A stretch of DNA of 64,000 nt from Micromonospora coriariae (GTDB lineage Bacteria > Actinomycetota > Actinomycetes > Mycobacteriales > Micromonosporaceae), in contig NZ_LT607412.1 in the NCBI RefSeq assembly GCF_900091455.1, positions 62,001-126,000 of the forward strand. The letters run 5' to 3'. The position numbers and the translations under genes were made by a program. Shown here piece by piece: positions 1 to 64,000 of the stretch; positions within the stretch are counted from its first letter, which is position 1, and each line of letters starts with the position of its first letter. The notes under the pieces were generated by a model that saw only the letters and a list, made by a program, of their open reading frames with translations, did not search any database and was not told the DNA's origin.

Positions 1-209
1 CGACACGGACGAGGTCTAACGGTCAGCCACGCTTTAGCACACCCTTAGCGACCCCTTAACCCTCTCACGCAGAGACTTCGGATTCCATCGGTGCGTTCGC
101 GCGCCGCCGACGTGAAAAGAGAGGCCCTTCTTCGTATCCGTACCACCGGTATCCCTCCGCTGGCGACAGCGCCAGACGTGGCGGGATACGGGAATTAGGA
201 GGATTTGCA

Positions 210-1652
210 GTGGTCAGACGGAATGTGGCACGGCTCGTCGTCGCGTTCACGGGGGTGATCGCTCTGCTGCTCGGGGGGCAGACCGCCGCCTTCGCCGCGC
301 CGACCAACGACGACTATCTCGCCGCCATCGCGGTGGAGTCCATTCCCTTCACCACCACCATCGACACCAGCGACGCCACGTCCGACCCGACCGATCCGAC
401 CGGGTGCTACAACAACGGATCGGTGTGGTTCAGCTTCACCCCGACGCGGGACATGTGGATCCAGGCCGACACCATCGGCAGCAACTACAACACAGTGCTC
501 TCCGCCTGGACCGGCGACCAGGGGGCACTGACCCTGGTCGGCTGCAACGACAATTACTACAGCCAGGACGCGCGGCTCGCCTTCACCGCCAACGCTGGCA
601 CCACCTACCGCTTCATGGCCGGTTACTGCTGCGGCAACGGCCGCGACGGGGGCGGTTCGCTTCGGTTCTCGGTCAAGGAGGTCCTGCCGCCGACCAACGA
701 CGACTTCGCCGACGCGATCCCGGTCGGCGCGCTGCCCTACACCGAGGCGCAGGACTACCAGGGTGCCACCCGGGAGACGGGCGAGCCCTCGTCCTGTTTC
801 ACCCCGACCCGTACGGCCTGGTACTCGTACACACCGACGACCACCGAGTCGATCACGGCCCGAACGAGCCCCGGCTATGCAGGCATGGCCGTGTACACGG
901 GCTCCTCGCTCACCGACCTGGCCATGTCGGAATGCACCACCCTCTACAGCTATCGGCCGCTGACCTTCCGCGCGCAGGCGGGTACGACGTACCTCTTCCA
1001 GGTGGCGGCGGACGGAATCAACGTGCACACATTCCAACTGGAGGCCGCGAAGCAACCCATAGCCGATTTCTCCTACTGGCCGAGCGAACCCAACTCGTAC
1101 GACCGGATCAGTTTCAGCAGCTCCGTCAATGACCCGGCGGGTGCGGGCATCTCCTCCTACGCCTGGGACTTCGGTGATGGGACGACGTCGGCCGACCCGA
1201 ATCCGGTCCACCAGATAACAGCTGATGGCGATCACACGGTCAGATTGACGGTACGAACGCCTGACGGGCGGACCGCGTCCGCCACCCACGTGATCCGGGT
1301 GCGCACCCACGACGTCGCAATCGTGCGGATGACGGTGCCCACGACGGCGCGGGTGGGGCAGACCATCGGAGTCGACGTCCACGTGCGGAACACCCGGTAC
1401 GACGAGAGCGTACGGGTCGAACTCGAACGCAGCACTCCCACATCGGGCTACCAGCCGGTCGGGGCGTTGACCCAGCCAGTCCCGGCCGCGAGCAGCAACA
1501 AGACCACCCGATTCTCGTTCACCTACACCGTCACCAGCGACGACCTGGCCTACGGGAAGCTCACCTTCCGGGCCTCGGCCGACCCGAGCCCGAGCCGCGA
1601 CGCGCTCCCAGCGGACAACGAACTGCTCTCGACCCCGGTCATCATCAAATAA
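210..1652 (+). CDS. Secreted PKD-domain protein
   Basis: 480 aa, GTG start with GGAGG at 197-201. A Sec signal peptide is clear: arginines at 3-4, a hydrophobic core at about 9-23, and AFA/A cleavage near residue 29. The mature protein begins with two related beta-rich modules, each opening with PTNDD (about residues 31-150 and 155-285). A PKD domain follows (about 290-365) with the diagnostic SYAWDFGDGT motif, then a CARDB-like beta-sandwich (about 365-480) starting HDVAIVRM. No catalytic domain is visible, so a role as an extracellular binding or adhesive protein is inferred. It is monocistronic and followed by a strong hairpin. Confidence 0.85.
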   Translation: MVRRNVARLVVAFTGVIALLLGGQTAAFAAPTNDDYLAAIAVESIPFTTTIDTSDATSDPTDPTGCYNNGSVWFSFTPTRDMWIQADTIGSNYNTVLSAWTGDQGALTLVGCNDNYYSQDARLAFTANAGTTYRFMAGYCCGNGRDGGGSLRFSVKEVLPPTNDDFADAIPVGALPYTEAQDYQGATRETGEPSSCFTPTRTAWYSYTPTTTESITARTSPGYAGMAVYTGSSLTDLAMSECTTLYSYRPLTFRAQAGTTYLFQVAADGINVHTFQLEAAKQPIADFSYWPSEPNSYDRISFSSSVNDPAGAGISSYAWDFGDGTTSADPNPVHQITADGDHTVRLTVRTPDGRTASATHVIRVRTHDVAIVRMTVPTTARVGQTIGVDVHVRNTRYDESVRVELERSTPTSGYQPVGALTQPVPAASSNKTTRFSFTYTVTSDDLAYGKLTFRASADPSPSRDALPADNELLSTPVIIK

Positions 1653-1656
1653 GTCG

Positions 1657-1691
1657 GCGGCGCCCCGGATCGTCAAGACCCGGGGCGCCGC
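1657..1691 (+). terminator. GC-rich hairpin after the PKD gene
   Basis: GCGGCGCCCCGG (1657-1668) pairs perfectly over 12 bp with CCGGGGCGCCGC (1680-1691), with an 11-nt loop, starting 4 bp after the stop codon. There is no U-tract, as is common for actinobacterial hairpins. Confidence 0.75.
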
Positions 1692-2039
1692 TCAACGCCG
1701 GGTCCAACTTTGATGCCTGGTGGGATCCGGGACACCGACGCGTCGGTGCGAAGGGACATCAGGTATCCGCTCAGCTCATCAACAGGCTCTGCCGATACGC
1801 GGCGCGATCTCATGGTTCTGACGGGCTTAGCCGGCCCCACCCGGACGGCTTGGAGTGGCCCCACCCCGAAGGCGACCCGATGCCGATCTCGGTAACGCTG
1901 AGGGGCAGGCGAGACGAAGGTCGCGGGACGAGCATTGATCGTCGCTCTCGATAACCGGCACGTCTGGCGCGTATTTCCGGGCGGTGCCGCACGATGGTTG
2001 GGTCAAGGTGCGGTTGGTTCCACCAGTGGCGGCCGCTCG
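1692..2039. other. Gene-free stretch before the IS debris
   Basis: About 350 bp with only short overlapping open frames of arginine/proline-rich composition. No recognisable gene, repeat or promoter was seen. Confidence 0.5.
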
Positions 2040-2361
2040 CTAGACCGGACCAACAACAGCCCAGCGCCGAGGACGAGCACCCCGAACTGCTCGCGGAGCA
2101 GGTCGATGAACGCGCGCTACTCGACCATCGGCACTCGGTGGGTGCGTCGGTACTCCCGCAACAGCCCGGCCCCGACGAACTCGGCCCACGTCACCGAACG
2201 GGCGCCGCACGGCTCCGTGCGCAGCACAGGTTTGTCTCTCGCCCCTTACGCTCGTCCCCTTCCAGCCAGCAGTGCAGCGTCGACTGCACCACCCGCAGCA
2301 GCCGGGCAGCGTCCGTCTCCGAGAAGGCCTCACGCTCCGGGACACTCAATCCAGCGCCAGT
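2040..2361 (-). pseudogene. DUF433-like wHTH protein, frameshifted and interrupted
   Basis: On the minus strand the translation reads SETDAARLLRVVQSTLHCWL followed by EGDERKGRE. It then shifts frame into ARSVTWAEFVGAGLLREYRR and THRVPMVE, a TAG stop, and RAFIDLLREQFGV. This matches my memory of DUF433/HTH proteins (LRVPQSTLHWWLEGGERRGR...SVTWAEFVEAG). It therefore carries at least one frameshift and one nonsense codon. Its N-terminal end is cut where the IS256-type left end begins near 2362. It is probably the chromosomal gene into which that IS inserted. Confidence 0.6.
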
Positions 2362-3003
2362 GGGTCTGTAAGAAGAACGGTGTAACTCCTGATCAAGGAG
2401 CGGCACCTGATGACGGAAACGACGATGGCCGTGGATACTTCCGCGGTGGCGAAGAAGAAGAACCCGGTGGGTAAGCCGGCGGACGGTGTGGACGCGGAGT
2501 TGGTCGGCCGCCTGGTCGAGCAGGCCCGCGCAGCGGGCCTGCAGCTGACCGGCGACGGCGGTCTCCTGCAGCAGCTCACGAAGCGGGTGATCGAGGCCGC
2601 CCTGGACGGTGAGATCACCGACCACCTCGGCTATGACAAGGGCGATCCAGCGGGCAACAACGGCGGCAACTCGCGCAACGGTGCCCGCGGCAAGACGGTT
2701 CTGACCGAGGTCGGCCCGGTCGAGATCACCGTGCCGCGTGACCGTGACGGCAGCTTCGAGCCGCAGATCGTCAAGAAGCGGCAGCGCCGGTTGACCGGGG
2801 TCGAGGACATGGTGATCTCGTTGTCCGCTAAGGGATTGACGACCGGTGAGATCGCCGCGCACCTGGCCGAGGTGTATGGCGCTGACGTGTCACGCCAGAC
2901 CATCTCCACGATCACCGACAAGGTCATCGACGGCATGACCGAGTGGCAGAACAGGCCCCTCGACCCGGTCTACCCGGTGATCTTCCTCGACGCCGTGCAC
3001 GTG

Positions 3004-3011
3004 AAGATCAG
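3004..3011. repeat. Left target-site duplication AAGATCAG
   Basis: AAGATCAG immediately precedes the left inverted repeat of the ISL3-type element. An identical copy follows the right end at 4684-4691. An 8-bp duplication is characteristic of ISL3 insertions. Confidence 0.92.
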
Positions 3012-4683
3012 GGCTCTGTCGCCGGTTGTGTGAAGGGGATCAGTGCGCGAGGAGGACGCGTTTGCGGAGCAGGTCGAGGCCGGCGCGGCCGAACATCTGC
3101 CGTTTGATCATCTTGAGGCGGTTGATGTTGCCTTCGACCGCGCCGGAGCTGTGCGGCAGGGTCAGGCCGTTGCGGACGGCGTCGAAGTCGCGGCGCAGGT
3201 TGCGGGCGAACCCGGCCAGCGGCGTGAGGGTGTCGACTTCGACCGTGGTGATCCACATCTCGAGGCGGTCGCCGTGGCGGCCGGTCATCATGACCGCGAA
3301 GTCTCGCACGTGTTTGACCAGCCGGTTGATGTCCCGATCACGGCCGCGCAGCTCGTGAAGTTTGGTCGCGTCGCGGGCGTCGAGATGGTCAGGATGAGTC
3401 ATGATCCACGAGGTGACTTGACGCACCGATGGCGGTTTCGGGCCGGGGTGTGGGGCGTGGCCGAGGCCTTTGCGGAAGCGGCGTAGGTAACGCTGGACGG
3501 CCAGTTCTCCGCCGGGATAACCCTGCTGTTTGATCTCTCGGAACAGCTGCGTGGCGTTGCGCTGTCCTTCGTTCCAGCGGTGGTGCAGGTAGGCGACGTA
3601 GTCGTCAACCAGGTGCGCGCGTTGCTCGGTGACGGCGGTCAACTCGGTGAAGCTGGCCGCGTTCAGGTATTTGCGGACCGTGGCCTGGTGCAGGCCGAGC
3701 TTGCGGCCGATTGCGGACTTGTTCAGTCCCTGTGCGGCGAGCTCGTGAACAGCGCCGTGATGTTCACGCAGGCGGGTCACGATCTTCTTCTCGGGTAGCG
3801 GCTGCACCTCGGCGGGCATGGAGTCGTCCGCCGCCGAGGGTGCCGGGGCGACGAGCCGGGACCGATAGGCGTTGACGGTCTTCTCGACCGCCTGGCCCAG
3901 GTTCTGCCAGAGATGGAACCGGTCCGCGACCTGAACCGCCTGCGGGGCTCCAGAGCGGGCGCCTTCGCCATAGCCGCCGGCCCGGTCCCGGCAGATCACC
4001 TCGATCTCGGGGTGCTGCCGCAGCCACTCTGCGAGGCTGTCACCGTCGCGGCCGACGAACATGTCGACCGGGCGGTGGCTGTCCATGTCGATCAGCACAG
4101 TGCCGTAATGACGGCCTCGGCGGAACGCGAAGTCGTCGACGCCGAGGACGGTGATCGGCGTCTTCGGCGGGTCAGGCAACGCCTTGACCAACCGCAACAA
4201 CGTGTCGCGACCGGCAGCGACCCCGATCACCAACGCCAACCGGGAACCGGCCCGGCCAGCCAACGCCAAACCAATCTGCGTCAGTACGCCCCGCAGCCCC
4301 GGCGTCAATCGCGCATGCGGACTGGTCAGCCCCTCGATCTGCTCGGCGAACGTCCGCGCCGGGCAGGTGTTGTTGTCGCAGCGGAACCGCCGGATCCGCA
4401 CCTCAAGCAGCAACGCCGTCCCGGCGATCGCGACATCACGCAACCGGCGCTGATACCGGCCATGAACCCTGGCTGACCGCTGCTGGCACCGACCACACCG
4501 CGCGGTCTCCGCCCGGACCCGCGCGGACAGCACCACGACGCCGTCACGCTGCTCAACCGTCTCGATGGACAGAAGCGAGAGATGCGGCAGTAACTGCTCC
4601 ACAAGTGAACACGCCGGACATGATCAACGAAAGCACCGAGTTGGCGACGGACCTGTCCACATCACAAGATCGGCGACAGAGTC
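3012..4683 (-). mobile_element. ISL3-family insertion sequence, complete
   Basis: 1672 bp, bounded by imperfect inverted repeats: left GGCTCTGTCGCCGGT (from 3012) and right, read inward, GACTCTGTCGCCGAT (from 4683). Similarity extends roughly 22 bp. It is flanked by 8-bp direct repeats AAGATCAG and sits inside the IS256-type transposase reading frame. The single transposase gene occupies most of it. The matching target duplications suggest a fairly recent insertion. Confidence 0.92.
3040..4602 (-). CDS. ISL3-family (IS204/IS1001/IS1096/IS1165) transposase
   Basis: 520 aa, full length. The N-terminal zinc-ribbon region has paired cysteines (CGRCQQR near 36-39 and CDNNTCPAR near 75-80), followed by an HTH segment. 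The DDE catalytic core begins VLGVDDFAFRRGRHYGTVL (first Asp), has VICRDRAGGYGEGA (second Asp), and ends with SGAVEGNINRLKMIKRQMFG (Glu). All signature residues are present with no internal stops, so the enzyme is probably functional. Start ATG at 4602. Confidence 0.95.
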   Translation of the reverse strand: MEQLLPHLSLLSIETVEQRDGVVVLSARVRAETARCGRCQQRSARVHGRYQRRLRDVAIAGTALLLEVRIRRFRCDNNTCPARTFAEQIEGLTSPHARLTPGLRGVLTQIGLALAGRAGSRLALVIGVAAGRDTLLRLVKALPDPPKTPITVLGVDDFAFRRGRHYGTVLIDMDSHRPVDMFVGRDGDSLAEWLRQHPEIEVICRDRAGGYGEGARSGAPQAVQVADRFHLWQNLGQAVEKTVNAYRSRLVAPAPSAADDSMPAEVQPLPEKKIVTRLREHHGAVHELAAQGLNKSAIGRKLGLHQATVRKYLNAASFTELTAVTEQRAHLVDDYVAYLHHRWNEGQRNATQLFREIKQQGYPGGELAVQRYLRRFRKGLGHAPHPGPKPPSVRQVTSWIMTHPDHLDARDATKLHELRGRDRDINRLVKHVRDFAVMMTGRHGDRLEMWITTVEVDTLTPLAGFARNLRRDFDAVRNGLTLPHSSGAVEGNINRLKMIKRQMFGRAGLDLLRKRVLLAH

Positions 4684-4691
4684 AAGATCAG
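4684..4691. repeat. Right target-site duplication AAGATCAG
   Basis: Identical to 3004-3011 and directly adjacent to the right inverted repeat of the ISL3-type element. Joining here restores the IS256 transposase frame (VKIR-DGKV). Confidence 0.92.
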
Positions 4692-5132
4692 AGACGGCAA
4701 GGTCGCCAACCGGCCCATCTACGTTGCCCTGGCAGTCACGGTCGATGGGACCCGCGACATCCTCGGCCTGTGGGCGGGTGACGGCGGGGAGGGCGCCAAA
4801 TTCTGGCTGCAGGTCCTGACCGAATTGAAGAACCGCGGCGTCGACGACGCCTGCATGGTCGTCTGCGACGGGTTGAAGGGCCTACCCGACGCGATCGCCG
4901 CGACCTGGCCCCTCGCGGTGGTCCAAACGTGTGTCATCCACCTGCTCAGAGCCTCGTTCCGGTATGCGGGCCGGCAACACTGGGACGCTATCGCCAAGGC
5001 ATTGCGGCCGGTTTACACCGCGCCCACCGAGGCGGCCGCGCAGGCCCCCTTCGACGAGTTCGCCGAGGCATGGGGCGGCCGATATCCGTTGCCCCGGACC
5101 TGCACCAGATCAACGCCGGGCGGCAAGGACTC

Positions 5133-5339
5133 CTACGCGATCACGGTCACGCTCGCGTCGCGATGCGCCTGCTTGCCGAAGTACCGGTCGCCGACGATGC
5201 CCAGGCCCGCCCGGATCCGGACCTCCTCGACCAGTTCGCCCGACGGCGCCGGCGGCGGACCGTCCGCGGGCCGACCCACATATCGATGTACGGGCGGGGC
5301 CAGCAGCTGGACGATCCGCCGCATGGCAGCCAGCGTCAC
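5133..5339 (-). pseudogene. MOSC-domain protein, N-terminal fragment
   Basis: Begins at GTG 5339, overlapping the stop of the upstream hydrolase by 4 bp (GTGA), so the two were translationally coupled. The translation MRRIVQLLAPPVHRYVGRP, then ELVEEVRIRAGLGIVGDRYFG and AHRDASVTVIA, is typical of the first part of MOSC (molybdenum cofactor sulfurase C-terminal-like) proteins. It terminates after about 68 aa at 5133, where the conserved domain should continue. The loss coincides with the missing right end of the IS256-type element, so an IS-associated deletion is the likely cause. Confidence 0.7.
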
Positions 5340-6943
5340 CCGATGACCTTGGGCCTTCGCATTGGCGCGCCATCGAACGGATGCGCGGCCGGGGCCGCCT
5401 CGAACGCCTGACGCAGGTGCAGGGCGACCTCCTCTTGGGCGTGCGCGGCCTTGTCCAGCACCGCGGCAAGGCCGAAGAAGTCGTGCATCACTCCCCCGTA
5501 ACGGACCGACGTGGCCCGCACGCCGGCGGCCTCCAAGCGGGCGCACCACTCGTCGCCCTGGCTCTGCAGCACGTCGCGGTCGGTGGTGACGATCAGTGTC
5601 GGCGGCAGACCGGCGAGGCCCTGCACGGAGAGCGGAAGCAGATCGACCCTGGGGTCTTTCAGGCTGTCGGTCACGCCACGGAAGGCGTGCATCATCATCC
5701 AGGACAGCAGTGGACGATTCAGCGGCCGGGCGTCTGCGGCGTCCCACATGGACGCGCCGTACTGGGCGGTGGTGGTCAGCGGGCAGACGAGCACCTGCGC
5801 CACGGGCAGTGGCTCACCTGCCTGCTTGAGCTGACAGCAGGTCGCAGCCGCCATGTTCGCCCCGACGCCCTCCCCGCCGATGGCGATGTGTGACGCGTCG
5901 CCGCCGAGCCCGGTGGCGTTGGTCAGGAGCCACCGGTAGGTGGCCAGCACATCCTCGTGGGCGGCCGGGAACACGTGCTCGGGAGCCTTGCGGTACTCCG
6001 GCGACACCACGATCGCGCCCGTCCGGTTGACCAGGGCGCGGCAGGACGCGTCATAGTCGTCGTTCGTGAACAGGGTCCAACCGCCACCGTGCACCCACAT
6101 CACGACGGGCACCGGATCGGAGGTCTGGCCGAGCGGCTTGTAGACGCGTACGACCAGATCACCACCCGGGCCGGGCACGGTGACGTCCGCTGCAGATCCG
6201 ACCTCCTCGGGGTCCGTCGGCCGCCCGTCCTGCCGCAGGATCTCCATCGCCGCGTCGGCGAGGCTCGGCTGCTGGCGGGCCTGCTCGAGGGTGAGGAGCT
6301 CATACGGGGCCAGGACCAGTCGGGACCAGGTGTCGAGGATCCGCTGCGCCTGGGTGTCGAGCAGCCAGGAGGCGTCGGTCGACAGGACGTTGCTGCGGCC
6401 GGATACCCTGTCGCGTACCTTGTCCATGAACCCGGCGGCACCGAGCATGAGCCTGCGACGGCGTCCGGTGGGCGGGACGGTGGGATGCGAGCGGGCAGGG
6501 GCCCACCCCTTGGCGGCGAGGTACCGCTCGCCGAGCCGACCCATCTCCTGCGCGCCCACCGCCCGACGCAGCGCCGGCAGGAACTCCCGTTCCTCCTTCT
6601 CGATGTGGTGCCGGACACCGCCGATCAGCTTGTTCAGCGCCCGCTCGAATTCGCGGCTGCCGGGATCCGCATGGTCGAGCAGGACGAGCAGCCTCTTGAG
6701 GGCCTGGTGCTCGCCCCGCCCCTCCTCGGCGTCCGCGGCGGCGCCGATCTCGGCCAGCGCCGGATACAACACCTCCTCCTCGGCGTGGGCGTGCAGGGCG
6801 CGGCCGTAACTCACCTGGTCGACCAGCATGCGCCGGTCACCGCGTCCGGCCTCGAGGTGCTCGAAGAGGCGGTTCGCCACCACGTGCTCGTCGGCGATCA
6901 GGTGGTCGAGGTCGCCCGGCAAGGTCGCGTACGGCAGCGTCAT
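5336..6943 (-). CDS. Hemerythrin HHE domain fused to HSL-type alpha/beta hydrolase
   Basis: 535 aa from ATG 6943, chosen because GGAGGAGGAGG lies just upstream (an upstream ATG at 6964 lacks this). Residues about 5-150 form a hemerythrin domain with diiron-ligand motifs: ADEHVVANRLFEHL, HAHAEEEVLYPAL, EHQALKRLL and HHIEKEEREFLPAL. Residues about 255-520 form an alpha/beta hydrolase of the hormone-sensitive-lipase type, with the oxyanion motif HGGGW (285-289), TTDRD (Asp, about 453) and MHDFFG (His, about 485). The expected GDSAGG nucleophile elbow reads GGEGVGAN, so the serine is replaced by glycine. The protein may therefore be non-hydrolytic or use other chemistry. An oxygen, NO or iron-sensing role for the HHE part is inferred. 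Confidence 0.88.
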   Translation of the reverse strand: MTLPYATLPGDLDHLIADEHVVANRLFEHLEAGRGDRRMLVDQVSYGRALHAHAEEEVLYPALAEIGAAADAEEGRGEHQALKRLLVLLDHADPGSREFERALNKLIGGVRHHIEKEEREFLPALRRAVGAQEMGRLGERYLAAKGWAPARSHPTVPPTGRRRRLMLGAAGFMDKVRDRVSGRSNVLSTDASWLLDTQAQRILDTWSRLVLAPYELLTLEQARQQPSLADAAMEILRQDGRPTDPEEVGSAADVTVPGPGGDLVVRVYKPLGQTSDPVPVVMWVHGGGWTLFTNDDYDASCRALVNRTGAIVVSPEYRKAPEHVFPAAHEDVLATYRWLLTNATGLGGDASHIAIGGEGVGANMAAATCCQLKQAGEPLPVAQVLVCPLTTTAQYGASMWDAADARPLNRPLLSWMMMHAFRGVTDSLKDPRVDLLPLSVQGLAGLPPTLIVTTDRDVLQSQGDEWCARLEAAGVRATSVRYGGVMHDFFGLAAVLDKAAHAQEEVALHLRQAFEAAPAAHPFDGAPMRRPKVIG

Positions 6944-7808
6944 CGGACACCTCCTCCTCCACACTTACCGCAACCGGCACCGCCTTCGCGGCATAACCTC
7001 GCATGTCGCCAAGAACCCGAACGGGCGGGTCGACGCCGGTCAGCGCGCGTCCCAGCCAGGCGTTGACGCCCGGCTCCAGCTGACGCCACCTCACCCTGCG
7101 GGCATGCCTTCCTGAGCGGATGTCCGGCGAGCGCATTCACTGACCGATCGAAGCGATTCAACCGACGGCGACCACCCTCGACCCGCTCGGCGGACGTACC
7201 TCTCAGCCATCCAGTCAGACCCAAGCAGGTCATGTCATGAGCTGTTCGACTCGCATCGCCGGCGCCGAGACGGGCAGGGCCTACACCGTGCCCCGTTGCG
7301 CTGGGCGACCACCCCGACCGCGGCACGATGGGTGCGGCGGTCGCGCCACCGCCGCACCTGCTGGTCCAGACGTGAGATGTGCTGATCCATCTGATCTACC
7401 TGCACAGGACGTCGGTAGCTACGACGCGTCGAACCGACACGCGGGGTAGCCCTTACTGGCTGGGCTCCGTGGCGTCGTGATGCCTAACGAGCGGGCGATG
7501 GGCGCCGGTCCTCGGCTTCCGGTCGGCGTCACCCTCGACACGGAACGGGGTGCCCAGGCGGGTCATCGCACCCGAACTTGCGTCAACGGCAGGTGTGTGG
7601 TCGAAAGGCTCATCTGCTCCCGATGCTTCACGGAACAAATTCGAGTCATGCCCGGTTAAATCAGTCAAGAACTGCTCCAAGTTTGGCGCGCCACGGCGCG
7701 ACCCGCTCGCACATGCAAGCCGGGTGCCGAAAATGCGCGGGGCGCATTCGGCCGCTCGCCGGGATCCGTTTCGCTCGGCCCGCCGAACCCTAACCCAGAA
7801 AGCCATCG
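6944..7808. other. Gene-free stretch upstream of the DEAD-box gene
   Basis: About 860 bp without a convincing gene. The open frames on both strands have GC-driven arginine/proline-rich composition and no recognisable motif. The segment around 7450-7800 is less GC-rich than its neighbours but shows no repeat or IS end that I can identify. Confidence 0.5.
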
Positions 7809-7838
7809 TTACGGCTTGGGCTGGGGTGTGGGTAGAAT
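7809..7838 (+). promoter_or_regulatory. Candidate promoter of the DEAD-box helicase gene
   Basis: TTACGG (7809-7814) and TAGAAT (7833-7838) are separated by 18 bp. The -10 is good and the -35 weak. It would give an untranslated leader of about 110 nt before ATG 7954. No experimental support. Confidence 0.4.
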
Positions 7839-7953
7839 TGATTAAGCAGCCCGCCGGTTTACGACCCGGCCTGCATCTGACGTCGACCACCACGCGCCGC
7901 GACCAATCGGTCAGCGCCGTGCAGGGCGACCCCTTCCACGTTCGGAGACTCCC

Positions 7954-9381
7954 ATGGCGGCACGCCGCCCCAGCAAGACACGCCTTGTCACACCCACCTC
8001 CTTCGCCGACCTCGGCGTGCCCGGCCGCCTGGTCGCCGCGCTCGAGCAGGCAGGCATCAACACGCCATTCCCGATCCAGGCCGCGACGCTCCCGGATTCA
8101 CTCGCCGGACGCGACGTGCTCGGTCGGGGCCGCACAGGTTCGGGCAAGACATACGCCTTCGCCCTCCCGGTCCTCGCCCGGCTCTCGGCCGCCACGTCTG
8201 CGCGACTGCCCGGCCGCCCGCGCTCGCTCATCCTGGCGCCCACTCGCGAGCTGGCAACCCAGATCGAAGCAACGATCGCACCGCTCGCCACCGCGCTGTC
8301 GCTGCGGACCGCGACGATCTTCGGCGGAGTGAGCGCGCGGCCACAGGTCGCTGCACTGCGTGCCGGAGTCGATATCCTCATCGCCTGTCCCGGCCGGCTC
8401 GCCGACCACGTGTCGACCGGCCACGCAAACCTCGACGCCGTCGAGATCACGGTGCTCGACGAGGCGGACCACATGGCCGACCTCGGCTTCCTGCCGGTCG
8501 TACGGCGACTCCTCGACACAACACCGCCCCGCTCGCAACGGCTGCTGTTCTCCGCGACGCTCGACGCGGGCGTCGACGTCCTCGTGCGGCGATACCTCTC
8601 CAACCCAGTCACCCACAGCGTCGACTCGGCGATGTCCCCGGTCGCCGCGATGACCCACCACGTGCTCCGGGTGCGTCACGATGATCGGCTCCCCGTCCTG
8701 ATCGACCTGACGGCCGCCCCGGGGCGCACGCTCGTGTTCACCCGCACGAAGCGGGGCGCCAAGAAGCTGACCAGTCAACTGGTCGCCTCCGGCGTGCCCG
8801 CCGTCGAGCTGCACGGCAACCTGGCGCAAAACGCCCGAACCCGCAATCTGGCGGCGTTCTCCGCCGGCGACGCCCGCACACTTGTCGCGACCGACATCGC
8901 GGCGCGCGGTATCCACGTCGACGATGTAGCGCTCGTGATCCACGCCGACCCGCCAGCCGAACACAAGGCATACCTGCACCGCTCCGGGCGGACCGCGCGT
9001 GCCGGAGCGAGCGGCACAGTCGTCACCCTGATGACCGACGACCAGGTCACCGACGTGCGCGACCTCACCCGCCAGGCCGGCATCAACCCGACGATCACCC
9101 GCCTCGGCCCCGGTGACTCGCTGCTCACCGAACTCGCCCCGGGCGAGCGCCGCTTCGTGACGCCTCCCGTAGCGACAACGAGGCCGCATAGCGGACGAGG
9201 CCACAGCGCCACGCGGCGCCCGGATCCGCACACAGCCGCGGGCGGATCGACCGCCAGCGCGGCGCGCGGGACAGGCTCGGAAAGTCGTCGGGCGAGTGCG
9301 GCGGAAACCACGTCCCCGCCACGGGGCGCCGCGGCGTTCTCGTCCGGCACACGGGTTGGCAGCCGGCGCGGTCAGCGTTGA
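7954..9381 (+). CDS. DEAD-box ATP-dependent RNA helicase (RhlE-like)
   Basis: 475 aa, start ATG 7954 with GGAG eight bases upstream. All core motifs are present: Q motif (TSFADLGVPGRLVAALEQAG with FPIQ), motif I GRTGSGKT (about 60), APTRELATQ, DEAD (D169), SAT (about 200), TDIAARGIHVDDV and HRSGRTARAG (about 342). A C-terminal basic, low-complexity tail of about 75 residues is typical of RNA-binding extensions in actinobacterial members. The next gene is a cold-shock protein, consistent with a shared role in RNA unwinding at low temperature, but each has its own upstream signals. Confidence 0.95.
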   Translation: MAARRPSKTRLVTPTSFADLGVPGRLVAALEQAGINTPFPIQAATLPDSLAGRDVLGRGRTGSGKTYAFALPVLARLSAATSARLPGRPRSLILAPTRELATQIEATIAPLATALSLRTATIFGGVSARPQVAALRAGVDILIACPGRLADHVSTGHANLDAVEITVLDEADHMADLGFLPVVRRLLDTTPPRSQRLLFSATLDAGVDVLVRRYLSNPVTHSVDSAMSPVAAMTHHVLRVRHDDRLPVLIDLTAAPGRTLVFTRTKRGAKKLTSQLVASGVPAVELHGNLAQNARTRNLAAFSAGDARTLVATDIAARGIHVDDVALVIHADPPAEHKAYLHRSGRTARAGASGTVVTLMTDDQVTDVRDLTRQAGINPTITRLGPGDSLLTELAPGERRFVTPPVATTRPHSGRGHSATRRPDPHTAAGGSTASAARGTGSESRRASAAETTSPPRGAAAFSSGTRVGSRRGQR

Positions 9382-9395
9382 CAGCGAAGACACCG

Positions 9396-9428
9396 CGCGG
9401 GCGGCTTGCGCGTGCTAGCCTGCCCGCG
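9396..9428 (+). terminator. Possible hairpin after the DEAD-box gene
   Basis: CGCGGGC (9396-9402) can pair with GCCCGCG (9422-9428) around a 19-nt loop, 14 bp after the helicase stop. It is weak and could be chance in GC-rich DNA. Confidence 0.35.
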
Positions 9429-9456
9429 TTGCAACTTTTGGTTTGCCGCATACTTT
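9429..9456 (+). promoter_or_regulatory. Candidate promoter of the cold-shock gene
   Basis: TTGCAA (9429-9434) and TACTTT (9451-9456) with a 16-bp spacer. Transcription from here would start right at the 9460-9492 hairpin and give a leader of about 115 nt, matching the long structured leaders of cold-shock mRNAs. Confidence 0.5.
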
Positions 9457-9459
9457 GCC

Positions 9460-9492
9460 AGCGCCTGGTGGGTACCTAACCCGCCAGGCGCT
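9460..9492 (+). promoter_or_regulatory. Stable hairpin in the cold-shock mRNA leader
   Basis: AGCGCCTGGTGGG (9460-9472) pairs over 13 positions (one G-U) with CCCGCCAGGCGCT (9480-9492) around the 7-nt loop TACCTAA, followed by CTTTGTTC. It lies at the predicted 5' end of the leader, 85 bp before the start codon. It could be an RNA-stability element, a temperature-responsive fold, or an early terminator/attenuator. Confidence 0.6.
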
Positions 9493-9577
9493 CTTTGTTC
9501 TGCCGGTTCTTGCGGACCAGCGGCGGCGGCAACCGAGGGCCCGTACACGGCTCCATCAGCTACTCCAAGGAGAAGAC

Positions 9578-9781
9578 ATGGCATTCGGCACCGTCAAGTG
9601 GTTCAACGCGGACAAGGGCTTCGGCTTCATCACGCAGGACGGCGGCGGCGCCGACGTCTTCGCCCACTTCTCCGCCATCTCATCGAGCGGGTTCCGCAGC
9701 CTGGACGAGAACCAGCGGGTCGAGTTCGACGTCGAGCAGGGCCAGAAGGGCCTTCAGGCCGCCAACATCCGCCTGGTCTGA
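9578..9781 (+). CDS. Cold-shock domain protein (CspA family)
   Basis: 67 aa, the usual length for the family. ATG 9578 is preceded by AAGGAG (9567-9573). RNP1 reads KGFGFITQ and RNP2 DVFAHFSAI, after the invariant [17 protein letters not shown] opening. The protein is expected to bind single-stranded RNA and DNA cooperatively as a chaperone. Candidate promoter and leader hairpin lie upstream and a perfect 10-bp hairpin terminator downstream, so it appears to be transcribed alone. Confidence 0.96.
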
Positions 9782-9799
9782 CTGTTTGACTCCGCCGTG

Positions 9800-9829
9800 C
9801 GTGGCGACGAGGCCTCGCCCGTCGCCACG
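9800..9829 (+). terminator. Hairpin terminator of the cold-shock gene
   Basis: CGTGGCGACG (9800-9809) and CGTCGCCACG (9820-9829) form a perfect 10-bp stem with a 10-nt loop, 18 bp after the stop. Confidence 0.7.
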
Positions 9830-10479
9830 GCGGTGGCTGAGACCAACGGAACAGCGAAAGCCGATCTGTTCCGACACCGCGGTCCTGCCCGGCCCCGAAC
9901 CGCTGGTGCTGCACCCGCAGTAAGTCCGGAGTTGCAGCGGGGACCACCAGCATCGACCGGCTACGCGCGCACAGTTTCGGGTCATGGTGCGGGGTAGCAG
10001 CCGGCGACGCGAGTCACCATCAGTTGGCGGCAGCCGACAACTTGATAACGGATCCCCCGGCGAGGGTCGTGGTCGAGCCCGGAACCTGAACAGCGACCGA
10101 TGGACGAGCGAGATCATCAGGCACAAGGCGGGCACAACTGACGGCGACAAGGGCTGTCAACCGCTGTAAGGCAAGCAAGGCCTCGCCCAGGTCAAGGCAT
10201 CGATTCGCCCGATCAAAGATGATCCACAGACCATCGGAGGGGTTCAGGATTCAAGTCCCTGACAGGCTCACCCTTCCCCCAGTTCAGCCGCCCCTGTGAG
10301 GTTGCTGAATCCCGATCTTGGTTCGTACAGCGGCGGACATGCTTCCCCGTAGGCGCCGATACTCCGGGCCGTAGTCCCCCAGCGGGTCCGTGACACGTCC
10401 AGCCGAAAGCTCGTGACAAGGCGCGGTAGAGCCTCGGCGCGTCATTGGTCGGATACTGGCCGGGTGACCGGAGGAGCAG
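9830..10479. other. Gene-free stretch with a tRNA T-arm-like remnant
   Basis: About 650 bp without a convincing gene. Near 10243-10273 the plus strand reads CAGGATTCAAGTCCCTG then ACAGGCTCACC. This resembles the T arm and 3' acceptor strand of a tRNA, with one stem mismatch and no 5' half. It is flagged as a weak remnant only. Confidence 0.4.
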
Positions 10480-10671
10480 GTTACCGAGTCGACGCGGTGG
10501 ACGATCCATGGTGAGCGGGTTGTGGACGGCACCCTGCGGGCACGGTTGAGCATCGCCGAAGTGGAACTGCCGGACGGGGTCCGCTTCGAGCAGTACGTGA
10601 TTCGGGCACCCCGGTCGGCTATGGTCGCCGTAATTGACGATCAGGAGCGCCTGTTGCTGATGAGGCGGCAT
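10480..10671 (+). pseudogene. Nudix hydrolase, N-terminal fragment
   Basis: The frame reads VTESTRWTIHGERVVDG, LSIAEVELPDGVRFEQYV and SAMVAVIDDQERLLLMRRHR. This is the N-terminal third typical of actinobacterial Nudix hydrolases. The first codon at 10480 is GTT where GTG would be expected, and homology stops at about 10671, before the Nudix box. The open frame continues to 10941 only as the antisense of the neighbouring GNAT gene. The gene is dead, probably by deletion joining it to the GNAT gene. Confidence 0.65.
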
Positions 10672-10734
10672 CGGTTACGAAGCCACGGTTCACCTCGCCG
10701 CCATCAACCAGTGGCTGTAGACGATTTCGACACC

Positions 10735-11187
10735 CTAGTCCGCCGGTCGCTGCAGGAGCTGTCGGGACGACTGGAAGCCCAGCCGCTGGTACATCGGCAC
10801 TGCCTTGCGGCCAGAACGGACCGTCACACGAAGGGACCCAAGGCGTGTCGCGTGCTCCGAAGCAGCATCCACGAGCGCCGAGCCAATCCCCTGGCCTCGC
10901 TGATTCGGCATGACGAATACGCTCTGGATGTCTGCGGATAGCCGACTTGTCGCTCCAGGTCTCGGGACGCGGGGTACGAGCGCGACCCAGGCCATGCCGA
11001 CGATCTCCGGTCGGAGGAGTCGAGCGACGAATGCTACGTGCGAGTCCTGGTGAGCGGCCCACCACTTCGCGAGGTCCGCCGCGAATGCGTCTACGGACAG
11101 CTGTGCTGGTTCCTCATCAAGGGTGTCTAGCCACAACAGCCGGGCCAAGTCTGCGACGTCGTCCGCGTTCGCCTGACTGATCCTCAC
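10735..11187 (-). CDS. GNAT-family N-acetyltransferase
   Basis: 150 aa. The acetyl-CoA-binding motif A reads VFVMPNQRGQGIGSALVDAA (V/I-x-x-x-x-Q/R-G-x-G-x-A), preceded by a beta strand (IVGMAWVALVPR) and followed by motif B (VTVRSGRKAVPMYQRLGF). Length and layout are standard for single-domain GNATs. The substrate cannot be inferred. Its 3' end abuts the truncated Nudix fragment on the opposite strand. Confidence 0.9.
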   Translation of the reverse strand: MRISQANADDVADLARLLWLDTLDEEPAQLSVDAFAADLAKWWAAHQDSHVAFVARLLRPEIVGMAWVALVPRVPRPGATSRLSADIQSVFVMPNQRGQGIGSALVDAASEHATRLGSLRVTVRSGRKAVPMYQRLGFQSSRQLLQRPAD

Positions 11188-11351
11188 GGGGCGAGTCTGT
11201 CACGGCCATGGAGTGCGGCATGAACGGGCTCAAATGCCACCGTGCCGTGGCTACCTGCCACGACCAACCCTCCCGCCGTCATAAAGCCACTCTCCCTTCT
11301 CCCTCGCCGTGATCAATGAATGGCTTCAACCCGGACTTTGATACGGGCCGT

Positions 11352-11372
11352 AGTCGGCGAAGTCCGCCGACT
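11352..11372. promoter_or_regulatory. Inverted repeat upstream of the SARP-receiver gene
   Basis: AGTCGGCG (11352-11359) and CGCCGACT (11365-11372) form a perfect 8-bp dyad about 90 bp upstream of the regulator gene. It is a candidate autoregulatory operator or transcript hairpin. The rest of the 11188-11462 gap shows nothing else. Confidence 0.35.
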
Positions 11373-11462
11373 GTGGACCTTCAGTCCATCGCACGAGGCC
11401 CGGAACAGCCTAAACTTGCTGGTGCCCTGACCTTCTAGCTCGGGCTGATCCTAGGAGTGAAC

Positions 11463-12644
11463 ATGCTGTCGGTCCGCCTGCTCGGCGATCTGGAGATTGT
11501 CGTCGACGGTCGGGCCGTCGATCTGTCCGGCATCAAGGCCCAGACACTGATCCTGATCGCGGCCAGCGGCCCGGCGGGCATCACCAGCTCTGACCTGGAG
11601 CGGGCGATGGAGGGCGTCGGCCGCGGAGCGGAGAAGGGCACGCTGCATCGCCGGGTGACCGAGGTTCGCAAGGCCCTCAACAATCAGGTTTCCCCGTACA
11701 AGGACGACCAGTGCTATCGACTGAAGTCCACGTCCCGCGTCACGGTCGATTCGTGGGAGTTTTCCGACGGCGTCGCTCTGCTAGCGGCGGGGGCTCCGGA
11801 TCCGGCCGAGGCGGATCGGCTGATGGGACTGTGGCGCGGCAACCCGCTCCCCCGCCGTTACAGTCCGGCCTGGCCGGTGTGGCGGGCCGTCGCCGAAGGG
11901 CACGATCGGCTGGTGGCGCTGCTCGACGGCTGGGAGCGGGACCGGCTTGCGGAGCTGACCGCGCTGCGGCGGTACGCCTCCCTGTTCCCCGACGACTGGA
12001 AGCTGCAGAAGCTCCGTGGCGCGCTGTCCGGCAAGCCGCAGCTGCTGGTGGTCGAGGACCAGGTGATGGACGAGATCGTGCTGCTGCTCAAGGACGAGTT
12101 CGAGATCGTCCAGGCGGCCAGCTACCGGGACTTCGACGCGCTGCGCGAGTCCGGGGCACTCAACACTGTCCGGGCCGCCCTGGTCGACAAGCATCTGGAA
12201 TCGGAGAGCGACAGTTACGGCACCACCAAGGTAGCCACCTACCTGCAGCGGCACACCGAGATTCCGGTGACCCTGATGTCGGTCGACGTTGAGTACTCCA
12301 GCAACAAGCAGTTCGAGATGTGCCTGAAGTACCGGTTGTCGGACGTGGTGCGCAAGCATCACAACGGAGGGATCAACTCCGGGATCGTCGACGCGGTCCG
12401 CGCGATGGTCGATGACAGCCCGCGGGGGTGGAGCCTGCGGATGCGGCGCTGGGTGGAGTCGGTCGCCTTCACCGTTCAGGACGAGAGCCTGATGGGGCAG
12501 GACAACTCGAACGTCATGGACTGTCTGGCCGCGCGTGACCGGGTGGTCGCTCTGCTGGAGCGTGGTCCGCTGGAGCAGGCCGAGGATGCGGTAGAAGGCT
12601 TTCGGCGACGATGGGATCCGTCAGCCGGGGCAGCCAGGCGCTGA
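11463..12644 (+). CDS. SARP-type wHTH regulator with C-terminal receiver domain
   Basis: 393 aa from ATG 11463, preferred over GTG 11457 because AGGAG (11453-11457) then has proper spacing. Residues 1-100 form an OmpR/SARP-type winged helix (LSVRLLGDLEIVVDGRAV...). Residues about 100-180 resemble the start of a BTAD domain (VDSWEFSDGVALL, EADRLMGLWRGNPLP). Residues about 192-315 form a response-regulator receiver with an intact site: acidic pair E198-D199 (LLVVEDQ), phosphoacceptor D242 (ALVDKHL), S273 (TLMSVD) and K298. Receiver-last order is the reverse of OmpR proteins. Its partner is probably the convergent histidine-kinase-type gene. The last 131 bp overlap that gene tail to tail. Confidence 0.85.
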   Translation: MLSVRLLGDLEIVVDGRAVDLSGIKAQTLILIAASGPAGITSSDLERAMEGVGRGAEKGTLHRRVTEVRKALNNQVSPYKDDQCYRLKSTSRVTVDSWEFSDGVALLAAGAPDPAEADRLMGLWRGNPLPRRYSPAWPVWRAVAEGHDRLVALLDGWERDRLAELTALRRYASLFPDDWKLQKLRGALSGKPQLLVVEDQVMDEIVLLLKDEFEIVQAASYRDFDALRESGALNTVRAALVDKHLESESDSYGTTKVATYLQRHTEIPVTLMSVDVEYSSNKQFEMCLKYRLSDVVRKHHNGGINSGIVDAVRAMVDDSPRGWSLRMRRWVESVAFTVQDESLMGQDNSNVMDCLAARDRVVALLERGPLEQAEDAVEGFRRRWDPSAGAARR

Positions 12645-15138
12645 CCACACCACCCTGCCCCGGCCGGTTCGAGTTGCGGACCTCCAGCACGCCACCGAAC
12701 CGTCGGAGCATGCTGGCGGTCAGCGGGATGCCCTGGCCGGGGCCGTTGCGCAGGCCGGCCGGGTTCCAATCCTTCTCGGCGGCGGCGGCGGCCCGCGTGG
12801 CACGATCCAGATCGCCGGCGGAGAAGCCGGGGCCGTTGTCCATCACCTCGACCACGACCAGTGAACCGGTCAGCGGCACGGGCCGGGGAGCGGACTCGTC
12901 GACGGTATCGACCGACACCTGGATGCCGGGCGGCACACCGTGGCGGCGGGGCGCCGTGCTCAGGGCCCGGGCCGAGTTGACGATCAGGTTGCGCAGTGAC
13001 TCCTGCAGCAGGGCGGGGTTGGCCCGCACCCAGCACGGCTGACCGGTCGGCCGGGGCGTGCGCACGCCGTCCGGCAGCTGCCATTCGGTCGTGCCGACGA
13101 GGGCCTCCAGCAGTCCGGTCATCTCCACCGGTTCGGGGGGAGCGAGGGCGCTCCAGTACAGGTCGACGTAGGTGCCTCCGCCGAGGGCCATGATCCGGTC
13201 TCGGACCTCGGCGAGCCGGAGAAGGACCGCCTCGTCGGCGATGTCGTGCACGGCCCGGTCGAGCTTGCCGATGACGCCGATCACGTCGTTGTCGAGCCGG
13301 TGTCCGATGAGGTGGGTTACCCGGGGGCCGAGGACCGCCGCCGTCGCGTCGTGCTGCCGGCGGACCTCCTTGGTGATCGCCTCCAGCATGGTGCGCGTGC
13401 GTTCCGCCGCGGTCGGCCCGGACGGGTCTCGCAGGGCCGCGACCAGGCCCGGCGCCGGCGGCCGGTACCTGTGCCCGGCGCTGTCCGCGGCCAGCAGGCC
13501 GTGGCCCGCGAGCAGGTCCAGGGCCGTGGCGATGGTCGCAGGGTTGACCATCCAGTCCGTGCCCCGGCCGGAGAGTCCCTGCTCCCGGAACTCGGCGAGC
13601 ATCGTGTCCGCTGTGATCGCCGGTCCGTCGGTGGGGCCGTGCAGGATCAGCCAGAGCACGGCCTGTGCCAGAGTGTCTGCGGCCAGTGACGAGAACACGG
13701 CGTCGCGGATCGCGGTCCGCTGGCCGATCGCGACCCGGCGCAGCACACCGATGCCGACGGGACCGGGCTGCCCGGCGTCGCGGCCGGCGGCGATCAACCC
13801 GTCCAGCATCTGGCGGAGGGCGGCCGGGCTGGAGCCGAAGTCGTGCATCAGCCCGTCGAGGACGGCGGCGTCGCAGGTCAGGCCGAACGCGTCGAGTAGC
13901 CAGGCCAGGTCTTCGCGGTCCTCACAGATCAGCCCGGGTGTGAGCACGTCCGCGGGCTCGAGCTGCGGCAACAGCAGCCGCAACAGGTTGATCCGACGGG
14001 CCGCCGCGTCGCCGGGGAAGCCGTCCACCGGTGCGACCAGTCGTAGCAGGGTGGACACGTCCAGAGTGGCCACTCCGGGGCCGGAGGCCGGGTTCGCGGC
14101 CATGACCGGGCGGAACCACACCAGCGGCCGGGCTAGCACCTCTGCGTCCGGTGGCTCGTCGGCGGCGCTCACCCACATCGTCATCCGGCGGGTGAATGGC
14201 TCAGCTCCGCTCATCCGGCTGTCGGCGAAGTCGATCCGCACCCCGAAGCCCGGGCTGCTAGCGGCTGGGAATGCGTCGCCGGCAACGCCTTCCAGGACCG
14301 CGGCTAGCGCTGCCCCGAACTCGGTCACGACGTCCGGATCGGCCTGCACGGTGACCGCGGTGAGTGCCGCGACCAGCCGCTGGGCCGCGATGTCTGTGGC
14401 CGGCGGGCGGTAGGCGGCGAACTCAGGAGGCGCTGCCCACCTCTGGGCGTACCAGGCCAGTACGTCGGCCACCGGCCGTTCCCGCCACGGCCACTGCCAG
14501 CGGACCGGCCGGACGGTGAGCGGACCCCACCTCGCTTCGCCGAGATCGGTGGTGCCGCTGAGCAACGAGGTGGCGACAGCGAACTCGCCCCGCCGCACGG
14601 AGTCGCGGACCGCGTCCTCCCAGGGCTGGGCATCGGCCTGGGTGGTGTCGTCGCGCAGCCGTTCCGCGAGGCGGTCGTCCAGGATCCCGGCGATGAGCCG
14701 CCCGCGATCACCGAGCAACCGCTGGGCCTGCGCCCGGTCGTGGGCGGCCAGTTCGATCGCCGCGCTGCCGTCCTCGGCGGGCAGGCCGACCTCGCAGGCC
14801 CGGACGTTCAGGTCGGCCCAGGCCCGTTCGACGTCGGCGACGGCCGCGGCCCGGGACAGCTCGAGGTCGGACTCCAGGCGTTCCAGGTCGTCGTCGCCGA
14901 GGGTGCCCGTGCTCTCCAGCGCTTCGATCAGCAGTACTTCGGCCATCGAGTACCGGCCGTCGGCGATGATCGCGGTGATCCCCGCCGCGAGGTCGCGCGG
15001 GCGGGCGATGCCGTCCAGCAGCAGGGTCACCGCAGTGCCGAGATCCGGCCGGTTCCCGCCTGCCAGAGCGGCCGCGAGCTCCGGGTATCGCCAACGGTCG
15101 GCGGAGACCGCGAGTAGGTCGAGGACGTCTGTCGTCAT
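12514..15138 (-). CDS. Large protein with C-terminal histidine-kinase-type ATPase
   Basis: 874 aa from ATG 15138, overlapping the upstream PLD gene stop by 4 bp (ATGA). The first 590 residues are mostly helical and match no family I recognise. A possible H-box (VTHLIGHRLDND, about 607) precedes a GHKL ATPase: N-box ESLRNLIVNSARAL (about 709), G1 box VMDNGPGF (about 766) and G2 box GQGIPLTASMLRRFGG (about 798). This makes it a cytoplasmic, atypical sensor histidine kinase. No membrane segment is seen, so the signal is probably internal or delivered by the operon partners. It faces the SARP-receiver gene, its likely phosphorylation target. Confidence 0.8.
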   Translation of the reverse strand: MTTDVLDLLAVSADRWRYPELAAALAGGNRPDLGTAVTLLLDGIARPRDLAAGITAIIADGRYSMAEVLLIEALESTGTLGDDDLERLESDLELSRAAAVADVERAWADLNVRACEVGLPAEDGSAAIELAAHDRAQAQRLLGDRGRLIAGILDDRLAERLRDDTTQADAQPWEDAVRDSVRRGEFAVATSLLSGTTDLGEARWGPLTVRPVRWQWPWRERPVADVLAWYAQRWAAPPEFAAYRPPATDIAAQRLVAALTAVTVQADPDVVTEFGAALAAVLEGVAGDAFPAASSPGFGVRIDFADSRMSGAEPFTRRMTMWVSAADEPPDAEVLARPLVWFRPVMAANPASGPGVATLDVSTLLRLVAPVDGFPGDAAARRINLLRLLLPQLEPADVLTPGLICEDREDLAWLLDAFGLTCDAAVLDGLMHDFGSSPAALRQMLDGLIAAGRDAGQPGPVGIGVLRRVAIGQRTAIRDAVFSSLAADTLAQAVLWLILHGPTDGPAITADTMLAEFREQGLSGRGTDWMVNPATIATALDLLAGHGLLAADSAGHRYRPPAPGLVAALRDPSGPTAAERTRTMLEAITKEVRRQHDATAAVLGPRVTHLIGHRLDNDVIGVIGKLDRAVHDIADEAVLLRLAEVRDRIMALGGGTYVDLYWSALAPPEPVEMTGLLEALVGTTEWQLPDGVRTPRPTGQPCWVRANPALLQESLRNLIVNSARALSTAPRRHGVPPGIQVSVDTVDESAPRPVPLTGSLVVVEVMDNGPGFSAGDLDRATRAAAAAEKDWNPAGLRNGPGQGIPLTASMLRRFGGVLEVRNSNRPGQGGVVSAWLPRLTDPIVAESLLPHPRPAPADHAPAERPPGHARPDSP

Positions 15139-18100
15139 ACGGCCGCCCCGGCCGTCTCGTCCGAGCGCAGCTCGGCCCATTCCTGCAGCACTGTCAAACC
15201 CTCCAGGATCTCGCGGACGAGCCGAAACTCCGGGTTGGCCGACGCCTCCGCCTCGGCGAGCAGGCCGGGCAGCTCCTGCTTGACGACGGCAGCCAGCGCT
15301 CGGGCGGCGTCGAGGTGCATGGCCTCGTCGGTGTCGGGAGGTATACCCACGTCACCGGAGTTCTCGTAGGCGGCGACGAGTGCCCGTACGTCGTTGGTGA
15401 TCGTGGTGAGCTGGCGGATCAGCCGCCGGCGGTGGTCGCCGTGAATCGGCTCCTTGCTGTCGTCCACCGCGCGGCTCGCGTCGTCAATGAGCCGGTCGAG
15501 GTCTCGGCCGGTGGGGATCGCCGCGCTCAGCCGCGCGGCGAGCTCGTGGATATCCCGGTCCCGGACCCGGGAGGCCACTTCCGCGAAGACGCCGGACTTC
15601 GCTTCGTTGAACAGCTCGCGCAGCGTCCGGGTGCTGTGCATGTTCGGCAACGGGGCGTGCGCCGCCCGCTCCAGCGCGACGTCGAGCTCTCGCCAGAGCC
15701 CGGTCCGCTCGGTCAGCTCCTCGCGACGGTCAAGGCGCGACCGGATCTGCGCCAGCGGGAGGGGACGGTGGTAGCTGGCCTCAGCGTACGCGAGGACGGC
15801 CTCGGCCAGCGGCTGCCAGTCCGGGCCGAGCCGGGTGCGATGGTGCTCGAGGAGCCTCGCGACATCCGGGTCGCCGTCCATCAGGATCCGTTCCACAGCG
15901 GTGGCGAGTATCGCGGTGACAGCGGGGCCATCGGTGCCCGGCATGGCCGGCACCGTGGCGGTCAGCACCTCGCCGTACGGTGCGAGGCCGCGGGCCGCGG
16001 CGACCAGGGCCAGCTCCGGGCTGGGTCGGAAAGCGCCGTCGGCCAGGGCGCGCAGCAGCGCCGCCTCCCGGTACCGGCCGTCCACCCAGAGATCCTCGAC
16101 CAGCCACCGCTGCCATCTCGTGCGGCGCCCGGGCGGCGCGCTCGCGGCATGCCCGCTCAGGCAGAACGCCGCGGCCACCCGCAGCAACGGCCGCCCGGCG
16201 CTCTGGGCGAGCCGGTCGAGCACGTCCCACGGGGAGATCGTGCCGAGGCTGAGGTGCTCGATGATCGCCGCCGCCGGGTCGGCTCCCCGGGACACGTCGG
16301 TGAGGATCCGCTGCGCGACGGTGAACGTGGGGTCGTCGCCCGCCGCGGCCACAGCCGTGCCCGGCGCGGCCTGCGCCACGGCGACGCCCGCCGCGCGGGC
16401 CGCGTCGTCCACGACCGCCCGGCCGGACAGCCGCAGGCCGACCTCGCTGTGCTGCCGGTGCGCGGGCATGGCCTGGTAGGTGCCTTCGAAGGAGAGGAAG
16501 TTGAAGCTGGTGACGATCGCCTCGTCGTCCCAGAGAAGAATCTTCGCGTGGTTGTCGTCGCGGATTACTCGCAGGTGCTTCGGGTGCTGCGCGGCCAGGT
16601 CGAGAAGGGACTGCTCGGCGTGGGTGGGCGCTTTCGAGATAGCGCCACCGTCGGACAGCCGTTCTTTTTCCTCCGGCCGTCCATAGCGGATGGTCACGGC
16701 CACTTCGCGGGCCGCTGCGCGCCGCAGGGCGTCCAGCATCCGCTCGTCCACGACCCGGCCGCTCAGCCGGTCCGAGGTGATCACGAGTCGTTCCCGGGCC
16801 TGGCGCAGGGCGTGCCACAGCAGTCGTCGGTGCTCGCCGTCGATCACCACCGCGGCCTGCGGATGCGTGCGGACCGCGACCTGGCCGGCCACCTGCCGGG
16901 CCACAAACTGCCAGCCCTCCGCCCACATCCCGGCGGCCAGGGCCGCGGCGGCGTCGTCACTCTCGTCCGGGGTGTCCGGGACACCGGGGTACCGGGGTAG
17001 CCAATCCGGGTCCGGGTCCTTACGCTGCGACGCGAAGGGCGCGAAGTCCTGTTCGGTGACGAACATCAGCTGGCTCATCCGGTACCCCGGAATCGCCGTG
17101 CGAGCCCACCGCAGTATGTCCCGGATCACCTGGCTGCCGCCGTTGCCGCCGGCCTCCGCCGGCGCGGTGACGTGGACCCCGGTCTCGTGCTGCGGAACCG
17201 CCCGGCTGAGCATGTTCCAGCTGGTCACCAGCGCGCAGCTGTCGTCGGCGACGACGATCTTGGCGTGTGTCCGCACGGCCGTGTCCGGAAGCAGGAACCA
17301 TGGCCCGGTGCCCGGGCGGTCCGGCCCGGGCACCGGGTCCGGCTCCTCGCCGGGAACCGCCGCCACCAGGGTACGGGCGCCGGTGCGCAGCACGGTGTCG
17401 TAGAGCAGGTGACTGACCCTGGGATCCAGATTGGCCTGGAAGTTGATGCCCCACAGCAGGGCCACCCGGACGTTGCGCTCCAGCGCGGCACGCAGTTCAG
17501 GGAGCAGCGCTTGCAGGCCGTCGTAGCTGATCCACGGGCAGGCCAGGACCAGTTGGATGCGGGCCGAGCGAATGATGTCGGTGAGCACCTCCAGGTGCTC
17601 CGCGCCGGTCAGCACCCGCGCGGTGACCTCGGATTCGGTCCGAGCGTCGATCATCGCCCGCAGTTGGCGGTAGTCGTCCGCCATCAGGTTGTGCGTGCGG
17701 CGGCGCTGTCCGGCGGGCGCGTTCGCCGCGTTGCTGGCCTGATCGGCCAGCCGTTTCATCGCCCGGGCCAGGGTCGGCGCCGCGAGCAGGCCGGGTGCCA
17801 GCCGTCCGCGCAGGGCCTGAACGAACGGGTCGTCGGGGCGGCCGGTCACCAGCCGGGTCAGCTGTGCTGTCGCGGCGCTCCGGTAGGTCTCCGGCAGCCG
17901 GCTGTCGATCACCAACACGGTGATCTCGTCATTGTCCGGGTCGACGGCGGCCTGAATCTCCAGCGGCAGCCAGCGCCGCCCGCCTACACCGGTGAGCGCC
18001 TCGGCCTGGTAGGCGCCGAGCACCCGGCGCGCGCGGGTCGGGATCTGCCGCTGGTCACTGTCCGGCCGCTGTTGCAGCTCCTCCTGCGCCAGGCCCCGCT

Positions 18101-18572
18101 CGATCGCCTGGAGCAGGTCAGCCTGCGCCGCGGTGCCGACCCGGATCGGGCTGTTCTCCACCGGAACGGCCAGGTGGGGTCTGCCGTCGTAGCCGGGCCG
18201 GGTGGCCGGCATCACGTACCCGGACAGCTTGTCGATCATGACATGCCGGTCGTCGACGAGAGTCTCCGCACTGCGGAGCGTCCCCAGCGTGCGGTCGGCT
18301 ATGTGCTTCGCGACGTCCGCGGTGACCTCGAGCCCGGCGTACGACCGGACCAGCCGCAGGTAGCCGGTCCGCCACAGGTCCTGAACCACGTCGAGGGTCA
18401 TCCGGCGGCTCAGGCCCAGCACGTCGGAGAGGCTCGACAGGGTGCTCGCGCCCGCGTGCACCGCCTTGAGGACCACCTGCTCCATCGGGGTCAGCGTCTC
18501 CTGGTAACCCAGTCGGACCCGGATCCTGCCCACGTCACACGGCACGTAGACGGTCAGCTTGTCGCCGCTCAC
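15135..18572 (-). CDS. wHTH protein with two phospholipase-D (HKD) motifs
   Basis: 1145 aa, ATG overlapping the helicase stop by 4 bp. Residues about 25-95 form a winged helix (TPMEQVVLKAVHAGASTLSS, then SDVLGLSRRMTLDVVQDLW). Two complete HxKx4D motifs are present: THAKIVVADDS (H436) followed by VTSWN, and NHAKILLWDDE (H675) followed by VTSFNF. Together they make one PLD active site. The C-terminal 380 residues are helical and unrecognised. PLD proteins include nucleases (Nuc, BfiI, DISARM DrmC) as well as lipases. The helicase neighbour and lack of membrane or signal sequences favour a nuclease, which is inference. Confidence 0.88.
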   Translation of the reverse strand: MSGDKLTVYVPCDVGRIRVRLGYQETLTPMEQVVLKAVHAGASTLSSLSDVLGLSRRMTLDVVQDLWRTGYLRLVRSYAGLEVTADVAKHIADRTLGTLRSAETLVDDRHVMIDKLSGYVMPATRPGYDGRPHLAVPVENSPIRVGTAAQADLLQAIERGLAQEELQQRPDSDQRQIPTRARRVLGAYQAEALTGVGGRRWLPLEIQAAVDPDNDEITVLVIDSRLPETYRSAATAQLTRLVTGRPDDPFVQALRGRLAPGLLAAPTLARAMKRLADQASNAANAPAGQRRRTHNLMADDYRQLRAMIDARTESEVTARVLTGAEHLEVLTDIIRSARIQLVLACPWISYDGLQALLPELRAALERNVRVALLWGINFQANLDPRVSHLLYDTVLRTGARTLVAAVPGEEPDPVPGPDRPGTGPWFLLPDTAVRTHAKIVVADDSCALVTSWNMLSRAVPQHETGVHVTAPAEAGGNGGSQVIRDILRWARTAIPGYRMSQLMFVTEQDFAPFASQRKDPDPDWLPRYPGVPDTPDESDDAAAALAAGMWAEGWQFVARQVAGQVAVRTHPQAAVVIDGEHRRLLWHALRQARERLVITSDRLSGRVVDERMLDALRRAAAREVAVTIRYGRPEEKERLSDGGAISKAPTHAEQSLLDLAAQHPKHLRVIRDDNHAKILLWDDEAIVTSFNFLSFEGTYQAMPAHRQHSEVGLRLSGRAVVDDAARAAGVAVAQAAPGTAVAAAGDDPTFTVAQRILTDVSRGADPAAAIIEHLSLGTISPWDVLDRLAQSAGRPLLRVAAAFCLSGHAASAPPGRRTRWQRWLVEDLWVDGRYREAALLRALADGAFRPSPELALVAAARGLAPYGEVLTATVPAMPGTDGPAVTAILATAVERILMDGDPDVARLLEHHRTRLGPDWQPLAEAVLAYAEASYHRPLPLAQIRSRLDRREELTERTGLWRELDVALERAAHAPLPNMHSTRTLRELFNEAKSGVFAEVASRVRDRDIHELAARLSAAIPTGRDLDRLIDDASRAVDDSKEPIHGDHRRRLIRQLTTITNDVRALVAAYENSGDVGIPPDTDEAMHLDAARALAAVVKQELPGLLAEAEASANPEFRLVREILEGLTVLQEWAELRSDETAGAAV

Positions 18573-21500
18573 ACCAGCACCTCACCGGAGTCGCCGTCCG
18601 CCGGGCCAGGCACCAGGCCGGGCAGATTGCCGTACAGCTCCTCGGCGGGCACCCTGACCCCATAGAGCTCGACGGCGCGGCAGACCTGGGGCCAGAAACC
18701 GGCGCTGCGGGCGTAGTGGTCGAACCGGCCGATCAGCACGAGCTGCCGACGCGCCCGGGAGAACAGGACGTTCACCAGTTGCCGCTGCCCCAGGTGCCCG
18801 AGCCCGGCGCCAGATGCCGCCGCTCCCGAGCGGCCAAGGCGGGCCTGGTCGCGGACGAGAGATACGATCACCATGTCCGCCTCGCGGCCCTGGAACGCGT
18901 GCACGGTCGACAGGTACGGTCGGGCCAGGCCGACGCCCTGCAACAGCCGGATCTGCTCCCGATACGGCGTGAGCACGGCCAGCGGGTCCGGCCCGTAACC
19001 GCCCCTGTTCGCCACCGGGAACGGATCGAGATCCTCCAGCAGTCTCTTGACCAGGGCCGCCTCGCCTGAGTTCGACCAGTGCGGATCGTCGTGACAGGAC
19101 GCGATGCCGGCGGTGTCCAGCCACACCAGCGACTGCTGGTCCAACCGGCGGGGCCGCATCAGCCGCACGGCAGGAATCCGGTTGGTGAAGTCCTCATCGA
19201 TGTGGGTCGCGAGACCGCCCACCGGCAGGCCGTCCGCCGCAAGCACCGCCGGCTGCTCCCCGGCAGGGTAGAAGACGCGACTTACCAACTCGCCGATCGG
19301 CTCACGCATCCGGAACTGCGTCGACATCCGCCGCAACGGCCGCCTCGGGTCGGGCTGTCCCTCAAAGAGGGTGCCGAACAGGTCGAACACCCGCATGTAG
19401 GCGGTCACCTTCTCCGGCGTAATGCCGGCCATCTGGCTGTTCGTGTCGGCCGCGCAGGCGTCCAGGAACCGTTTGAGATCCTGCCGGCGGTGCGCCGGCA
19501 GCTGGAAGTGGTCGCCGATGAGTGTCCAGCGCAGTCCGCGTAGCAGCGGCATGGCCAGCTCGGTCGGCCAGGCCTTCGCGGCCTCCTCCACCACCACCCA
19601 GTTGAACACCGACTCGGTGGTGGGCGACAGCAGCTCCGGCGCGGACGCGGCACAGGTGGCGAAGACCAGGTTGGCGCCCCGGTGCAGGCGGTCAGCCAGC
19701 TCGGGCACGACCCACTCCCCGGACTCCTGCTTCCCGGACAGCATCCTGGACCACTCGTCGAGCACCGCGACCAGTTGCCCGGGCATACCGGGGTCCGGAT
19801 CCCCGGTCAGCCGGTTGACACGGGCCCTGACCTCGGCGGTCAGCCGGACGGCCGCATCGAGCCGCCGCCACGGGCGCACCGCGCGATCGACCCGTTCCTG
19901 GGCGGCCAGACCACGGGTGCTCACCCGCAACGCGAGCGGGCGCATCCGGTCCTCCGTGAGGTGCTGAACCGGCCGCCCCGCGTCGTCCATCTCGCCGAGC
20001 TCCCGCAGCACCCGCACGGCCAGGTTGTCCAGGGCGAAGTTCGACTGGGCCGAGACCAGGATCCGGGCGGTCGGGTCCCGTCTCAGGTAGGCGGCGATGG
20101 CGGCCGCGGCCACCCGGGTCTTACCGGTGCCCGGTGGCCCCTGCACCGCAGAGAGCGGTTCGCACACCAGGATCTCCTGGACCACCTCCTGCCCGCCGCC
20201 CTTCAGGCCGGCGCCTGCGTCCTGCCAGTGGTGCGCGAACGTCCGGATCGTGCGCGGATCGCGCAGGTATCGCTGCAGGTGCGTGGCCCGGTACAGCTCC
20301 ACGCTCGCGGCGCGCTGCCGGTCCAGGCCCTGCTGGCTGCCCCGGTCGTCGGCGGGGCGGACCCAGCCCCGCTCGGGCAGGGGCTGCTCGCCCGGCTTGC
20401 GGCGTAGCCGTACCCGGTCCTGTCCATCCTTGCTCTCGACATAGGCCCGGCTGACCCACCGGCCGGGCTTACCGTTGCGATCCTCCAGGACGTCCACCTC
20501 GGAGTCTCCGTCTTCGTTCTCCAGGTCACCGAGGAACGAGCCGAACTCCGGGCGCAGGGCCGGGGTCGCCGCGTACTTGACGAAGGCCGCCGAGCTGACG
20601 ATGCGGCGCCGGTCGCGCTCCGCGTCGTAGTGGACCAGGACAGTAGAGCGGTCGGTGTGCCCGGCGACCTCGAACGGGTAGGTCCGGGCATCCAGCTCCA
20701 CCTCCTGGAAGTCCAGCAGCCAGTCGATCGCCTCGCGGAAGCTCAGCTCGTCCGGGGAGGCGGTGCTGACCGGCCGGGTCGCCTCGACGAGGACCTTCCA
20801 GGACGGGGCCCGGTCGATCCGGCGAGCCATGTACTCGCGGTCGATGTCGATGGCCCGCAACTCTAGGTCGGGCACCAGCCGTGCCGAGGTCCAATCGAGT
20901 TGCCGCAGCTTCTTCTCGTTCACCGGCAGATCCAGCCGGGCGACGTACCGGATGATCAGCGCCTGCTCGGTGTGCGCCTCCATCGCCCCGTACTCGTCTC
21001 GGGGCCGGTAGTAGTCGCAGAACCAGGCCAGGTCCGTCCCCCGGATCACCTGGGTGGCGGTGCTGGTGCTGGAGCGGACCCCGCGTACGAACGGCTCGGC
21101 TCCGAACGGCGAGTGGGCCATGTAGGCACCGCGCATGTCGGCCGCGATGTAGGCGGCCAGTTCCTCACGCCCGAGCTCGCTCTCCGGATCCTGCTTCACC
21201 AGGCCCCAGCGGTAGATGGTTTCGGAGCTCTCCCGCGGCATGAAGACCATGAGGTGCTTGCGGACGGTGACAGAGCCCTCGATGTCCGTCATGATCCGGT
21301 CGTACGCCCCGCTCAGCCGGCCGAGCACCTCGTCCGCCGACGGCCGGTCGGCCGCCTCGCCCGACAGCATCCCGGCGAGCAGCCCGGCCAGATCCGGTGG
21401 GATCCGGGTGTCGGCCAGCACCGTCTCCCGCAGGTACCGGGCGAACGCCAGGGAGGCCTGGTACCCCTGCTCGGCGGCCTCCCGATCCATCGGGCCGTCC

Positions 21501-22297
21501 GGCCAGGCGGGGCGGCGGTCCGCGGGGAACGGACCGAGGAACCACTCCCAGACGACCGCGGCCAGCCCGTACACGTCCGACTGCGGACTCTCCATCAGGT
21601 TCGCCTCGGTACCGAGCAGGAAGGCCACCCGCTCCGGCGGCGCGTAGGCGAGGTCCCGGCCGAGAACCGCACGCAGCTCACCGGGGTCAGCGGCGCTGTC
21701 CACAGTGGTCCGAAACAGGTCGAGGATCAGTGAGCTGAGCTCGAAACGGGCAAGCCGCAGCCGGGCCCCTTCGTGGACGTCGATGCTGGCCGGCGAAACA
21801 CTGCGGTGGCTGATGCCGAGGAAGTGCAGCTCGGCGAGGCCCTCGGCCAGGGATCGGAACTGCCTGACCGCCTCGGCCCGATGGGTTCGAAAGCGGTCGA
21901 TCTCCTGGGCCCCGGCACACCGCCGGCTGCCCCGGGTCGCGACGAACGCCATGCCGCCCGGCACCTGCACCTGCCGGGTCATCGCGTCGTCCAGGTAGCC
22001 GCCGTCGAGCACCTCGGGCAGCGCCGGATGCGGGATGCCCGAGACCCGCAGCAGCGACCGGACGTCCTGCTCCCAGAGCAGGCCGCCCATCTCCTCGATG
22101 CCGAGGAAGAGCTGGATATCGACCGGGCGCATGGTGCGGTCCAGCAACCGCAGCCGATAGATGCGGCCGGAAGCCAGTTCCTCCGCCTCGATCGGATCGT
22201 CCTCGTCATCGTCGCCCGTGCTGTACGGCCCGAACTCCGCGGTGGGACCACAGAGGAATCGTTTGACGAGCTTTATTGCATTCGCAGTGGACCCCAC
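18569..22297 (-). CDS. Pseudokinase fused to UPF1-like SF1 helicase
   Basis: 1242 aa, GTG start. Residues about 30-340 have a Ser/Thr-kinase-like fold with APPE, SDVYGLAAVVWEW and DRPSADEVL motifs. However, the catalytic loop reads GISHRSVSPASI (H164-R165-S166 instead of HRD) and the DFG position reads RFE (184-186), so it is predicted to be catalytically dead. After a middle region of about 370 residues comes an AAA_11/AAA_12 SF1 helicase: Walker A GPPGTGKT (720-727), Walker B VVVEEAAKAW (E904-E905), motif III LIGDHFQLPAH, STVHAFQGREADMVIVSLV and NVLFSRARRQLVLIGR. It is the first gene of a three-gene operon. The pseudokinase may sense or scaffold while the helicase unwinds RNA or DNA. Confidence 0.9.
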   Translation of the reverse strand: MGSTANAIKLVKRFLCGPTAEFGPYSTGDDDEDDPIEAEELASGRIYRLRLLDRTMRPVDIQLFLGIEEMGGLLWEQDVRSLLRVSGIPHPALPEVLDGGYLDDAMTRQVQVPGGMAFVATRGSRRCAGAQEIDRFRTHRAEAVRQFRSLAEGLAELHFLGISHRSVSPASIDVHEGARLRLARFELSSLILDLFRTTVDSAADPGELRAVLGRDLAYAPPERVAFLLGTEANLMESPQSDVYGLAAVVWEWFLGPFPADRRPAWPDGPMDREAAEQGYQASLAFARYLRETVLADTRIPPDLAGLLAGMLSGEAADRPSADEVLGRLSGAYDRIMTDIEGSVTVRKHLMVFMPRESSETIYRWGLVKQDPESELGREELAAYIAADMRGAYMAHSPFGAEPFVRGVRSSTSTATQVIRGTDLAWFCDYYRPRDEYGAMEAHTEQALIIRYVARLDLPVNEKKLRQLDWTSARLVPDLELRAIDIDREYMARRIDRAPSWKVLVEATRPVSTASPDELSFREAIDWLLDFQEVELDARTYPFEVAGHTDRSTVLVHYDAERDRRRIVSSAAFVKYAATPALRPEFGSFLGDLENEDGDSEVDVLEDRNGKPGRWVSRAYVESKDGQDRVRLRRKPGEQPLPERGWVRPADDRGSQQGLDRQRAASVELYRATHLQRYLRDPRTIRTFAHHWQDAGAGLKGGGQEVVQEILVCEPLSAVQGPPGTGKTRVAAAAIAAYLRRDPTARILVSAQSNFALDNLAVRVLRELGEMDDAGRPVQHLTEDRMRPLALRVSTRGLAAQERVDRAVRPWRRLDAAVRLTAEVRARVNRLTGDPDPGMPGQLVAVLDEWSRMLSGKQESGEWVVPELADRLHRGANLVFATCAASAPELLSPTTESVFNWVVVEEAAKAWPTELAMPLLRGLRWTLIGDHFQLPAHRRQDLKRFLDACAADTNSQMAGITPEKVTAYMRVFDLFGTLFEGQPDPRRPLRRMSTQFRMREPIGELVSRVFYPAGEQPAVLAADGLPVGGLATHIDEDFTNRIPAVRLMRPRRLDQQSLVWLDTAGIASCHDDPHWSNSGEAALVKRLLEDLDPFPVANRGGYGPDPLAVLTPYREQIRLLQGVGLARPYLSTVHAFQGREADMVIVSLVRDQARLGRSGAAASGAGLGHLGQRQLVNVLFSRARRQLVLIGRFDHYARSAGFWPQVCRAVELYGVRVPAEELYGNLPGLVPGPADGDSGEVLV

Positions 22298-22515
22298 ACC
22301 GCCCCCATCCGCTCACGAGTACGGCGAGCGTACGCGTGCTCCCAGTGACTAGACACCCACCACGAGTGCGGATTTCCCGCTGAGTTCGGCACCGCCACAC
22401 AGACGGAAATCAGCGGCGACTCAGGTCGTCGTCCATGTCTTGGGTCAGCCGCACCCGTGTTGAGTCGAGTCCAGAGAGGCCCCGGCTCGCGGGGCCGGAA
22501 ACGGAGTAGATGATC
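22298..22515. promoter_or_regulatory. Divergent promoter region of the candidate system
   Basis: 218 bp between the divergently transcribed helicase operon and the TIR/NDT-S1 gene must hold promoters for both. CCGCTGA (within about 22368-22385) and TCAGCGG (within about 22405-22420) form an inverted repeat. I cannot assign -35/-10 boxes confidently. Confidence 0.45.
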
Positions 22516-23781
22516 ATGAGCGAACTGCACCTCCTGCGCGACGAGCGGCCGATCGAAGGCCGACTGTTCTTCGCCACCCCCTGGGGCAAGAAGGAGCTGC
22601 CCGACGGCAGCGTCTTCGACTTCAACGCGTTCTACGAGAACGAGCTGAAGGCGACGGCCGAGGCAGCCGGCTTTACGCCGGTCCGGGCGGACAACATCTA
22701 CGGCCCGCAATCGGTGATGGGACCGATCTGGCGGGGCATCCAGCAGGCCGAGATCGTCGCCATCGACTTCACCCTACGGAACCCCAACGTGGCGATGGAG
22801 TACATGATGGCGATGCTGATCGGCAAGCGGTGCGTCTACCTGACCCAGGACCCCGACGACATCCCGACCGATGTCCGCGGACGGCTGCGCTACATCCGCT
22901 ACAGCGACCGCTACCAGGATGTCAGCCGGATGCGTGAAGAGCTGCGCAACCAGCTGATCGCCATCCGCTCCGAGCCGGCGGTCGAGATGGCCCTGGTGCC
23001 GATGGCGGCCGGCGGCACCGACCCGGTGCCCGCCACCGTCATCACGGTGACCTCCGAGTTCGCCGTGATCGAGGCGAGCGGCGGTCGGCGGGGCGTGCTC
23101 GGCAACGCCGACGTCGACTACAACCGGATCGTTCCGGACATGACGCGGCTGTACTCGATCGGTACCCGGGTGACCGGTGCCTTCGACGTCGACACCGGCG
23201 GCGGCATGAAGTACACCCTGCTCGCCGGCACCCCGAACCCGTGGCCACGGCTGCGCACCGAGTTCCCCTCCGGCACCACGATCAGCGGCACGGTCCGCCG
23301 GACCCGGGACGGCATCGGGGCGTTCGTCGAGGTCGGGTACGGCATCGACGGCCTGATCCACACCTCCGCACTGGCCGGCCGCACCCTCTCCGCCGGGGAC
23401 CAGGTGGTGGCCAGTGTGATCCGGGTCGACGCCGACCGGCGCCGGATCTCCCTGGCGTTGGACCGGGTGGTCAACGCCGCCGGGCCGCCTACCCCGCTCG
23501 CCGTGCCAGCCGCCGACCTCGGGGCGTTCCGGCTCGGGCAGCGGCTGGAGGCCGAGGTGGTCAAGGTGGTCCGCCAGGGTGACGGCGGATACCTGCTGGT
23601 CCAGCTCCCGGACCGGCGAAAGCCCGCGATGCTGCACTCCTCGGCGATGAGCCCGGAGCTGCGCGAGGGCCTCACGGACGACGACATCGAGGTCGGCGAG
23701 ATCATCGACGTCGAGGTGTTGCGGATCGACACCGTCCGAGACCGCATCACGGTGCGTGACCTGCCGGAGACAGCGTCGTAG
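22516..23781 (+). CDS. TIR/nucleoside-deoxyribosyltransferase-like domain with S1 repeats
   Basis: 421 aa from ATG 22516; GGAG (22503-22506) fits this start better than ATG 22510. Residues about 8-125 match the nucleotide-processing fold related to TIR and nucleoside deoxyribosyltransferases: RLFFATPWG, PVRADNIYGPQSVMGPIW, IVAIDFTLRNPNVAMEYMMA and DIPTDVRGRLRYIRY. E95 in NPNVAMEY is at the position of the catalytic Glu in NDT relatives. Residues about 253-320 (GTTISGTVRRTRDGIGAFVE, then GLIHTSAL) and about 339-415 are S1/OB RNA-binding repeats. A third, degenerate one lies at about 160-240. An NAD- or nucleotide-cleaving effector activated by RNA is plausible but inferred. Confidence 0.82.
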   Translation: MSELHLLRDERPIEGRLFFATPWGKKELPDGSVFDFNAFYENELKATAEAAGFTPVRADNIYGPQSVMGPIWRGIQQAEIVAIDFTLRNPNVAMEYMMAMLIGKRCVYLTQDPDDIPTDVRGRLRYIRYSDRYQDVSRMREELRNQLIAIRSEPAVEMALVPMAAGGTDPVPATVITVTSEFAVIEASGGRRGVLGNADVDYNRIVPDMTRLYSIGTRVTGAFDVDTGGGMKYTLLAGTPNPWPRLRTEFPSGTTISGTVRRTRDGIGAFVEVGYGIDGLIHTSALAGRTLSAGDQVVASVIRVDADRRRISLALDRVVNAAGPPTPLAVPAADLGAFRLGQRLEAEVVKVVRQGDGGYLLVQLPDRRKPAMLHSSAMSPELREGLTDDDIEVGEIIDVEVLRIDTVRDRITVRDLPETAS

Positions 23782-23797
23782 TGACCGGCGCTGTGGT

Positions 23798-23829
23798 GAT
23801 CGCGGGTTGCCGGCTGGCAGCCCGCGATC
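23798..23829. terminator. Strong hairpin after the TIR/NDT-S1 gene
   Basis: GATCGCGGGTTGCC (23798-23811) and GGCAGCCCGCGATC (23816-23829) form a 14-bp stem with one G-U and a GGCT loop, 16 bp after the stop. It probably terminates this gene and may serve the oppositely oriented vapC transcript on its other side. Confidence 0.75.
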
Positions 23830-23936
23830 TCTGTCAGCGGACCGGCGTTGCTCGGAATTGCATTGGCCGACCGGTCCGTGTGCGGGGTTGGGGCTGGACC
23901 TCTGGTCGGCATCAGGCGTTGATGGAGCCCGTTCGA

Positions 23937-24311
23937 TCACACCTTGAGGACGTCCACGTCGTAGAGCGCTATCGACGCGTCGCGGGAGGCCAGGGTCAGA
24001 CTTTCGGTGATCGCCTGGGCCACCAGCATGCGAGCGAACGGATCGCGGTGATGCGGTGGCAGGCGGCCGGCGGCGATGGCGTGGGCGTGGGTCACCGGGA
24101 GTTCGCGGAAGCCCATGTCTCTTACCCGCTCGGCGAGGTCAGGGGGTCCTTGGAGTTTCCCCGCACTCTGTTTGATGGTGATCTCCCACAGGGTGACCGG
24201 GGACAGGAAGATGTCCGGCTCGTGGCGTAGCCGGTCGAGGAACTCGGTGCCGAGGGTCGCGTCGCCGGTGATGGCCAAGAGCGCGACGTGGGTGTCCAGC
24301 AGCAGGGTCAT
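23937..24311 (-). CDS. VapC-type PIN-domain toxin
   Basis: 124 aa. The PIN fold starts MTLLLDTHVALLA (first Asp), has SPVTLWEITIKQSAGKL (conserved Glu) and ends HRDPFARMLVAQAITE (DPF Asp) and LASRDASIALYDV (last acidic residue). The expected product is a Mg-dependent endoribonuclease. It overlaps the antitoxin gene by 4 bp, the usual translational coupling of a toxin-antitoxin pair. Confidence 0.93.
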   Translation of the reverse strand: MTLLLDTHVALLAITGDATLGTEFLDRLRHEPDIFLSPVTLWEITIKQSAGKLQGPPDLAERVRDMGFRELPVTHAHAIAAGRLPPHHRDPFARMLVAQAITESLTLASRDASIALYDVDVLKV

Positions 24312-24562
24312 GCGCCGATGCCGAAGTCGTCGGCGATCTCGGCGTTGGTCTGCGGTGAATCCCAGTCGCCGGTGAGGTCCAGTTGCCCGGCGAGGGAGCC
24401 GACTGCCGTGCGGTTGGCCCGCCGGACCAGCGGCACGACCTTCGCCACCGGCGTGCCGGCCCGGTCGATGATGATCTCCTCGCCCTGTTCCACCCGTTCG
24501 ATGATGCGCGACAGGTGGGTCTTGGCATCATGCATGTTGTAGTGCGCGGCCTCACCCGACAT
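24308..24562 (-). CDS. Phd/YefM-type antitoxin
   Basis: 84 aa. The N-terminal DNA-binding domain has the Phd/YefM signature (YNMHDAKTHLSRIIERVEQG, then EEIIIDRAGTPVAKVVPL). The C-terminal tail, rich in Asp/Asn, is the expected toxin-binding part. It is the first gene of the pair and likely represses the operon together with the PIN toxin. Confidence 0.93.
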   Translation of the reverse strand: MSGEAAHYNMHDAKTHLSRIIERVEQGEEIIIDRAGTPVAKVVPLVRRANRTAVGSLAGQLDLTGDWDSPQTNAEIADDFGIGA

Positions 24563-24907
24563 GGCGCGACCCCCTCGGTTAGCTAGGGGCTTAGTCTATC
24601 CTGCTTGGCCCCGTGCGCCAGCGGTTCGGCTGCTCGGGTCGGGTCGTGGCTGAGGTGTGCCCGAGCGTCCACTGCACCGCCTTTACGTTGGCTCACGTGG
24701 TCACCTGGAAGGCCGCCAGCCTCTTGCGGAACAGATGCGGACCGCTCGGCAGCGGGCAGGGGCGAGTGCCAGTTTGGAAGGGCGAAGGTCCACTCTGACA
24801 CGGACCTGGTGGGCCAGGTCATGGTGGCAAGCGGGTGACCTTTCGTGCCCTCTGGTGACCTCCTCGGTACCGGCTACTGGAAATTTGCGGTTCGTACGAT
24901 GCCGGGT
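24563..24907. other. Gene-free stretch
   Basis: About 345 bp with only short arginine/serine-rich open frames and no recognisable motif. It contains the promoter region of the antitoxin operon at its left end. GGTTAGCTAGGGGCTTAGTC near 24578 is the only AT-richer patch. Confidence 0.45.
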
Positions 24908-25603
24908 TCAGCCGCCGCTCATCGGGTCATCGGCGAGTCCGGACCGTGCCAACGTCTCCGCCCTCATCCGCAGGGTCTGCGCGACCTGTGGGAGGTACTC
25001 GTCCGGCTCGACGACTGCCGCCTCCCGGTAGCCGTCAACCGACGCGTTGAGGTCGGCGAGTGCCTCGCCGTAGCGGCCGAGAGCCGCGAGGCTGTCAGCC
25101 CGCCAGCGTCGAGCACTGGCCAGATAAGCCCTGTGTTCGTGGTCGATCGCCGCCAACGGGATTCGGACCTCGATGGCCTCCGCCCAGGCCGCCACCGCCT
25201 CGGCGTGCCGGCCAGCCATGTGGAATGCGATCGCCTGGTCGTGCAGTGACTTGACCAACTCCGGGCGGTCCGCAGCCATGTCCTGCCATAGCGCGATTTC
25301 TTCGGCCCGGGCGGCGATCTCCTCGTCGTGACGGCCCTGCCGACACAAGCAGTACGACAGTGTCGACAGGCTGCCGGCGAGCCCCTCGCTACTCCCCGGG
25401 TCGAGGTTCCGCAAGCTTCGGCTCACGGCGACCGCCATTCGGTAGGCGGCGGTGGCGTCCTGGAAGCGCCCAACGCGCTCCAGCGCGCGGCCCAGGTTGA
25501 ACGCGGCATTGACGAGCGGCTGGCTGTACCGGCGCGGTGACAGCCACACCCCAGCGCGCAGCAGCGCGACTCGGATCCGCAACGTAATCACGTTACGCAT
25601 CAT
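24908..25603 (-). CDS. Tetratricopeptide-repeat protein
   Basis: 231 aa. At least four TPR-like helical pairs are visible (NAAFNLGRALERVGRFQDAT, STLSYCLCRQGRHDEE, HDQAIAFHMAGRHAEAVAAW, RWRADSLAALGRYGEALADL). There is no enzymatic domain. It resembles the C-terminal TPR tail of large AfsR- or NB-ARC-like regulators, so it could be a fragment of one or a stand-alone scaffold. A small palindrome (CGTAA at 25583-25587, TTACG at 25593-25597) lies within its first codons. Two tandem ATGs (25603, 25600) leave the start ambiguous. Confidence 0.75.
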   Translation of the reverse strand: MMRNVITLRIRVALLRAGVWLSPRRYSQPLVNAAFNLGRALERVGRFQDATAAYRMAVAVSRSLRNLDPGSSEGLAGSLSTLSYCLCRQGRHDEEIAARAEEIALWQDMAADRPELVKSLHDQAIAFHMAGRHAEAVAAWAEAIEVRIPLAAIDHEHRAYLASARRWRADSLAALGRYGEALADLNASVDGYREAAVVEPDEYLPQVAQTLRMRAETLARSGLADDPMSGG

Positions 25604-25747
25604 TCCCGCCGGGTTGGGAACCGGTCAACGCGGCTTGACCCGGGACGACGCACGTGGGGTGGTCCGATCCGACAATGAGCCAATCTCATCGTGATTCGTG
25701 GCTGATCTGGATGTGGTGCAGGACGCGGTTAGCGACTCGGGGTCGCC

Positions 25748-26098
25748 GTGTCACGGCCCTGCTGCTGGGCCGGGCGCCCTCCGACGAGGTACCGGACGTA
25801 CGCATTGACCGACTTCCCGGGTTCCCGGACGTCGCTGCACGTCGGGTGGGTGCTGCTGCTGGCGATGCTGGTCGCGGCCTGGGTGGGGCCCTCGTGGCGC
25901 CCCGGTACGCGGTTGGTCGCCTGGGTGCTCGACGTGGGGCTGACGCTCCTCACCTTCCTACCCACCGGCACGTGGCTCGCGCTGGCCGGGACGCTCGCGC
26001 TGGTCCGCGCCGTCTCGACACTGACGGGGGCGCCGCCGCCGATCTCCGAGGGACGGGCGGGGTTCGGGGCGGAGCCCCGAAGGGCTAACGCCCGCTAG
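25748..26098 (+). CDS. Small membrane protein, uncertain
   Basis: Up to 116 aa. The central part has two or three hydrophobic segments (HVGWVLLLAMLVAAWVG, VLDVGLTLLTFLPTGTWLAL). A shorter start near 25806 (TTG) would remove a poorly supported N-terminus. A perfect 8-bp hairpin (TTCGGGGC 26063-26070, GCCCCGAA 26074-26081) lies inside the last codons, which argues against the annotated C-terminus. No family recognised. Confidence 0.4.
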   Translation: MSRPCCWAGRPPTRYRTYALTDFPGSRTSLHVGWVLLLAMLVAAWVGPSWRPGTRLVAWVLDVGLTLLTFLPTGTWLALAGTLALVRAVSTLTGAPPPISEGRAGFGAEPRRANAR

Positions 26099-26133
26099 GC
26101 TCCTCGCCTCTACGTCAGAGCGCGGGAGCGTAC

Positions 26134-26583
26134 GTGATCAAGTTGTTCAGGACCAAGAAGTCCACATGCCGCTGTCGGCCCCAGTGGCCGGCTCTGGTGA
26201 CGGAGATGAACGGCTATGGCATGCCGTGCCAACCATCCGAGCACGGCAGTCCGGTGACCAGGCTATTGGAGCTGTCAGCGCGGTGCGCCGGATGCGCCGC
26301 GACCTACCCGGGCAACTTCATCATCGAACCAGGCACGCCGCCTCCGTTCGACTGGGCGCGGGAGCCTGAGAACACCGTGTGCTCCTGCGAGCCACGGTGG
26401 CCGAAACTGATGGTGATGCTGCGTGGCCAGTACTACCTCGGCTACCCAGGTACGGAGGGCCAGCTGGTTGTTGACGGCGCAGCGGAGGGGGCCTTCTGCG
26501 ATAGCTGCGGCGCCCGCTTCCTCGGGGACATGGCAGTCGACCTCACCGACAGGTCGCACCTCGAAGATCCTGACGAGACGTAG
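26134..26583 (+). CDS. Cysteine-rich duplicated zinc-ribbon-like protein
   Basis: 149 aa from GTG 26134. Two similar halves each start with a CxC-xxWP unit (TCRCRPQWPALV at about 11; VCSCEPRWPKLM at about 90) and end with a CxxC-GA/AA unit (CAGCAATYPGNF; CDSCGARFLGD). Four cysteine clusters suggest two zinc sites formed after an internal duplication. No family or function recognised. Flanked by intergenic DNA, so probably monocistronic. Confidence 0.65.
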   Translation: MIKLFRTKKSTCRCRPQWPALVTEMNGYGMPCQPSEHGSPVTRLLELSARCAGCAATYPGNFIIEPGTPPPFDWAREPENTVCSCEPRWPKLMVMLRGQYYLGYPGTEGQLVVDGAAEGAFCDSCGARFLGDMAVDLTDRSHLEDPDET

Positions 26584-26717
26584 CAGATATGACCCCGGCC
26601 GGCCCGGGTCGATGCCAGCCGGAGGTCCTCGGCTGACTTGGCTGTACCAATGGCTGCACGGAGGCCGCGGTGATCGTACCGACCGGGAGCGGGAAGTTGC
26701 TGACCTGCGGTGACATG

Positions 26718-26763
26718 GGTGCGCCCGGCAGGATTCGAACCTGGGGCCTTCGGATTGAAGGAG
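26718..26763 (-). pseudogene. Degenerate 3' half of tRNA-Arg(CCT)
   Basis: On the minus strand the sequence runs from a CTCCTTCAATCCGAAG anticodon-arm-like segment, through CCCCAGGTTCGAATCCTG (T arm), to CCGGGCGCACC (3' acceptor strand). It resembles the 3' half of an actinobacterial tRNA-Arg(CCT), but with two extra bases in the anticodon loop, one T-stem mismatch and no 5' half. tRNA 3' halves are the usual integration targets of actinobacterial integrative elements, so this may be an old att-site remnant. Confidence 0.55.
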
Positions 26764-26883
26764 ATCGCGGATGGCTGGTCGAGCGGCTGCATCCCTGGTC
26801 AGCCCGTCTGCCGTTGTCTGATGGCGTCGTCGTCAGCCGGTCGTCTCGGCGGTACGGATGGCCGTACAGGGATCAGTTCTTCG

Positions 26884-27141
26884 TCAGACCCTCGTAGCCT
26901 TGACCCGCGATCGGCGCATCATGACGAGGACGATGATGGCAGCGGCCAGGAGACCGGGACCGCAGTGGACGGCAAGGACTCCCGGCAGGTCGGGCCCGCC
27001 CCAGTCATTCCGGTAGCTGGCAGGGTCCGAGAAGTCGATGATGAATAGCTCCATCACGGCCCGAACGATGAAGTACAGAGCAACGATCAGGCCGAGGACG
27101 GTCCCGATGATGGACAGGGCCTTGCGCAACTTGACCTCCAT
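26884..27141 (-). CDS. Small two-TM membrane protein
   Basis: 85 aa. Two hydrophobic helices (ALSIIGTVLGLIVALYFIV and PGLLAAAIIVLVMM) flank a polar loop containing DFSDPASYRNDWGGPDLPGV. That loop resembles one I recall from small actinobacterial membrane proteins of unknown function. It ends in a basic cytoplasmic tail (RRSRVK). Confidence 0.7.
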   Translation of the reverse strand: MEVKLRKALSIIGTVLGLIVALYFIVRAVMELFIIDFSDPASYRNDWGGPDLPGVLAVHCGPGLLAAAIIVLVMMRRSRVKATRV

Positions 27142-27288
27142 TGTGAGCGCAGTTGCCTGGCCGGCCTGACCCTATTGCCTGCATCCAAGCTCGACTGTCC
27201 TGCGGATCTCCTCGCCGGGCAGTCTCCGACCTTGCAGCCTCCCCGGACCGGGACAAGGTAGAGCGCCCGAGTCGGGCGGCCCGGTCAC

Positions 27289-27496
27289 ATGTCGCCCGGC
27301 TATCTGGAATATCAGTTCGCCTACGCCGCCCCGCCGCCGTGGCCGGGGAGCGGCAAGGAGGCCGTCGACGCTCCCTGCTGTCAACACCTGCTCGCCGCTC
27401 TGGCCGACCCCGGCCAGCCCAGAGCGCGACGACCCTGTTGAGATGCTCAGCGCGGGCTTCGATCCCGCCCGTTACCACCACGCAACCGCCGCATAG
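27289..27496 (+). pseudogene. Small hypothetical protein, frameshifted
   Basis: ATG 27289 opens a protein-like frame (MSPGYLEYQFAYAAPPPWPG, then DAPCCQHLLAALAD) that ends at 27441. In the +1 frame, ERDDPVEMLSAGFDPARYHH continues to a stop at 27496. The two pieces read as one short protein broken by a frameshift (or a sequencing error). Family unknown. Confidence 0.35.
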
Positions 27497-27501
27497 GTCA
27501 G

Positions 27502-27689
27502 CCGTGACCACCAGTCGACAACGCGCGGCACTTGGCGAATTCCTGGACGCGCTGGTACCCCGGTCGCGGGCCCTGGGCGTGGAGGGGATCGTGGTGGCAC
27601 GCGTCGCGCACGCCCAGCGGCTACCCGCCAGCAGTCGCCGGGAAGCCGCCCGGATCGGCGCGGAACTCACCGAGCGCTATGCGCGCTGA
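27502..27689 (+). CDS. Short hypothetical protein
   Basis: 62 aa from GTG 27502. Helical, charged sequence (ALGEFLDALVPRSRALGVEG, then SSRREAARIGAELTERYA). It follows the frameshifted 27289-27496 gene by 5 bp, so the two may once have formed an operon. Family unknown. Confidence 0.4.
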
Positions 27690-27798
27690 CAGCCCACCTT
27701 CGACACCGTCAGCTAGCCGGACGACGTTGCCTGACGGCAAGTTTAAGTTTTGCTTATCGGGTTGTGGATCAACGAGGGAAGCTCGGTACCTTGCCCGA

Positions 27799-28446
27799 AT
27801 GCGACACATCAAGACCGTAATCGCCGCGCTCATCGTGGGTCCGCTGGCCTGGGTCCTGCTCGCCGCTGGACAAGGCCGGGCCATGAGGGTGTTCGCGGAT
27901 GCGCAGGACAGTGGTGATGCGCTCGACCCTAACGCTCTGCTCAAGCCGTTGCTGGTGCTGGCGGCTGCTGGCCTTCTCCTCGGGCTCATCGCCACCGTCC
28001 GGATCTCCCCGATCGGCTCGGTGCTGGCGGGACTTGCGTACATAGTCAGCTACGCAGGCCTGTTGTTCAGCCCGGTACGGCTGCTGGACCTGCTCAGTCA
28101 CAAGCTCAGCGTGGCGGGTTACCAGATTGACTTGCTCACCCCCGTACGGACCGGGACGACGCTGCTGCTGGGCTCGCTGCTCCTGGTCGGGGTCGCCAGT
28201 GTCCAGCGGTGGCGGCGCTGGCCGCAGTCGGACGCCGATGAGCCGACGATCCTTGCCCCGGACACGATCATTCCGCCGGTATCGGAACGGGACCGCCCGC
28301 TCGGCGCGGACGGGCTCGGCTCGACGAAGCAGGGTGAGGATCCGATGAAGCCGGGTAAGTCCGACGAACCGGCGTCGGCGATGGCCGGCGGTTCGCGCTG
28401 GACCGATTCGCCGCGCAGCCATTCCATGACAGAGCCCTGGCAGTAA
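27799..28446 (+). CDS. Four-TM membrane protein with acidic tail
   Basis: 215 aa. Hydrophobic segments at about 5-24 (VIAALIVGPLAWVLLAAG), 50-68 (LLKPLLVLAAAGLLLGLIA), 76-95 and 118-135 (GTTLLLGSLLLVGVASVQ) are followed by a polar, disordered C-terminal tail of about 75 residues. This arrangement is common in actinobacterial membrane proteins of unknown role. Confidence 0.8.
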   Translation: MRHIKTVIAALIVGPLAWVLLAAGQGRAMRVFADAQDSGDALDPNALLKPLLVLAAAGLLLGLIATVRISPIGSVLAGLAYIVSYAGLLFSPVRLLDLLSHKLSVAGYQIDLLTPVRTGTTLLLGSLLLVGVASVQRWRRWPQSDADEPTILAPDTIIPPVSERDRPLGADGLGSTKQGEDPMKPGKSDEPASAMAGGSRWTDSPRSHSMTEPWQ

Positions 28447-28571
28447 GACGCGACGCGCTGGCCCGCCGCTGGGGACGGGCTACCCGAGCTGACCGGGAAG
28501 CCTGCGTCAACGGTTCGGGCAAGTCGGCGCAGGGCAACCTCTGCCTCCGGGTCGAGGACGGCGGCGCCATC

Positions 28572-28931
28572 GTGGTCGACCGCACCCTCAGCCGTTCCGG
28601 CACCGTTTCACTGGCCGGCACATCGTCCTGGCCCGCCGCGGGAGCCTTCACGGTCCCCCGACACGGGCGCGGGGGGCAGGGGGACCTCGCGGTAGAACTG
28701 GATGTCTTCGAAGCCGTAGGTGGCTACGTCCTGGCTGCTGACCCCGAGGATCAGGCCTACGCGGCCAACCGCGCCACCGGGCTGATCTGCCTGCACTTCG
28801 CCAGCACCTACGACGGGAACACCACACGGCCGCAGTCAGAATCCCCGCCGGCGCTTCTGGCGATCCGCCACGACGACGGGGCGTACATGGAAACCTTCAC
28901 CTTCACCCCGACCGGCACCGCCTACCGCTGA
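28572..28931 (+). CDS. Hypothetical protein, possibly N-terminally incomplete
   Basis: 119 aa from GTG 28572, but the same frame stays open upstream to about 28440 (including WGRATRADREACVNGSG, KSAQGNLCLRVEDGG) without a good start codon. The true gene may therefore be longer or have lost its start. Beta-rich composition; no motif recognised. Confidence 0.45.
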   Translation: MVDRTLSRSGTVSLAGTSSWPAAGAFTVPRHGRGGQGDLAVELDVFEAVGGYVLAADPEDQAYAANRATGLICLHFASTYDGNTTRPQSESPPALLAIRHDDGAYMETFTFTPTGTAYR

Positions 28932-29003
28932 TATCTACCCGGCCGGTTACCGTGCGCGCTACCCGCGGCCAGCGGCGGAGAAGTACCCACTGACCTGCTC
29001 GCC

Positions 29004-29348
29004 GTGGCCGATGATGAGCTCGTGACGACATGTGGGCGCTGCGGTTCGCCGGTCCGGCGTTGGCGCCGACGCGCTGGCGCCGCCGCCACCGGCGCGGCCG
29101 CCGGGGGTGCATCGGCGGTCGGCGTCGTCAGCCTCGGCGCCCTGGCCGTCGGCGCACTGGCCCTCGGGTCCGTCGCCGTCGGTGCGATGGCAATCGGACG
29201 CCTGGTGGTCCGCCGCGCGGCCGTACGACACCTGCAGCTCCGTTCGGTACACGTCGGTCGGCTGGAGATCGACGCTCTCCTTGTAGCGGACGATGGGGGA
29301 CGCCCCTCCCACAGCAATCCCGATGCTCCTACGGACGTCAACCCGTGA
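29004..29348 (+). CDS. Short-repeat (GALAVG) beta-helix-like protein
   Basis: 114 aa. After a CGRCGSP zinc-knuckle-like start, the centre is built of five-residue steps (VSLGALAVGALALGSVAVGA, then MAIGRLVVRRAAVRHLQLRS). This pattern suggests a pentapeptide-like or left-handed beta-helix fold. The function of such proteins is unknown. The start could also be the GTG at 29022. Confidence 0.65.
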   Translation: MADDELVTTCGRCGSPVRRWRRRAGAAATGAAAGGASAVGVVSLGALAVGALALGSVAVGAMAIGRLVVRRAAVRHLQLRSVHVGRLEIDALLVADDGGRPSHSNPDAPTDVNP

Positions 29349-29383
29349 AGCCTTGACCCCAGGCACCACCACAGAGGCCCAAC

Positions 29384-29415
29384 CTGCTCCCCCGCTACAC
29401 ATGCGGGGGTGTCCC
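29384..29415. repeat. Isolated CRISPR I-E-repeat-like hairpin
   Basis: CTGCTCCCCCGC, then TACACAT, then GCGGGGGTGTCCC. CCCCCGC (29389-29395) pairs perfectly with GCGGGGG (29403-29409). The flanks (CTGCT...TGTCCC) resemble actinobacterial type I-E CRISPR repeats, but only one copy exists and no cas gene is in the window. It may simply be a terminator for the 29004-29348 gene. Confidence 0.45.
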
Positions 29416-29612
29416 GGCTGGTGGACGGCCTTGGATACTCACGTGGCTACTCAACGGGCACAGGAGTACGCGGGTCGACGCCCGGCGGGTGTTCAGTGGT
29501 TCGACGTCACCTGGCGGCAGGTGACGTCGTACTGCGCAACGTCGGATTCTTCGAATTCTGCGCCCGGTAGTAGGGACCCGGCGATGCCGCCGTCCGCCCA
29601 GAACAGCAGCTC

Positions 29613-30419
29613 ATGAGCACTGCACGGCCGCTGGTCCTGTGTCGGGGATCTCCGGGCCGCCGGTTGTCCACCCGCCGTCCGGTGCGTCAGTCTCAGCGGG
29701 TGGTCATCCTGCTCATCGCGTTCGGCATCGTGCTGCTCGGCGCCTTCGCCCAGGCGGTCAGCGGCTTCGGGTACGCGCTGGTGACCGTGCCGTTGCTGGC
29801 CGCCGCCGTCGACCCGCGCGCCGCCGTGGTGGTGTCGGCACTGACCGGCGTCGGGCTGACCGTCACCGCGGCCATCCGGGAACGCGCCCACGCCCGGTGG
29901 CGGGTCGCGGCGGCACTCACCGCCACCGCCCTGCTCGGCCTGCCGGCCGGCCTGCTGGTTCTCGCGCTCGCGCCAGAGAGGCTGCTCAGCGCGCTGATCG
30001 CGGTCGTGGTGCTCGGCTGCGCCGCGCTGGTCTGGTCCAGGGCGCCGATCCGCACCGGACGGATCGGTCTCGGCGCCATCGGCGTCCTCGTCGGGGTGCT
30101 GACCGCCGCCACCGGGACGAACGGGCCGCCGCTGGTCGCCGCTTTCCAGTCGCTCGGCTACGATCCGCGCACCTTCCGGGCCACCCTGGCGGCGACCTTC
30201 TCGGGCACCAGTCTGATGGGGCTGACGGGGTTCCTGCTGGCCGGTCAGATACACGGCGATGTGGTGCGGATCTCCCTCGTGGCGCTCCCCGCGGTGCCGC
30301 TGGGTTGGTGGCTGGGAAACCGACTGTTCCACCGCATCGACCCCGTGGTGTTCCGACGGATCGTGCTGGTCGGGCTGCTCGGCAGCGCCGGTGCCGCGCT
30401 CGCGAGCATGGCCGGCTGA
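29613..30419 (+). CDS. TauE/SafE-family permease
   Basis: 268 aa from ATG 29613; GTG 29700 is an alternative start, since the first 29 residues are basic and unlike the family. About eight TM helices. The first carries the family signature LLGAFAQAVSGFGYALVTVP and the second half repeats it as GVLTAATGTNGPPLVAAFQS. This family exports sulfite, sulfoacetate or other organosulfur anions. The substrate here is unknown. Confidence 0.9.
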   Translation: MSTARPLVLCRGSPGRRLSTRRPVRQSQRVVILLIAFGIVLLGAFAQAVSGFGYALVTVPLLAAAVDPRAAVVVSALTGVGLTVTAAIRERAHARWRVAAALTATALLGLPAGLLVLALAPERLLSALIAVVVLGCAALVWSRAPIRTGRIGLGAIGVLVGVLTAATGTNGPPLVAAFQSLGYDPRTFRATLAATFSGTSLMGLTGFLLAGQIHGDVVRISLVALPAVPLGWWLGNRLFHRIDPVVFRRIVLVGLLGSAGAALASMAG

Positions 30420-30581
30420 GCGGGTCGTCCACGGCCCCCCGGTGCTGGCTGCAGTGCCGTATCCGGCGGTGGCGGGCTGGCCGGTCGTCTCCCGGTCACG
30501 GCCGGCCCCGCCCTGGCTCCTGGCAAATCGGCGGTTACCGGGCAACGCGGGTTTTTCCTGACTACGGTATCTGCGGAGGCG

Positions 30582-32465
30582 ATGTCGGTGACGATGGAAG
30601 CAGAGCGCACCCTGCCCGCGGAGGAGCTCACACGACTGGGTGAGCTCGCCGCCCAGCTGCGAGTGGACGCGATCCGGTGCAGCACCAGGGCAGGATCGGG
30701 GCATCCGACCTCGAGTCTGTCCGCCGCGGACCTGCTCGCGGTGCTGATCTCCCGGCACCTGCGTTACCAGTGGACGGACCCGCGCGGTCGGACCAACGAC
30801 CACCTGATCTTCTCCAAGGGCCACGCCTCACCGCTGTTGTATGCGGTCTTCAAGGCGGTGGGTGCGATCACCGATCAGGAGTTGGTGGAAACCTACCGCC
30901 AGCTGGGGTCGCGCCTGCAGGGACACCCCACGCCGGCCCTGCCCTGGGTCGACGTGGCCACCGGATCGCTCGGTCAGGGACTGCCCGTCGGGGTCGGGAT
31001 CGCGCTCGCCGGCCGGCACCTCGACCACCTGCCGTTCCACGTGTGGGCGCTGTGCGGCGACAGCGAGATGGCCGAGGGCTCCATCTGGGAGGCGCTTGAC
31101 AAGGCCGGCCACTACGGGCTGCACAACCTCACAGCGATCGTCGACATCAACCGGTTCGGGCAACGGGGCCCGACCGAGCTGGAATGGGACCTGGACACCT
31201 ACCGCCGCCGGGTCGAGGCGTTCGGCTGTCAGGCGCTCGTCATCGACGGACACGACCTGGCCGCGATCGACGAGGCGTTCGCCCGGGCGCGGCAGGCGAC
31301 GGGTCCGACCGTGGTGCTCGCCCGGACGGTCAAGGGCAAGGGGGTGCCGGAGATCGAGAACCAGCCCGGGTGGCACGGCAAGCCGCTGAAACCCGACATG
31401 GCCGAGCAGGCCGTAACGGCTCTCGGCGGGGTACGCCAGATCCGCGTCACCGGGCCGCGACCCAAGCCCACCCCGCCCGCTAGTTCCCCCGCCGGCGAGC
31501 CGCCCACGCTGCCGCGATACGACAAGGGGACGAAGGTGGCCACCCGGAACGCGTACGGTGACGCGCTGCGCGCGCTGGGCTCGCGGCCCGACGTGGTCGC
31601 CCTGGACGGTGAGGTCAGCGACTCCACCCGCGCCGACAAGTTCGCCGAGGCGTATCCCGACCGGTTCTTCGAGATGTTCATCTCCGAACAGCAACTGGTC
31701 GCCGCCGCAGTCGGACTGCAGGTACGCGGCTATCGGCCCTTCGCCGCGACCTTCGCCGCATTCTTCTCCCGCGCCTACGACTTCGTGCGGATGGCCGCCG
31801 TCTCCCGGGCCGACATCGCCCTGTCCGGGTCGCACTGCGGGGTGGAGGTCGGGACGGACGGTCCCTCCCAGATGGGGCTGGAGGACCTGGCGGCCATGCG
31901 CGCCGTGCAGGGCTCGACAGTGCTGTATCCCAGCGACGCCGTGTCCTGCGCGGCCCTCGTTGCGCAGATGGTCGACCGCAAGGGCGTCAACTACCTGCGC
32001 ACCACCCGAGGCAAGTACCCGGTGCTCTACGACAACGAAGACACCTTCCCGGTCGGCGGCAGCAAACTGCTCCGCGGCGGCGACGACGACGACATCGCGC
32101 TGATCGGCGCCGGGGTGACGGTGCACAACTGCCTCGCCGCCGCCGACGAGCTGGCGCGCGAGGGAATCAAGGCCCGGGTCATCGACCTGTATTCGATCAA
32201 GCCACTGGACCGGGACCGGTTGCTCGACGCCGTCCGGACCACCGGCGGTCGGCTGCTGGTGGTCGAGGACCACTACCCGGAGGGTGGCGTGGGATCGGCG
32301 GTCCTCGAGTCCCTGGCCGACCTCGCCGAGCCGGTGCGGGTGAAGCACCTGGCGGTACGGGGCCTGCCCACCTCCGGTACCCCGACCCAGCTGATGGACC
32401 AGGCCGGGATCGGGGTGAACGCCATCGTCGCGGCGGCACGCGCCGCACAGGCCCCCGGCCACTGA
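30582..32465 (+). CDS. tkt: Transketolase
   Basis: 627 aa, ATG 30582 with GGAGG just upstream. N-terminal TPP-binding half: AGSGHPTSSLSAADLL, HLIFSKGHASPLLYAVFKA, GSLGQGLPVGVGIALAG and CGDSEMAEGSIWEALDKAG. Pyrimidine-binding half: SEQQLVAAAVGLQVRGYRPF with the conserved Glu. The C-terminal regulatory domain closes the protein. The size (627 aa) and a linker of about 30 residues fit the single-chain type found in actinobacteria and vertebrates. Pentose phosphate pathway, cytoplasmic. It is likely an accessory copy, because it lacks the usual neighbours tal and zwf. Confidence 0.95.
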   Translation: MSVTMEAERTLPAEELTRLGELAAQLRVDAIRCSTRAGSGHPTSSLSAADLLAVLISRHLRYQWTDPRGRTNDHLIFSKGHASPLLYAVFKAVGAITDQELVETYRQLGSRLQGHPTPALPWVDVATGSLGQGLPVGVGIALAGRHLDHLPFHVWALCGDSEMAEGSIWEALDKAGHYGLHNLTAIVDINRFGQRGPTELEWDLDTYRRRVEAFGCQALVIDGHDLAAIDEAFARARQATGPTVVLARTVKGKGVPEIENQPGWHGKPLKPDMAEQAVTALGGVRQIRVTGPRPKPTPPASSPAGEPPTLPRYDKGTKVATRNAYGDALRALGSRPDVVALDGEVSDSTRADKFAEAYPDRFFEMFISEQQLVAAAVGLQVRGYRPFAATFAAFFSRAYDFVRMAAVSRADIALSGSHCGVEVGTDGPSQMGLEDLAAMRAVQGSTVLYPSDAVSCAALVAQMVDRKGVNYLRTTRGKYPVLYDNEDTFPVGGSKLLRGGDDDDIALIGAGVTVHNCLAAADELAREGIKARVIDLYSIKPLDRDRLLDAVRTTGGRLLVVEDHYPEGGVGSAVLESLADLAEPVRVKHLAVRGLPTSGTPTQLMDQAGIGVNAIVAAARAAQAPGH

Positions 32466-32534
32466 CGCGGCGGGCGCCGTTTCACCCTTGGACGCGCGGG
32501 TAGACGCAGCATTCGCGGCAGGAAGGGGTTCGAG

Positions 32535-32942
32535 ATGGACTACACGGAGTTCATCCAGTCGGTGGCGGCTCGACCGAAGGTGTCACCGACCCTGGCCGAG
32601 CCGATCACCCGTGCCACGCTCGCGACGTTGGCGGAGCGGCTCAGCGGCGGCCAGGCACGGGATCTCGCCGCGCAGCTTCCCGAGGAGCTGCGGGCAGACC
32701 TACGCAAACCCGACGAGCAGGCCGAACCGTTCGAGCTTCCCGAGTTCTTCGAGCGGGTGCAACAACGCGCCGCGGTGGAGTTGCAGGCGGCGACCGACGG
32801 GGTGCGCGCCGTGCTGGACACGCTGCGGGACGCGGTCAGCGCGAAGGAGTACGAGGACTCCATCGCCCAGTTGCCGAAGGAGTTCTGGCAGCTGACCGGG
32901 CCGGCCGCCACCCGGCTCGAACCCCGCCGGATCGGCACATAG
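32535..32942 (+). CDS. DUF2267-domain protein
   Basis: 135 aa, ATG 32535 preceded by AGGAAGG. Sequence typical of DUF2267: ITRATLATLAERLSGGQARD, LAAQLPEELRADL and EFFERVQQRAAVE. All-helical, often found near stress or dormancy genes in actinobacteria; molecular role unknown. It follows the transketolase gene by 69 bp and may be cotranscribed with it. Confidence 0.9.
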   Translation: MDYTEFIQSVAARPKVSPTLAEPITRATLATLAERLSGGQARDLAAQLPEELRADLRKPDEQAEPFELPEFFERVQQRAAVELQAATDGVRAVLDTLRDAVSAKEYEDSIAQLPKEFWQLTGPAATRLEPRRIGT

Positions 32943-33048
32943 GCCCGGCCGCGTCACGCCCGTAGCCGGACCTCGGCGGATTCGCGGTCGCTGCGCAGCC
33001 CCTTGCAGCAGGGGTGGCGCAGTCCGGGCGGCGGGCTGACCCAAGTTA

Positions 33049-33077
33049 CCGCCCCGGGCCGTGGTGGCCCGGGGCGG
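33049..33077. terminator. Perfect 12-bp hairpin, probably bidirectional
   Basis: CCGCCCCGGGCC (33049-33060) pairs with GGCCCGGGGCGG (33066-33077) around the loop GTGGT. It lies between the convergent DUF2267 and ileS genes, 7 bp beyond the ileS stop, so it can terminate both. Confidence 0.85.
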
Positions 33078-33084
33078 CGGAGAG

Positions 33085-36000
33085 TCAGGCCCTGCGGAGC
33101 CAGAAGGTCAGGCCGAGCGACTCGTCGGTGAACGGCTGGGCGTCCGGCCAGGACGGTTCACCGTCGGCGCAGTCGGTCGCCAGCACCTCCTCGGCCACCA
33201 GGTCGCGGTGCTCGGCGAGGGCGAGCGCGGTCTCCTCCCGGTCCGTCCGGTACCGCAGCTCGATCCGGTCGGTCACCTCCAGGCCGCTGCTCTTGCGCGT
33301 CTCCTGGATCTGCCGGATCGCGTCCCGGGCCACCCCGGCCCGGCGCAGCTGCGGGGTCAGATGCAGGTCCAGGGCCAGGGTCGCGCTTGCGTCGCTGGCC
33401 ACCGCCCACCCCTCCCGCGGCGTTTCCACCACGACCACCTCGTCCGGGCCGAGCGTCACCGACTCGTCGCCGAGGAGAACCGTGGCCGAGCCGGTGTCCC
33501 GCAGCGAGTCCCGCAGCGCGGCGGCGTCCGCGGCCGCGATCGCCTTGGCTACCTGCTGCACCCCCTTGCCGAACCGCTTGCCGAGGGTTCGGAAGTTGGC
33601 CTTGGCGGTGGTGTCCACCAGCGAACCGCCCGCGCCGCCCACCGGCTCGACCGAGCCGACGTTCAGCTCGGCGGCGATCTCGGCCAGCAGCTCCGGCGAC
33701 AGCTCCTCGAACCCGTTGGCGGAGGCCAACGCCCGGGACAGTGGCTGACGGACCTTGATCCCGGAGTCGGCCCGGGCGGCGCGGCCCAGTTCGACCAGCC
33801 GGCGGGCGAGCGCCATCTGCCGGGACAGGGCCGGGTCGATCAGCGATTCGTCGACCTCCGGGTACGCGGCCAGGTGCACCGACTGCGGCAGCGTCGGGGC
33901 GACCGGCACGACCATGTCCTGCCAGACCCGCTCGGTGACGAACGGGGTGAGCGGCGCCAGCAGCAGGGTGACGGTGCTGAGCGCCTCGTGCAGGGTGGCG
34001 AGCGCCGCACGGTCGCCCCGCCAGAAGCGCCGCCGGCTGCGCCGGACGTACCAGTTCGACAGATCGTCGATGAAGGTGGCGAGCAACCGGCCCGCCTGGT
34101 GCGTGTCGAACGCCGCCATCGCCGCGTCGACCTGCTGGACCAGCGTGTTCAGCTCGGAGAGCACCCACCGGTCCTGCACCGGCCGGTCCGCGGGCGCCGG
34201 GTCGGCGGCCGACGGGGTCCAGCCGGCGGTGCGGCCGTAGAGGGACTGGAAGGCGGCCGTGTTCCAATAGGTCAGCAGGATCTTGCGGACCACCTCCTGA
34301 AGCGCCGTGTGCCCGACCCGGCGCGCCGACCAGGGCGAGCCGACGGCGGCCATGAACCAGCGCACCGCGTCCGCGCCGTGCTGGTCCATCAGCGGGATCG
34401 GCTCCAGAATGTTGCCCAGGTGCTTGGACATCTTCCGGCCGTCCTCGGCCAGGATGTGGCCGAGGCAGACCACGTTCTCGTACGCCGACCGGTCAAAGAC
34501 CAGCGTGCCGATGGCCATCAGGGTGTAGAACCAGCCGCGCGTCTGGTCGATGGCCTCGGAGATGAACTGGGCCGGGTAACGCTCGGCGAAGAGCTCGGCG
34601 TTGCGGTGCGGGTAGCCGAACTGCGCGAACGGCATGGAGCCCGAGTCGTACCAGGCGTCGATGACGTCGGGCACCCGGCGGGCGGTCTCCCCGCAGTGGC
34701 AACCGAAGGTGACGTCGTCGATGAACGGCCGGTGCGGATCGAGGTTGCTCAGGTCGGACCCGGTAAGCTCGCCCAGCTCCGCGAGCGAGCCGACGCAGGT
34801 CAGGTGCTCGTTCGGGCAGCGCCAGATGGGCAGGGGGGTGCCCCAGTAGCGGCGGCGCGACAGCGCCCAGTCGACGTTGTTGTTGAGCCAGTCGCCGTAG
34901 CGGCCGTACTTGACCGTGGCGGGGTGCCAGGTGGTGCGCTCGTTCTCCCGCAGCAGCGCGTCCCGCACGGCGGTGGTCCGCACGTACCAGGACGGCTGGG
35001 CGTAGTAGATCAGCGCGGTGTGGCAGCGCCAGCAGTGCGGGTAGGTGTGCTCGTACGGCTGGTTACGGAAGAGCAGGCCCCGGATCTGCAGGTCCTCGAT
35101 CAGCGGCCGGTCGGCCTCCTTGAAGAACAGCCCGCCGACCAGCGGTACCTCCGGGAAGAACCGGCCGTTGGACTGCACCGGGTTCACCATCGGCAGGCCG
35201 TACGCCCGGCTGTTGGCCAGGTCGTCCGCACCGAAGGCGGGCGCCTGGTGGACCAGCCCGGTGCCGCTGTCCGTGGTGACGTACGACGCGAGGATCACGA
35301 TGTGCGCGTCGGGGACCTCGACCAGGTCGAACGGCGCCCGGTAGGTCCACCGCTCGAGCTCCTTGCCCTTGAACGACTCGCCGGTCAACTCCCACCCGTC
35401 GCCGAGCGCGTACGCCAGCAGCGGCTCGGCCACCACGAGCTGCTCGTCGCCGTCGCTGGCCACCACGTACCGCACGTCGGGGTGCACCGCGACCGCGACG
35501 TTCGACGGCAGGGTCCACGGGGTGGTGGTCCAGACCAGCAGCGCGGCCCGGTCGGCCAGTGGGCCAGAGGTGAGTGGGAATCGGACGAAGACCGACGGGT
35601 CGACGACCGTCTCGTAGCCCTGGGCGACCTCGTGGTCCGACAGGCCGGTCTCGTCCCGCGGGCACCACGGCGCGACCCGGAAGTCCTCGACCAGCAGGCC
35701 CTTGTCGAAGATCTGTTTCAACGACCACCAGACGGACTCGATGTACTCCGGGTCCATGGTCCGGTAGGCGTCGTCCGTGTCCACCCAGTAGCCCATGCGC
35801 TCGGTGAGCTCGGCGAACGCGTCGGTGTGCCGGGTGACCGACTCGCGGCACCGGGCGTTGAACTCCGCGATGCCGAACTTCTCGATGTCCTGCTTGCCGG
35901 AGAAGCCGAGCTCCCGCTCGACGGCCAGCTCCACGGGGAGACCGTGGCAGTCCCAGCCGGCCTTGCGGGCGACGTGGAACCCCTTCATGGTCTTGTAGCG

Positions 36001-36207
36001 CGGGAAGACGTCCTTGAAGACCCGGGCCTCGATGTGGTGGGCGCCAGGCATGCCGTTGGCTGTCGGCGGCCCTTCGTAGAACACCCACTCGGGGCGGCCC
36101 TCGGACTGCTCAAGGCTGCGCGCGAAGATGCTGTTGGCGTGCCAGAAGTGCAGGACCTCATGGTCGAGCTCGGGCAGATCGACCTGGGTCGGTACGCTGC
36201 GGTACAT
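33085..36207 (-). CDS. ileS: Isoleucyl-tRNA synthetase (IleRS2 type)
   Basis: 1040 aa, ATG 36207 with GGAGGA at 36216-36211. Class I synthetase: the HIGH-equivalent region reads NGMPGAHHIEAR, with the signature changed to G55-A56-H57-H58 (GxHH instead of HxGH). KMSKS reads GRKMSKHLGN (K592-H596). The CP1 editing domain (GLSDHEVAQGY, TTTPWTLPSNVAVAVHPDV) and C-terminal anticodon-binding domain are complete. The eukaryote-like IleRS2 clade is usual in Actinobacteria and is linked to mupirocin resistance. Expression is preceded by a T-box leader. Confidence 0.97.
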   Translation of the reverse strand: MYRSVPTQVDLPELDHEVLHFWHANSIFARSLEQSEGRPEWVFYEGPPTANGMPGAHHIEARVFKDVFPRYKTMKGFHVARKAGWDCHGLPVELAVERELGFSGKQDIEKFGIAEFNARCRESVTRHTDAFAELTERMGYWVDTDDAYRTMDPEYIESVWWSLKQIFDKGLLVEDFRVAPWCPRDETGLSDHEVAQGYETVVDPSVFVRFPLTSGPLADRAALLVWTTTPWTLPSNVAVAVHPDVRYVVASDGDEQLVVAEPLLAYALGDGWELTGESFKGKELERWTYRAPFDLVEVPDAHIVILASYVTTDSGTGLVHQAPAFGADDLANSRAYGLPMVNPVQSNGRFFPEVPLVGGLFFKEADRPLIEDLQIRGLLFRNQPYEHTYPHCWRCHTALIYYAQPSWYVRTTAVRDALLRENERTTWHPATVKYGRYGDWLNNNVDWALSRRRYWGTPLPIWRCPNEHLTCVGSLAELGELTGSDLSNLDPHRPFIDDVTFGCHCGETARRVPDVIDAWYDSGSMPFAQFGYPHRNAELFAERYPAQFISEAIDQTRGWFYTLMAIGTLVFDRSAYENVVCLGHILAEDGRKMSKHLGNILEPIPLMDQHGADAVRWFMAAVGSPWSARRVGHTALQEVVRKILLTYWNTAAFQSLYGRTAGWTPSAADPAPADRPVQDRWVLSELNTLVQQVDAAMAAFDTHQAGRLLATFIDDLSNWYVRRSRRRFWRGDRAALATLHEALSTVTLLLAPLTPFVTERVWQDMVVPVAPTLPQSVHLAAYPEVDESLIDPALSRQMALARRLVELGRAARADSGIKVRQPLSRALASANGFEELSPELLAEIAAELNVGSVEPVGGAGGSLVDTTAKANFRTLGKRFGKGVQQVAKAIAAADAAALRDSLRDTGSATVLLGDESVTLGPDEVVVVETPREGWAVASDASATLALDLHLTPQLRRAGVARDAIRQIQETRKSSGLEVTDRIELRYRTDREETALALAEHRDLVAEEVLATDCADGEPSWPDAQPFTDESLGLTFWLRRA

Positions 36208-36210
36208 CGT

Positions 36211-36450
36211 TCCTCCGTCGGCGCGTGTGGTAAAGCTCCGCCGGAGGGACGAGGCCGTAGGCCCCGCGGTACCACCCTCCTTGGCCGGTCAAGGCCCTCT
36301 CGTTCTCCTGTGGTCGGGTCTACTCGGCCTGGCGGCCTTTCTTCCGACGGCTCCGGGGTGATCTTCCCGCCACGCACACCCCCGGGCTTCCACCATCCCC
36401 GGATCGCTTCTGGCTGCGTGCGGCGGTACTCGTCCCCATCTGCGCCTTCC
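36211..36450 (-). promoter_or_regulatory. Translational T-box riboswitch (tRNA-Ile sensing)
   Basis: On the minus strand the T-box core GGGTGGTACCGCGG (36277-36264) carries the UGGU that pairs with the tRNA 3' end. An Ile ATC codon (36362-36360) sits in an upstream stem-loop flanked by complementary GGGG/CCCC, as in the ultrashort-stem-I ileS T-boxes of actinobacteria. CCCTCC (36248-36243) can pair either with GGAGGG next to the T box (36280-36275) or with the Shine-Dalgarno GGAGGA (36216-36211). Binding of uncharged tRNA would free the ribosome site. Boundaries are approximate. Confidence 0.9.
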
Positions 36451-36483
36451 GCACGCACCCTATCCCAGCCCATCTGATCACGA

Positions 36484-36750
36484 CCACGGTGTTGCGGACG
36501 CCCTACCCCTTGGACACACCGACAATTTTGCCGACTCCATCGGCATCGCCGGCCCGACCACCGAGGGGCCAAGGCCCGGCTCACAATCGACGGCCTGCCG
36601 CCGGTCGAGGGGGTCGTCGACCTCGCCGGTCTTCCGACCTACGTCGGCATCCGCACCGACGACGCGCTCGACCGGCAAACATCGGTTGGGACCGATCTGA
36701 CCGCGGGCCCTACGACGGAGTTGAGGCGCCGCGTAGCGGCCGGATTGCGA
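36484..36750 (+). pseudogene. Possible frameshifted remnant, SRPBCC-like
   Basis: Two frames give protein-like stretches in sequence: DHGVADALPLGHTDNFADSI (then GIAGPTTEG) and, shifted, ARLTIDGLPPVEGVVDLAGL (then PTYVGIRTDDAL). They could be the C-terminal part of one broken gene, perhaps SRPBCC-like. Weak evidence. Confidence 0.3.
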
Positions 36751-36819
36751 CATGAGCGGATATGCGCCGGACCAGCGGCGCGGCCGCACCGGCGGGTACG
36801 GGGGTTGTACCGCCTCCGC

Positions 36820-37227
36820 CTACGGCGCAGGTTCCAGTACGACGACTGGGATCTGGCGGGTGGTCTTGCGCTCGTAGTCGGCGAAGCCTGGATACGCGGC
36901 CTTCTGCGCGCTCCAGATCCGTTCCCGCTCGTCCCCGGGGGCAACTCGAGCGACCAGCTCGACCTTGTCCGTACCGATCTCCGCTTGGGCCCGCGGATGA
37001 GCGAGCACGTTGTAGTACCAGTCGGGATTGATGGGCGCGCCGCCCTTGGACGCGAACACGGCAAAGGCACCGTCGACCTTCTGGTACATCATCGGGTTCA
37101 CGCGAGGCTGGCCGCTCTTGGCGCCGACCGTGTGCAACAGCAGCAGCGGCGCTCCAGCGAACTGTCCGCCGACCCGCCCACCGTTGGCGCGAAACTCAGC
37201 GATGATCTTGTCGTTCCAGTCGCTCAT
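36820..37227 (-). CDS. DDN/DUF385-type F420-dependent oxidoreductase
   Basis: 135 aa from ATG 37227, with GGAG upstream. Typical of nitroreductase-family deazaflavin (F420)-dependent enzymes: NDKIIAEFRANGGRVGGQFA, PLLLLHTVGAKSGQPRVNPM and NPDWYYNVLAHPRAQAEIG. Split-barrel fold. The family reduces nitro-compounds, quinones or unknown substrates using F420H2. Complete length. Confidence 0.93.
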   Translation of the reverse strand: MSDWNDKIIAEFRANGGRVGGQFAGAPLLLLHTVGAKSGQPRVNPMMYQKVDGAFAVFASKGGAPINPDWYYNVLAHPRAQAEIGTDKVELVARVAPGDERERIWSAQKAAYPGFADYERKTTRQIPVVVLEPAP

Positions 37228-37287
37228 GCTTCTCCTCGGCTGCGCGCACCGGCTACTTGAACAGATTCTGTCAGTCCCAACCCGCGC

Positions 37288-37617
37288 GTGATACCGCACT
37301 CGACGGCAGGATCGGCTCACCGTCGACGGCTCGGCGGTAACCGTCGAGCGTCTGCCTGGCAGGGCGGCGTATCCCCGGCGGGAGTGTCGACCCGCCTTTT
37401 CACCCTCGCCCACGGGCAGGTCGGCCGGTACAGGGCCAATTTCCGGTTCCGGGTCACCGACTGCGCGTGCGACGCCAGCTGGTACTACGAGGACTGGGTG
37501 GTCCATGTCAGCAATGGCGGTGTCGCACACGACCGGTTCCTGCACGGCGAACCGGACCGCGTTGTCGACAACCGTGTCCATCTTTACGGCGGTCGCGCGC
37601 GCCGAGATGACCGCTAG
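37288..37617 (+). CDS. Hypothetical protein, C-terminal part convincing
   Basis: Up to 109 aa. The segment from about residue 37 (RLFTLAHGQVGRYRANFRFR, then CACDASWYYEDWVVHVSNGG and DNRVHLYGGRA) is protein-like. The first 35 residues are arginine-rich and poorly supported, so the real start may be internal or lost. No family recognised. Confidence 0.45.
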   Translation: MIPHSTAGSAHRRRLGGNRRASAWQGGVSPAGVSTRLFTLAHGQVGRYRANFRFRVTDCACDASWYYEDWVVHVSNGGVAHDRFLHGEPDRVVDNRVHLYGGRARRDDR

Positions 37618-37634
37618 CGTTTAGGGTCCCTGGG

Positions 37635-38189
37635 ATGGTCATGAACGCGCAGGACGTTGTGGGCGTGATCGAGTCAGACCCGGGAGCGATGAGAGTCCTT
37701 CGGGCTACGGCCGACCTTGGATTACCGGACTGGTGGATCGGTGCCGGCTTCGTACGCAACCGCGTCTGGGACGCGATCAGCGGCCTCCCTGCCTCGCCCG
37801 AGCGCGACGTGGATGTCGCCTACTTCGACGCGGAAAAGCTGGACCCACGCGAGGAGGCACGCGCCGAAGCCCGAGCCATGGTGGCCCTGCCTGGGGTGCC
37901 GTGGGAGATCCCTAATCAGGCACGGATGCATCTGCGCAATGGCGATGAGCCCTACACGTGCGCCCTGGACGCGATATCGCGCTGGCCCGAGACGGCGACG
38001 TGCGTCGCGGTGACTCTGCGGGGCGATTCTGTTCGCCTGGTGTCCTGCCACGGTCTGACTGACCTTGTGGGAATGGTTGTCCGTCCCTCTCCAGCCTTTA
38101 CCAACGCGGCGGGTCGCGCGAAGGTACAGCGCCGCGTGGAGGTCAAGGGATGGCTCCAGCGATGGGCCGAGCTGCGGCTGGAGATCTAG
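37635..38189 (+). CDS. Nucleotidyltransferase-like protein (NTP_transf_6, formerly DUF925)
   Basis: 184 aa. Conserved features of the family: LPDWWIGAGFVRNRVWDAIS, the acidic motif ERDVDVAYFD (DxD metal-binding-type), MHLRNGDEPYTCALDAISRW and ETATCVAVTL. The minimal nucleotidyltransferase fold suggests NMP transfer; the substrate is unknown. Starts at ATG 37635 or 37641. Confidence 0.9.
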   Translation: MVMNAQDVVGVIESDPGAMRVLRATADLGLPDWWIGAGFVRNRVWDAISGLPASPERDVDVAYFDAEKLDPREEARAEARAMVALPGVPWEIPNQARMHLRNGDEPYTCALDAISRWPETATCVAVTLRGDSVRLVSCHGLTDLVGMVVRPSPAFTNAAGRAKVQRRVEVKGWLQRWAELRLEI

Positions 38190-38295
38190 CGCGCACGTCA
38201 ACCAAAGGGTGGCCCTTGACAGGGACGTCCTCTTCGCGGCACGGGCGGACATCCACTCCACAACCTGTGTCAAGCTCCGTCGCGAGCGGCTCGCC

Positions 38296-39714
38296 TCAGG
38301 TGTGCGCACGGACCTCTGCGACCGCGTCGGCGAGGACTTGCACTCCGTTTGTGATGGCACGTTCGGTGAGGGTGGCGTAGCCGAAGATCAGCCCGCCGGG
38401 TCCGGCGGGGCTCAGTCGGTACCGGGAGACGCCTTGCACGACAAGTGCGTGCCGGGCGGCGGCGGCCACGACCGCGGCCTCGTCGAGGTCGTGCGGGAGC
38501 CAGGTTACGACGTGTTGGCCCGCCGCGACACCGACCGGCTCCAGGTCGGGCAGCCGTGTGCGCAGCGCGGCCAGGAGTGCGTCGCGGCGGCGGCGGTAGA
38601 CCGGGCGCATGCGCCGCAGGTGCCGGTCGAATTCGCCGCGGGTAAGGAAGTCGGCGAAGGTCAGTTGGTCGATGACGGGAGAGCCGCGGTCGGCCAGAAC
38701 CTTGGCCGCCGCGATGTCGTCGACCAGGTGTGACGGCGCCAGCAGCCAGCCGAGGCGCAGCCCTGGCGCCAGGGTCTTGCTCGCTGTGCCGCAGTACACG
38801 ACGGTGTCGGGCGCCAGCCCCTGCATGGCGCCGACGGGCGAGCGGTCGTAGCGGTACTCCGCGTCGTAGTCGTCCTCGATCACCACGGCGCGGCGACGCT
38901 GCGCCCAGCCGATCACCCGGGCTCGAGCGGTGGCGGACAGGACCCCGCCGGTGGGCCACTGGTGCGAGGGCGTCAGCACTACGGCGTCCGCGTCGGTCTG
39001 TTCGAGCTCTTCGACGAGAATGCCGTCCGGCCCGACCGGGACGCCGATCACCTCCAGGCCGGCGGCGGCCGCGACGCGGCGGGCGTCGTCGTCCGCGGAT
39101 GGGTCCTCGACGGCCAGCCGGCGGGCGCCGCGCGCCGCGAGCACCTGGATCAGCAGCGCGACGCCCTGGCCGTAGCCACTGCAGATCACGACGTTCTCCG
39201 GGCGGGCCAACGTGCCGCGGACCCGGTTGAGGTAGTCGGTCAGGGCGGTGTGCAGTTCGGGCACGCCACGTCCGTCGAGGTAGGCGAAGCGCTCGTTCGG
39301 CGTGGTGGTGAGGACCGTGCGCACCGAACGCAGCCAGGCGGCCCGGGGGAACGACGACACGTCGGTGCGGCCGTACCCGAAGTCGATCCGGGCCGCCGAC
39401 CGATCCCCGGTGCGGCGATCCGCTGGCGGCGGAACCGGCTCGACCGCAACCTGGGTGTAGCCGCCAGCCCGACTGGTGAGGTAGCCCTCGGCGACGAGTT
39501 GCTGGTAGGCCTCGACCACCACGCCACGCGACACTCCCAGATCGGCTGCGATGGTGCGGGTGGGCGGCAGAGACGTCCCGAGACGCAACCGGCCGGCCCG
39601 GACGCCGCCCCGGATCGAGGCGGCGATCTGCCGGTGCAGCGGCTCGGCGGCGGACCGGTCGACATCGATGAGCAGGTCCTGCGCCGTGCTGGAATTGGTC
39701 CTGATTCGGCCCAT
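38296..39714 (-). CDS. MocR/PdxR-family transcription regulator
   Basis: 472 aa. The N-terminal GntR-type winged helix (EPLHRQIAASIRGGVRAGRL, TIAADLGVSRGVVVEAYQQL) is fused to a fold-type I aminotransferase domain (residues about 110-470). The PLP lysine lies in YCGTASKTLAPGLRLGWLLA and Asp/Tyr ligands in VIEDDYDAEYRYDRSP. MocR proteins sense PLP or an amino-group ligand and usually control a divergent gene; here that is the flavoenzyme gene 47 bp away. Confidence 0.94.
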   Translation of the reverse strand: MGRIRTNSSTAQDLLIDVDRSAAEPLHRQIAASIRGGVRAGRLRLGTSLPPTRTIAADLGVSRGVVVEAYQQLVAEGYLTSRAGGYTQVAVEPVPPPADRRTGDRSAARIDFGYGRTDVSSFPRAAWLRSVRTVLTTTPNERFAYLDGRGVPELHTALTDYLNRVRGTLARPENVVICSGYGQGVALLIQVLAARGARRLAVEDPSADDDARRVAAAAGLEVIGVPVGPDGILVEELEQTDADAVVLTPSHQWPTGGVLSATARARVIGWAQRRRAVVIEDDYDAEYRYDRSPVGAMQGLAPDTVVYCGTASKTLAPGLRLGWLLAPSHLVDDIAAAKVLADRGSPVIDQLTFADFLTRGEFDRHLRRMRPVYRRRRDALLAALRTRLPDLEPVGVAAGQHVVTWLPHDLDEAAVVAAAARHALVVQGVSRYRLSPAGPGGLIFGYATLTERAITNGVQVLADAVAEVRAHT

Positions 39715-39716
39715 GC

Positions 39717-39743
39717 AATCGGACCTTACCTGGTGTACCGATT
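39717..39743. promoter_or_regulatory. Candidate MocR operator in the divergent spacer
   Basis: AATCGG (39717-39722) and CCGATT (39738-39743) form an inverted repeat spanning most of the 47-bp gap between the regulator start (39714) and the flavoenzyme start (39762). Occupancy would affect both promoters. Confidence 0.5.
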
Positions 39744-39761
39744 TCCGTCAGGCTCAGACGT

Positions 39762-41114
39762 ATGACCACAGTGACCAGCGCTCGCTTCGACGGCCGCCTC
39801 CTCACCCCGGGCGATCAGGGTTACGACGCGGCCCGCACCATCTGGAACGCCATGATTGACCGCCGCCCGCGGATGATCGTGCGGGCCGCGAGCGTCACCG
39901 ACGTGGTGACCGCGGTGCGCCTGGCCCGCGAACTCGACCTGGAGATCGGGGTGCGCTGCGGCGGGCACAACGTGGCCGGTCTCGCCGTCCCCGCGGACGG
40001 CCTGATGATCGACCTGACCCCGATGAACGGCGTTCGGGTCGACCCGATCCGGCGGCGCGCCCGGGTCCAGGGCGGCGCGCTGCTCGGCGCACTCGACCGG
40101 GCGTCGCAGCCATACGGCCTCGCCACGACCGCAGGTAACGTCTCGCACACCGGCGTCGGCGGCCTGACCCTGGGCGGCGGCATGGGCTGGCTCGCCCGCC
40201 AACACGGGTTGGCCTGCGACAACGTCGTCTCCTACACAATGGTCACCGCCGACGGGGCCGTGGTGACCGCGAGCCGAACCGAGAACGCCGACCTCTACTG
40301 GGGCCTGCGCGGCGGGGGCGGCAACTTCGGCATAGTCACCGACTTCGACTTCCAACTGCATCACACCGGAACGCAGACCCTCGTCGCCGAGTTCGACTTC
40401 CGCGCCGAGGACGCCGTGCCGGTGCTCGAAGGCTGGCGGGACCTGAACGCCGTCGCACCGCGGCAGGCGACCTTCACCGCCGATGTCCACAGCACGGCCA
40501 TCGGCCCGATCGCCACCGTCGGCTTCGTGTGGGTCGGCGACCCGGCACAGGGTCGCCGGTTGCTGCCGGCGATGCGCGCGCTCGGGCGCCCGGTCGCCGA
40601 GCGGGTCACCACGCCGTCGTACCTCGAACTCCAGCAACGCGACGACACCACCGGCGGCCACGCCTACCGCCGGTACTCCAGCGCGCACTACCTGCGGCAG
40701 TTCCCCACCGCCGCAATCGAGGCGTTCCTGCTGCGCGGCGCGTCGGACCTGCACGCCGGCACCTACCTGCCCGGCGTCGGCCTGCAGGCGCACGGCGGCG
40801 CCATCGCCGACGTCGCGGACGCCGACGCCGCATTCAGCCACCGCGGCACCACGTTCGAGTTCGGCGCCGGCTCCCGCTGGACCGAGCCATCCGAGGACGA
40901 CACCCGGATGGCAGCGGCGCGCACTGCCGGAGCCGCGCTCGACCCGTACGCCGACGGCGTCTACGTCAACTCACTCGCCGCCGACGAGGGGCAACGCGGG
41001 CTACGCCGTGCATACCCGGCCGCCAAGCTCGCCAGGTTGAGCGCCCTCAAGACCGTCTGGGATCCGCAGAACACCTTTCACCTCAACCACAACATCCGGC
41101 CCAGCCACGCCTGA
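39762..41114 (+). CDS. BBE-type FAD-linked oxidoreductase
   Basis: 450 aa. FAD_binding_4 domain (about 35-175) with RCGGHNVAG (His of the 8-alpha-histidyl FAD bond), TGVGGLTLGGGMGWLARQHG and GLACDNVVS. The cysteine in the last motif is the one that forms a second covalent bond in bicovalent flavoenzymes. The C-terminal BBE segment reads DPYADGVYVNSLAADEG and WDPQNTFHLNHNIRP. Such enzymes oxidise sugars or alkaloid/aromatic alcohols. Likely controlled by the divergent MocR regulator; the next gene follows after 38 bp. Confidence 0.94.
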   Translation: MTTVTSARFDGRLLTPGDQGYDAARTIWNAMIDRRPRMIVRAASVTDVVTAVRLARELDLEIGVRCGGHNVAGLAVPADGLMIDLTPMNGVRVDPIRRRARVQGGALLGALDRASQPYGLATTAGNVSHTGVGGLTLGGGMGWLARQHGLACDNVVSYTMVTADGAVVTASRTENADLYWGLRGGGGNFGIVTDFDFQLHHTGTQTLVAEFDFRAEDAVPVLEGWRDLNAVAPRQATFTADVHSTAIGPIATVGFVWVGDPAQGRRLLPAMRALGRPVAERVTTPSYLELQQRDDTTGGHAYRRYSSAHYLRQFPTAAIEAFLLRGASDLHAGTYLPGVGLQAHGGAIADVADADAAFSHRGTTFEFGAGSRWTEPSEDDTRMAAARTAGAALDPYADGVYVNSLAADEGQRGLRRAYPAAKLARLSALKTVWDPQNTFHLNHNIRPSHA

Positions 41115-41152
41115 GCCGGCACCGAGAATGCCGACAGATCGAAAGGATGCTC

Positions 41153-41578
41153 ATGACCTCCACCGGCCCCAACGTTCAACTCAGCACACACAGCCAGCAG
41201 CGCAGCCGGCTGTTCCTGCCGGGCCTGGCCGCAGCGGCTGGCGCCGCCGTCGCCGTGACGGCCGTCGCGGCCACCGCCATGGCCGTCGGTGTCGACTTCG
41301 AGCTACCCGAAAGCGGCGCGTCGATTCCGCTGCTCGGCTTCACGCAGCTCACGTTCATCTTCGGTGTGGTGGGCATCCTCATCGCCCTGGCGATCCGCCG
41401 TTGGGCGTCCCAGCCGGCACGCACCTGGGTCCGCACCGCGGTGGCACTCACCGCGCTGTCGCTCGTACCACCGTTCCTGGTCGACGCCAATCTCGCCATC
41501 GAGTGCACGCTCGTGCTCACACACCTGGTCGCCGCCGCGATCGTGATCCCTGTCATCGCCCGCCGGCTGGCCAACTGA
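41153..41578 (+). CDS. Four-TM membrane protein (DUF6069-like)
   Basis: 141 aa from ATG 41153; GAAAGGA lies 7 bp upstream. Four hydrophobic helices (LFLPGLAAAAGAAVAVTAVA, LLGFTQLTFIFGVVGILIAL, TAVALTALSLVPPFLVD, LVLTHLVAAAIVIPVIAR) fit the DUF6069-type family. Probably cotranscribed with the flavoenzyme gene; function unknown. Confidence 0.85.
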   Translation: MTSTGPNVQLSTHSQQRSRLFLPGLAAAAGAAVAVTAVAATAMAVGVDFELPESGASIPLLGFTQLTFIFGVVGILIALAIRRWASQPARTWVRTAVALTALSLVPPFLVDANLAIECTLVLTHLVAAAIVIPVIARRLAN

Positions 41579-41693
41579 CGATCGTTCGTCACGGCACCCG
41601 GCGTGAATGTGGGGGCTGCAGCCACTCATGGTCCTGGCCGGCGCGTTGCGGCACCGGTTGGCCGCCGTGGGAGTTGATCGATACTGTGCCTCG

Positions 41694-43616
41694 GTGGCCC
41701 GTGCACAGCTCACCGCCCAGTTGGTGGTTGACGGTCGTGTTCCGCAGTCATTGGCGTTGTCGCCGAACGGCAAGTGGGTCGCCTACGTGGTCGCACCGGT
41801 CGGGCGCGCTGGTGACCACCCGGTCAGCGAACTCTGGGTCGCCGCCGTCGACGGGACCGCGTCTCCGCGACGATTGACCTCGGGTGAGGTATGCGATTCA
41901 GCGCCGCGGTGGGCCGGGGATTCGCTGTCGATCTACTTTCTCTCCGACCGGGCCGAGCGTGGCACGGCGCAACTGCACCAGGTGGGGCTCGTCGACGGCG
42001 TTGTGCAGGCGGTCACGTCCTGGGCCGGTGGGGTGTCCGGGCACCTTCCGCTGGCCGATCCGGACCTGGTCGTGGTGATCGCAGCCGATGAACCGTCCGC
42101 TGAGGACGAACGTCGGGCCAGGGAGCGCGACGACGCTCGGGTGTGGGGTGAACGCGTCCGCCCGGACCGGCTGAGGCTGCTCGACGTACGGAGCGGGGAG
42201 GTTCGGACACCGGATGCGTTCGGCGACCGTCACGTCGTGGAGGTGGCCCAGCGGCCTGTCGATGGAGTGCTTGCGGTACTGACCTGGTCGACCCCCGACG
42301 TGGACCCGGGTCTGCTGGAGCCCGGTCTCCACCTGCTCGATCCGGACAGCGGCGGGACCCGTGAGCTCGGCCCGGCCGCAGCGGGCGCGTCGTCGCTCGT
42401 CTGGTGGCCCGCCGACGACGGCTGGCACCTGGCATATGTCGCGCAGACCCCGCCCGCTCTGGCGGGCGGATACGCGGTTCTCGATGTCGCAGTACCCGGG
42501 AGCGGGCCGGTGGGCGAGCACCGTAACCTGACCGCCGGCACGACCGTCTGCCCGAGCAACCTGGTCCAGGCCGACACCGGGCCGCCGCTGGCGCTGGTCG
42601 CCGACGGGCTCGATACCGCGATCCACCGGCTCGATCCGGCCGGGCCCAACCTCGTCGAAGTGTCCCGGGTCGACGGTCTCGCGACGTCGTTGACCACCTG
42701 CCGGCACGGTGACGTCGTCGCGGCGGTGGTGAGCACGTCCTACGAGCCCGGGAACGTCCACGCCGGCCCTACGAGCGGGCCGCTGAGGAGCCTGACCGAT
42801 CTCAGGCCCGAACTCCGCGACACCCGGTGGGGTGATCAGGAGCGCCTGTCGTACAAGGCACCTGACGGGCTGACATTGGACGGCCTGCTGATTTTGCCCG
42901 CCGGCCGGTCCCACAAGGACGGGCCCTTTCCACTGGTGACACTCGTTCACGGCGGCCCGTACGACCGGCACGCCGACCGGCTCATGCTCGGCTGGCACCC
43001 GTCAGGCCAGTGGCTGGCGACCGCCGGCTACGCCGTGTTCCTGCCGAACCCGCGCGGCGGCCAAGGGCACGGCCACGACTTCGCGGTGCGCGTCGCCGGT
43101 GCGGTCGGCCTGGACGAGTGGACCGACATCTGCGCCGGCATCGACCTGCTCATCGCCGATGGCGTCGCCGACCCCGAGCGGCTGGGCATCGGAGGCTGGA
43201 GCCACGGCGGTTTCATGGCCGCATGGGCGGTCGGGCAGACCGACCGGTTCAAGGCCGCGGTGATGGGTGCCGGAATCAGCGACTGGGGAATGCTCGCCGC
43301 AACCGGAGAACAGGGGCCGTTCGAGGCTGCCCTCGGCGGTAGCAGCGGCTGGGAGGGACCGGGTCCGCACCGCCACGACCGGCTCAGCCCGATCTCGTAC
43401 GCTTCCAAGGTCCGCACGCCGGTGCTGATCCTGCACGGCGAGAACGACACAAACGTTCCGGTGTCACAGGCGGAGTTCTTCCACCGCGCGCTACGCAGGT
43501 TCGGAGTCGAGCACGAGTACGTCGTCTACCCCCGGGAGAACCACTCGATCCGCGAACGTAACCACCAGATCGACGTGCTCCGCCGCACCCGCGCGTGGTT
43601 CGACCGATGGCTCTGA
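41694..43616 (+). CDS. S9-family (prolyl oligopeptidase) serine peptidase
   Basis: About 640 aa from GTG 41694. An upstream ATG-like start at 41607 would add residues unlike the family. The N-terminal half is a beta-propeller (SLALSPNGKWVAYVVAP opening). The C-terminal half is an alpha/beta hydrolase with catalytic Ser in GIGGWSHGGFMAAW (about 501), Asp in LHGENDTNVP (about 582) and His in RENHSIRERN (about 615). Likely a cytoplasmic acylaminoacyl- or dipeptidyl-peptidase. No signal peptide is visible. Confidence 0.93.
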   Translation: MARAQLTAQLVVDGRVPQSLALSPNGKWVAYVVAPVGRAGDHPVSELWVAAVDGTASPRRLTSGEVCDSAPRWAGDSLSIYFLSDRAERGTAQLHQVGLVDGVVQAVTSWAGGVSGHLPLADPDLVVVIAADEPSAEDERRARERDDARVWGERVRPDRLRLLDVRSGEVRTPDAFGDRHVVEVAQRPVDGVLAVLTWSTPDVDPGLLEPGLHLLDPDSGGTRELGPAAAGASSLVWWPADDGWHLAYVAQTPPALAGGYAVLDVAVPGSGPVGEHRNLTAGTTVCPSNLVQADTGPPLALVADGLDTAIHRLDPAGPNLVEVSRVDGLATSLTTCRHGDVVAAVVSTSYEPGNVHAGPTSGPLRSLTDLRPELRDTRWGDQERLSYKAPDGLTLDGLLILPAGRSHKDGPFPLVTLVHGGPYDRHADRLMLGWHPSGQWLATAGYAVFLPNPRGGQGHGHDFAVRVAGAVGLDEWTDICAGIDLLIADGVADPERLGIGGWSHGGFMAAWAVGQTDRFKAAVMGAGISDWGMLAATGEQGPFEAALGGSSGWEGPGPHRHDRLSPISYASKVRTPVLILHGENDTNVPVSQAEFFHRALRRFGVEHEYVVYPRENHSIRERNHQIDVLRRTRAWFDRWL

Positions 43617-43658
43617 TGAACCCAACGTCCGACCGCCACGACCGAGCGTGGCCGGCAC

Positions 43659-44002
43659 CTATTTTAGAAACAGAGCGGCGAGCAGCGGCAAGCGTTGACG
43701 CAGTTGCTGATCGTCGTCCAAGTTCCACAGCACCCACGCACGCATCTCGGCTACCTCCGGACGCAACCGGGCCGGCTCGGCGGGACGCTGGGTGGCGCGC
43801 GAGTCGTGGCAGAAGCGGGTATCAGAGCCCATGCAGGGCGCCAGGTCTGCCGGGGTCGGTATCCAGCACGTCGCAGCCAGTGCTCGGTGTAAAGGACGCG
43901 GTTGGGGGTGATGATCGTCAGAGGGTCGGTGGGGGGCTCCCTCAGGGAGCCTCCCTGCTCAACGTGGTCCGACCAGACGTCCTCGCACTCGGGTCGTACC
44001 AC
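43659..44002 (-). pseudogene. Unidentified frameshifted gene remnant
   Basis: The minus strand reads LREPPTDPLTIITPNRVLYT (then EHWLRRAGYR) in one frame. After a shift it reads PADLAPCMGSDTRFCHDSRA and MRAWVLWNLDDDQQLRQRLP, ending ALFLK-stop at 43659. Composition is protein-like in both pieces. The family is not recognised and the 5' end is uncertain. Confidence 0.4.
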
Positions 44003-44135
44003 CGCCGGCGGCTACCTAGGGTGACGGGGCGATCCGACGCCGACGCGCACGATCGGCGGCAGTTGTGGATGTTCGGGCAGCGACATGCATCAGTCAACTG
44101 GAACAGTTGGCGAACCGGCCGATAAGATCCTTCGG

Positions 44136-44879
44136 GTGCGGCTAAGGGTTCTGGGCGGGTGCGGTGCATGGCCAGAGGCGGGCCAGGCATGCAGTGGCTA
44201 CCTCGTGGAGCACGACGGGTTCCGGCTGCTCGTCGATCTCGGCTATGCGACCGTGCCGCGACTGCTGGAACACATCACCGCGGACCAGGTCGACGCGGTG
44301 TTCATCAGCCACGGACATCCCGATCACTGCGCTGACCTGAATCCGCTGCTGCGGGCACGAGCGTTGCGTGATGATCCGCCGGCGCCGCTGCCGGTGTACG
44401 CGCTGCCTGGCGCGCTGGATGCGGTGTTAGCGCTGGACCGCCCCGGGATGCTGGATGCCGCCTACGTTCTGCATGAGATAACCGTCGGCAGCCGCCTCGA
44501 CATCGGCCCGTTCCGGGCCCAGACCCGTTTGCTGCCGCACTGGGTGCCAAATGCCGGCGTGCGGCTGGCTGCGGGCGACCAAGTTCTCGCGTACACCGGT
44601 GACACCGGCCCGAGCCCCGACGTGGTGGAACTGGCGCGCGACGCCGACCTGCTGCTGGCCGAGGCCACCTACGTGGATGAGGTGCCGGAGGACTCGCGGC
44701 GGTACCTGTCGAGTGCGCGCCAGGTAGGTCGGCAGGCCGCCGATGCCGGCGTCAGACACCTACTACTGACACACCTGTGGCCAGGCACGGATCCAGCGGC
44801 TGCGCGAGCCGCCGCCGGCGACAGGTACGACGGTGAGGTCGGCGTCGCCACTGCTGGCCTGGTCCGAGACCTGCCCTAG
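44136..44879 (+). CDS. MBL-fold metallohydrolase
   Basis: 247 aa from GTG 44136, which directly precedes the conserved RLRVLGGCGAWPEAGQACSG opening. The metal-binding motif is SHGHPDHCAD (HxHxDH), followed by HWVPNAGVRL, YTGDTGPSPDVVELARDADL and LLLTHLWPGTDP. This fits the RNase Z-like or phosphodiesterase-like group of beta-lactamase-fold hydrolases; the substrate is not predictable. Followed by a hairpin at 44970-44990. Confidence 0.92.
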   Translation: MRLRVLGGCGAWPEAGQACSGYLVEHDGFRLLVDLGYATVPRLLEHITADQVDAVFISHGHPDHCADLNPLLRARALRDDPPAPLPVYALPGALDAVLALDRPGMLDAAYVLHEITVGSRLDIGPFRAQTRLLPHWVPNAGVRLAAGDQVLAYTGDTGPSPDVVELARDADLLLAEATYVDEVPEDSRRYLSSARQVGRQAADAGVRHLLLTHLWPGTDPAAARAAAGDRYDGEVGVATAGLVRDLP

Positions 44880-44969
44880 ACCTCGGCTTTCCCTCGGCTT
44901 CGGAAGCGTCCACGCCGGACAACCTCCGCTCCATCACAGTTCGCAAAACGCGCGCTCCTCGGCACGTCC

Positions 44970-44990
44970 GGACGCCGACGACCGGCGTCC
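44970..44990. terminator. Hairpin after the MBL gene
   Basis: GGACGCC (44970-44976) pairs with GGCGTCC (44984-44990) across a 7-nt loop. Either the MBL terminator or structure at the start of the IS110-type element. Confidence 0.45.
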
Positions 44991-45242
44991 GACCTCACCT
45001 TCGGTGACGAGCGCTTCGCGGCTACCTGTTGACTGGTGGTACGACCGCAGCCCGGCCAGGCTTGGTCGAGGTGACCGGTGGGGTCGCTCTCATCGCGGCT
45101 GCCCACCGCTGTTTGGTGTGGCTCTCATCTGGCGTGCGTCCCGCCGGTCACCGCGGCGGAGAGAGGCTCAAGAGGGGACTGCCGGGCTCAAGGTAGCGCT
45201 GCCCTCCCGTCGACGAACACCGTCGGATCGAGGGAGGACACG
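44991..45242 (+). other. Noncoding end of the IS110-type element (possible bridge RNA)
   Basis: About 250 bp upstream of the IS110-type transposase contain no credible gene. In the IS110 group the noncoding end next to the transposase start can encode a structured bridge RNA that directs target and donor choice. The segment has several potential stems, but I cannot delimit an RNA or the element boundary by eye, because IS110 elements lack long inverted repeats. Confidence 0.4.
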
Positions 45243-46406
45243 ATGGCCCAGGTCATCATCGGCGTGGACCCGCACAAGCGTTCCGCCACCATCGAAATCA
45301 TCAACGCCCGCGAGAAGGCGATCGGGCAGGGCCGGTTCGGCACCGACCGCGACGGCTACCAGGTCATGCTCGCCGCCGGCCGCAAGCACAAGGACCGCCT
45401 GTGGGCGGTCGAGGGCTGCAACGGCATCGGCCGGCACGTCGCTCAACGCCTGGTCGCCGACGGCGAAACCGTCGTGGACGTTCCCGCGAAGCTGTCCGCC
45501 CGGGCCCGCGTGTTCGCCACCGGCCAGGGCCGCAAGACCGACCCGGTCGATGCCCGCAGCGTCGCTGTGGTCGCCCTGCGCACCGAAGGTCTGCGGCAGG
45601 TCGTCACCGACGACACCACGGTCGCGTTACGGCTGCTGGTCGACCGCCGTGACCAGCTCGGACGGGCCCGCACCGACGTGGTCTCCCGGCTGCACCACCT
45701 GCTGCTCGAGTTGGTGCCCGGCGGCGCGAAGAAGGACCTGTCCGCCCAGCAGGCCCGCGCCCTGCTGGGCAGCGTGCGCCCGCGCGACGTGGTCGGCAAG
45801 ACCCGCCGCCGGCTGGCCTCCGAGCTGATCGGCGAACTCGTCGTCATCGACAAGAAGATCAAAACCGCGAAACAGGAGCTCACCGACCTGGTCAACAGCA
45901 CCGGAAGCCGGCTGATGGACCTGACCGGCATCGGACCGTCCGGCGCGGCCCGCCTGATCGGCGACATCGGAGACATCCACCGGTTTCCCAGCCGCGCCCA
46001 CTTCGCCTCGTGGAACGGCACCGCACCGATCGACGCCTCGTCCGGCGACCAGAACCGGCACCGGCTCTCCAGAGCCGGGAACCGGCGCATCAACCGGGCC
46101 CTGCACATCATGGCCATCGTCCAACTGCGCCGTGACACCGAAGGGCGCCGCTACTACCGACGCAGACTGGCTGCGGGCAAGACCCCGATGGAGGCCCTAC
46201 GGGCACTGAAACGGCGGCTGTCCGACATCGTCTACCGGCAGATGGTGGCCGACGCGAAGCTGGTCGGGACGGGTCCGGGAGGACACGCGGGGGCGACTCT
46301 GCAATCCAGCGCGGCCGACCTGAACCCCGAGATCGACACTTCGGAAAAGTCACTTCCCGGACCCGCCACACCCCAGCCTAGAACACCCCTCTTGATCATC
46401 ACTTGA
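45243..46406 (+). CDS. IS110-family transposase
   Basis: 387 aa from ATG 45243 with GGGAGGA upstream. N-terminal DEDD (RuvC-like) domain: IIGVDPHKRSATIEI, LWAVEGCNGIG and GRKTDPVDARSVAVVALRT. C-terminal transposase_20 domain with the catalytic-serine region: LMDLTGIGPSGAARLIGDIG, SRAHFASWNGTAPIDASSGD and SRAGNRRINRALHIMAIVQL. All expected motifs are present and the frame is intact, so it may be active. Confidence 0.95.
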   Translation: MAQVIIGVDPHKRSATIEIINAREKAIGQGRFGTDRDGYQVMLAAGRKHKDRLWAVEGCNGIGRHVAQRLVADGETVVDVPAKLSARARVFATGQGRKTDPVDARSVAVVALRTEGLRQVVTDDTTVALRLLVDRRDQLGRARTDVVSRLHHLLLELVPGGAKKDLSAQQARALLGSVRPRDVVGKTRRRLASELIGELVVIDKKIKTAKQELTDLVNSTGSRLMDLTGIGPSGAARLIGDIGDIHRFPSRAHFASWNGTAPIDASSGDQNRHRLSRAGNRRINRALHIMAIVQLRRDTEGRRYYRRRLAAGKTPMEALRALKRRLSDIVYRQMVADAKLVGTGPGGHAGATLQSSAADLNPEIDTSEKSLPGPATPQPRTPLLIIT

Positions 46407-46571
46407 CACAGAGGGGTGCCAGAAGAGTGCGGCTTACTAGGGCTCGTCCCCCACAATCAGTACCTGCATGACGGATGTCTATGACCAGGAAAAGTATCGC
46501 TGACATTCGCCTACTGGACACACCGCTCAGTCTGTCCTTGCCGGCGCTGGGCGCGGCCGATCTGACGGTAG

Positions 46572-46735
46572 CTAAGCCGCGGTGCGCCACCAGTGGCGCG
46601 ACGCGAGCCCGGCCAGCACGGCGCCGGCGGCGTTGACCAGCACGTCGTCGACGGAGGACACCCGGTCCAGCCGCAGCACGTACTGTGCGGTTTCGACCAG
46701 GGCCGAGCAGCCTGCTCCGAGCGCCAGGTGCTTTT
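46572..46735 (-). pseudogene. VanZ-family protein, C-terminal fragment
   Basis: The minus strand reads LALGAGCSALVETAQYVLRL, DRVSSVDDVLVNAAGAVLAG and LASRHWWRTAA-stop. This is the C-terminal segment of VanZ-like membrane proteins (ETxQ...R..DxxDvl.N..G). The N-terminal part is gone: homology stops at about 46735, five bases from the SnoaL-like gene. A deletion, possibly associated with the neighbouring IS110-type element, is likely. Confidence 0.7.
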
Positions 46736-46739
46736 GGAA

Positions 46740-47114
46740 CTATTCTGATGGCATCACGCGGGTGGCTTGGATGGCGCAGCGCAGTCGACCGTCGGCAGCC
46801 AACTTCCCGAACATGTAGATCTCCGTGGTGATGGTGCCGCCCTTGCGCAGCTCCGCGATGAGCCGGTACCGGGCGGCCACCTGGTCGCCGTCCACCAGCG
46901 CTTGCTCCACCTCGACACGCAGACCAACGGCCCGTTTGCGGGCCGGACGGATGTGATCCAGTAGCCGCTTGCGGTCCAGCAGCACGCCGTCGTTGACCAG
47001 CTCATAGTCCGGCGTGTGGTAGCGGTCCAGCACCATTGCCGGATCCTCGTCGCCCAGCCCTGCCTCCTGCGGATAGCGGACCAGGTAGCCGGTCAGATCG
47101 GTGCGGGGCGTCAT
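46740..47114 (-). CDS. SnoaL/NTF2-like protein
   Basis: 124 aa from ATG 47114 with GGGAG upstream. Alpha+beta cone fold expected: MVLDRYHTPDYELVNDGVLL, DHIRPARKRAVGLRVEVEQA, VAARYRLIAELRKGGTITTE and IYMFGKLAADGRLRCAIQAT. Members bind or isomerise small polyketide- or steroid-like molecules. It is divergent from, and probably repressed by, the TetR regulator at 47185. Confidence 0.85.
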   Translation of the reverse strand: MTPRTDLTGYLVRYPQEAGLGDEDPAMVLDRYHTPDYELVNDGVLLDRKRLLDHIRPARKRAVGLRVEVEQALVDGDQVAARYRLIAELRKGGTITTEIYMFGKLAADGRLRCAIQATRVMPSE

Positions 47115-47141
47115 TTGATCTCCCTGAATCGAGTTAGCTTT

Positions 47142-47189
47142 GACAGCGTGTCTACGATAACGCCGAGGCGGTAGATTAGACAACGTGTC
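47142..47189. promoter_or_regulatory. Paired TetR operators between SnoaL-like and TetR genes
   Basis: GACAGCGTGTC (47142-47152) and GACAACGTGTC (47179-47189) are two near-identical dyads (GACA-N3-TGTC), 37 bp apart. The second overlaps the TetR start codon GTG 47185. On the minus strand TTGTCT and TATCGT, 18 bp apart, could be the SnoaL-like gene's promoter and lie across both dyads, consistent with repression of both genes. Confidence 0.65.
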
Positions 47190-47781
47190 AGAGATAGCAG
47201 GTGGTCGGCGCCGCCGGCGGCGGTCCGACGCCGAGCGCAGCGCAGCCGCGGTACTCGACGCCGCCGTCCAGGTGCTCGGTCGGCATCCGGCGGCGACGGT
47301 GGAACAGGTCGCCGCCGCAGCTTGCGTCACCCGCCAAACCGTGTACGCCCACTACCCGTCCCGGCCGCTGCTGGTGGCGGCGGTCATCGACCGCATCACC
47401 GCAGAAGCGGTCGCCGCCCTCGACGCCGCCGACGTGGACAGCGGTACAGTCACCGAGGCGCTGCTGCGCTGGCTGGACGTCACCTGGCAGCTGTTCGACC
47501 GGTACCCGCTGCTCCTGCATCCCTCGGTGACCGCCATTGACCAGGCGGACTCCGACCGTCACCATGCCCCGGTCATCGGGCGCCTGGAGCGGCTGATCAG
47601 GCGTGGCCAGGCCACCGGCGAGTTCGACAGCACTCTCAGCCCGGCCTGGTTGGTCTCCGCGACCATGGCGCTAGGTCATGCGGCCGGCGGCGAGGTCACC
47701 GCTGGCCGCATGACCACCGCGCAGACGGCGGCGGCGCTGCGGCACAGCATCCTGCGCGTGTATGGCGTCCGCGAGTCCTGA
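47185..47781 (+). CDS. TetR-family repressor
   Basis: 198 aa from GTG 47185. N-terminal HTH: AAVLDAAVQVLGRHPAATVE, then QVAAAACVTRQTVYAHYPSR, with the canonical TVYxHYPSR recognition helix. The C-terminal ligand-binding domain is all helical with a TetR_C-like pattern (LSPAWLVSATMALGHAAGGE). Starts at or next to its own operator, suggesting a leaderless, autoregulated transcript. Divergent SnoaL-like gene is the probable target. Confidence 0.93.
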   Translation: MSEIAGGRRRRRRSDAERSAAAVLDAAVQVLGRHPAATVEQVAAAACVTRQTVYAHYPSRPLLVAAVIDRITAEAVAALDAADVDSGTVTEALLRWLDVTWQLFDRYPLLLHPSVTAIDQADSDRHHAPVIGRLERLIRRGQATGEFDSTLSPAWLVSATMALGHAAGGEVTAGRMTTAQTAAALRHSILRVYGVRES

Positions 47782-47824
47782 TCAGCGACGGTCGCCCGTC
47801 ACTCCCGCGCTGGTGACTGATGAG

Positions 47825-48448
47825 TCAGGATGGCAGCAGGCCCGCGGCCATCGCGGTGGTCACCGCCGCAGTCCGGTCGCTGACGCCGAGTTTGACGAAC
47901 GCGCGCAGCAGGTGGGTCTTCACTGTGGCCTCGGTGATGTGCAGCCGCAGCCCGATCTCACCGTTTGACAAACCCTGCGCGACCAGCCGCAGCACGTCGA
48001 CCTCCCGCGGCGACAGGGTGGCTGGCCGGGGGTGTCGGAGTTGGCGGAGTACCCGGCCGGCCACCGACGGCGCCAGCACGGTCTCGCCGCGGGCGGCGCC
48101 GCGGACCGCGTCCACCAGTTCGGCCCGGGACGCGTCCTTGAGCAGGTACCCCGCAGCTCCGGCCTCGACCGCGCGGAGGATGTCCCCGTCCGTCTCGTAC
48201 GTGGTGAGCACGACCACCCGGGTGCCGGGTGCCACGGCCAGCACCTCGGCGGTCGCCGCGGCGCCGTCCACCCCGGGCATCCGTAGGTCCATGAGCACGA
48301 CGTCAGGGCGTACCGCCCGCACGGCGGTGACCGCCTCGGCGGCCGAGGCGGACTCGCCGACCACCGCGATGTCTGGTTCGCCGGCGAGCATTCCGCGCAC
48401 CCCGGCCCGCACCACCGGGTGGTCGTCCACCAGCAGCACCGAAATCAT
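47825..48448 (-). CDS. NarL/FixJ-family response regulator
   Basis: 207 aa. Receiver: SVLLVDDHPVVRAGVRGMLA (acidic pair), VRPDVVLMDLRMPGVDGAAA (phosphoacceptor Asp), VVVLTTYETDG and the conserved Lys in AAGYLLKDASR. LuxR-type HTH: LSPREVDVLRLVAQGLSNGE, IGLRLHITEATVKTHLLRAF. ATG overlaps the kinase stop by 4 bp. Last gene of a four-gene ABC transporter/two-component operon and presumably its regulator. Confidence 0.95.
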   Translation of the reverse strand: MISVLLVDDHPVVRAGVRGMLAGEPDIAVVGESASAAEAVTAVRAVRPDVVLMDLRMPGVDGAAATAEVLAVAPGTRVVVLTTYETDGDILRAVEAGAAGYLLKDASRAELVDAVRGAARGETVLAPSVAGRVLRQLRHPRPATLSPREVDVLRLVAQGLSNGEIGLRLHITEATVKTHLLRAFVKLGVSDRTAAVTTAMAAGLLPS

Positions 48449-49632
48449 CGGATCGGCACCTCCGCCCGTACCGTGGTGCCGGCCCCGGGACTGGACGCCA
48501 CCCGCAGCGTACCGGCTACCTGCTCGACCCGGTTCCGCATGCCGGCCAGACCGTACCCGTCGCCGACCGGCGGGGCGGTGAAGCCGCGGCCGTCGTCGCG
48601 GACCTCCAGCACGACGACGTCGTCCCGCCGTTCAAGGCGTACCTCGACCCGGCCGGCGGCGGCGTGCTTGCGCGCGTTGGCCAACGCCTCCTGGGTGACC
48701 CGCAGCAGAACCACCTCGACCGAGGTGGGCAGCGGGCACTGCGTCCCCGGTGTGGTCAGGGTGACCGGCACGCCGGTCTCGGCGGTGAACCGGTCCACCA
48801 CCCGCCGCACCGCCTCGACCAGTGGCGACCCGGCCAACTCCGCCGGGGTCAGCGCGGCGACAACTGCCCGCGCCTCGGCCAGGTTGGCCCGGGCGGTGGC
48901 CACGGCGAGGGTCAGGTGGCGGCGGGCCTGCACGATGTCGCGGTCCAACTCCGCGTCGGCGGCCTGAATCAGCATGACCACACTGGACAGCCCCTGGGCG
49001 ATGGTGTCGTGGATCTCGCCGGCCAGCCGTTGCCGTTCGGCGTCGACGCCGGCCTGCCGGGACAGTCGGGCCACCTCGTCGCGGGAGGCGGCCAGCTCGT
49101 CGACCAGCGCGGCCCGCCGGTCGGCGTCGACGAACAGGTGCTGCACCCAGCCTCCGGTCACCGACACCACGACGGCGATCATCACGGCCGCCAGCAGCGA
49201 CCCCCGGGCGTCCGGGCCGCCGCCGGACCGCAGCCAGTCCAGCACCACCTGGACGGCGGTGAACACCACCACCGCGCCGACCGCGGGCGCCGTCTGCAGC
49301 AGCATGAACGCCTGCGGCAGGAGCACGAACAGGGCAAACGACGCGGACGACGCGAGCGCCACCGCCGCCACGTAGAGCGCGAGAGCGACCCCCAGATAAA
49401 GGTACGCCCGCCAGCCCCCGACCCCGTACCGCATGAGCGCCCGGCCGAAGGCGGCGTACCAGATGCTGATCGCGGCCAGCAGTGCGACGGAGCCGATGCG
49501 GTACGGCGCGGCCGGTGGGGCGCTGGTGGCCACGGCGACCCCGACGGCGAAGGCCAGCACCGCGAAGTAGGCGTCCCAGAGCGGGAACCGGGCGACCCAC
49601 GCCGCCGAGGGCGGCGGGTCGCCCGCGCTCAC
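48445..49632 (-). CDS. NarL-type sensor histidine kinase (HisKA_3)
   Basis: 395 aa from GTG 49632, which overlaps the permease stop (GTGA); longer frames upstream are inside the permease gene. Five or six TM helices in the first 170 residues (YFAVLAFAVGVAVATS, LYVAAVALASSASFALFVLL), a HisKA_3 phosphoacceptor ERQRLAGEIHDTIAQGLSSV, and a GHKL ATPase with EALANARKHAAAGRV and LEVRDDGRGF. Sensor for the downstream regulator; possibly responds to lipid or drug stress handled by the ABC pump. Confidence 0.94.
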   Translation of the reverse strand: MSAGDPPPSAAWVARFPLWDAYFAVLAFAVGVAVATSAPPAAPYRIGSVALLAAISIWYAAFGRALMRYGVGGWRAYLYLGVALALYVAAVALASSASFALFVLLPQAFMLLQTAPAVGAVVVFTAVQVVLDWLRSGGGPDARGSLLAAVMIAVVVSVTGGWVQHLFVDADRRAALVDELAASRDEVARLSRQAGVDAERQRLAGEIHDTIAQGLSSVVMLIQAADAELDRDIVQARRHLTLAVATARANLAEARAVVAALTPAELAGSPLVEAVRRVVDRFTAETGVPVTLTTPGTQCPLPTSVEVVLLRVTQEALANARKHAAAGRVEVRLERRDDVVVLEVRDDGRGFTAPPVGDGYGLAGMRNRVEQVAGTLRVASSPGAGTTVRAEVPIR

Positions 49633-50453
49633 CGCTCCCGCCGGCTTCGCCAGCGGAAGGTGGTCAGACACAGCAACAGACCTCCGATGCACCAGGCCGC
49701 GAGGATGAGCGCGGTCCGCCCGTGCTCCCAATCGCGTACGACCTCCGCACTAAGAATCGTGTCCGGCAGCAGCGCCGAGCGGAAGCCCTGGGCCATCCAT
49801 TTCAGCGGGAAGACCGAACCCAGTACCAGCAGCGGCTGCGGCAGGGCGCTGACCGGGGTGAAGAAGATGCCGGAGACGAAGGCCAGCACCAGGTACGGCA
49901 GTTGGGTCACCGCGCCTGCGCTGCGGGCCGAGCGGATCACGCTGCTCACCGCGATGCCGAGCAGCGAGCAGGCGGTGACGCCGAGCAGGAGCACCCAGCC
50001 GAAGGTGAGCCAGCGCGCCGGGTCGGCGGGCAGCCGCAGGTCGAACAGGATCATCCCGACGGCGAGCAGCAGCACGATCTCGGCCGCGACCACGACCATC
50101 GTCTGCACGGTCTTGCCCAGGAAGTACGCGACCGGGGGCATCGGTGCGCCACGTAGCCGCTTGAGGGTGCCGTCCTCCCGGTCGTTGGCGATGCCGGTGC
50201 CGAGATTGACGAAGGTGACGGCCGATATCCCCGCCGCGATCATGCTGGGCGCCAGGTACTGGGCGGAGGTGACGTCGCTGCCGTCGTAGACGCCGGAGAT
50301 GAGCGAGCCGAGCAGTGCCAGGGTGACCACCGGTAGGGCGAAGGTGAAGACCACCGCATCCCACTCGCGGAAGAACGCCTTCAACTCGACGACGCCGCGG
50401 TGCAGGCCGAGCATCAGCGCGGACGGGTGGATGGTGCCGCTGGTCGTCGTCAT
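49629..50453 (-). CDS. ABC-2 type transporter permease
   Basis: 274 aa, ATG overlapping the ATPase stop by 4 bp. Six TM helices; N-terminal amphipathic segment LKAFFREWDAVVFTFALPVV, then YLAPSMIAAGISAVTFVNLG, GTLKRLRGAPMPPVAYFLGK and AFVSGIFFTPVSALPQPLLV. These are signatures of drug/lipid exporters such as the DrrB and YadH types. Partner of the upstream ATPase. Confidence 0.94.
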   Translation of the reverse strand: MTTTSGTIHPSALMLGLHRGVVELKAFFREWDAVVFTFALPVVTLALLGSLISGVYDGSDVTSAQYLAPSMIAAGISAVTFVNLGTGIANDREDGTLKRLRGAPMPPVAYFLGKTVQTMVVVAAEIVLLLAVGMILFDLRLPADPARWLTFGWVLLLGVTACSLLGIAVSSVIRSARSAGAVTQLPYLVLAFVSGIFFTPVSALPQPLLVLGSVFPLKWMAQGFRSALLPDTILSAEVVRDWEHGRTALILAAWCIGGLLLCLTTFRWRSRRER

Positions 50454-51304
50454 GGCCGGCTTCCGATCAGGTCGAGGTAGACGTCTTCCAGGCTTGGCCG
50501 GGTGACGGTGAGCCCGGGGATCGGGCCGCCGAACCGCCGTGCCAGCTCAGCGATCACCGTCGCCGGGTCGTCGGTCCGCCGCTCGCCGCCGGACCACCGC
50601 ACGGTGACCTGGTGGCCGGCCCGCTCGGCCAGGGCGGACGGCGGACCGTCGGCGACCACCCGGCCGCCGGTCAGCACCACCACCCGGTCGGCGAGGGCCT
50701 CCGCCTCGTCCAGGTAGTGCGTGGTCAGCAGGATCGTGGTGCCAGCTCCGGCCAGTGTCCGGATCAGCTCCCAGAACGCCCGCCGGGCGGCCGGATCGAA
50801 ACCGGTGGTCGGCTCGTCGAGAAACACCAGGCGCGGGTCGCCGACCAGACCGACGGCCACGTCCAGCCGGCGCCGTTGGCCACCGGAGAGCTTCCGGACC
50901 CGGGTCCGGGTCCGGTCGGTCAGCCCGACCACCCCGATCACCTCAGCCGGGTCCCGGGGTGCCGGGTAGTAGCGGGCGAAGTGCCGGACCGTCTCGCCCA
51001 CGGTCAACTCGCCGAGGTCAGCGGCCTCTTGGAGCACGATGCCGATGCCGGAGCGCCAGTCCCGGGCGGCCCGGCCGAACCGGCCGATCCGCGCCGGGTC
51101 CACCCCGAGCACGGTCACCTCGCCGCCGTCCCGGCTCCGGTGTCCCTCCAGGATCTCCACGGTGCTGGTCTTGCCTGCGCCATTGGGACCGAGCAGGGCG
51201 ACCACCTCGCCGTACGCGATGTCCAGGTCGATCCCGGCCAGCGCGGTGCGCCGGCCGTACCGCTTGTGCAGTCCGCGTACCCGGACCGCAGGGGATTCCG
51301 TCAT
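50450..51304 (-). CDS. ABC transporter ATP-binding protein
   Basis: 284 aa. Walker A LLGPNGAGKTSTVEIL, Q-loop IVLQEAADLGELTV, signature KLSGGQRRRLDVAVGLV, Walker B RLVFLDEPTTGFDP and H-loop LLTTHYLDEAEALADR. The C-terminal extension (LTVTRPSLEDVYLDLIG) matches the DrrA group of multidrug/lipid exporters. First gene of the four-gene operon; a dyad upstream (51361-51384) may be its operator. Confidence 0.95.
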   Translation of the reverse strand: MTESPAVRVRGLHKRYGRRTALAGIDLDIAYGEVVALLGPNGAGKTSTVEILEGHRSRDGGEVTVLGVDPARIGRFGRAARDWRSGIGIVLQEAADLGELTVGETVRHFARYYPAPRDPAEVIGVVGLTDRTRTRVRKLSGGQRRRLDVAVGLVGDPRLVFLDEPTTGFDPAARRAFWELIRTLAGAGTTILLTTHYLDEAEALADRVVVLTGGRVVADGPPSALAERAGHQVTVRWSGGERRTDDPATVIAELARRFGGPIPGLTVTRPSLEDVYLDLIGSRP

Positions 51305-51350
51305 GTCCCGATGCTCCGCCCGTCGACCGCGGTCACGGGACGACCGGCCG

Positions 51351-51450
51351 GTCGAGGACGGGTGTCCATCGGTCGACGGACACCGGGCTCGCCAGCGTCA
51401 CCGCCGCCGGGCGTTTGCAGCCGCTACGTCCTGGGCCGATCCGTGCTGAT
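51351..51450. repeat. About 90-bp repeat with GGTGTCC dyad, copy 1
   Basis: This stretch is clearly similar to 58624-58720 in the same orientation, sharing for example GACGGACACCGGGCTCGCCA identically and related sequence over about 90 bp. It contains the perfect inverted repeat GGTGTCC (51361-51367) / GGACACC (51378-51384), located 57 bp upstream of the ABC ATPase start. Confidence 0.7.
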
Positions 51451-51876
51451 GCCAGGACAGGCTGACACGTCCTTGGAAATGGACAAGTGCGACACCCTCG
51501 TGTGCTGTTCCATGCCGCGGCTCACCGCCTCATCCGCCCGTTCGGACCCCCGCGTTACAGGGCTCCTTATCGCCGATCGTCAAGCGATGCCCATGCCAGA
51601 CAGTCCGGGCGAACTCCTGCGAGCAGGGCTAGCGATTCCACGAACTACGACGACGTGTGGCTGCCCGGAACACACCCGCAGACCAGATGAGGACCGGACT
51701 GTCAATAAGCGAATCAAGATTGGTTGAGGCCACAAGCGACCAGGAACTGCAAGACATTGAGACTCCCATCTCCGCCGGCCAAATTCCTGGCCGACGAGGG
51801 AAACCAACTCTATGCTTGCCGCCGAATACACTGCGGCTCATCCGGGCCGAGGCGACACCAATACAAGGATTTGCGA
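51451..51876. other. Gene-free stretch upstream of the HelD-like gene
   Basis: About 425 bp without a supportable gene. I looked for the GGGGCTTGC...GCAAGCCCC rifamycin-associated element often found before helR genes and did not see it. The stretch presumably includes the HelD promoter. Confidence 0.45.
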
Positions 51877-54105
51877 ATGCGCCGGAAGTCTGCTCTGAAC
51901 AACAGCACTGCTGGCGTCAGCGAAGTAACACCCCAAGGCGAACCGGCGACCTCTACCGCAGAGGACGTCGCGCGCCGATCCGCGGTCGCCGAGGAGCAGG
52001 CGTTTCTCGACGTGGCCACGGCCCGGCGCGACAGGCTGGTTGACCACCTTCAGGTCGAGCTGTCATCAGAGGCCCTGGACGAGTTGGAACGGGCTCGGCA
52101 GCGCATGCTCCGCCAGCAGTACGAAGAGCTACGGCGAGCACGAGAAGGCCTGGTCTTCGGCCGCCTTGACGGTCTTGATGGCACCGTGCGACACGTAGGC
52201 CGTGTCGGTCTGCGCAACGACAGCGAGGACAGCGAGCCACTGCTGGTCGATTGGCGCGCTCCCGCAGCTCGGCCGTTCTACACCGCGACGGCTGTCGACC
52301 CACAAGGTCAGGCACGGCGCCGTCACATACGCACGAGGGGAATGGCCGTCGTCGGCGTGGACGACGAGCCACTGGACGGGACGATGACGGCGGAACTCGT
52401 CGGTGAGGGCGCTCTGCTTGCCGCCCTCGACCAGCGGCGCACCGGCCACATGTCGACCGCGATCTCCACGCTGCAACGCGAACAGGACGAGATCATCCGG
52501 GCCGAGGCGACCGGTCCGCTGATCGTGCAGGGCGGTCCCGGCACCGGCAAGACCGTGGTTGCTCTGCACCGCGTCGCCTACCTGCTGTTCGCCCACCGGA
52601 AGATGGCCGACCAAGCGGTCCTGGTCCTCGGCCCCTCGCCGCGGTTCCTCCAGTACATCGCCCAGGTGCTACCCGCGCTCGGTGAGACCGCCGTCGTCTC
52701 GGCGACCTGCGACACCCTGCTGACCGACATCCAGGTGGGCCGCGACGAGAGCCGTCTTCTCGCCGAAATCAAGGGCCGCGCCCTCTGGCAGCCAGCGCTC
52801 GAAAACTACGTCACATCGCTGCTCCCCCGGCCCCGCGAGCTGAAGCTGCGCTGGGACGGCGAGTTCTACGTCATCACCGCCGCAACGGTGGCGCAGGCGC
52901 TCGCCTCGGCGGTGCAGGGACGCTCGTACCACCGCGCCCGCGCGGCGTTCGCCGAGCAGCTGCACCACCTCCTTGCCGAAGCCGTCGCCGAGCAGCGCGA
53001 GGCGCTGATGAACGAGATGGAGGAGGGCTTCGAGGACATCCTCGCCCGCGTCGACAGGAGCATGCAGCATGGCCACCACCCCGGCAGGACGTCCACCGGC
53101 AGCGACATCGACGGATTGCTTTCCGAGGAAGAGATAGAGCACCTCCGTACTCGTATCGCCGAGAGCGCCATCATTGCCCGGTTCATCGAGGCATGGTGGC
53201 CCACCCTCGACGCCGAAACCCTGCTGGGTGATCTCCTGGCCGACCGCACCCTGCTGGCCCGGTTCGCCCCGCAACTGTCCCCGCAGGAGATCACCGCTGT
53301 CTCGGCCGAGCCCGCCCCATGGGCATCGAGCGACATTCCCCTGCTCGACGCCCTTGCCGACCTCCTCGGCGAGGTCGACGCCCCGCAACCACAGGGCGAG
53401 TTCGTCGCCGACCGCGCTCGCCGGCAACGCGGCTGGGTGTACGGCCACGTCGTCATCGACGAGGCGCAAGAGCTGTCCGAGATGCAGTGGCACATGGTCC
53501 TACGGCGCTGTCCCAGTCGATCCATCACCGCCGTCGGCGACATCGACCAGACCGAGGCAGCGCACCGGCACACCAGCTGGGCACAAGCGGTGCAGGCTGT
53601 TTTCGCAGACCGCTGGACCGCCGCGGAACTGACCATCTGCTACCGGACCCCGCGTGAGGTTATGGATCTCACCGAACCGGTCTTGAAGGAAGCTGGCAGC
53701 CACAACACGCCGCCGCGGGCCGTACGCTCCTCCGGCATCGCCCCCTGGGAGCTCGCGATCACACCCGCCGAGCTTGCCGACGACGCCGCCCGAGCTGTGC
53801 GACAGCTGCAGCAGCGGTGGCATGGCGGCACGGTCGGCGTCATCGCCCCCGCCGACCGCATCGCCGAACTCCTAGAGGTGCTGAGTGATGTGCCAGTGCT
53901 CACCGCAACCCAGTCCAAGGGATTGGAATGGGATGCGACACTACTCATCGACCCCCAAGGAATCGCCGCTGAGCCACGCGGCTGGAACGGCCTCTACGTC
54001 GCGCTCACCCGATGCACCCAGGAACTGGGACAGCTGATACTCACGCAGCCATCGCCACACACTGGGACAAGATCTCCGGATGTTGGGCGAGTCCCAGGGA
54101 CGTGA
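51877..54105 (+). CDS. HelD-like (UvrD-type SF1) helicase
   Basis: 742 aa from ATG 51877 (AAGGA about 10 bp upstream; an open frame extends to 51724 but is unlike the family). Coiled-coil N-terminal arm (about 30-110), then EPLLVDWRAPAARPFYTATA, a HelD hallmark. Walker A QGGPGTGKTVVALHRVAYLL (about 218), Walker B HVVIDEAQELSEMQW (about 526), GDIDQTEAAHRHTSWAQAV, and ATQSKGLEWDATLLIDPQGI with YVALTRCTQEL. HelD enzymes pull stalled RNA polymerase off DNA; some actinobacterial members (HelR) confer rifamycin tolerance. Which subtype this is cannot be told here. Confidence 0.93.
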   Translation: MRRKSALNNSTAGVSEVTPQGEPATSTAEDVARRSAVAEEQAFLDVATARRDRLVDHLQVELSSEALDELERARQRMLRQQYEELRRAREGLVFGRLDGLDGTVRHVGRVGLRNDSEDSEPLLVDWRAPAARPFYTATAVDPQGQARRRHIRTRGMAVVGVDDEPLDGTMTAELVGEGALLAALDQRRTGHMSTAISTLQREQDEIIRAEATGPLIVQGGPGTGKTVVALHRVAYLLFAHRKMADQAVLVLGPSPRFLQYIAQVLPALGETAVVSATCDTLLTDIQVGRDESRLLAEIKGRALWQPALENYVTSLLPRPRELKLRWDGEFYVITAATVAQALASAVQGRSYHRARAAFAEQLHHLLAEAVAEQREALMNEMEEGFEDILARVDRSMQHGHHPGRTSTGSDIDGLLSEEEIEHLRTRIAESAIIARFIEAWWPTLDAETLLGDLLADRTLLARFAPQLSPQEITAVSAEPAPWASSDIPLLDALADLLGEVDAPQPQGEFVADRARRQRGWVYGHVVIDEAQELSEMQWHMVLRRCPSRSITAVGDIDQTEAAHRHTSWAQAVQAVFADRWTAAELTICYRTPREVMDLTEPVLKEAGSHNTPPRAVRSSGIAPWELAITPAELADDAARAVRQLQQRWHGGTVGVIAPADRIAELLEVLSDVPVLTATQSKGLEWDATLLIDPQGIAAEPRGWNGLYVALTRCTQELGQLILTQPSPHTGTRSPDVGRVPGT

Positions 54106-54635
54106 GGACCGTCCCGTCTGAGCGTAAGGAAGAGTGCCTGAGCCAATGGTGACCGGCCCCATTCGTCGTGGACGGGATCCAGTACGCCACGACTGAGCAC
54201 TACATGATGATCGGCAAGGCCCGCCTGTTCGGCGACGAAGCGATCGCCGCACAGATGCTTACGGCGTCGCACCCGGGCGCGGTCAAGGCCCTGGGCCGGC
54301 AGGTCCGTAACTTCGACCGGGCCACCTGGGATGCCTACAGCTTCCGCCTGGTCGTCGCCGGCAACGTGGCCAAGTTCAGCCAGCACCCCGACCTCGGGCA
54401 GTACCTGTCCCGCACGGGCAACCGGGTACTGGTGGAAGCCAGCCCGTTGGATCGAGTCTGGGGCATCGGCCTTTCCGCAGCGGACCCACGCGCCCACGAT
54501 CCCGCCCGATGGCGCGGCGGCAACCTGCTCGGGTTCGCGCTGATGCACGCCCGCGCGCAACTCGCTACCGGATCCGCCCAGCCATTCAGCGGCCCCGTAC
54601 GAGATCGGCGCCAGAACTCGGATGAGTGTGCCTGA
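54102..54635 (+). pseudogene. NADAR-family protein with premature stop
   Basis: The frame starts at GTG 54102, overlapping the HelD stop (GTGA), and reads RTVPSERKEECLSQW, TGA, PAPFVVDGIQYATTEHYMMI, GKARLFGDEAIAAQML, SQHPDLGQYLSRTGNRVLVE and WGIGLSAADPRAHDPARWRG. NADAR proteins normally have SQWWPAPF here, so TGG has become TGA. The N-terminal strands are also shortened. The part after the stop (ATG-like start 54168) might still be made, but would lack the first core strands. NADAR enzymes are N-glycosidases of riboflavin biosynthesis intermediates or ADP-ribosylated DNA. Confidence 0.7.
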
Positions 54636-54791
54636 TCAACCAGTGATCTTGAGTCGAACTTGCCGCAGGTGAGGTGCTGGGGCGGATCGAGGTCGGCTGC
54701 CTGACCCGGGACAGCGATGCGCAAACCAGCCGGAGGCCCGATCTTGTGTCACCGTTCGCAGTGGACGTTCTCGCGTACCCGCTCAGATCGG

Positions 54792-55373
54792 TCAACGACG
54801 CACCCGATAGCGCAGGTGAAGCACCCGGTTGCCTTGAATCACCACGTCAGGATCCTCCAACAGGTGCTGCGCGTGGACCGACCCGAAGTAGCGCTTGCCG
54901 GACCCGAACACCACGGGTACGACGTCCATGCGCACCTCGTCGACCAGGCCCGCCGCAAGCACCTGGCCACCGACGTCGCCAGCGGCGACCTCGACCATGC
55001 GGTCACCCGCAAGCTCCTGCGCCTTGGCCACGGCTGCCTCGACGCCGTCGACGAAGTGAAACGGCGCCTCGGGGTCCCAGCCCTCGGGCTTCGGCCGGTG
55101 CGTCACGACGACCACGTGGTCGATCCCGCCCGGAGGCTTCCCGTCCCAGCCGTCCGTCATGTCGAAGACGTGGCGGCCGGCGATTGTCGCCCCGATCTGG
55201 TCCCAGTACGGCCGGGTGTAGTCGTAGGACGTCTGCGACACCTTCAATACGCCGCTCTCGTCCAACGGGACGTCACCGCTGGTCAACCAGTCGAACAGCG
55301 GTCCGGGCTGGTCGTTCTCGTCCGCGATGAAGCCGTCTACCGACACCGAGCTGTACATGACCACCTTGCCCAC
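54792..55373 (-). CDS. Dihydrofolate-reductase-like (RibD C-terminal) protein
   Basis: 193 aa. Typical start GKVVMYSSVSVDGFIADEND, then ATIAGRHVFDMTDGWDGKPP, VVVVTHRPKPEGWD, and a C-terminal VEVAAGDVGGQVLAAGLVDE / MDVVPVVFGSGKRYFG. Fold shared with DHFR and the RibD reductase domain; NADPH-dependent, substrate unknown. Common stand-alone family in actinobacteria. Confidence 0.93.
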   Translation of the reverse strand: MGKVVMYSSVSVDGFIADENDQPGPLFDWLTSGDVPLDESGVLKVSQTSYDYTRPYWDQIGATIAGRHVFDMTDGWDGKPPGGIDHVVVVTHRPKPEGWDPEAPFHFVDGVEAAVAKAQELAGDRMVEVAAGDVGGQVLAAGLVDEVRMDVVPVVFGSGKRYFGSVHAQHLLEDPDVVIQGNRVLHLRYRVRR

Positions 55374-55437
55374 GGGCTCTCCTCTGCTTGGGGTGCCCCC
55401 AAATTAGCGTGCCGTGAGCTGCCGCTCTTGTAAGAAA

Positions 55438-56277
55438 TCAATCGGCCGGCAGCGGCCAGCCGTCCAGTACGTGGCCGGGATGTTCGCGCAGGAACCGCCG
55501 CCGGACTTCGACATATCGTGTCGGCGTGAGCCCGGTGAACGCCCGGAACTCGTGGCCGAAGTGGGCCTGATCGAAGTAGCCTGCGCCACCGGCGAGGTCG
55601 CCCCAGTCGATCTGTTCGGCGGGGTTGATCGAGAGCACGGTGGCGGCGAAGCGGTAGGTGCGGGCCAGCCGCTTCGGCGTGACGCCGATGAGCTCCTTGA
55701 ACCGCTGTGCCAGATGACTGCTGCTGACACCGGCTGCCACGCTCAGGTCGCCGATCGCCACCGCCCCGCTGGTCGCCGCGATGACGCTGCTCGTATGGCT
55801 GACCAGCCCCAGGCCGGCGGTCTCGCACAGCCGTCGCATCAGCTCCTCCTCGAGCAGCGTCAGCATCTCGTGCGGTCGGTCCGCCGTCGCCAGCCGGTCT
55901 CGCAGCTCAGCAATGGCGGGCCGGCCCCAAACCTGCTCTACCGTCACCGGCCGGTCACACAGCTCGGTCGCGGGCATCGGCAGGAACGGCGCCAGGCCCC
56001 ACGGCTTGAAGTGCACGCCGACGGACCGGGTCTCCGGCGGATAGCCGAACTCGAAGGCGCGGGTGGGCGTGGTGACCACGCAGCCGTCGGCGTACTCGAC
56101 AGTCTCGATGCCGGTGCCGAGGCGGATGAGGAACGGCGAACCGAGGTTGACGATGAGCAGCGCCGCCGGACTTGCCGGCAGCGTCAGCCGGGCGTACGGC
56201 GGCACACCCTCCAGGTAGTAAAGGTCGTCGATCAGCCCGTCCAGCGGCGGTCGCGGCACTCTGGACACGTACTCCAC
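55438..56277 (-). CDS. AraC-family transcription regulator
   Basis: 279 aa from GTG 56277 (GTG 56283 is possible; longer frames upstream are unsupported). The N-terminal DUF6597-type sensor domain (PPLDGLIDDLYYLEG, RSVGVHFKPWGLAPFLPMPA) is followed by two HTHs: VAAGVSSSHLAQRFKELIGV and AGGAGYFDQAHFGHEFRAFT with GLTPTRYVEVRRRF. It lies 64 bp upstream of the DHFR-like gene in the same direction and may regulate it. Confidence 0.93.
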   Translation of the reverse strand: MEYVSRVPRPPLDGLIDDLYYLEGVPPYARLTLPASPAALLIVNLGSPFLIRLGTGIETVEYADGCVVTTPTRAFEFGYPPETRSVGVHFKPWGLAPFLPMPATELCDRPVTVEQVWGRPAIAELRDRLATADRPHEMLTLLEEELMRRLCETAGLGLVSHTSSVIAATSGAVAIGDLSVAAGVSSSHLAQRFKELIGVTPKRLARTYRFAATVLSINPAEQIDWGDLAGGAGYFDQAHFGHEFRAFTGLTPTRYVEVRRRFLREHPGHVLDGWPLPAD

Positions 56278-56456
56278 GCCCACAGTATCGCCGACGCCCC
56301 GCCGGCATCGAGCCGGCGCCGATCCCGGACGAGCGCCCGACCGCGGACATTTGCGTGGAATACGCGTGCCGCGTGAGCGATGGAGGATTCCCGGCCCTCC
56401 CGTGTCGGCCCCGCATTGAGGCGCTACACCATCCTCTGCTGCGTTACGGTGCCCTG

Positions 56457-56549
56457 CTACGCGGCCGCGGGCTGTTCGCCGCCAAAGTCGACCTCGTCCA
56501 GCGCGGCGTCGTACACGTTCGGCGGGATGTGGAGTTCGTCGGTTGGCAT
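56457..56549 (-). CDS. Possible 30-aa acidic small protein
   Basis: ATG 56549 to stop 56457 encodes MPTDELHIPPNVYDAALDEV followed by DFGGEQPAAA. The acidic, non-arginine-rich composition differs from random GC-rich frames. No clear ribosome site or homologue known to me; could be a remnant of a larger gene. Confidence 0.3.
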   Translation of the reverse strand: MPTDELHIPPNVYDAALDEVDFGGEQPAAA

Positions 56550-56578
56550 TGTGAAGAGCCACTACGACAGGGCAGGAC

Positions 56579-57253
56579 ATGGACCAAGGCACCCGCGACG
56601 AATTGCTCGGCCGCCTGGCTGAGGCAGTCGGGTCCGTCACAGTCGCACACCCGACGCGGGTTGCCATCGACGGACCGCCAGCCGCCGGCAAGACCACCCT
56701 CGCCGACGAACTGGCCGTCGCCTTGCGCGAACAGGGCCGCGACGTCATCCGCGCGACGATCGACGATTTCCTCTTCCCACGGTCGCAGCGCTATCCGCGC
56801 GGCGAGTACTCGGCCGAAGGCTGCTACTACGACACCCACGACTACCAGGCGCTGAACCGGGTTCTGCTCGATCCACTCGGCCCAGGCGGAGATCGACGCT
56901 TCAAACAGGCGGTCTACGACCACACTGCGGACAGTGTCCTGTCCCCGCCGGTCACGACTGCCCCCGCCGACGCCGTGCTGGTCTTCGACGGCGTCTTCCT
57001 CATGCGTCCGGAACTGATTGATCGGTGGGATCTGCGCATCTTCGTGTCGACCGCGCTCGAAAAGACAGTGGATCGTGCCGTGATCCGAGAGCGCCAGGTG
57101 TCATCTCGGGCCGACGTCGAACGGCGCTGGCGCGAGCGTTACATCCCCTCCCAACAGCTCTACTTCGCTACGGTCCGCCCGGCCCATCACGTCGACATCA
57201 TCGTGCACAACGACGAGCCCCAGCAGCCGGCCTGGGAGATCCAAACACACTGA
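56579..57253 (+). CDS. Uridine-kinase-like P-loop kinase
   Basis: 224 aa. Walker A VAIDGPPAAGKTTLADELAV (about 25-45), then IRATIDDFLFPRSQRYPRGE (substrate-binding DDF motif), SAEGCYYDTHDYQALNRVLL, VLVFDGVFLMRPELIDRWDL and RAVIRERQVSS lid arginines. Resembles uridine/cytidine kinases and their paralogues; the true acceptor is unknown. Family-standard length. Confidence 0.9.
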   Translation: MDQGTRDELLGRLAEAVGSVTVAHPTRVAIDGPPAAGKTTLADELAVALREQGRDVIRATIDDFLFPRSQRYPRGEYSAEGCYYDTHDYQALNRVLLDPLGPGGDRRFKQAVYDHTADSVLSPPVTTAPADAVLVFDGVFLMRPELIDRWDLRIFVSTALEKTVDRAVIRERQVSSRADVERRWRERYIPSQQLYFATVRPAHHVDIIVHNDEPQQPAWEIQTH

Positions 57254-57262
57254 CCGACCCCA

Positions 57263-57634
57263 ATTCGGCTACGCAAGGGTGAAGTCCTCGGTCTCACCGA
57301 GGAGCACATCACCTGGGACGGCCGGCAGAGACCGCGCGCCACCGACGGCGGAAGGTTCTGCGAGCACTGCCGCGACAACCACGACATCAGCCTCGTCATC
57401 GACAAGCTGCTCAAGCGGTACGCCGTAGCGGCCTTCCTGTTGGCCGCCGGCATCCGCGCCGAAGGATTTCGACCCCTTGGTGACGAACTACGCCGCGGCG
57501 CATCGTCTGCTGCTATCGGCTGTCATCCGGTGTCGCCCAGCTCGGCGAAAACCCCGCCTGTTGTCGTCAGATGCCGCCTCAACGTAGCGCCAGCGCTCGC
57601 GCCACTCAATTTAGGAACGGTCGTTCTTGACTGA
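57263..57634 (+). pseudogene. Hybrid remnant with integrase-box-I-like start
   Basis: An open frame without a start codon reads IRLRKGEVLGLTEEHITWDG, resembling box I of tyrosine recombinases (GLRxGExLGLxxxDID). It then reads DGGRFCEHCRDNHDISLVID and KLLKRYAVAAFLLAAGIRAE, which I do not recognise. Probably a recombined scar of one or more mobile-element genes. The remainder of 57254-57610 holds nothing else. Confidence 0.35.
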
Positions 57635-57656
57635 GCGTTCCTAAAACAGCTATGGT
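57611..57656 (+). promoter_or_regulatory. TetR operator overlapping its promoter
   Basis: TTAGGAACG (57611-57619) and CGTTCCTAA (57636-57644) are perfect 9-bp inverted arms. A smaller dyad GAACG-GT-CGTTC is at 57615-57626. TTGACT (57627-57632) and TATGGT (57651-57656), 18 bp apart, form a promoter between and beyond the arms, with GTG 57663 right after it. Autorepression of a leaderless TetR transcript is the natural reading. Confidence 0.7.
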
Positions 57657-57662
57657 CCTCCC

Positions 57663-58214
57663 GTGGGCCGACCGAGAGCATTCGACGAGGCCGAGGTGGT
57701 CATGGCGGCGGCGGGACTTTTCGCCGGCCGGGCGTACGACGGCATCTCCGTCGACGACCTTGTTTCAGAACTCGGCGTGCACCGCAACAGTCTGTACAAG
57801 GTCTTCGGCAGCAAGCGAGGGCTGTACCTGGCCGCCCTGCGGTGGCACCTGGAGCATCAGGTCCGGCCACTGCTCGCCAAGGTGAGCGCGGCGCCTGACC
57901 CGGCGCAGGCATTACGCGACACGCTCACAGCCAACGACGCGAACTCCGATCTGGACTTGCTGCTGATGGCGGCGGTCGAACGCGCGCCGGCGGATCCTGA
58001 GGTGGCCGAGGAAATCGCCCGGGCCCTGCGGGATTTCGACGCTGCCGTGGAGCTCGCCCTGGGCGGGGCGGCGATCGGCGATGGCGCGCCAGCAGAGCTG
58101 GCCTACACGCTCGTTGCCACGATCCTCGGCCTGCGCCTGCGGTCCCGGACCAGCGCCGGCAACGGCGGTGCCGGCCCCGTTCTCTTCGACCACCTTCGCC
58201 AACCCCGACCCTAA
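57663..58214 (+). CDS. TetR-family regulator
   Basis: 183 aa from GTG 57663. HTH: MAAAGLFAGRAYDGISVDDL, then VSELGVHRNSLYKVFGSKRG (the SLYKVFGSK recognition helix is typical). Helical C-terminal domain. The next gene starts 9 bp downstream, so the two are cotranscribed under the operator at 57611-57644. Confidence 0.93.
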   Translation: MGRPRAFDEAEVVMAAAGLFAGRAYDGISVDDLVSELGVHRNSLYKVFGSKRGLYLAALRWHLEHQVRPLLAKVSAAPDPAQALRDTLTANDANSDLDLLLMAAVERAPADPEVAEEIARALRDFDAAVELALGGAAIGDGAPAELAYTLVATILGLRLRSRTSAGNGGAGPVLFDHLRQPRP

Positions 58215-58223
58215 GGAACATCC

Positions 58224-58586
58224 ATGGCTCAGGTACGCATCGACGGCGACACTCTGGTCGTCGAGATCGAAGGACTCGACAAGCTGTGGGCGCTCAAAAG
58301 CCGCCTGGAGATCCCGATTGTCAACGTCCGTGGCGCTACCGCCGATCCGGGCGTAATCAAGGAACCGAAGGGCATCCGCTCCCCCGGCGCCCACGTGCCG
58401 GGCGTCATCACCGCCGGCACCTTCCGCATCGACGGCGAACGGATTTTCTGGGACGTCCGCGATGCGGCTAAGGCCATCGTCATCGAGCTGCACGACGAGC
58501 GCTACGCCCGGCTCATCGTCGAAGTCGCCGACCCCCGGGCCACCGTTGCACTCATCGAACACGCCGTCGTCCGCCCGACCACCTGA
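58224..58586 (+). CDS. Conserved hypothetical protein paired with TetR
   Basis: 120 aa, ATG 58224 preceded by AAGGAAC. Beta-rich sequence with EGLDKLWALKSRLEIPIVNV, GVITAGTFRIDGERIFWDVR and AIVIELHDERYARLIVEVAD. This pattern resembles small bacterial PH-domain-like proteins; I recall similar short genes behind TetR regulators, without known function. Confidence 0.8.
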   Translation: MAQVRIDGDTLVVEIEGLDKLWALKSRLEIPIVNVRGATADPGVIKEPKGIRSPGAHVPGVITAGTFRIDGERIFWDVRDAAKAIVIELHDERYARLIVEVADPRATVALIEHAVVRPTT

Positions 58587-58623
58587 TCCAAGATCGGCCA
58601 ACGTGCACGCACGGTGCCGCTCG

Positions 58624-58720
58624 GGCGAGGACGGGTATCCATCGCTCGACGGACACCGGGCTCGCCAGCGACACCGGCGCCGGCGCGTTTGCGGACGCTA
58701 CGTCGTGGGTCGCCGGCCGC
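58624..58720. repeat. About 90-bp repeat with GGTATCC dyad, copy 2
   Basis: Second copy of the sequence at 51351-51450, same orientation. The dyad is imperfect here: GGTATCC (58634-58640) versus GGACACC (58651-58657). It is followed directly by a decayed CDF transporter gene. Confidence 0.7.
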
Positions 58721-59010
58721 GACCCGGAGGCACGGGAGAAGGCGGCGCTGCGGATCATCGCGATATCGTTCTTCGCTCTCGCCGCGTACGTGACGGTGGA
58801 GTCGGTGCGGGCGCTGGTTGGCGGCGCCGAGGCCGGGCACTCCAGCATGGTTGCGGACTCCAAGCAGACCCTGCTGTGCACCTACCTGTCCGCCGTCCTG
58901 CTCGTAGGCCTGGGACTGAACAGCCTGTTCGGGTTGTCCTGGCCGACCCGATCGCCGCGCTGGTCATCGCTGCGGGGTGGCGGTCAAGGAGTGCCGCGAG
59001 GCGTGGCGTG
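58700..59010 (+). pseudogene. CDF cation-efflux transporter, decayed
   Basis: Frames pieced together read GRDPEAREKAALRIIAISFF, ALAAYVTVESVRALVGGAEA, VADSKQTLLCTYLSAVLLVG, LNSLFG then LSWPTR / ADPIAALVIAA and VAVKE-like sequence. These correspond to parts of a cation diffusion facilitator, but the N-terminal TM helices and a stretch between EAGHSS and VADSKQ are missing, and at least one frameshift is present near 58940. Confidence 0.65.
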
Positions 59011-59220
59011 GTGACACCTGCTGCGCGGTCCCGCTGACCGCTTCCCTCGCTGATACCGCGACGGGTGGGCATGGCGCCGGCGAGGGTGACCGGTGTGGAT
59101 GCCGGCCGGGCTGCTCCTGCTGTTCAACCGACGCAACATGACCGAGCTGGCAGCCCTGTTCGACGGGTTACTCGGCGCCCGTCCGCCGTCGGCACCGCGA
59201 TCGTCGGCCCGCCAAACAGT

Positions 59221-60198
59221 TCACCCCGGCCAGGAGGCAGGGTCGGGCGCTACCATGCGGTCACCGAGCGGGGAACGGCGGTAGAGCACGGACCGGCCGT
59301 CGCGTACCCCGACAAGCAGACCACCGTCGCGCAGCGCGCGCAGGTGCTGGTTGACCGCAGTTGGCGTGACGCCGAGGCGGGACGCGAGTTCGGTGGATGA
59401 CGCCGGCGTCTCCAACGCGACGAGCAGACCGGCCCGGACAACGCCCAGCAGAGCCGCCAACGCGCCGGGCGCGGCCAGCGGCTGCGGCTCCCACAGTGTC
59501 GCCACCCCACGCCCCGCATAGATGATCATCGGCGGTTCGGCTTCGGAGGCCGGCGTCGATGCGTTGAGCGTCCAGAGGCTCGGCACGAGGGTCAGGCCGC
59601 CGTTGGTCGCCCGCGTGTATTGCAGACGGGATCGCAGCCGCACCTCGACGGTCGCGTCGACGAGCCGGACTGCAGGCGAGAGCCCGTTGAACATTGCCGC
59701 AAGTCCGTGTTGGGAGATCTGCCGCGCGCGGAACGTCACATCGCCCTCAAGGAGAGCCCGCATGCGCGGCCAGTGCGGCGCAAAGCAGTGCCGCCAGTAG
59801 CCGGCCAGCGCGTCGATGATCCTGGACAGCACCCGAGGGACGGGACCACGCAACGCGCGGGGCAGCGACCCCGCACTGTGCACGGCCCGCAGGTCGCGGA
59901 CGACCACGGCCGGGTCGATGGCGCCCAGCCTCGCCAGTTCATCATCGAAGTGGGTCAGCGGGGAGGACGGCCGGGGATTGAGGAAGTCAGGCGTCCAAAG
60001 TCTCGAATCAGTCAGGGCCAGCAGTGTCTCGTGGTCCAGCGCGCTTCGCGACTCGTTGACCGAGCGCACCCAACGCAGATGCAGGGGATAGCGACCCGGG
60101 TCTCGCCACGCTCGCAGCGACAGCACCACCTCGTTGAGTGGCGACACCGCGAACCGGACGTCAGCCAAGTCGTTATCGACCAACTCGTAGCGGACCAT
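59221..60198 (-). CDS. DUF5937-like regulator with C-terminal ArsR-type HTH
   Basis: 325 aa from ATG 60198 (ATG 60207 also possible). The N-terminal 240 residues (DVRFAVSPLNEVVLSLRAWR, WPRMRALLEGDVTFRARQIS) match the DUF5937-type domain of actinobacterial regulators. The C-terminus is a winged helix: VALETPASSTELASRLGVTP, TAVNQHLRALRDGGLLVGVR. Divergent from the MFS gene 57 bp away, which it probably controls. Confidence 0.85.
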   Translation of the reverse strand: MVRYELVDNDLADVRFAVSPLNEVVLSLRAWRDPGRYPLHLRWVRSVNESRSALDHETLLALTDSRLWTPDFLNPRPSSPLTHFDDELARLGAIDPAVVVRDLRAVHSAGSLPRALRGPVPRVLSRIIDALAGYWRHCFAPHWPRMRALLEGDVTFRARQISQHGLAAMFNGLSPAVRLVDATVEVRLRSRLQYTRATNGGLTLVPSLWTLNASTPASEAEPPMIIYAGRGVATLWEPQPLAAPGALAALLGVVRAGLLVALETPASSTELASRLGVTPTAVNQHLRALRDGGLLVGVRDGRSVLYRRSPLGDRMVAPDPASWPG

Positions 60199-60255
60199 GA
60201 AGCACAACGCTACATCATTGGCGGCCAGGGGCCGGACAGTGCGACAACTGCCGCC

Positions 60256-61524
60256 ATGCTTCTCGCAACGGTCCGGCGGCCGTCAATCACGCAGTGGCTT
60301 GCCCCATACCTGAACCCGGTCGACCCGACCGCCCGGGCGCTGACCTGGTCGACGATCGCGTCCTCACTGTCAAAGGGCGTGTTCTTCAGCGTCAGCGTGC
60401 TGTACTTCACGCGCGTCGCCGGCTTCCCCGCCACGACCGTCGGGCTCGGGCTGACCATCGCCGGATGCCTCGGGGTCGGAGCGGCGCTGGGCGCCGGCTA
60501 CCTTGCCCGGGCGATCGGCGCGCGGCAGGTGATGGTTCTGGCCACCGCCGGACAGGGTGTAGCGCTGCTTGCTTACCTGTTGGCCCGGACACCGGCTGCG
60601 TTCGTCGTCGTCGCGAGCGTCGCGGTCTGCGGACAGGCCATGCAGCGCACCGCTCTCACGACGATGATTGCGGAGTCCTTCACCGCGGCAGACCGGCTCG
60701 CCATGCGGGCCCGGCTGCGGGTCGTGATGAATGTCTTCATCGCCCTGGGAACCGCGCTGGCGGCGATCGCCCTGGCCATCGACACGAGATCCGCGTACCA
60801 GGTGGCCATGTTGGCCACCGGCGCGTTGACGCTCGTTGCCGCCTACACGCTCGTCCGGGCACGGCGGCAGCCCCAGGCGACCCACGTAGACACCGATCCG
60901 GCACAACGGAACCAATCCGGTCGGCCAATGCGACGCTCACCGCTGCGAGACCGCACCTATCTGGCGATCACCGCCCTCTACGCCCTCCTGTCAATGCAGT
61001 TCGGACTATTGACGGTCGGGATGCCACTGTGGGTCGGTGGCCATACCCGGACGCCAACGGTGACCGTGGCGGTGCTGCTGGCCGCGAACACCGCCATCGT
61101 GTCGGTCCTGCAGCTCTGGGCGGCACACCGAACAACCGACCTGCATTCCTCCGGCCGCGCGATCGCGCAGGCCGGCGCACTCCTGGCGCTCGCCTGCGCC
61201 CTGTACGCCATCGCCGCTGGGGGCTCACTCGCGATCGCCGTGGCAGTCCTGGTCCTCGCAGCCATCGCGCACAGTCTCGCGGAGATCCTCTCCGAGGCCG
61301 GCAGCTGGACACTCGCCTTCGAACTGGCCGACCCTGCCAACGCCGGCGCCTACCAGGGCGTCAGCCAGACCGGCGCAGCACTCGGCGCCATGCTCGCGCC
61401 CCTGGTCGTCACCGCCGCCATCGAACACGGCGCGGCGGGCTGGGCCATCCTCGCCGCGGTCTTTCTTGCCGCAGCGCTGACGACCCAGGCCCTTATCAGG
61501 GCTCGCGAAGGCCGGATGGCATGA
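60256..61524 (+). CDS. MFS transporter
   Basis: 422 aa from ATG 60256. Twelve predicted TM helices; ALGAGYLARAIGARQVMVLA carries the loop 2-3 region (motif A-like), and a charged linker at about 210-235 separates the halves. A signature near the end, SEAGSWTLAFELADPANAGA (then YQGVSQTGAALGAMLAP), is typical of actinobacterial drug-export-like MFS proteins. Substrate unknown; likely regulated by the divergent DUF5937-type gene. Confidence 0.92.
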   Translation: MLLATVRRPSITQWLAPYLNPVDPTARALTWSTIASSLSKGVFFSVSVLYFTRVAGFPATTVGLGLTIAGCLGVGAALGAGYLARAIGARQVMVLATAGQGVALLAYLLARTPAAFVVVASVAVCGQAMQRTALTTMIAESFTAADRLAMRARLRVVMNVFIALGTALAAIALAIDTRSAYQVAMLATGALTLVAAYTLVRARRQPQATHVDTDPAQRNQSGRPMRRSPLRDRTYLAITALYALLSMQFGLLTVGMPLWVGGHTRTPTVTVAVLLAANTAIVSVLQLWAAHRTTDLHSSGRAIAQAGALLALACALYAIAAGGSLAIAVAVLVLAAIAHSLAEILSEAGSWTLAFELADPANAGAYQGVSQTGAALGAMLAPLVVTAAIEHGAAGWAILAAVFLAAALTTQALIRAREGRMA

Positions 61525-61754
61525 ATCAGCGCGGCCCAAATTAGTCAAGTCCGGCAGAGCGAGGGCACTGCGAGCGGGACCTCGCAATACAAGCCGGCAA
61601 GCATGCCTGCCGAAGTTGTGGCCCCAGGGTCAAGGTGCACCATGAAGCGACCACCCAAGATCGACATGGTCTCCAGGCCAAGTCCAGTACCTGGCTGCTA
61701 TCGCCATGAGCCAGGGCTCGGCCACCACCCACGTCCCCAACACCTGGCTATTCC
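61525..61754. other. Intergenic stretch before the ars fusion gene
   Basis: 230 bp without gene-like frames; less GC-rich than the surroundings. Nothing recognised besides the operator that follows. Confidence 0.45.
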
Positions 61755-61770
61755 ATCAAGCCTGTTTGAT
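61755..61770. promoter_or_regulatory. ArsR/SmtB-type operator
   Basis: ATCAA-GCCTGT-TTGAT (61755-61770) is a perfect inverted repeat of the form typical for ArsR/SmtB regulators. It lies 13 bp upstream of the fusion gene start and just before a TATCTT -10-like sequence (61772-61777), so binding would block transcription of its own gene. Confidence 0.7.
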
Positions 61771-61783
61771 GTATCTTGCTGTC

Positions 61784-62557
61784 ATGGCGTCGTCGAATCA
61801 AGCCGCCCCGGCGTTTGTGCGCTTGGCGGCCCATCCGCTGCGGTGGCGGCTGCTGACCGAGCTCGCCGACAGCGACTACCGGGTCCGGGAGTTGGTGACG
61901 CTGGTAGGTGAGCCGCAGAACCTGGTCTCCTACCATCTGCGCCTGCTGCGTGACAGCGGGCTGGTCACCGCCACACGCAGCAGCTTCGACGGCCGCGACA
62001 GCTATTACCACCTGGATCTGGACCGCTGCGCAGACGCGCTGGCCGAATCCGGCTCCGCACTGCACCCGGCGCTGCATCGAGAGCATGCGCCGCGCATACC
62101 TCTGGTCGACCTGCGGCGCTCCCCCCGCCTCGGCGTGCTGTTCGTGTGCACTGGCAACGGCGCGCGCTCACCGATCGCCGAAGCTCTGCTACGCCACCGC
62201 GCCGGCGGCCAGGTCGAGGTGGCCAGCGCCGGCAGCCGCCCCAAGCCCCGCCTTCATCCCAACGCCGTACGCCTGCTACGCGATGAGTTCGGCATCGACA
62301 TCACCGCCCAGCGCCCCCGACACCTGGACACGGTGACCGGCCGTCGGTTCGACTACGTGATCAGCTTGTGTGACAAGGCCCGCGAGGCCTGCCCTGACTT
62401 TCCGGACCATCCTCGGCGGGTGCACTGGAGCATCTCCGACCCCGCCACGGCCGGCGACACCGACCAGGCCAGCTACCCCGCCTTCCAGCAGACCGCGGCC
62501 GACATCGACACCCGCATCAGACACCTGCTGCCCGTCCTCACCGCCGCCCGCCCTTGA
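61784..62557 (+). CDS. ArsR regulator fused to LMW-PTP-type arsenate reductase
   Basis: 257 aa from ATG 61784 (upstream in-frame start 61706 would place the operator inside the gene). Residues about 8-100: ArsR winged helix (FVRLAAHPLRWRLLTELADS, LVSYHLRLLRDSGLVTATRS). Residues about 115-255: low-molecular-weight phosphatase fold with P-loop VCTGNGARSPIAEALL (C122), SAGSRPKPRLHPNAV and the general-acid Asp in WSISDPATAGD. Such fusions couple sensing with arsenate reduction or have become pure regulators. No arsenite exporter is seen downstream within the window. Confidence 0.9.
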   Translation: MASSNQAAPAFVRLAAHPLRWRLLTELADSDYRVRELVTLVGEPQNLVSYHLRLLRDSGLVTATRSSFDGRDSYYHLDLDRCADALAESGSALHPALHREHAPRIPLVDLRRSPRLGVLFVCTGNGARSPIAEALLRHRAGGQVEVASAGSRPKPRLHPNAVRLLRDEFGIDITAQRPRHLDTVTGRRFDYVISLCDKAREACPDFPDHPRRVHWSISDPATAGDTDQASYPAFQQTAADIDTRIRHLLPVLTAARP

Positions 62558-62570
62558 AGGAGATTCAGCA

Positions 62571-62981
62571 GTGACAGCACACGAGCAGTACGCCAGCGTC
62601 CGCTACCTCGTTGATGACGTCCAGACGGCCGTGGACTTCTACACCATCCACCTCGGCTTCACCCTGAACACCAGCGCCGCGCCCGCCTTCGCAGACGTCG
62701 TGCGCGGCCCGTTGCGGCTGCTGCTGTCCGGCCCAGCCAGTTCGGGCGCCCGCGCCACCCCCGACGACACGACCACCGCCGGACGCAACCGCATCCAACT
62801 GATCACCGACGACCTGGATGCCGAGATCGACCGACTGCACAGCACGGGACTGTCGTTCCGCAGCGACGTAATTGCTGGTCCCGGCGGCCGCCAAATCCTG
62901 CTCACCGACCCCGCCGGCAACCTCGTCGAACTGTTCCAACCCGCCCACCGGCCGGGTGCACCCACACCGGCAGCACTCTGA
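62571..62981 (+). CDS. VOC-family (glyoxalase-like) protein
   Basis: 136 aa from GTG 62571, AAGGAG 8 bp upstream, 13 bp after the ars fusion gene, so cotranscribed. Beta-alpha-beta-beta-beta modules: SVRYLVDDVQTAVDFYTIHL, GFTLNTSAAPAFADV, RIQLITDDLDAEIDRL and GRQILLTDPAGNLVELFQPA (metal-ligand Glu). It has no cysteine pair like the organoarsenical lyase ArsI, so arsenic chemistry is not supported; more likely a detoxification dioxygenase or lyase. Confidence 0.9.
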   Translation: MTAHEQYASVRYLVDDVQTAVDFYTIHLGFTLNTSAAPAFADVVRGPLRLLLSGPASSGARATPDDTTTAGRNRIQLITDDLDAEIDRLHSTGLSFRSDVIAGPGGRQILLTDPAGNLVELFQPAHRPGAPTPAAL

Positions 62982-63230
62982 CCTGGACACTGCCGCCGGC
63001 GCGGAGTTGGACTTCGCGGTCGAAGAAGTCTCTACAACCCTTGCATCGCATCCGGCCGGGCATGCCCGGCCTGCTCCGCCAACTGCCAACGCGTCTTGAC
63101 CTCAGCACGCGGCCACCGCCAGATCTGAAAGTGTGTCCACAACATACAGACGATCACGCGGTGGCCGCACCTCGTCTACCTGGCCCCCACCAGCCACATC
63201 CCAAACGGTGGCAGCCGTAATAGGCGGTAC
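62982..63230. other. Intergenic stretch
   Basis: About 250 bp between convergent genes; no gene-like frame, repeat or hairpin stood out. Confidence 0.45.
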
Positions 63231-64000
63231 CTAACCAAGTACGTCGCGTTCCCGCAGGGCCGCCAACTCCTCCACCGACAGGCCCAGCTCGTCGCCGAGT
63301 ACCGCGTCGGTGTCTGCACCCAGTGCGCGCCCGGTGAACCGGATCCGGCCCGGCGTACGATTCATCCGCCACAGCACGTTCTGCATCCGGACCGGCCCCA
63401 GGTCAGGGTCGTCCACCGTGGTCACCAGATCCAATGCCCGCACCTGCGGGTCGTCGAGCAACTCGCTCGGCTTGTAGACCGGCGCCACCGCCGCCCCCGC
63501 CTCCTCGAACGCGCGCAGCACCTCGTCGCGGGTCCGCGCCCCGATCCACTCCCCCACGTAGCCGTCGAGCAGGTCGGCGTGCTGCGCCCGCTGGCGTCCG
63601 GTGGCGAACCACGGCTCGTCGATCACCTCCGGGTGGCCGACCAGCGTCAGCACTCGTCGAGCGATGCTGTCGGCGCTGGTGGAAATGGCCACCCAATGCC
63701 CGTCAGCGGTGCGGTAGGTGTTGCGCGGCGCGTTGTTGACCGATCGGTTGCCGGTGCGCTGCTGGTCGATGCCGAGCTGGTCGGCGTAGATCACGCCGGG
63801 ACCGACCGCCGTCATGATGGGGCTGAGCAGGTCGAGGTCGATCTCCTGACCGTGGCCGTCCTTCTCCCGCTGGAACAGCGCCATCGAGACCGCCGCCGCA
63901 CCCGCCATCCCGGCGATCGAGTCGGCCAGACCGAACGCTGGCAGCGTTGGTGGGCCGTTCGGTTCGCCGGTCAGGTGAGCGAAACCGCTCATCGACTCGA
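63231..64000 (-). CDS. CaiB/BaiF family CoA-transferase (C-terminal part, runs off window)
   Basis: At least 256 C-terminal residues of a class III CoA-transferase. The window edge cuts the gene; the frame is open to the end and begins within the conserved SMSGFAHLTGEPNGPPTLPA, LADSIAGMAG and MALFQREKDGHGQEIDLDLL. NAPRNTYRTADGHWVAISTS and FEEAGAAVAPVYKPSELLDD are further family motifs. The active-site Asp lies upstream outside the window. It transfers CoA between carboxylic acids; substrate unknown. Confidence 0.93.
   Translation of the reverse strand, partial: ESMSGFAHLTGEPNGPPTLPAFGLADSIAGMAGAAAVSMALFQREKDGHGQEIDLDLLSPIMTAVGPGVIYADQLGIDQQRTGNRSVNNAPRNTYRTADGHWVAISTSADSIARRVLTLVGHPEVIDEPWFATGRQRAQHADLLDGYVGEWIGARTRDEVLRAFEEAGAAVAPVYKPSELLDDPQVRALDLVTTVDDPDLGPVRMQNVLWRMNRTPGRIRFTGRALGADTDAVLGDELGLSVEELAALRERDVLG

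What the first reader, a model, noticed from the sequence alone, without database searches (positions are those of the whole stretch)
11463..23781. Candidate undescribed two-component-controlled conflict system (five genes)
Seen: pseudokinase-SF1 helicase, double-HKD protein and histidine-kinase-type ATPase genes joined by 4-bp overlaps. A SARP-receiver regulator converges on the operon. A TIR/NDT-like plus S1 gene diverges from it. A PIN toxin-antitoxin pair lies directly beyond. Known: helicase + PLD nuclease is a recurring defence theme (e.g. DISARM), kinase-helicase fusions occur in conflict systems, and TIR/NDT-like domains act as effectors. Inference: a phosphorelay-regulated system that senses foreign or aberrant nucleic acid, processes it with helicase and nuclease, and triggers a nucleotide-cleaving effector. 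I cannot match the full set to a named system.
Basis: partly seen in the sequence, partly recalled or inferred. Interest (0 to 1): 0.92.

Follow-up and report, generated by a model that had tools for sequence, protein, structure and literature searches.

The report
Mokosh phage-defence operon with phosphorelay
This soil-bacterium locus looks like a version of the known anti-phage system Mokosh that carries its own two-component signalling pair and, next to it, a probable nucleotide-cleaving, RNA-binding effector, which suggests a helicase-nuclease defence that can raise an internal alarm.

Summary
The five genes are real and placed as described. The core is not undescribed: the kinase-helicase and double-HKD proteins match PADLOC's Mokosh models MkoA (8e-236) and MkoB (2e-164). 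What those models do not cover is the rest. In 18 of 18 actinobacterial Mokosh loci examined, a third protein of the histidine-kinase-like family is encoded next to MkoB; in three it is fused to MkoB. In 200 Streptomycetaceae genomes it occurs only in the 8 that have MkoA. A receiver protein sits beside it in 13 of 18; the other five, one clade, lack the HxxxN phospho-acceptor motif (present in 10 of the 13) and have a STAND-WD40 gene upstream. The receiver is fused to a SARP-like DNA-binding module, or in one locus to a Death-like domain matched by a neighbouring TCAD9-Death-like gene. A TIR/NDT-fold plus S1 gene accompanies the set in 6 of 18. SARP-type 11-bp direct repeats (TCAG-N7-TCAG) cluster in regulatory regions; here one lies between MkoA and the TIR/NDT-S1 gene. 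Best reading: Mokosh engagement feeds a phosphorelay that switches on a second-line effector. Phage defence and phosphotransfer are inferred, not shown. New variant of a known kind.

The parts
11463..12644 (+). Response regulator: N-terminal SARP-like winged-helix/BTAD-type region, C-terminal receiver domain (phospho-acceptor D244, acidic E200/D201, Lys300; numbering from the GTG at 11457)
   Evidence: Profile of 13 homologues: AfsR E 7.2e-8 (positions 4-197), MtrA receiver E 3.4e-7; acidic pair, Asp, Ser/Thr and Lys kept in 13 of 13 by inspection of the alignment
12514..15138 (-). Third component: histidine-kinase-like protein without a clear membrane segment; about 570-residue N-terminal helical region, DHp-like helices with H627 (numbering from 15180), HATPase_c domain
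   Evidence: HATPase_c 1.5e-6; predicted model matches DHp-CA histidine kinases, CckA E 2.0e-7; homologue in 18 of 18 actinobacterial Mokosh loci, window included
15135..18572 (-). MkoB: double-HKD (PLD-type) phosphodiesterase with a C-terminal extension of about 375 residues beyond the Mokosh model
   Evidence: PADLOC MkoB 2e-164 over residues 6-769; PLDc/PLDc_2
18569..22297 (-). MkoA: pseudokinase + UPF1/SMUBP2-like SF1 helicase
   Evidence: PADLOC MkoA 8e-236; AAA_11/AAA_12; closest solved relatives by sequence SMUBP-2 and UPF1/NAM7; kinase motifs lost
22298..22509 (.). Divergent MkoA / TIR-NDT-S1 intergenic region
22410..22424 (+). Candidate SARP-type operator: TCAG-N7-TCAG, 11-bp direct repeat (AAATCAG-CGGC-GACTCAG), 86-100 bp upstream of the effector gene
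   Evidence: 11 of 15 such matches in 252,787 bp of 13 receiver-bearing loci fall in the 4,255 bp of regulatory regions, expected 0.25; one of 2 in the whole 64-kb window
22510..23781 (+). Candidate effector: TIR/NDT-fold domain (residues about 14-155, E97) + S1/OB-type RNA-binding domains

Best explanation
A Mokosh type I anti-phage system extended by a dedicated phosphorelay and a second-line effector. SHOWN (sequence and comparison): MkoA (pseudokinase-helicase) and MkoB (PLD nuclease-like) form the core; a histidine-kinase-like protein is encoded with them in every actinobacterial Mokosh locus examined and is sometimes fused to MkoB; a receiver protein accompanies it in most; the receiver's output module varies (SARP-like, or Death-like bDLD3); SARP-type repeats lie in the regulatory regions. 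INFERRED: MkoA-MkoB engages phage-derived or aberrant nucleic acid (probably RNA, from its UPF1-like helicase). Because the kinase is tethered to MkoB, that engagement triggers autophosphorylation at H627 and transfer to D244 of the regulator. The phosphorylated regulator binds the 11-bp repeats between MkoA and the TIR/NDT-S1 gene and raises transcription of the effector, perhaps of the core too. The effector is placed on RNA or ribosomes by its S1 domains and cleaves a nucleotide (NAD+ or a (d)NMP-like substrate), stopping phage growth or the cell. In one same-genus relative (L116) the receiver would instead recruit a TCAD9 effector through paired Death-like domains.
For: MkoA/MkoB identity. 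Kinase-like gene in 18 of 18 loci and fused to MkoB in 3 (L115, L119, L120). Its N-terminal family is found in 8 of 200 Streptomycetaceae genomes, the same 8 as MkoA; some of those rows built the profile, so the informative part is its absence from the other 192. Receiver in 13 of 18. HxxxN at H627 in 10 of 13 receiver-bearing loci and 0 of 5 receiver-less ones, Fisher p 0.0065 uncorrected for descent. AF2 model of the C-terminal part matches whole DHp-CA kinases. TCAG-N7-TCAG repeats in the regulatory regions of 8 of 13 loci, plus L141 with a 12-bp period; the other periods from 6 to 17 gave 0 of 47 there. bDLD3-receiver beside TCAD9-bDLD3 in L116. TIR/NDT-S1 next to the set in 6 of 18; 7 of 22 protein-database homologues share a contig length with an MkoA protein. 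A review passage says Mokosh degrades viral transcripts (PMC11291487).
Against: The five receiver-less loci keep the ATPase domain without HxxxN, so phosphotransfer is not essential to the protein's role in Mokosh. The His evidence is alignment-dependent and weaker than HxxxN alone suggests: His in the H627 column in 12 of 13 receiver-bearing and 2 of 5 receiver-less loci (L143, L144; the rest Tyr, Tyr, Phe), p 0.044; a second alignment gives 13 of 13 and 0 of 5; L119 and L120 have His without the Asn; L121 has Lys in the first alignment. The five are one clade, so this may be one event. Mokosh in 4 plasmid loci outside Actinobacteria has only MkoA+MkoB, so the core can exist without the relay. 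TIR/NDT-S1 is absent from 12 of 18 loci, and a divergent full-length homologue occurs without MkoA in G1149, near a contig edge. No repeat upstream of the regulator in this window, nor any in L115, L116, L119, L120 regulatory regions. The repeat was noticed before it was counted. No experiment.
Confidence: 0.47

Rival explanations
1. The two-component pair only sets the expression level of an otherwise ordinary Mokosh system in response to a cell-state signal (stress, development); it does not read out Mokosh activity, and TIR/NDT-S1 is simply co-regulated.
For: SARP-type regulators commonly control expression in actinomycetes (recalled); repeats lie in promoter regions; two-component control of CRISPR-Cas is in print (PMC8523701, search listing and start of abstract only).
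Against: The kinase protein has no clear membrane segment (highest 19-residue hydropathy 1.67, borderline) and no Pfam domain besides HATPase_c, and it is fused to MkoB in 3 of 18 loci; the bDLD3-receiver in L116 shows no DNA-binding match and neighbours a TCAD9-bDLD3 gene. This favours a read-out of Mokosh itself.
Confidence: 0.26
2. The third protein is an ATPase scaffold or gate of the Mokosh complex (GHKL-type conformational switch); the receiver binds it as a partner without true phosphotransfer, or the His/Asp chemistry is vestigial.
For: Present in 18 of 18 loci including five without HxxxN and receiver; large conserved N-terminal region; fused to MkoB in three; three receiver-bearing loci (L119, L120, L121) depart from HxxxN in the first alignment.
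Against: HxxxN in 10 of 13 receiver-bearing loci and 0 of 5 without; acidic pair, Asp, Ser/Thr and Lys kept in 13 of 13 receivers.
Confidence: 0.17
3. TIR/NDT-S1 is an independent defence or housekeeping gene that merely neighbours Mokosh in a defence-rich region.
For: Only 6 of 18 loci; its position differs (beside MkoA here, beside the regulator in L115 and L138-L141); a divergent homologue without MkoA in G1149.
Against: In the 200-genome Streptomycetaceae sample the four strong matches (E <= 1e-83; all four were also rows of the profile) are at Mokosh loci and no other genome has one; TIR/NDT-S1-bearing MkoAs fall in one clade (96/97 support); the candidate operator lies beside the gene in both arrangements, though not in L115.
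Confidence: 0.1

Closest known systems
Mokosh type I (MkoA + MkoB)
   Same: Kinase-like + SF1 helicase protein and PLD protein, adjacent and in the same order as in four plasmid Mokosh loci; full-length matches to PADLOC models PDLC03920 and PDLC03922
   Different: Kinase part is a pseudokinase; MkoB has a C-terminal extension of about 375 residues; added histidine-kinase-like gene, receiver regulator and TIR/NDT-S1 gene, none of which hits a Mokosh model in PADLOC 2.0.0. A NERD domain, listed for Mokosh type I in a table passage of PMC10952713, gave no Pfam hit here; PADLOC has two MkoA models of different length and I do not know which carries it
Detocs (defensive two-component system)
   Same: Two-component logic joined to a nucleotide-cleaving effector (glossary passage of PMC11249213; gene details recalled)
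   Different: Here the receiver is fused to a DNA-binding or Death-like module and the candidate effector is a separate gene; a Mokosh core is present; the three-gene Detocs architecture is absent
Conflict systems with bacterial Death-like domains and ternary-complex-associated domains (PMC8195603, PMC7159879; passages only)
   Same: bDLD3 and TCAD9 in locus L116; the STAND + WD40 architecture upstream of MkoA in L123-L125, L143, L144 is of a kind such systems use (recalled)
   Different: In the passages read, those papers report receivers occurring independently of histidine kinases; here a kinase-like gene is present. A MoxR-vWA core was not looked for
AfsR-type SARP regulators
   Same: Winged-helix + BTAD-type region and 11-bp-spaced direct repeats (that SARP sites have this spacing is recalled)
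   Different: Fused to a C-terminal receiver domain

Membership tests
Mokosh type I | MkoA: protein-kinase-like domain + SF1 helicase | tested here: met
   PADLOC MkoA 8e-236, residues 34-1218
Mokosh type I | MkoB: PLD-type protein encoded next to MkoA | tested here: met
   PADLOC MkoB 2e-164, 4-bp overlap
Mokosh type I | Protects against phage | not testable with these tools
   no experiment
Two-component system | Histidine kinase with DHp His and HATPase domain | tested here: met
   HATPase_c; H627 in a predicted helix of low confidence; model matches CckA DHp-CA; activity not tested
Two-component system | Receiver with acidic pair, phospho-Asp, Ser/Thr, Lys | tested here: met
   13 of 13 by inspection; profile matches MtrA
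Two-component system | Phosphotransfer between the pair | not testable with these tools
   inferred from co-occurrence and the HxxxN/receiver association only
Detocs | Effector domain fused to the receiver (recalled) | tested here: not met
   receiver fused to SARP-like region; TIR/NDT-S1 is a separate gene
DISARM | Class I DrmC by NCBIfam | tested here: not met
   NF038319 63.5 bits against a cut-off of 133
DISARM | DrmA and DrmB core | tested here: not met
   no DrmA/DrmB hit for the seven proteins at E 0.01
TIR or NDT enzyme family (P0005 N-terminus) | Membership of TIR or of NDT/DNPH1 | tested here: inconclusive

The most novel reading that the evidence does not exclude
Actinobacterial Mokosh is a sensor platform, not only a nuclease: the helicase-PLD complex drives a tethered histidine kinase, whose receiver is an exchangeable adaptor (SARP transcription here, Death-domain-like recruitment in L116) to exchangeable effectors (TIR/NDT-S1, TCAD9). 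In a sister clade the phosphorelay was lost and a STAND-WD40 gene (with an LCAT-like lipase seen in three of five loci) is found upstream instead.
Probability: 0.38. Interest if true: 0.87.

Novelty: new variant of a known kind. Interest (0 to 1): 0.74.

Why it matters
The passages on Mokosh that I could read say that it degrades viral transcripts but not how it is triggered. A conserved kinase-receiver pair gives a direct handle: what stimulates the kinase is what Mokosh senses, and its output is measurable by phosphotransfer or promoter reporters. It would also be a case of bacterial immunity using a phosphorelay with a swappable receiver output, in one relative a Death-like domain, bridging two-component signalling and the STAND/TCAD conflict systems of multicellular bacteria. 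For annotation, actinobacterial Mokosh should be called as a three- to five-gene system.

Tried and rejected
Rejected: 'undescribed core' (it is Mokosh). DISARM (weak DrmC hits only). PIN/Phd pair as a component (no homologue in the neighbourhoods searched). MkoB-kinase fusion in L143: the two lie in different frames.

Corrected on checking: I had first read the H627 column by eye as His in 12 of 13 and Arg in 5 of 5, and computed a Fisher p of 0.0007 on that reading. Counting by column gave 12 of 13 and 2 of 5 (p 0.044), and HxxxN 10 of 13 and 0 of 5 (p 0.0065). The report uses the recount; for that reason I lowered the best explanation from 0.50 to 0.47 and the novel case from 0.40 to 0.38, and raised two rivals slightly.

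tblastn of the kinase protein on plasmids: no match. Exact 8-mer repeats in the window: none in the MkoA/effector region; the period-11 scan there scored 14/21, reached by 20 of 300 shuffles, which is not strong alone. Foldseek on the effector: the listed 50 rows were mostly S1/OB-type proteins. Family of G064: 3 genomes, no match.

Literature: searches, open-access PMC only. Mokosh with 'histidine kinase' gave 2 papers, one occurrence of each term in each, on Acinetobacter and a Salmonella phage by title; I did not open them. Millman et al. (Mokosh) and the primary Detocs paper were not read (recalled). A DefensePredictor figure legend (PMC13092281, one passage) lists HATPase and REC in predicted systems; I could not tell whether any resembles this one.

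Full report
WHAT IS THERE. The window is bases 62001-126000 of a 6.93-Mb one-contig genome. The genus is most likely Micromonospora: the kinase gene product is 94% identical to one of M. sediminimaris. Five genes occupy 11457-23781: a SARP-receiver regulator (+), then on the minus strand a histidine-kinase-like gene, a double-HKD gene and a pseudokinase-helicase gene linked by 4-bp overlaps, and a divergent TIR/NDT-S1 gene (+).

WHAT THE CORE IS. PADLOC names the helicase protein MkoA (8e-236) and the HKD protein MkoB (2e-164), i.e. Mokosh type I. The other three proteins hit no Mokosh model; the regulator has only a weak TPR-model hit (3.1e-5). The helicase is UPF1/SMUBP2-like by sequence. 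The kinase domain has lost its catalytic Asp in 37 of 38 aligned relatives. Of 168 plasmid records with a helicase match I opened four: Nitratireductor, Rhizobium, Ancylobacter and Tolypothrix. All four hold a PADLOC MkoA-MkoB pair, with MkoB of 509-591 residues, and neither a kinase-like nor a receiver gene is annotated beside it (their gene tables are incomplete).

WHAT IS ADDED. MkoA-profile searches of 354 (family), 397 (order), 394 (class), 112, 22, 200 and 3 genomes (samples overlap) plus L021 gave, with the window, 18 distinct actinobacterial Mokosh loci. Neighbourhoods were read and scored by iterated HMM search. The kinase-like third gene is in 18 of 18 and lies in one frame with MkoB in L115, L119 and L120. 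Pfam HATPase_c, tried on five besides the window, passes its cut-off in four (L116, L122, L123, L124) and falls below it in L125. The association holds in reverse: its N-terminal family is found in 8 of 200 Streptomycetaceae genomes, the same 8 as MkoA (rows from these genomes were in the profile, so the test is the absence from the other 192). The receiver protein is in 13 of 18: convergent with the kinase gene in 11, codirectional in L119 and L120. TIR/NDT-S1 is in 6 of 18 (window, L115, L138, L139, L140, L141). In the protein database 7 of 22 TIR/NDT-S1 homologues lie on contigs whose length equals that of one of the 120 MkoA proteins listed (of 368). Of the 18 MkoA rows of that clade, five (P0012, P0020, P0023, P0025, P0029) have no such match.

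A SISTER DESIGN. L123, L124, L125, L143 and L144 lack the receiver. All five have a STAND-type ATPase-WD40 gene upstream of MkoA, with an LCAT-like lipase gene in L123, L124 and L125; in L143 and L144 the fetched stretch ends there, so the lipase was not tested. They form one MkoA clade with 100/100 support.

WHY A PHOSPHORELAY. The AF2 model of the kinase protein (mean pLDDT 70, five-row alignment, low around H627) matches whole DHp-CA kinases. At H627 the HxxxN motif is present in 10 of 13 receiver-bearing loci (L119 and L120 have His without Asn, L121 has Lys) and in 0 of 5 receiver-less loci (Fisher p 0.0065). His alone is 12 of 13 against 2 of 5 (p 0.044); a second alignment method gives 13 of 13 against 0 of 5. 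The region is weakly conserved, the five are one clade, and L121 has a split MkoA, so this is support, not proof. All 13 receivers keep the acidic pair, phospho-Asp, Ser/Thr and Lys.

WHAT THE RECEIVER DOES. As a family its N-terminus is SARP-like (profile match to AfsR). In L116 it is a Death-like domain bDLD3 with no DNA-binding Pfam match, and the next gene is TCAD9-bDLD3, so the output looks exchangeable. Consistent with DNA binding, TCAG-N7-TCAG repeats (11-bp period) lie in the regulator's upstream region in L118, L121, L021, L138, L139 and L140, at the regulator start in L122 (opposite strand), and in the window between MkoA and TIR/NDT-S1 (22410-22424): 11 of 15 matches in 1.7% of the sequence, expected 0.25. 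L141 has the 12-bp version (2 of 9 period-12 matches). The remaining periods from 6 to 17 had 0 of 47 there, period 18 had 1 of 9. None lies in the regulatory regions of L115, L116, L119 or L120. Cautions: the pattern was seen before it was counted, L139 and L140 are near-identical, and the window's MkoA/effector intergenic was added as a region.

VERDICT. A real, recurring extension of Mokosh: core known, signalling and effector layer not found described in the searches named. The step from Mokosh engagement to kinase activation, and anti-phage action itself, are inference.

Noticed in passing
window 23937-24562 (-): PIN toxin / Phd-YefM antitoxin pair directly beyond the effector gene; no homologue in the related neighbourhoods searched
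   Followed up: partly
window 3040-4602 (-): ISL3-family transposase about 7 kb from the system, hinting at a mobile context
   Followed up: no
window 12514-12644: Regulator and kinase genes overlap convergently by 131 bp at their 3' ends; only 6 bp in L139 and L140
   Followed up: no
L116 889-2460 (-) and 3264-3998 (+): TCAD9-bDLD3 gene next to a bDLD3-receiver gene at a Mokosh locus: a Death-like adaptor pair
   Followed up: partly
L123, L124, L125, L143, L144: Mokosh variant without receiver, STAND-WD40 gene upstream (LCAT-like lipase seen in three) and no HxxxN motif in the kinase-like protein
   Followed up: partly
L121 2628-5438 (+): nSTAND1 + CHASE3 protein with a weak caspase-like match near a Mokosh locus with split MkoA
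   Followed up: no
L022 7203-8783 (+): MAG labelled Hyphomicrobiales: Mokosh with a third gene resembling only the N-terminal part of the kinase protein, no HATPase hit
   Followed up: partly
L172 493-1842 (+): Divergent TIR/NDT-S1 homologue in a genome without an MkoA match, near a contig edge
   Followed up: partly
L130 7552-11007 (+): Cyanobacterial plasmid MkoA keeps HRDIKPNN, so its kinase may be active, unlike the actinobacterial clade
   Followed up: no
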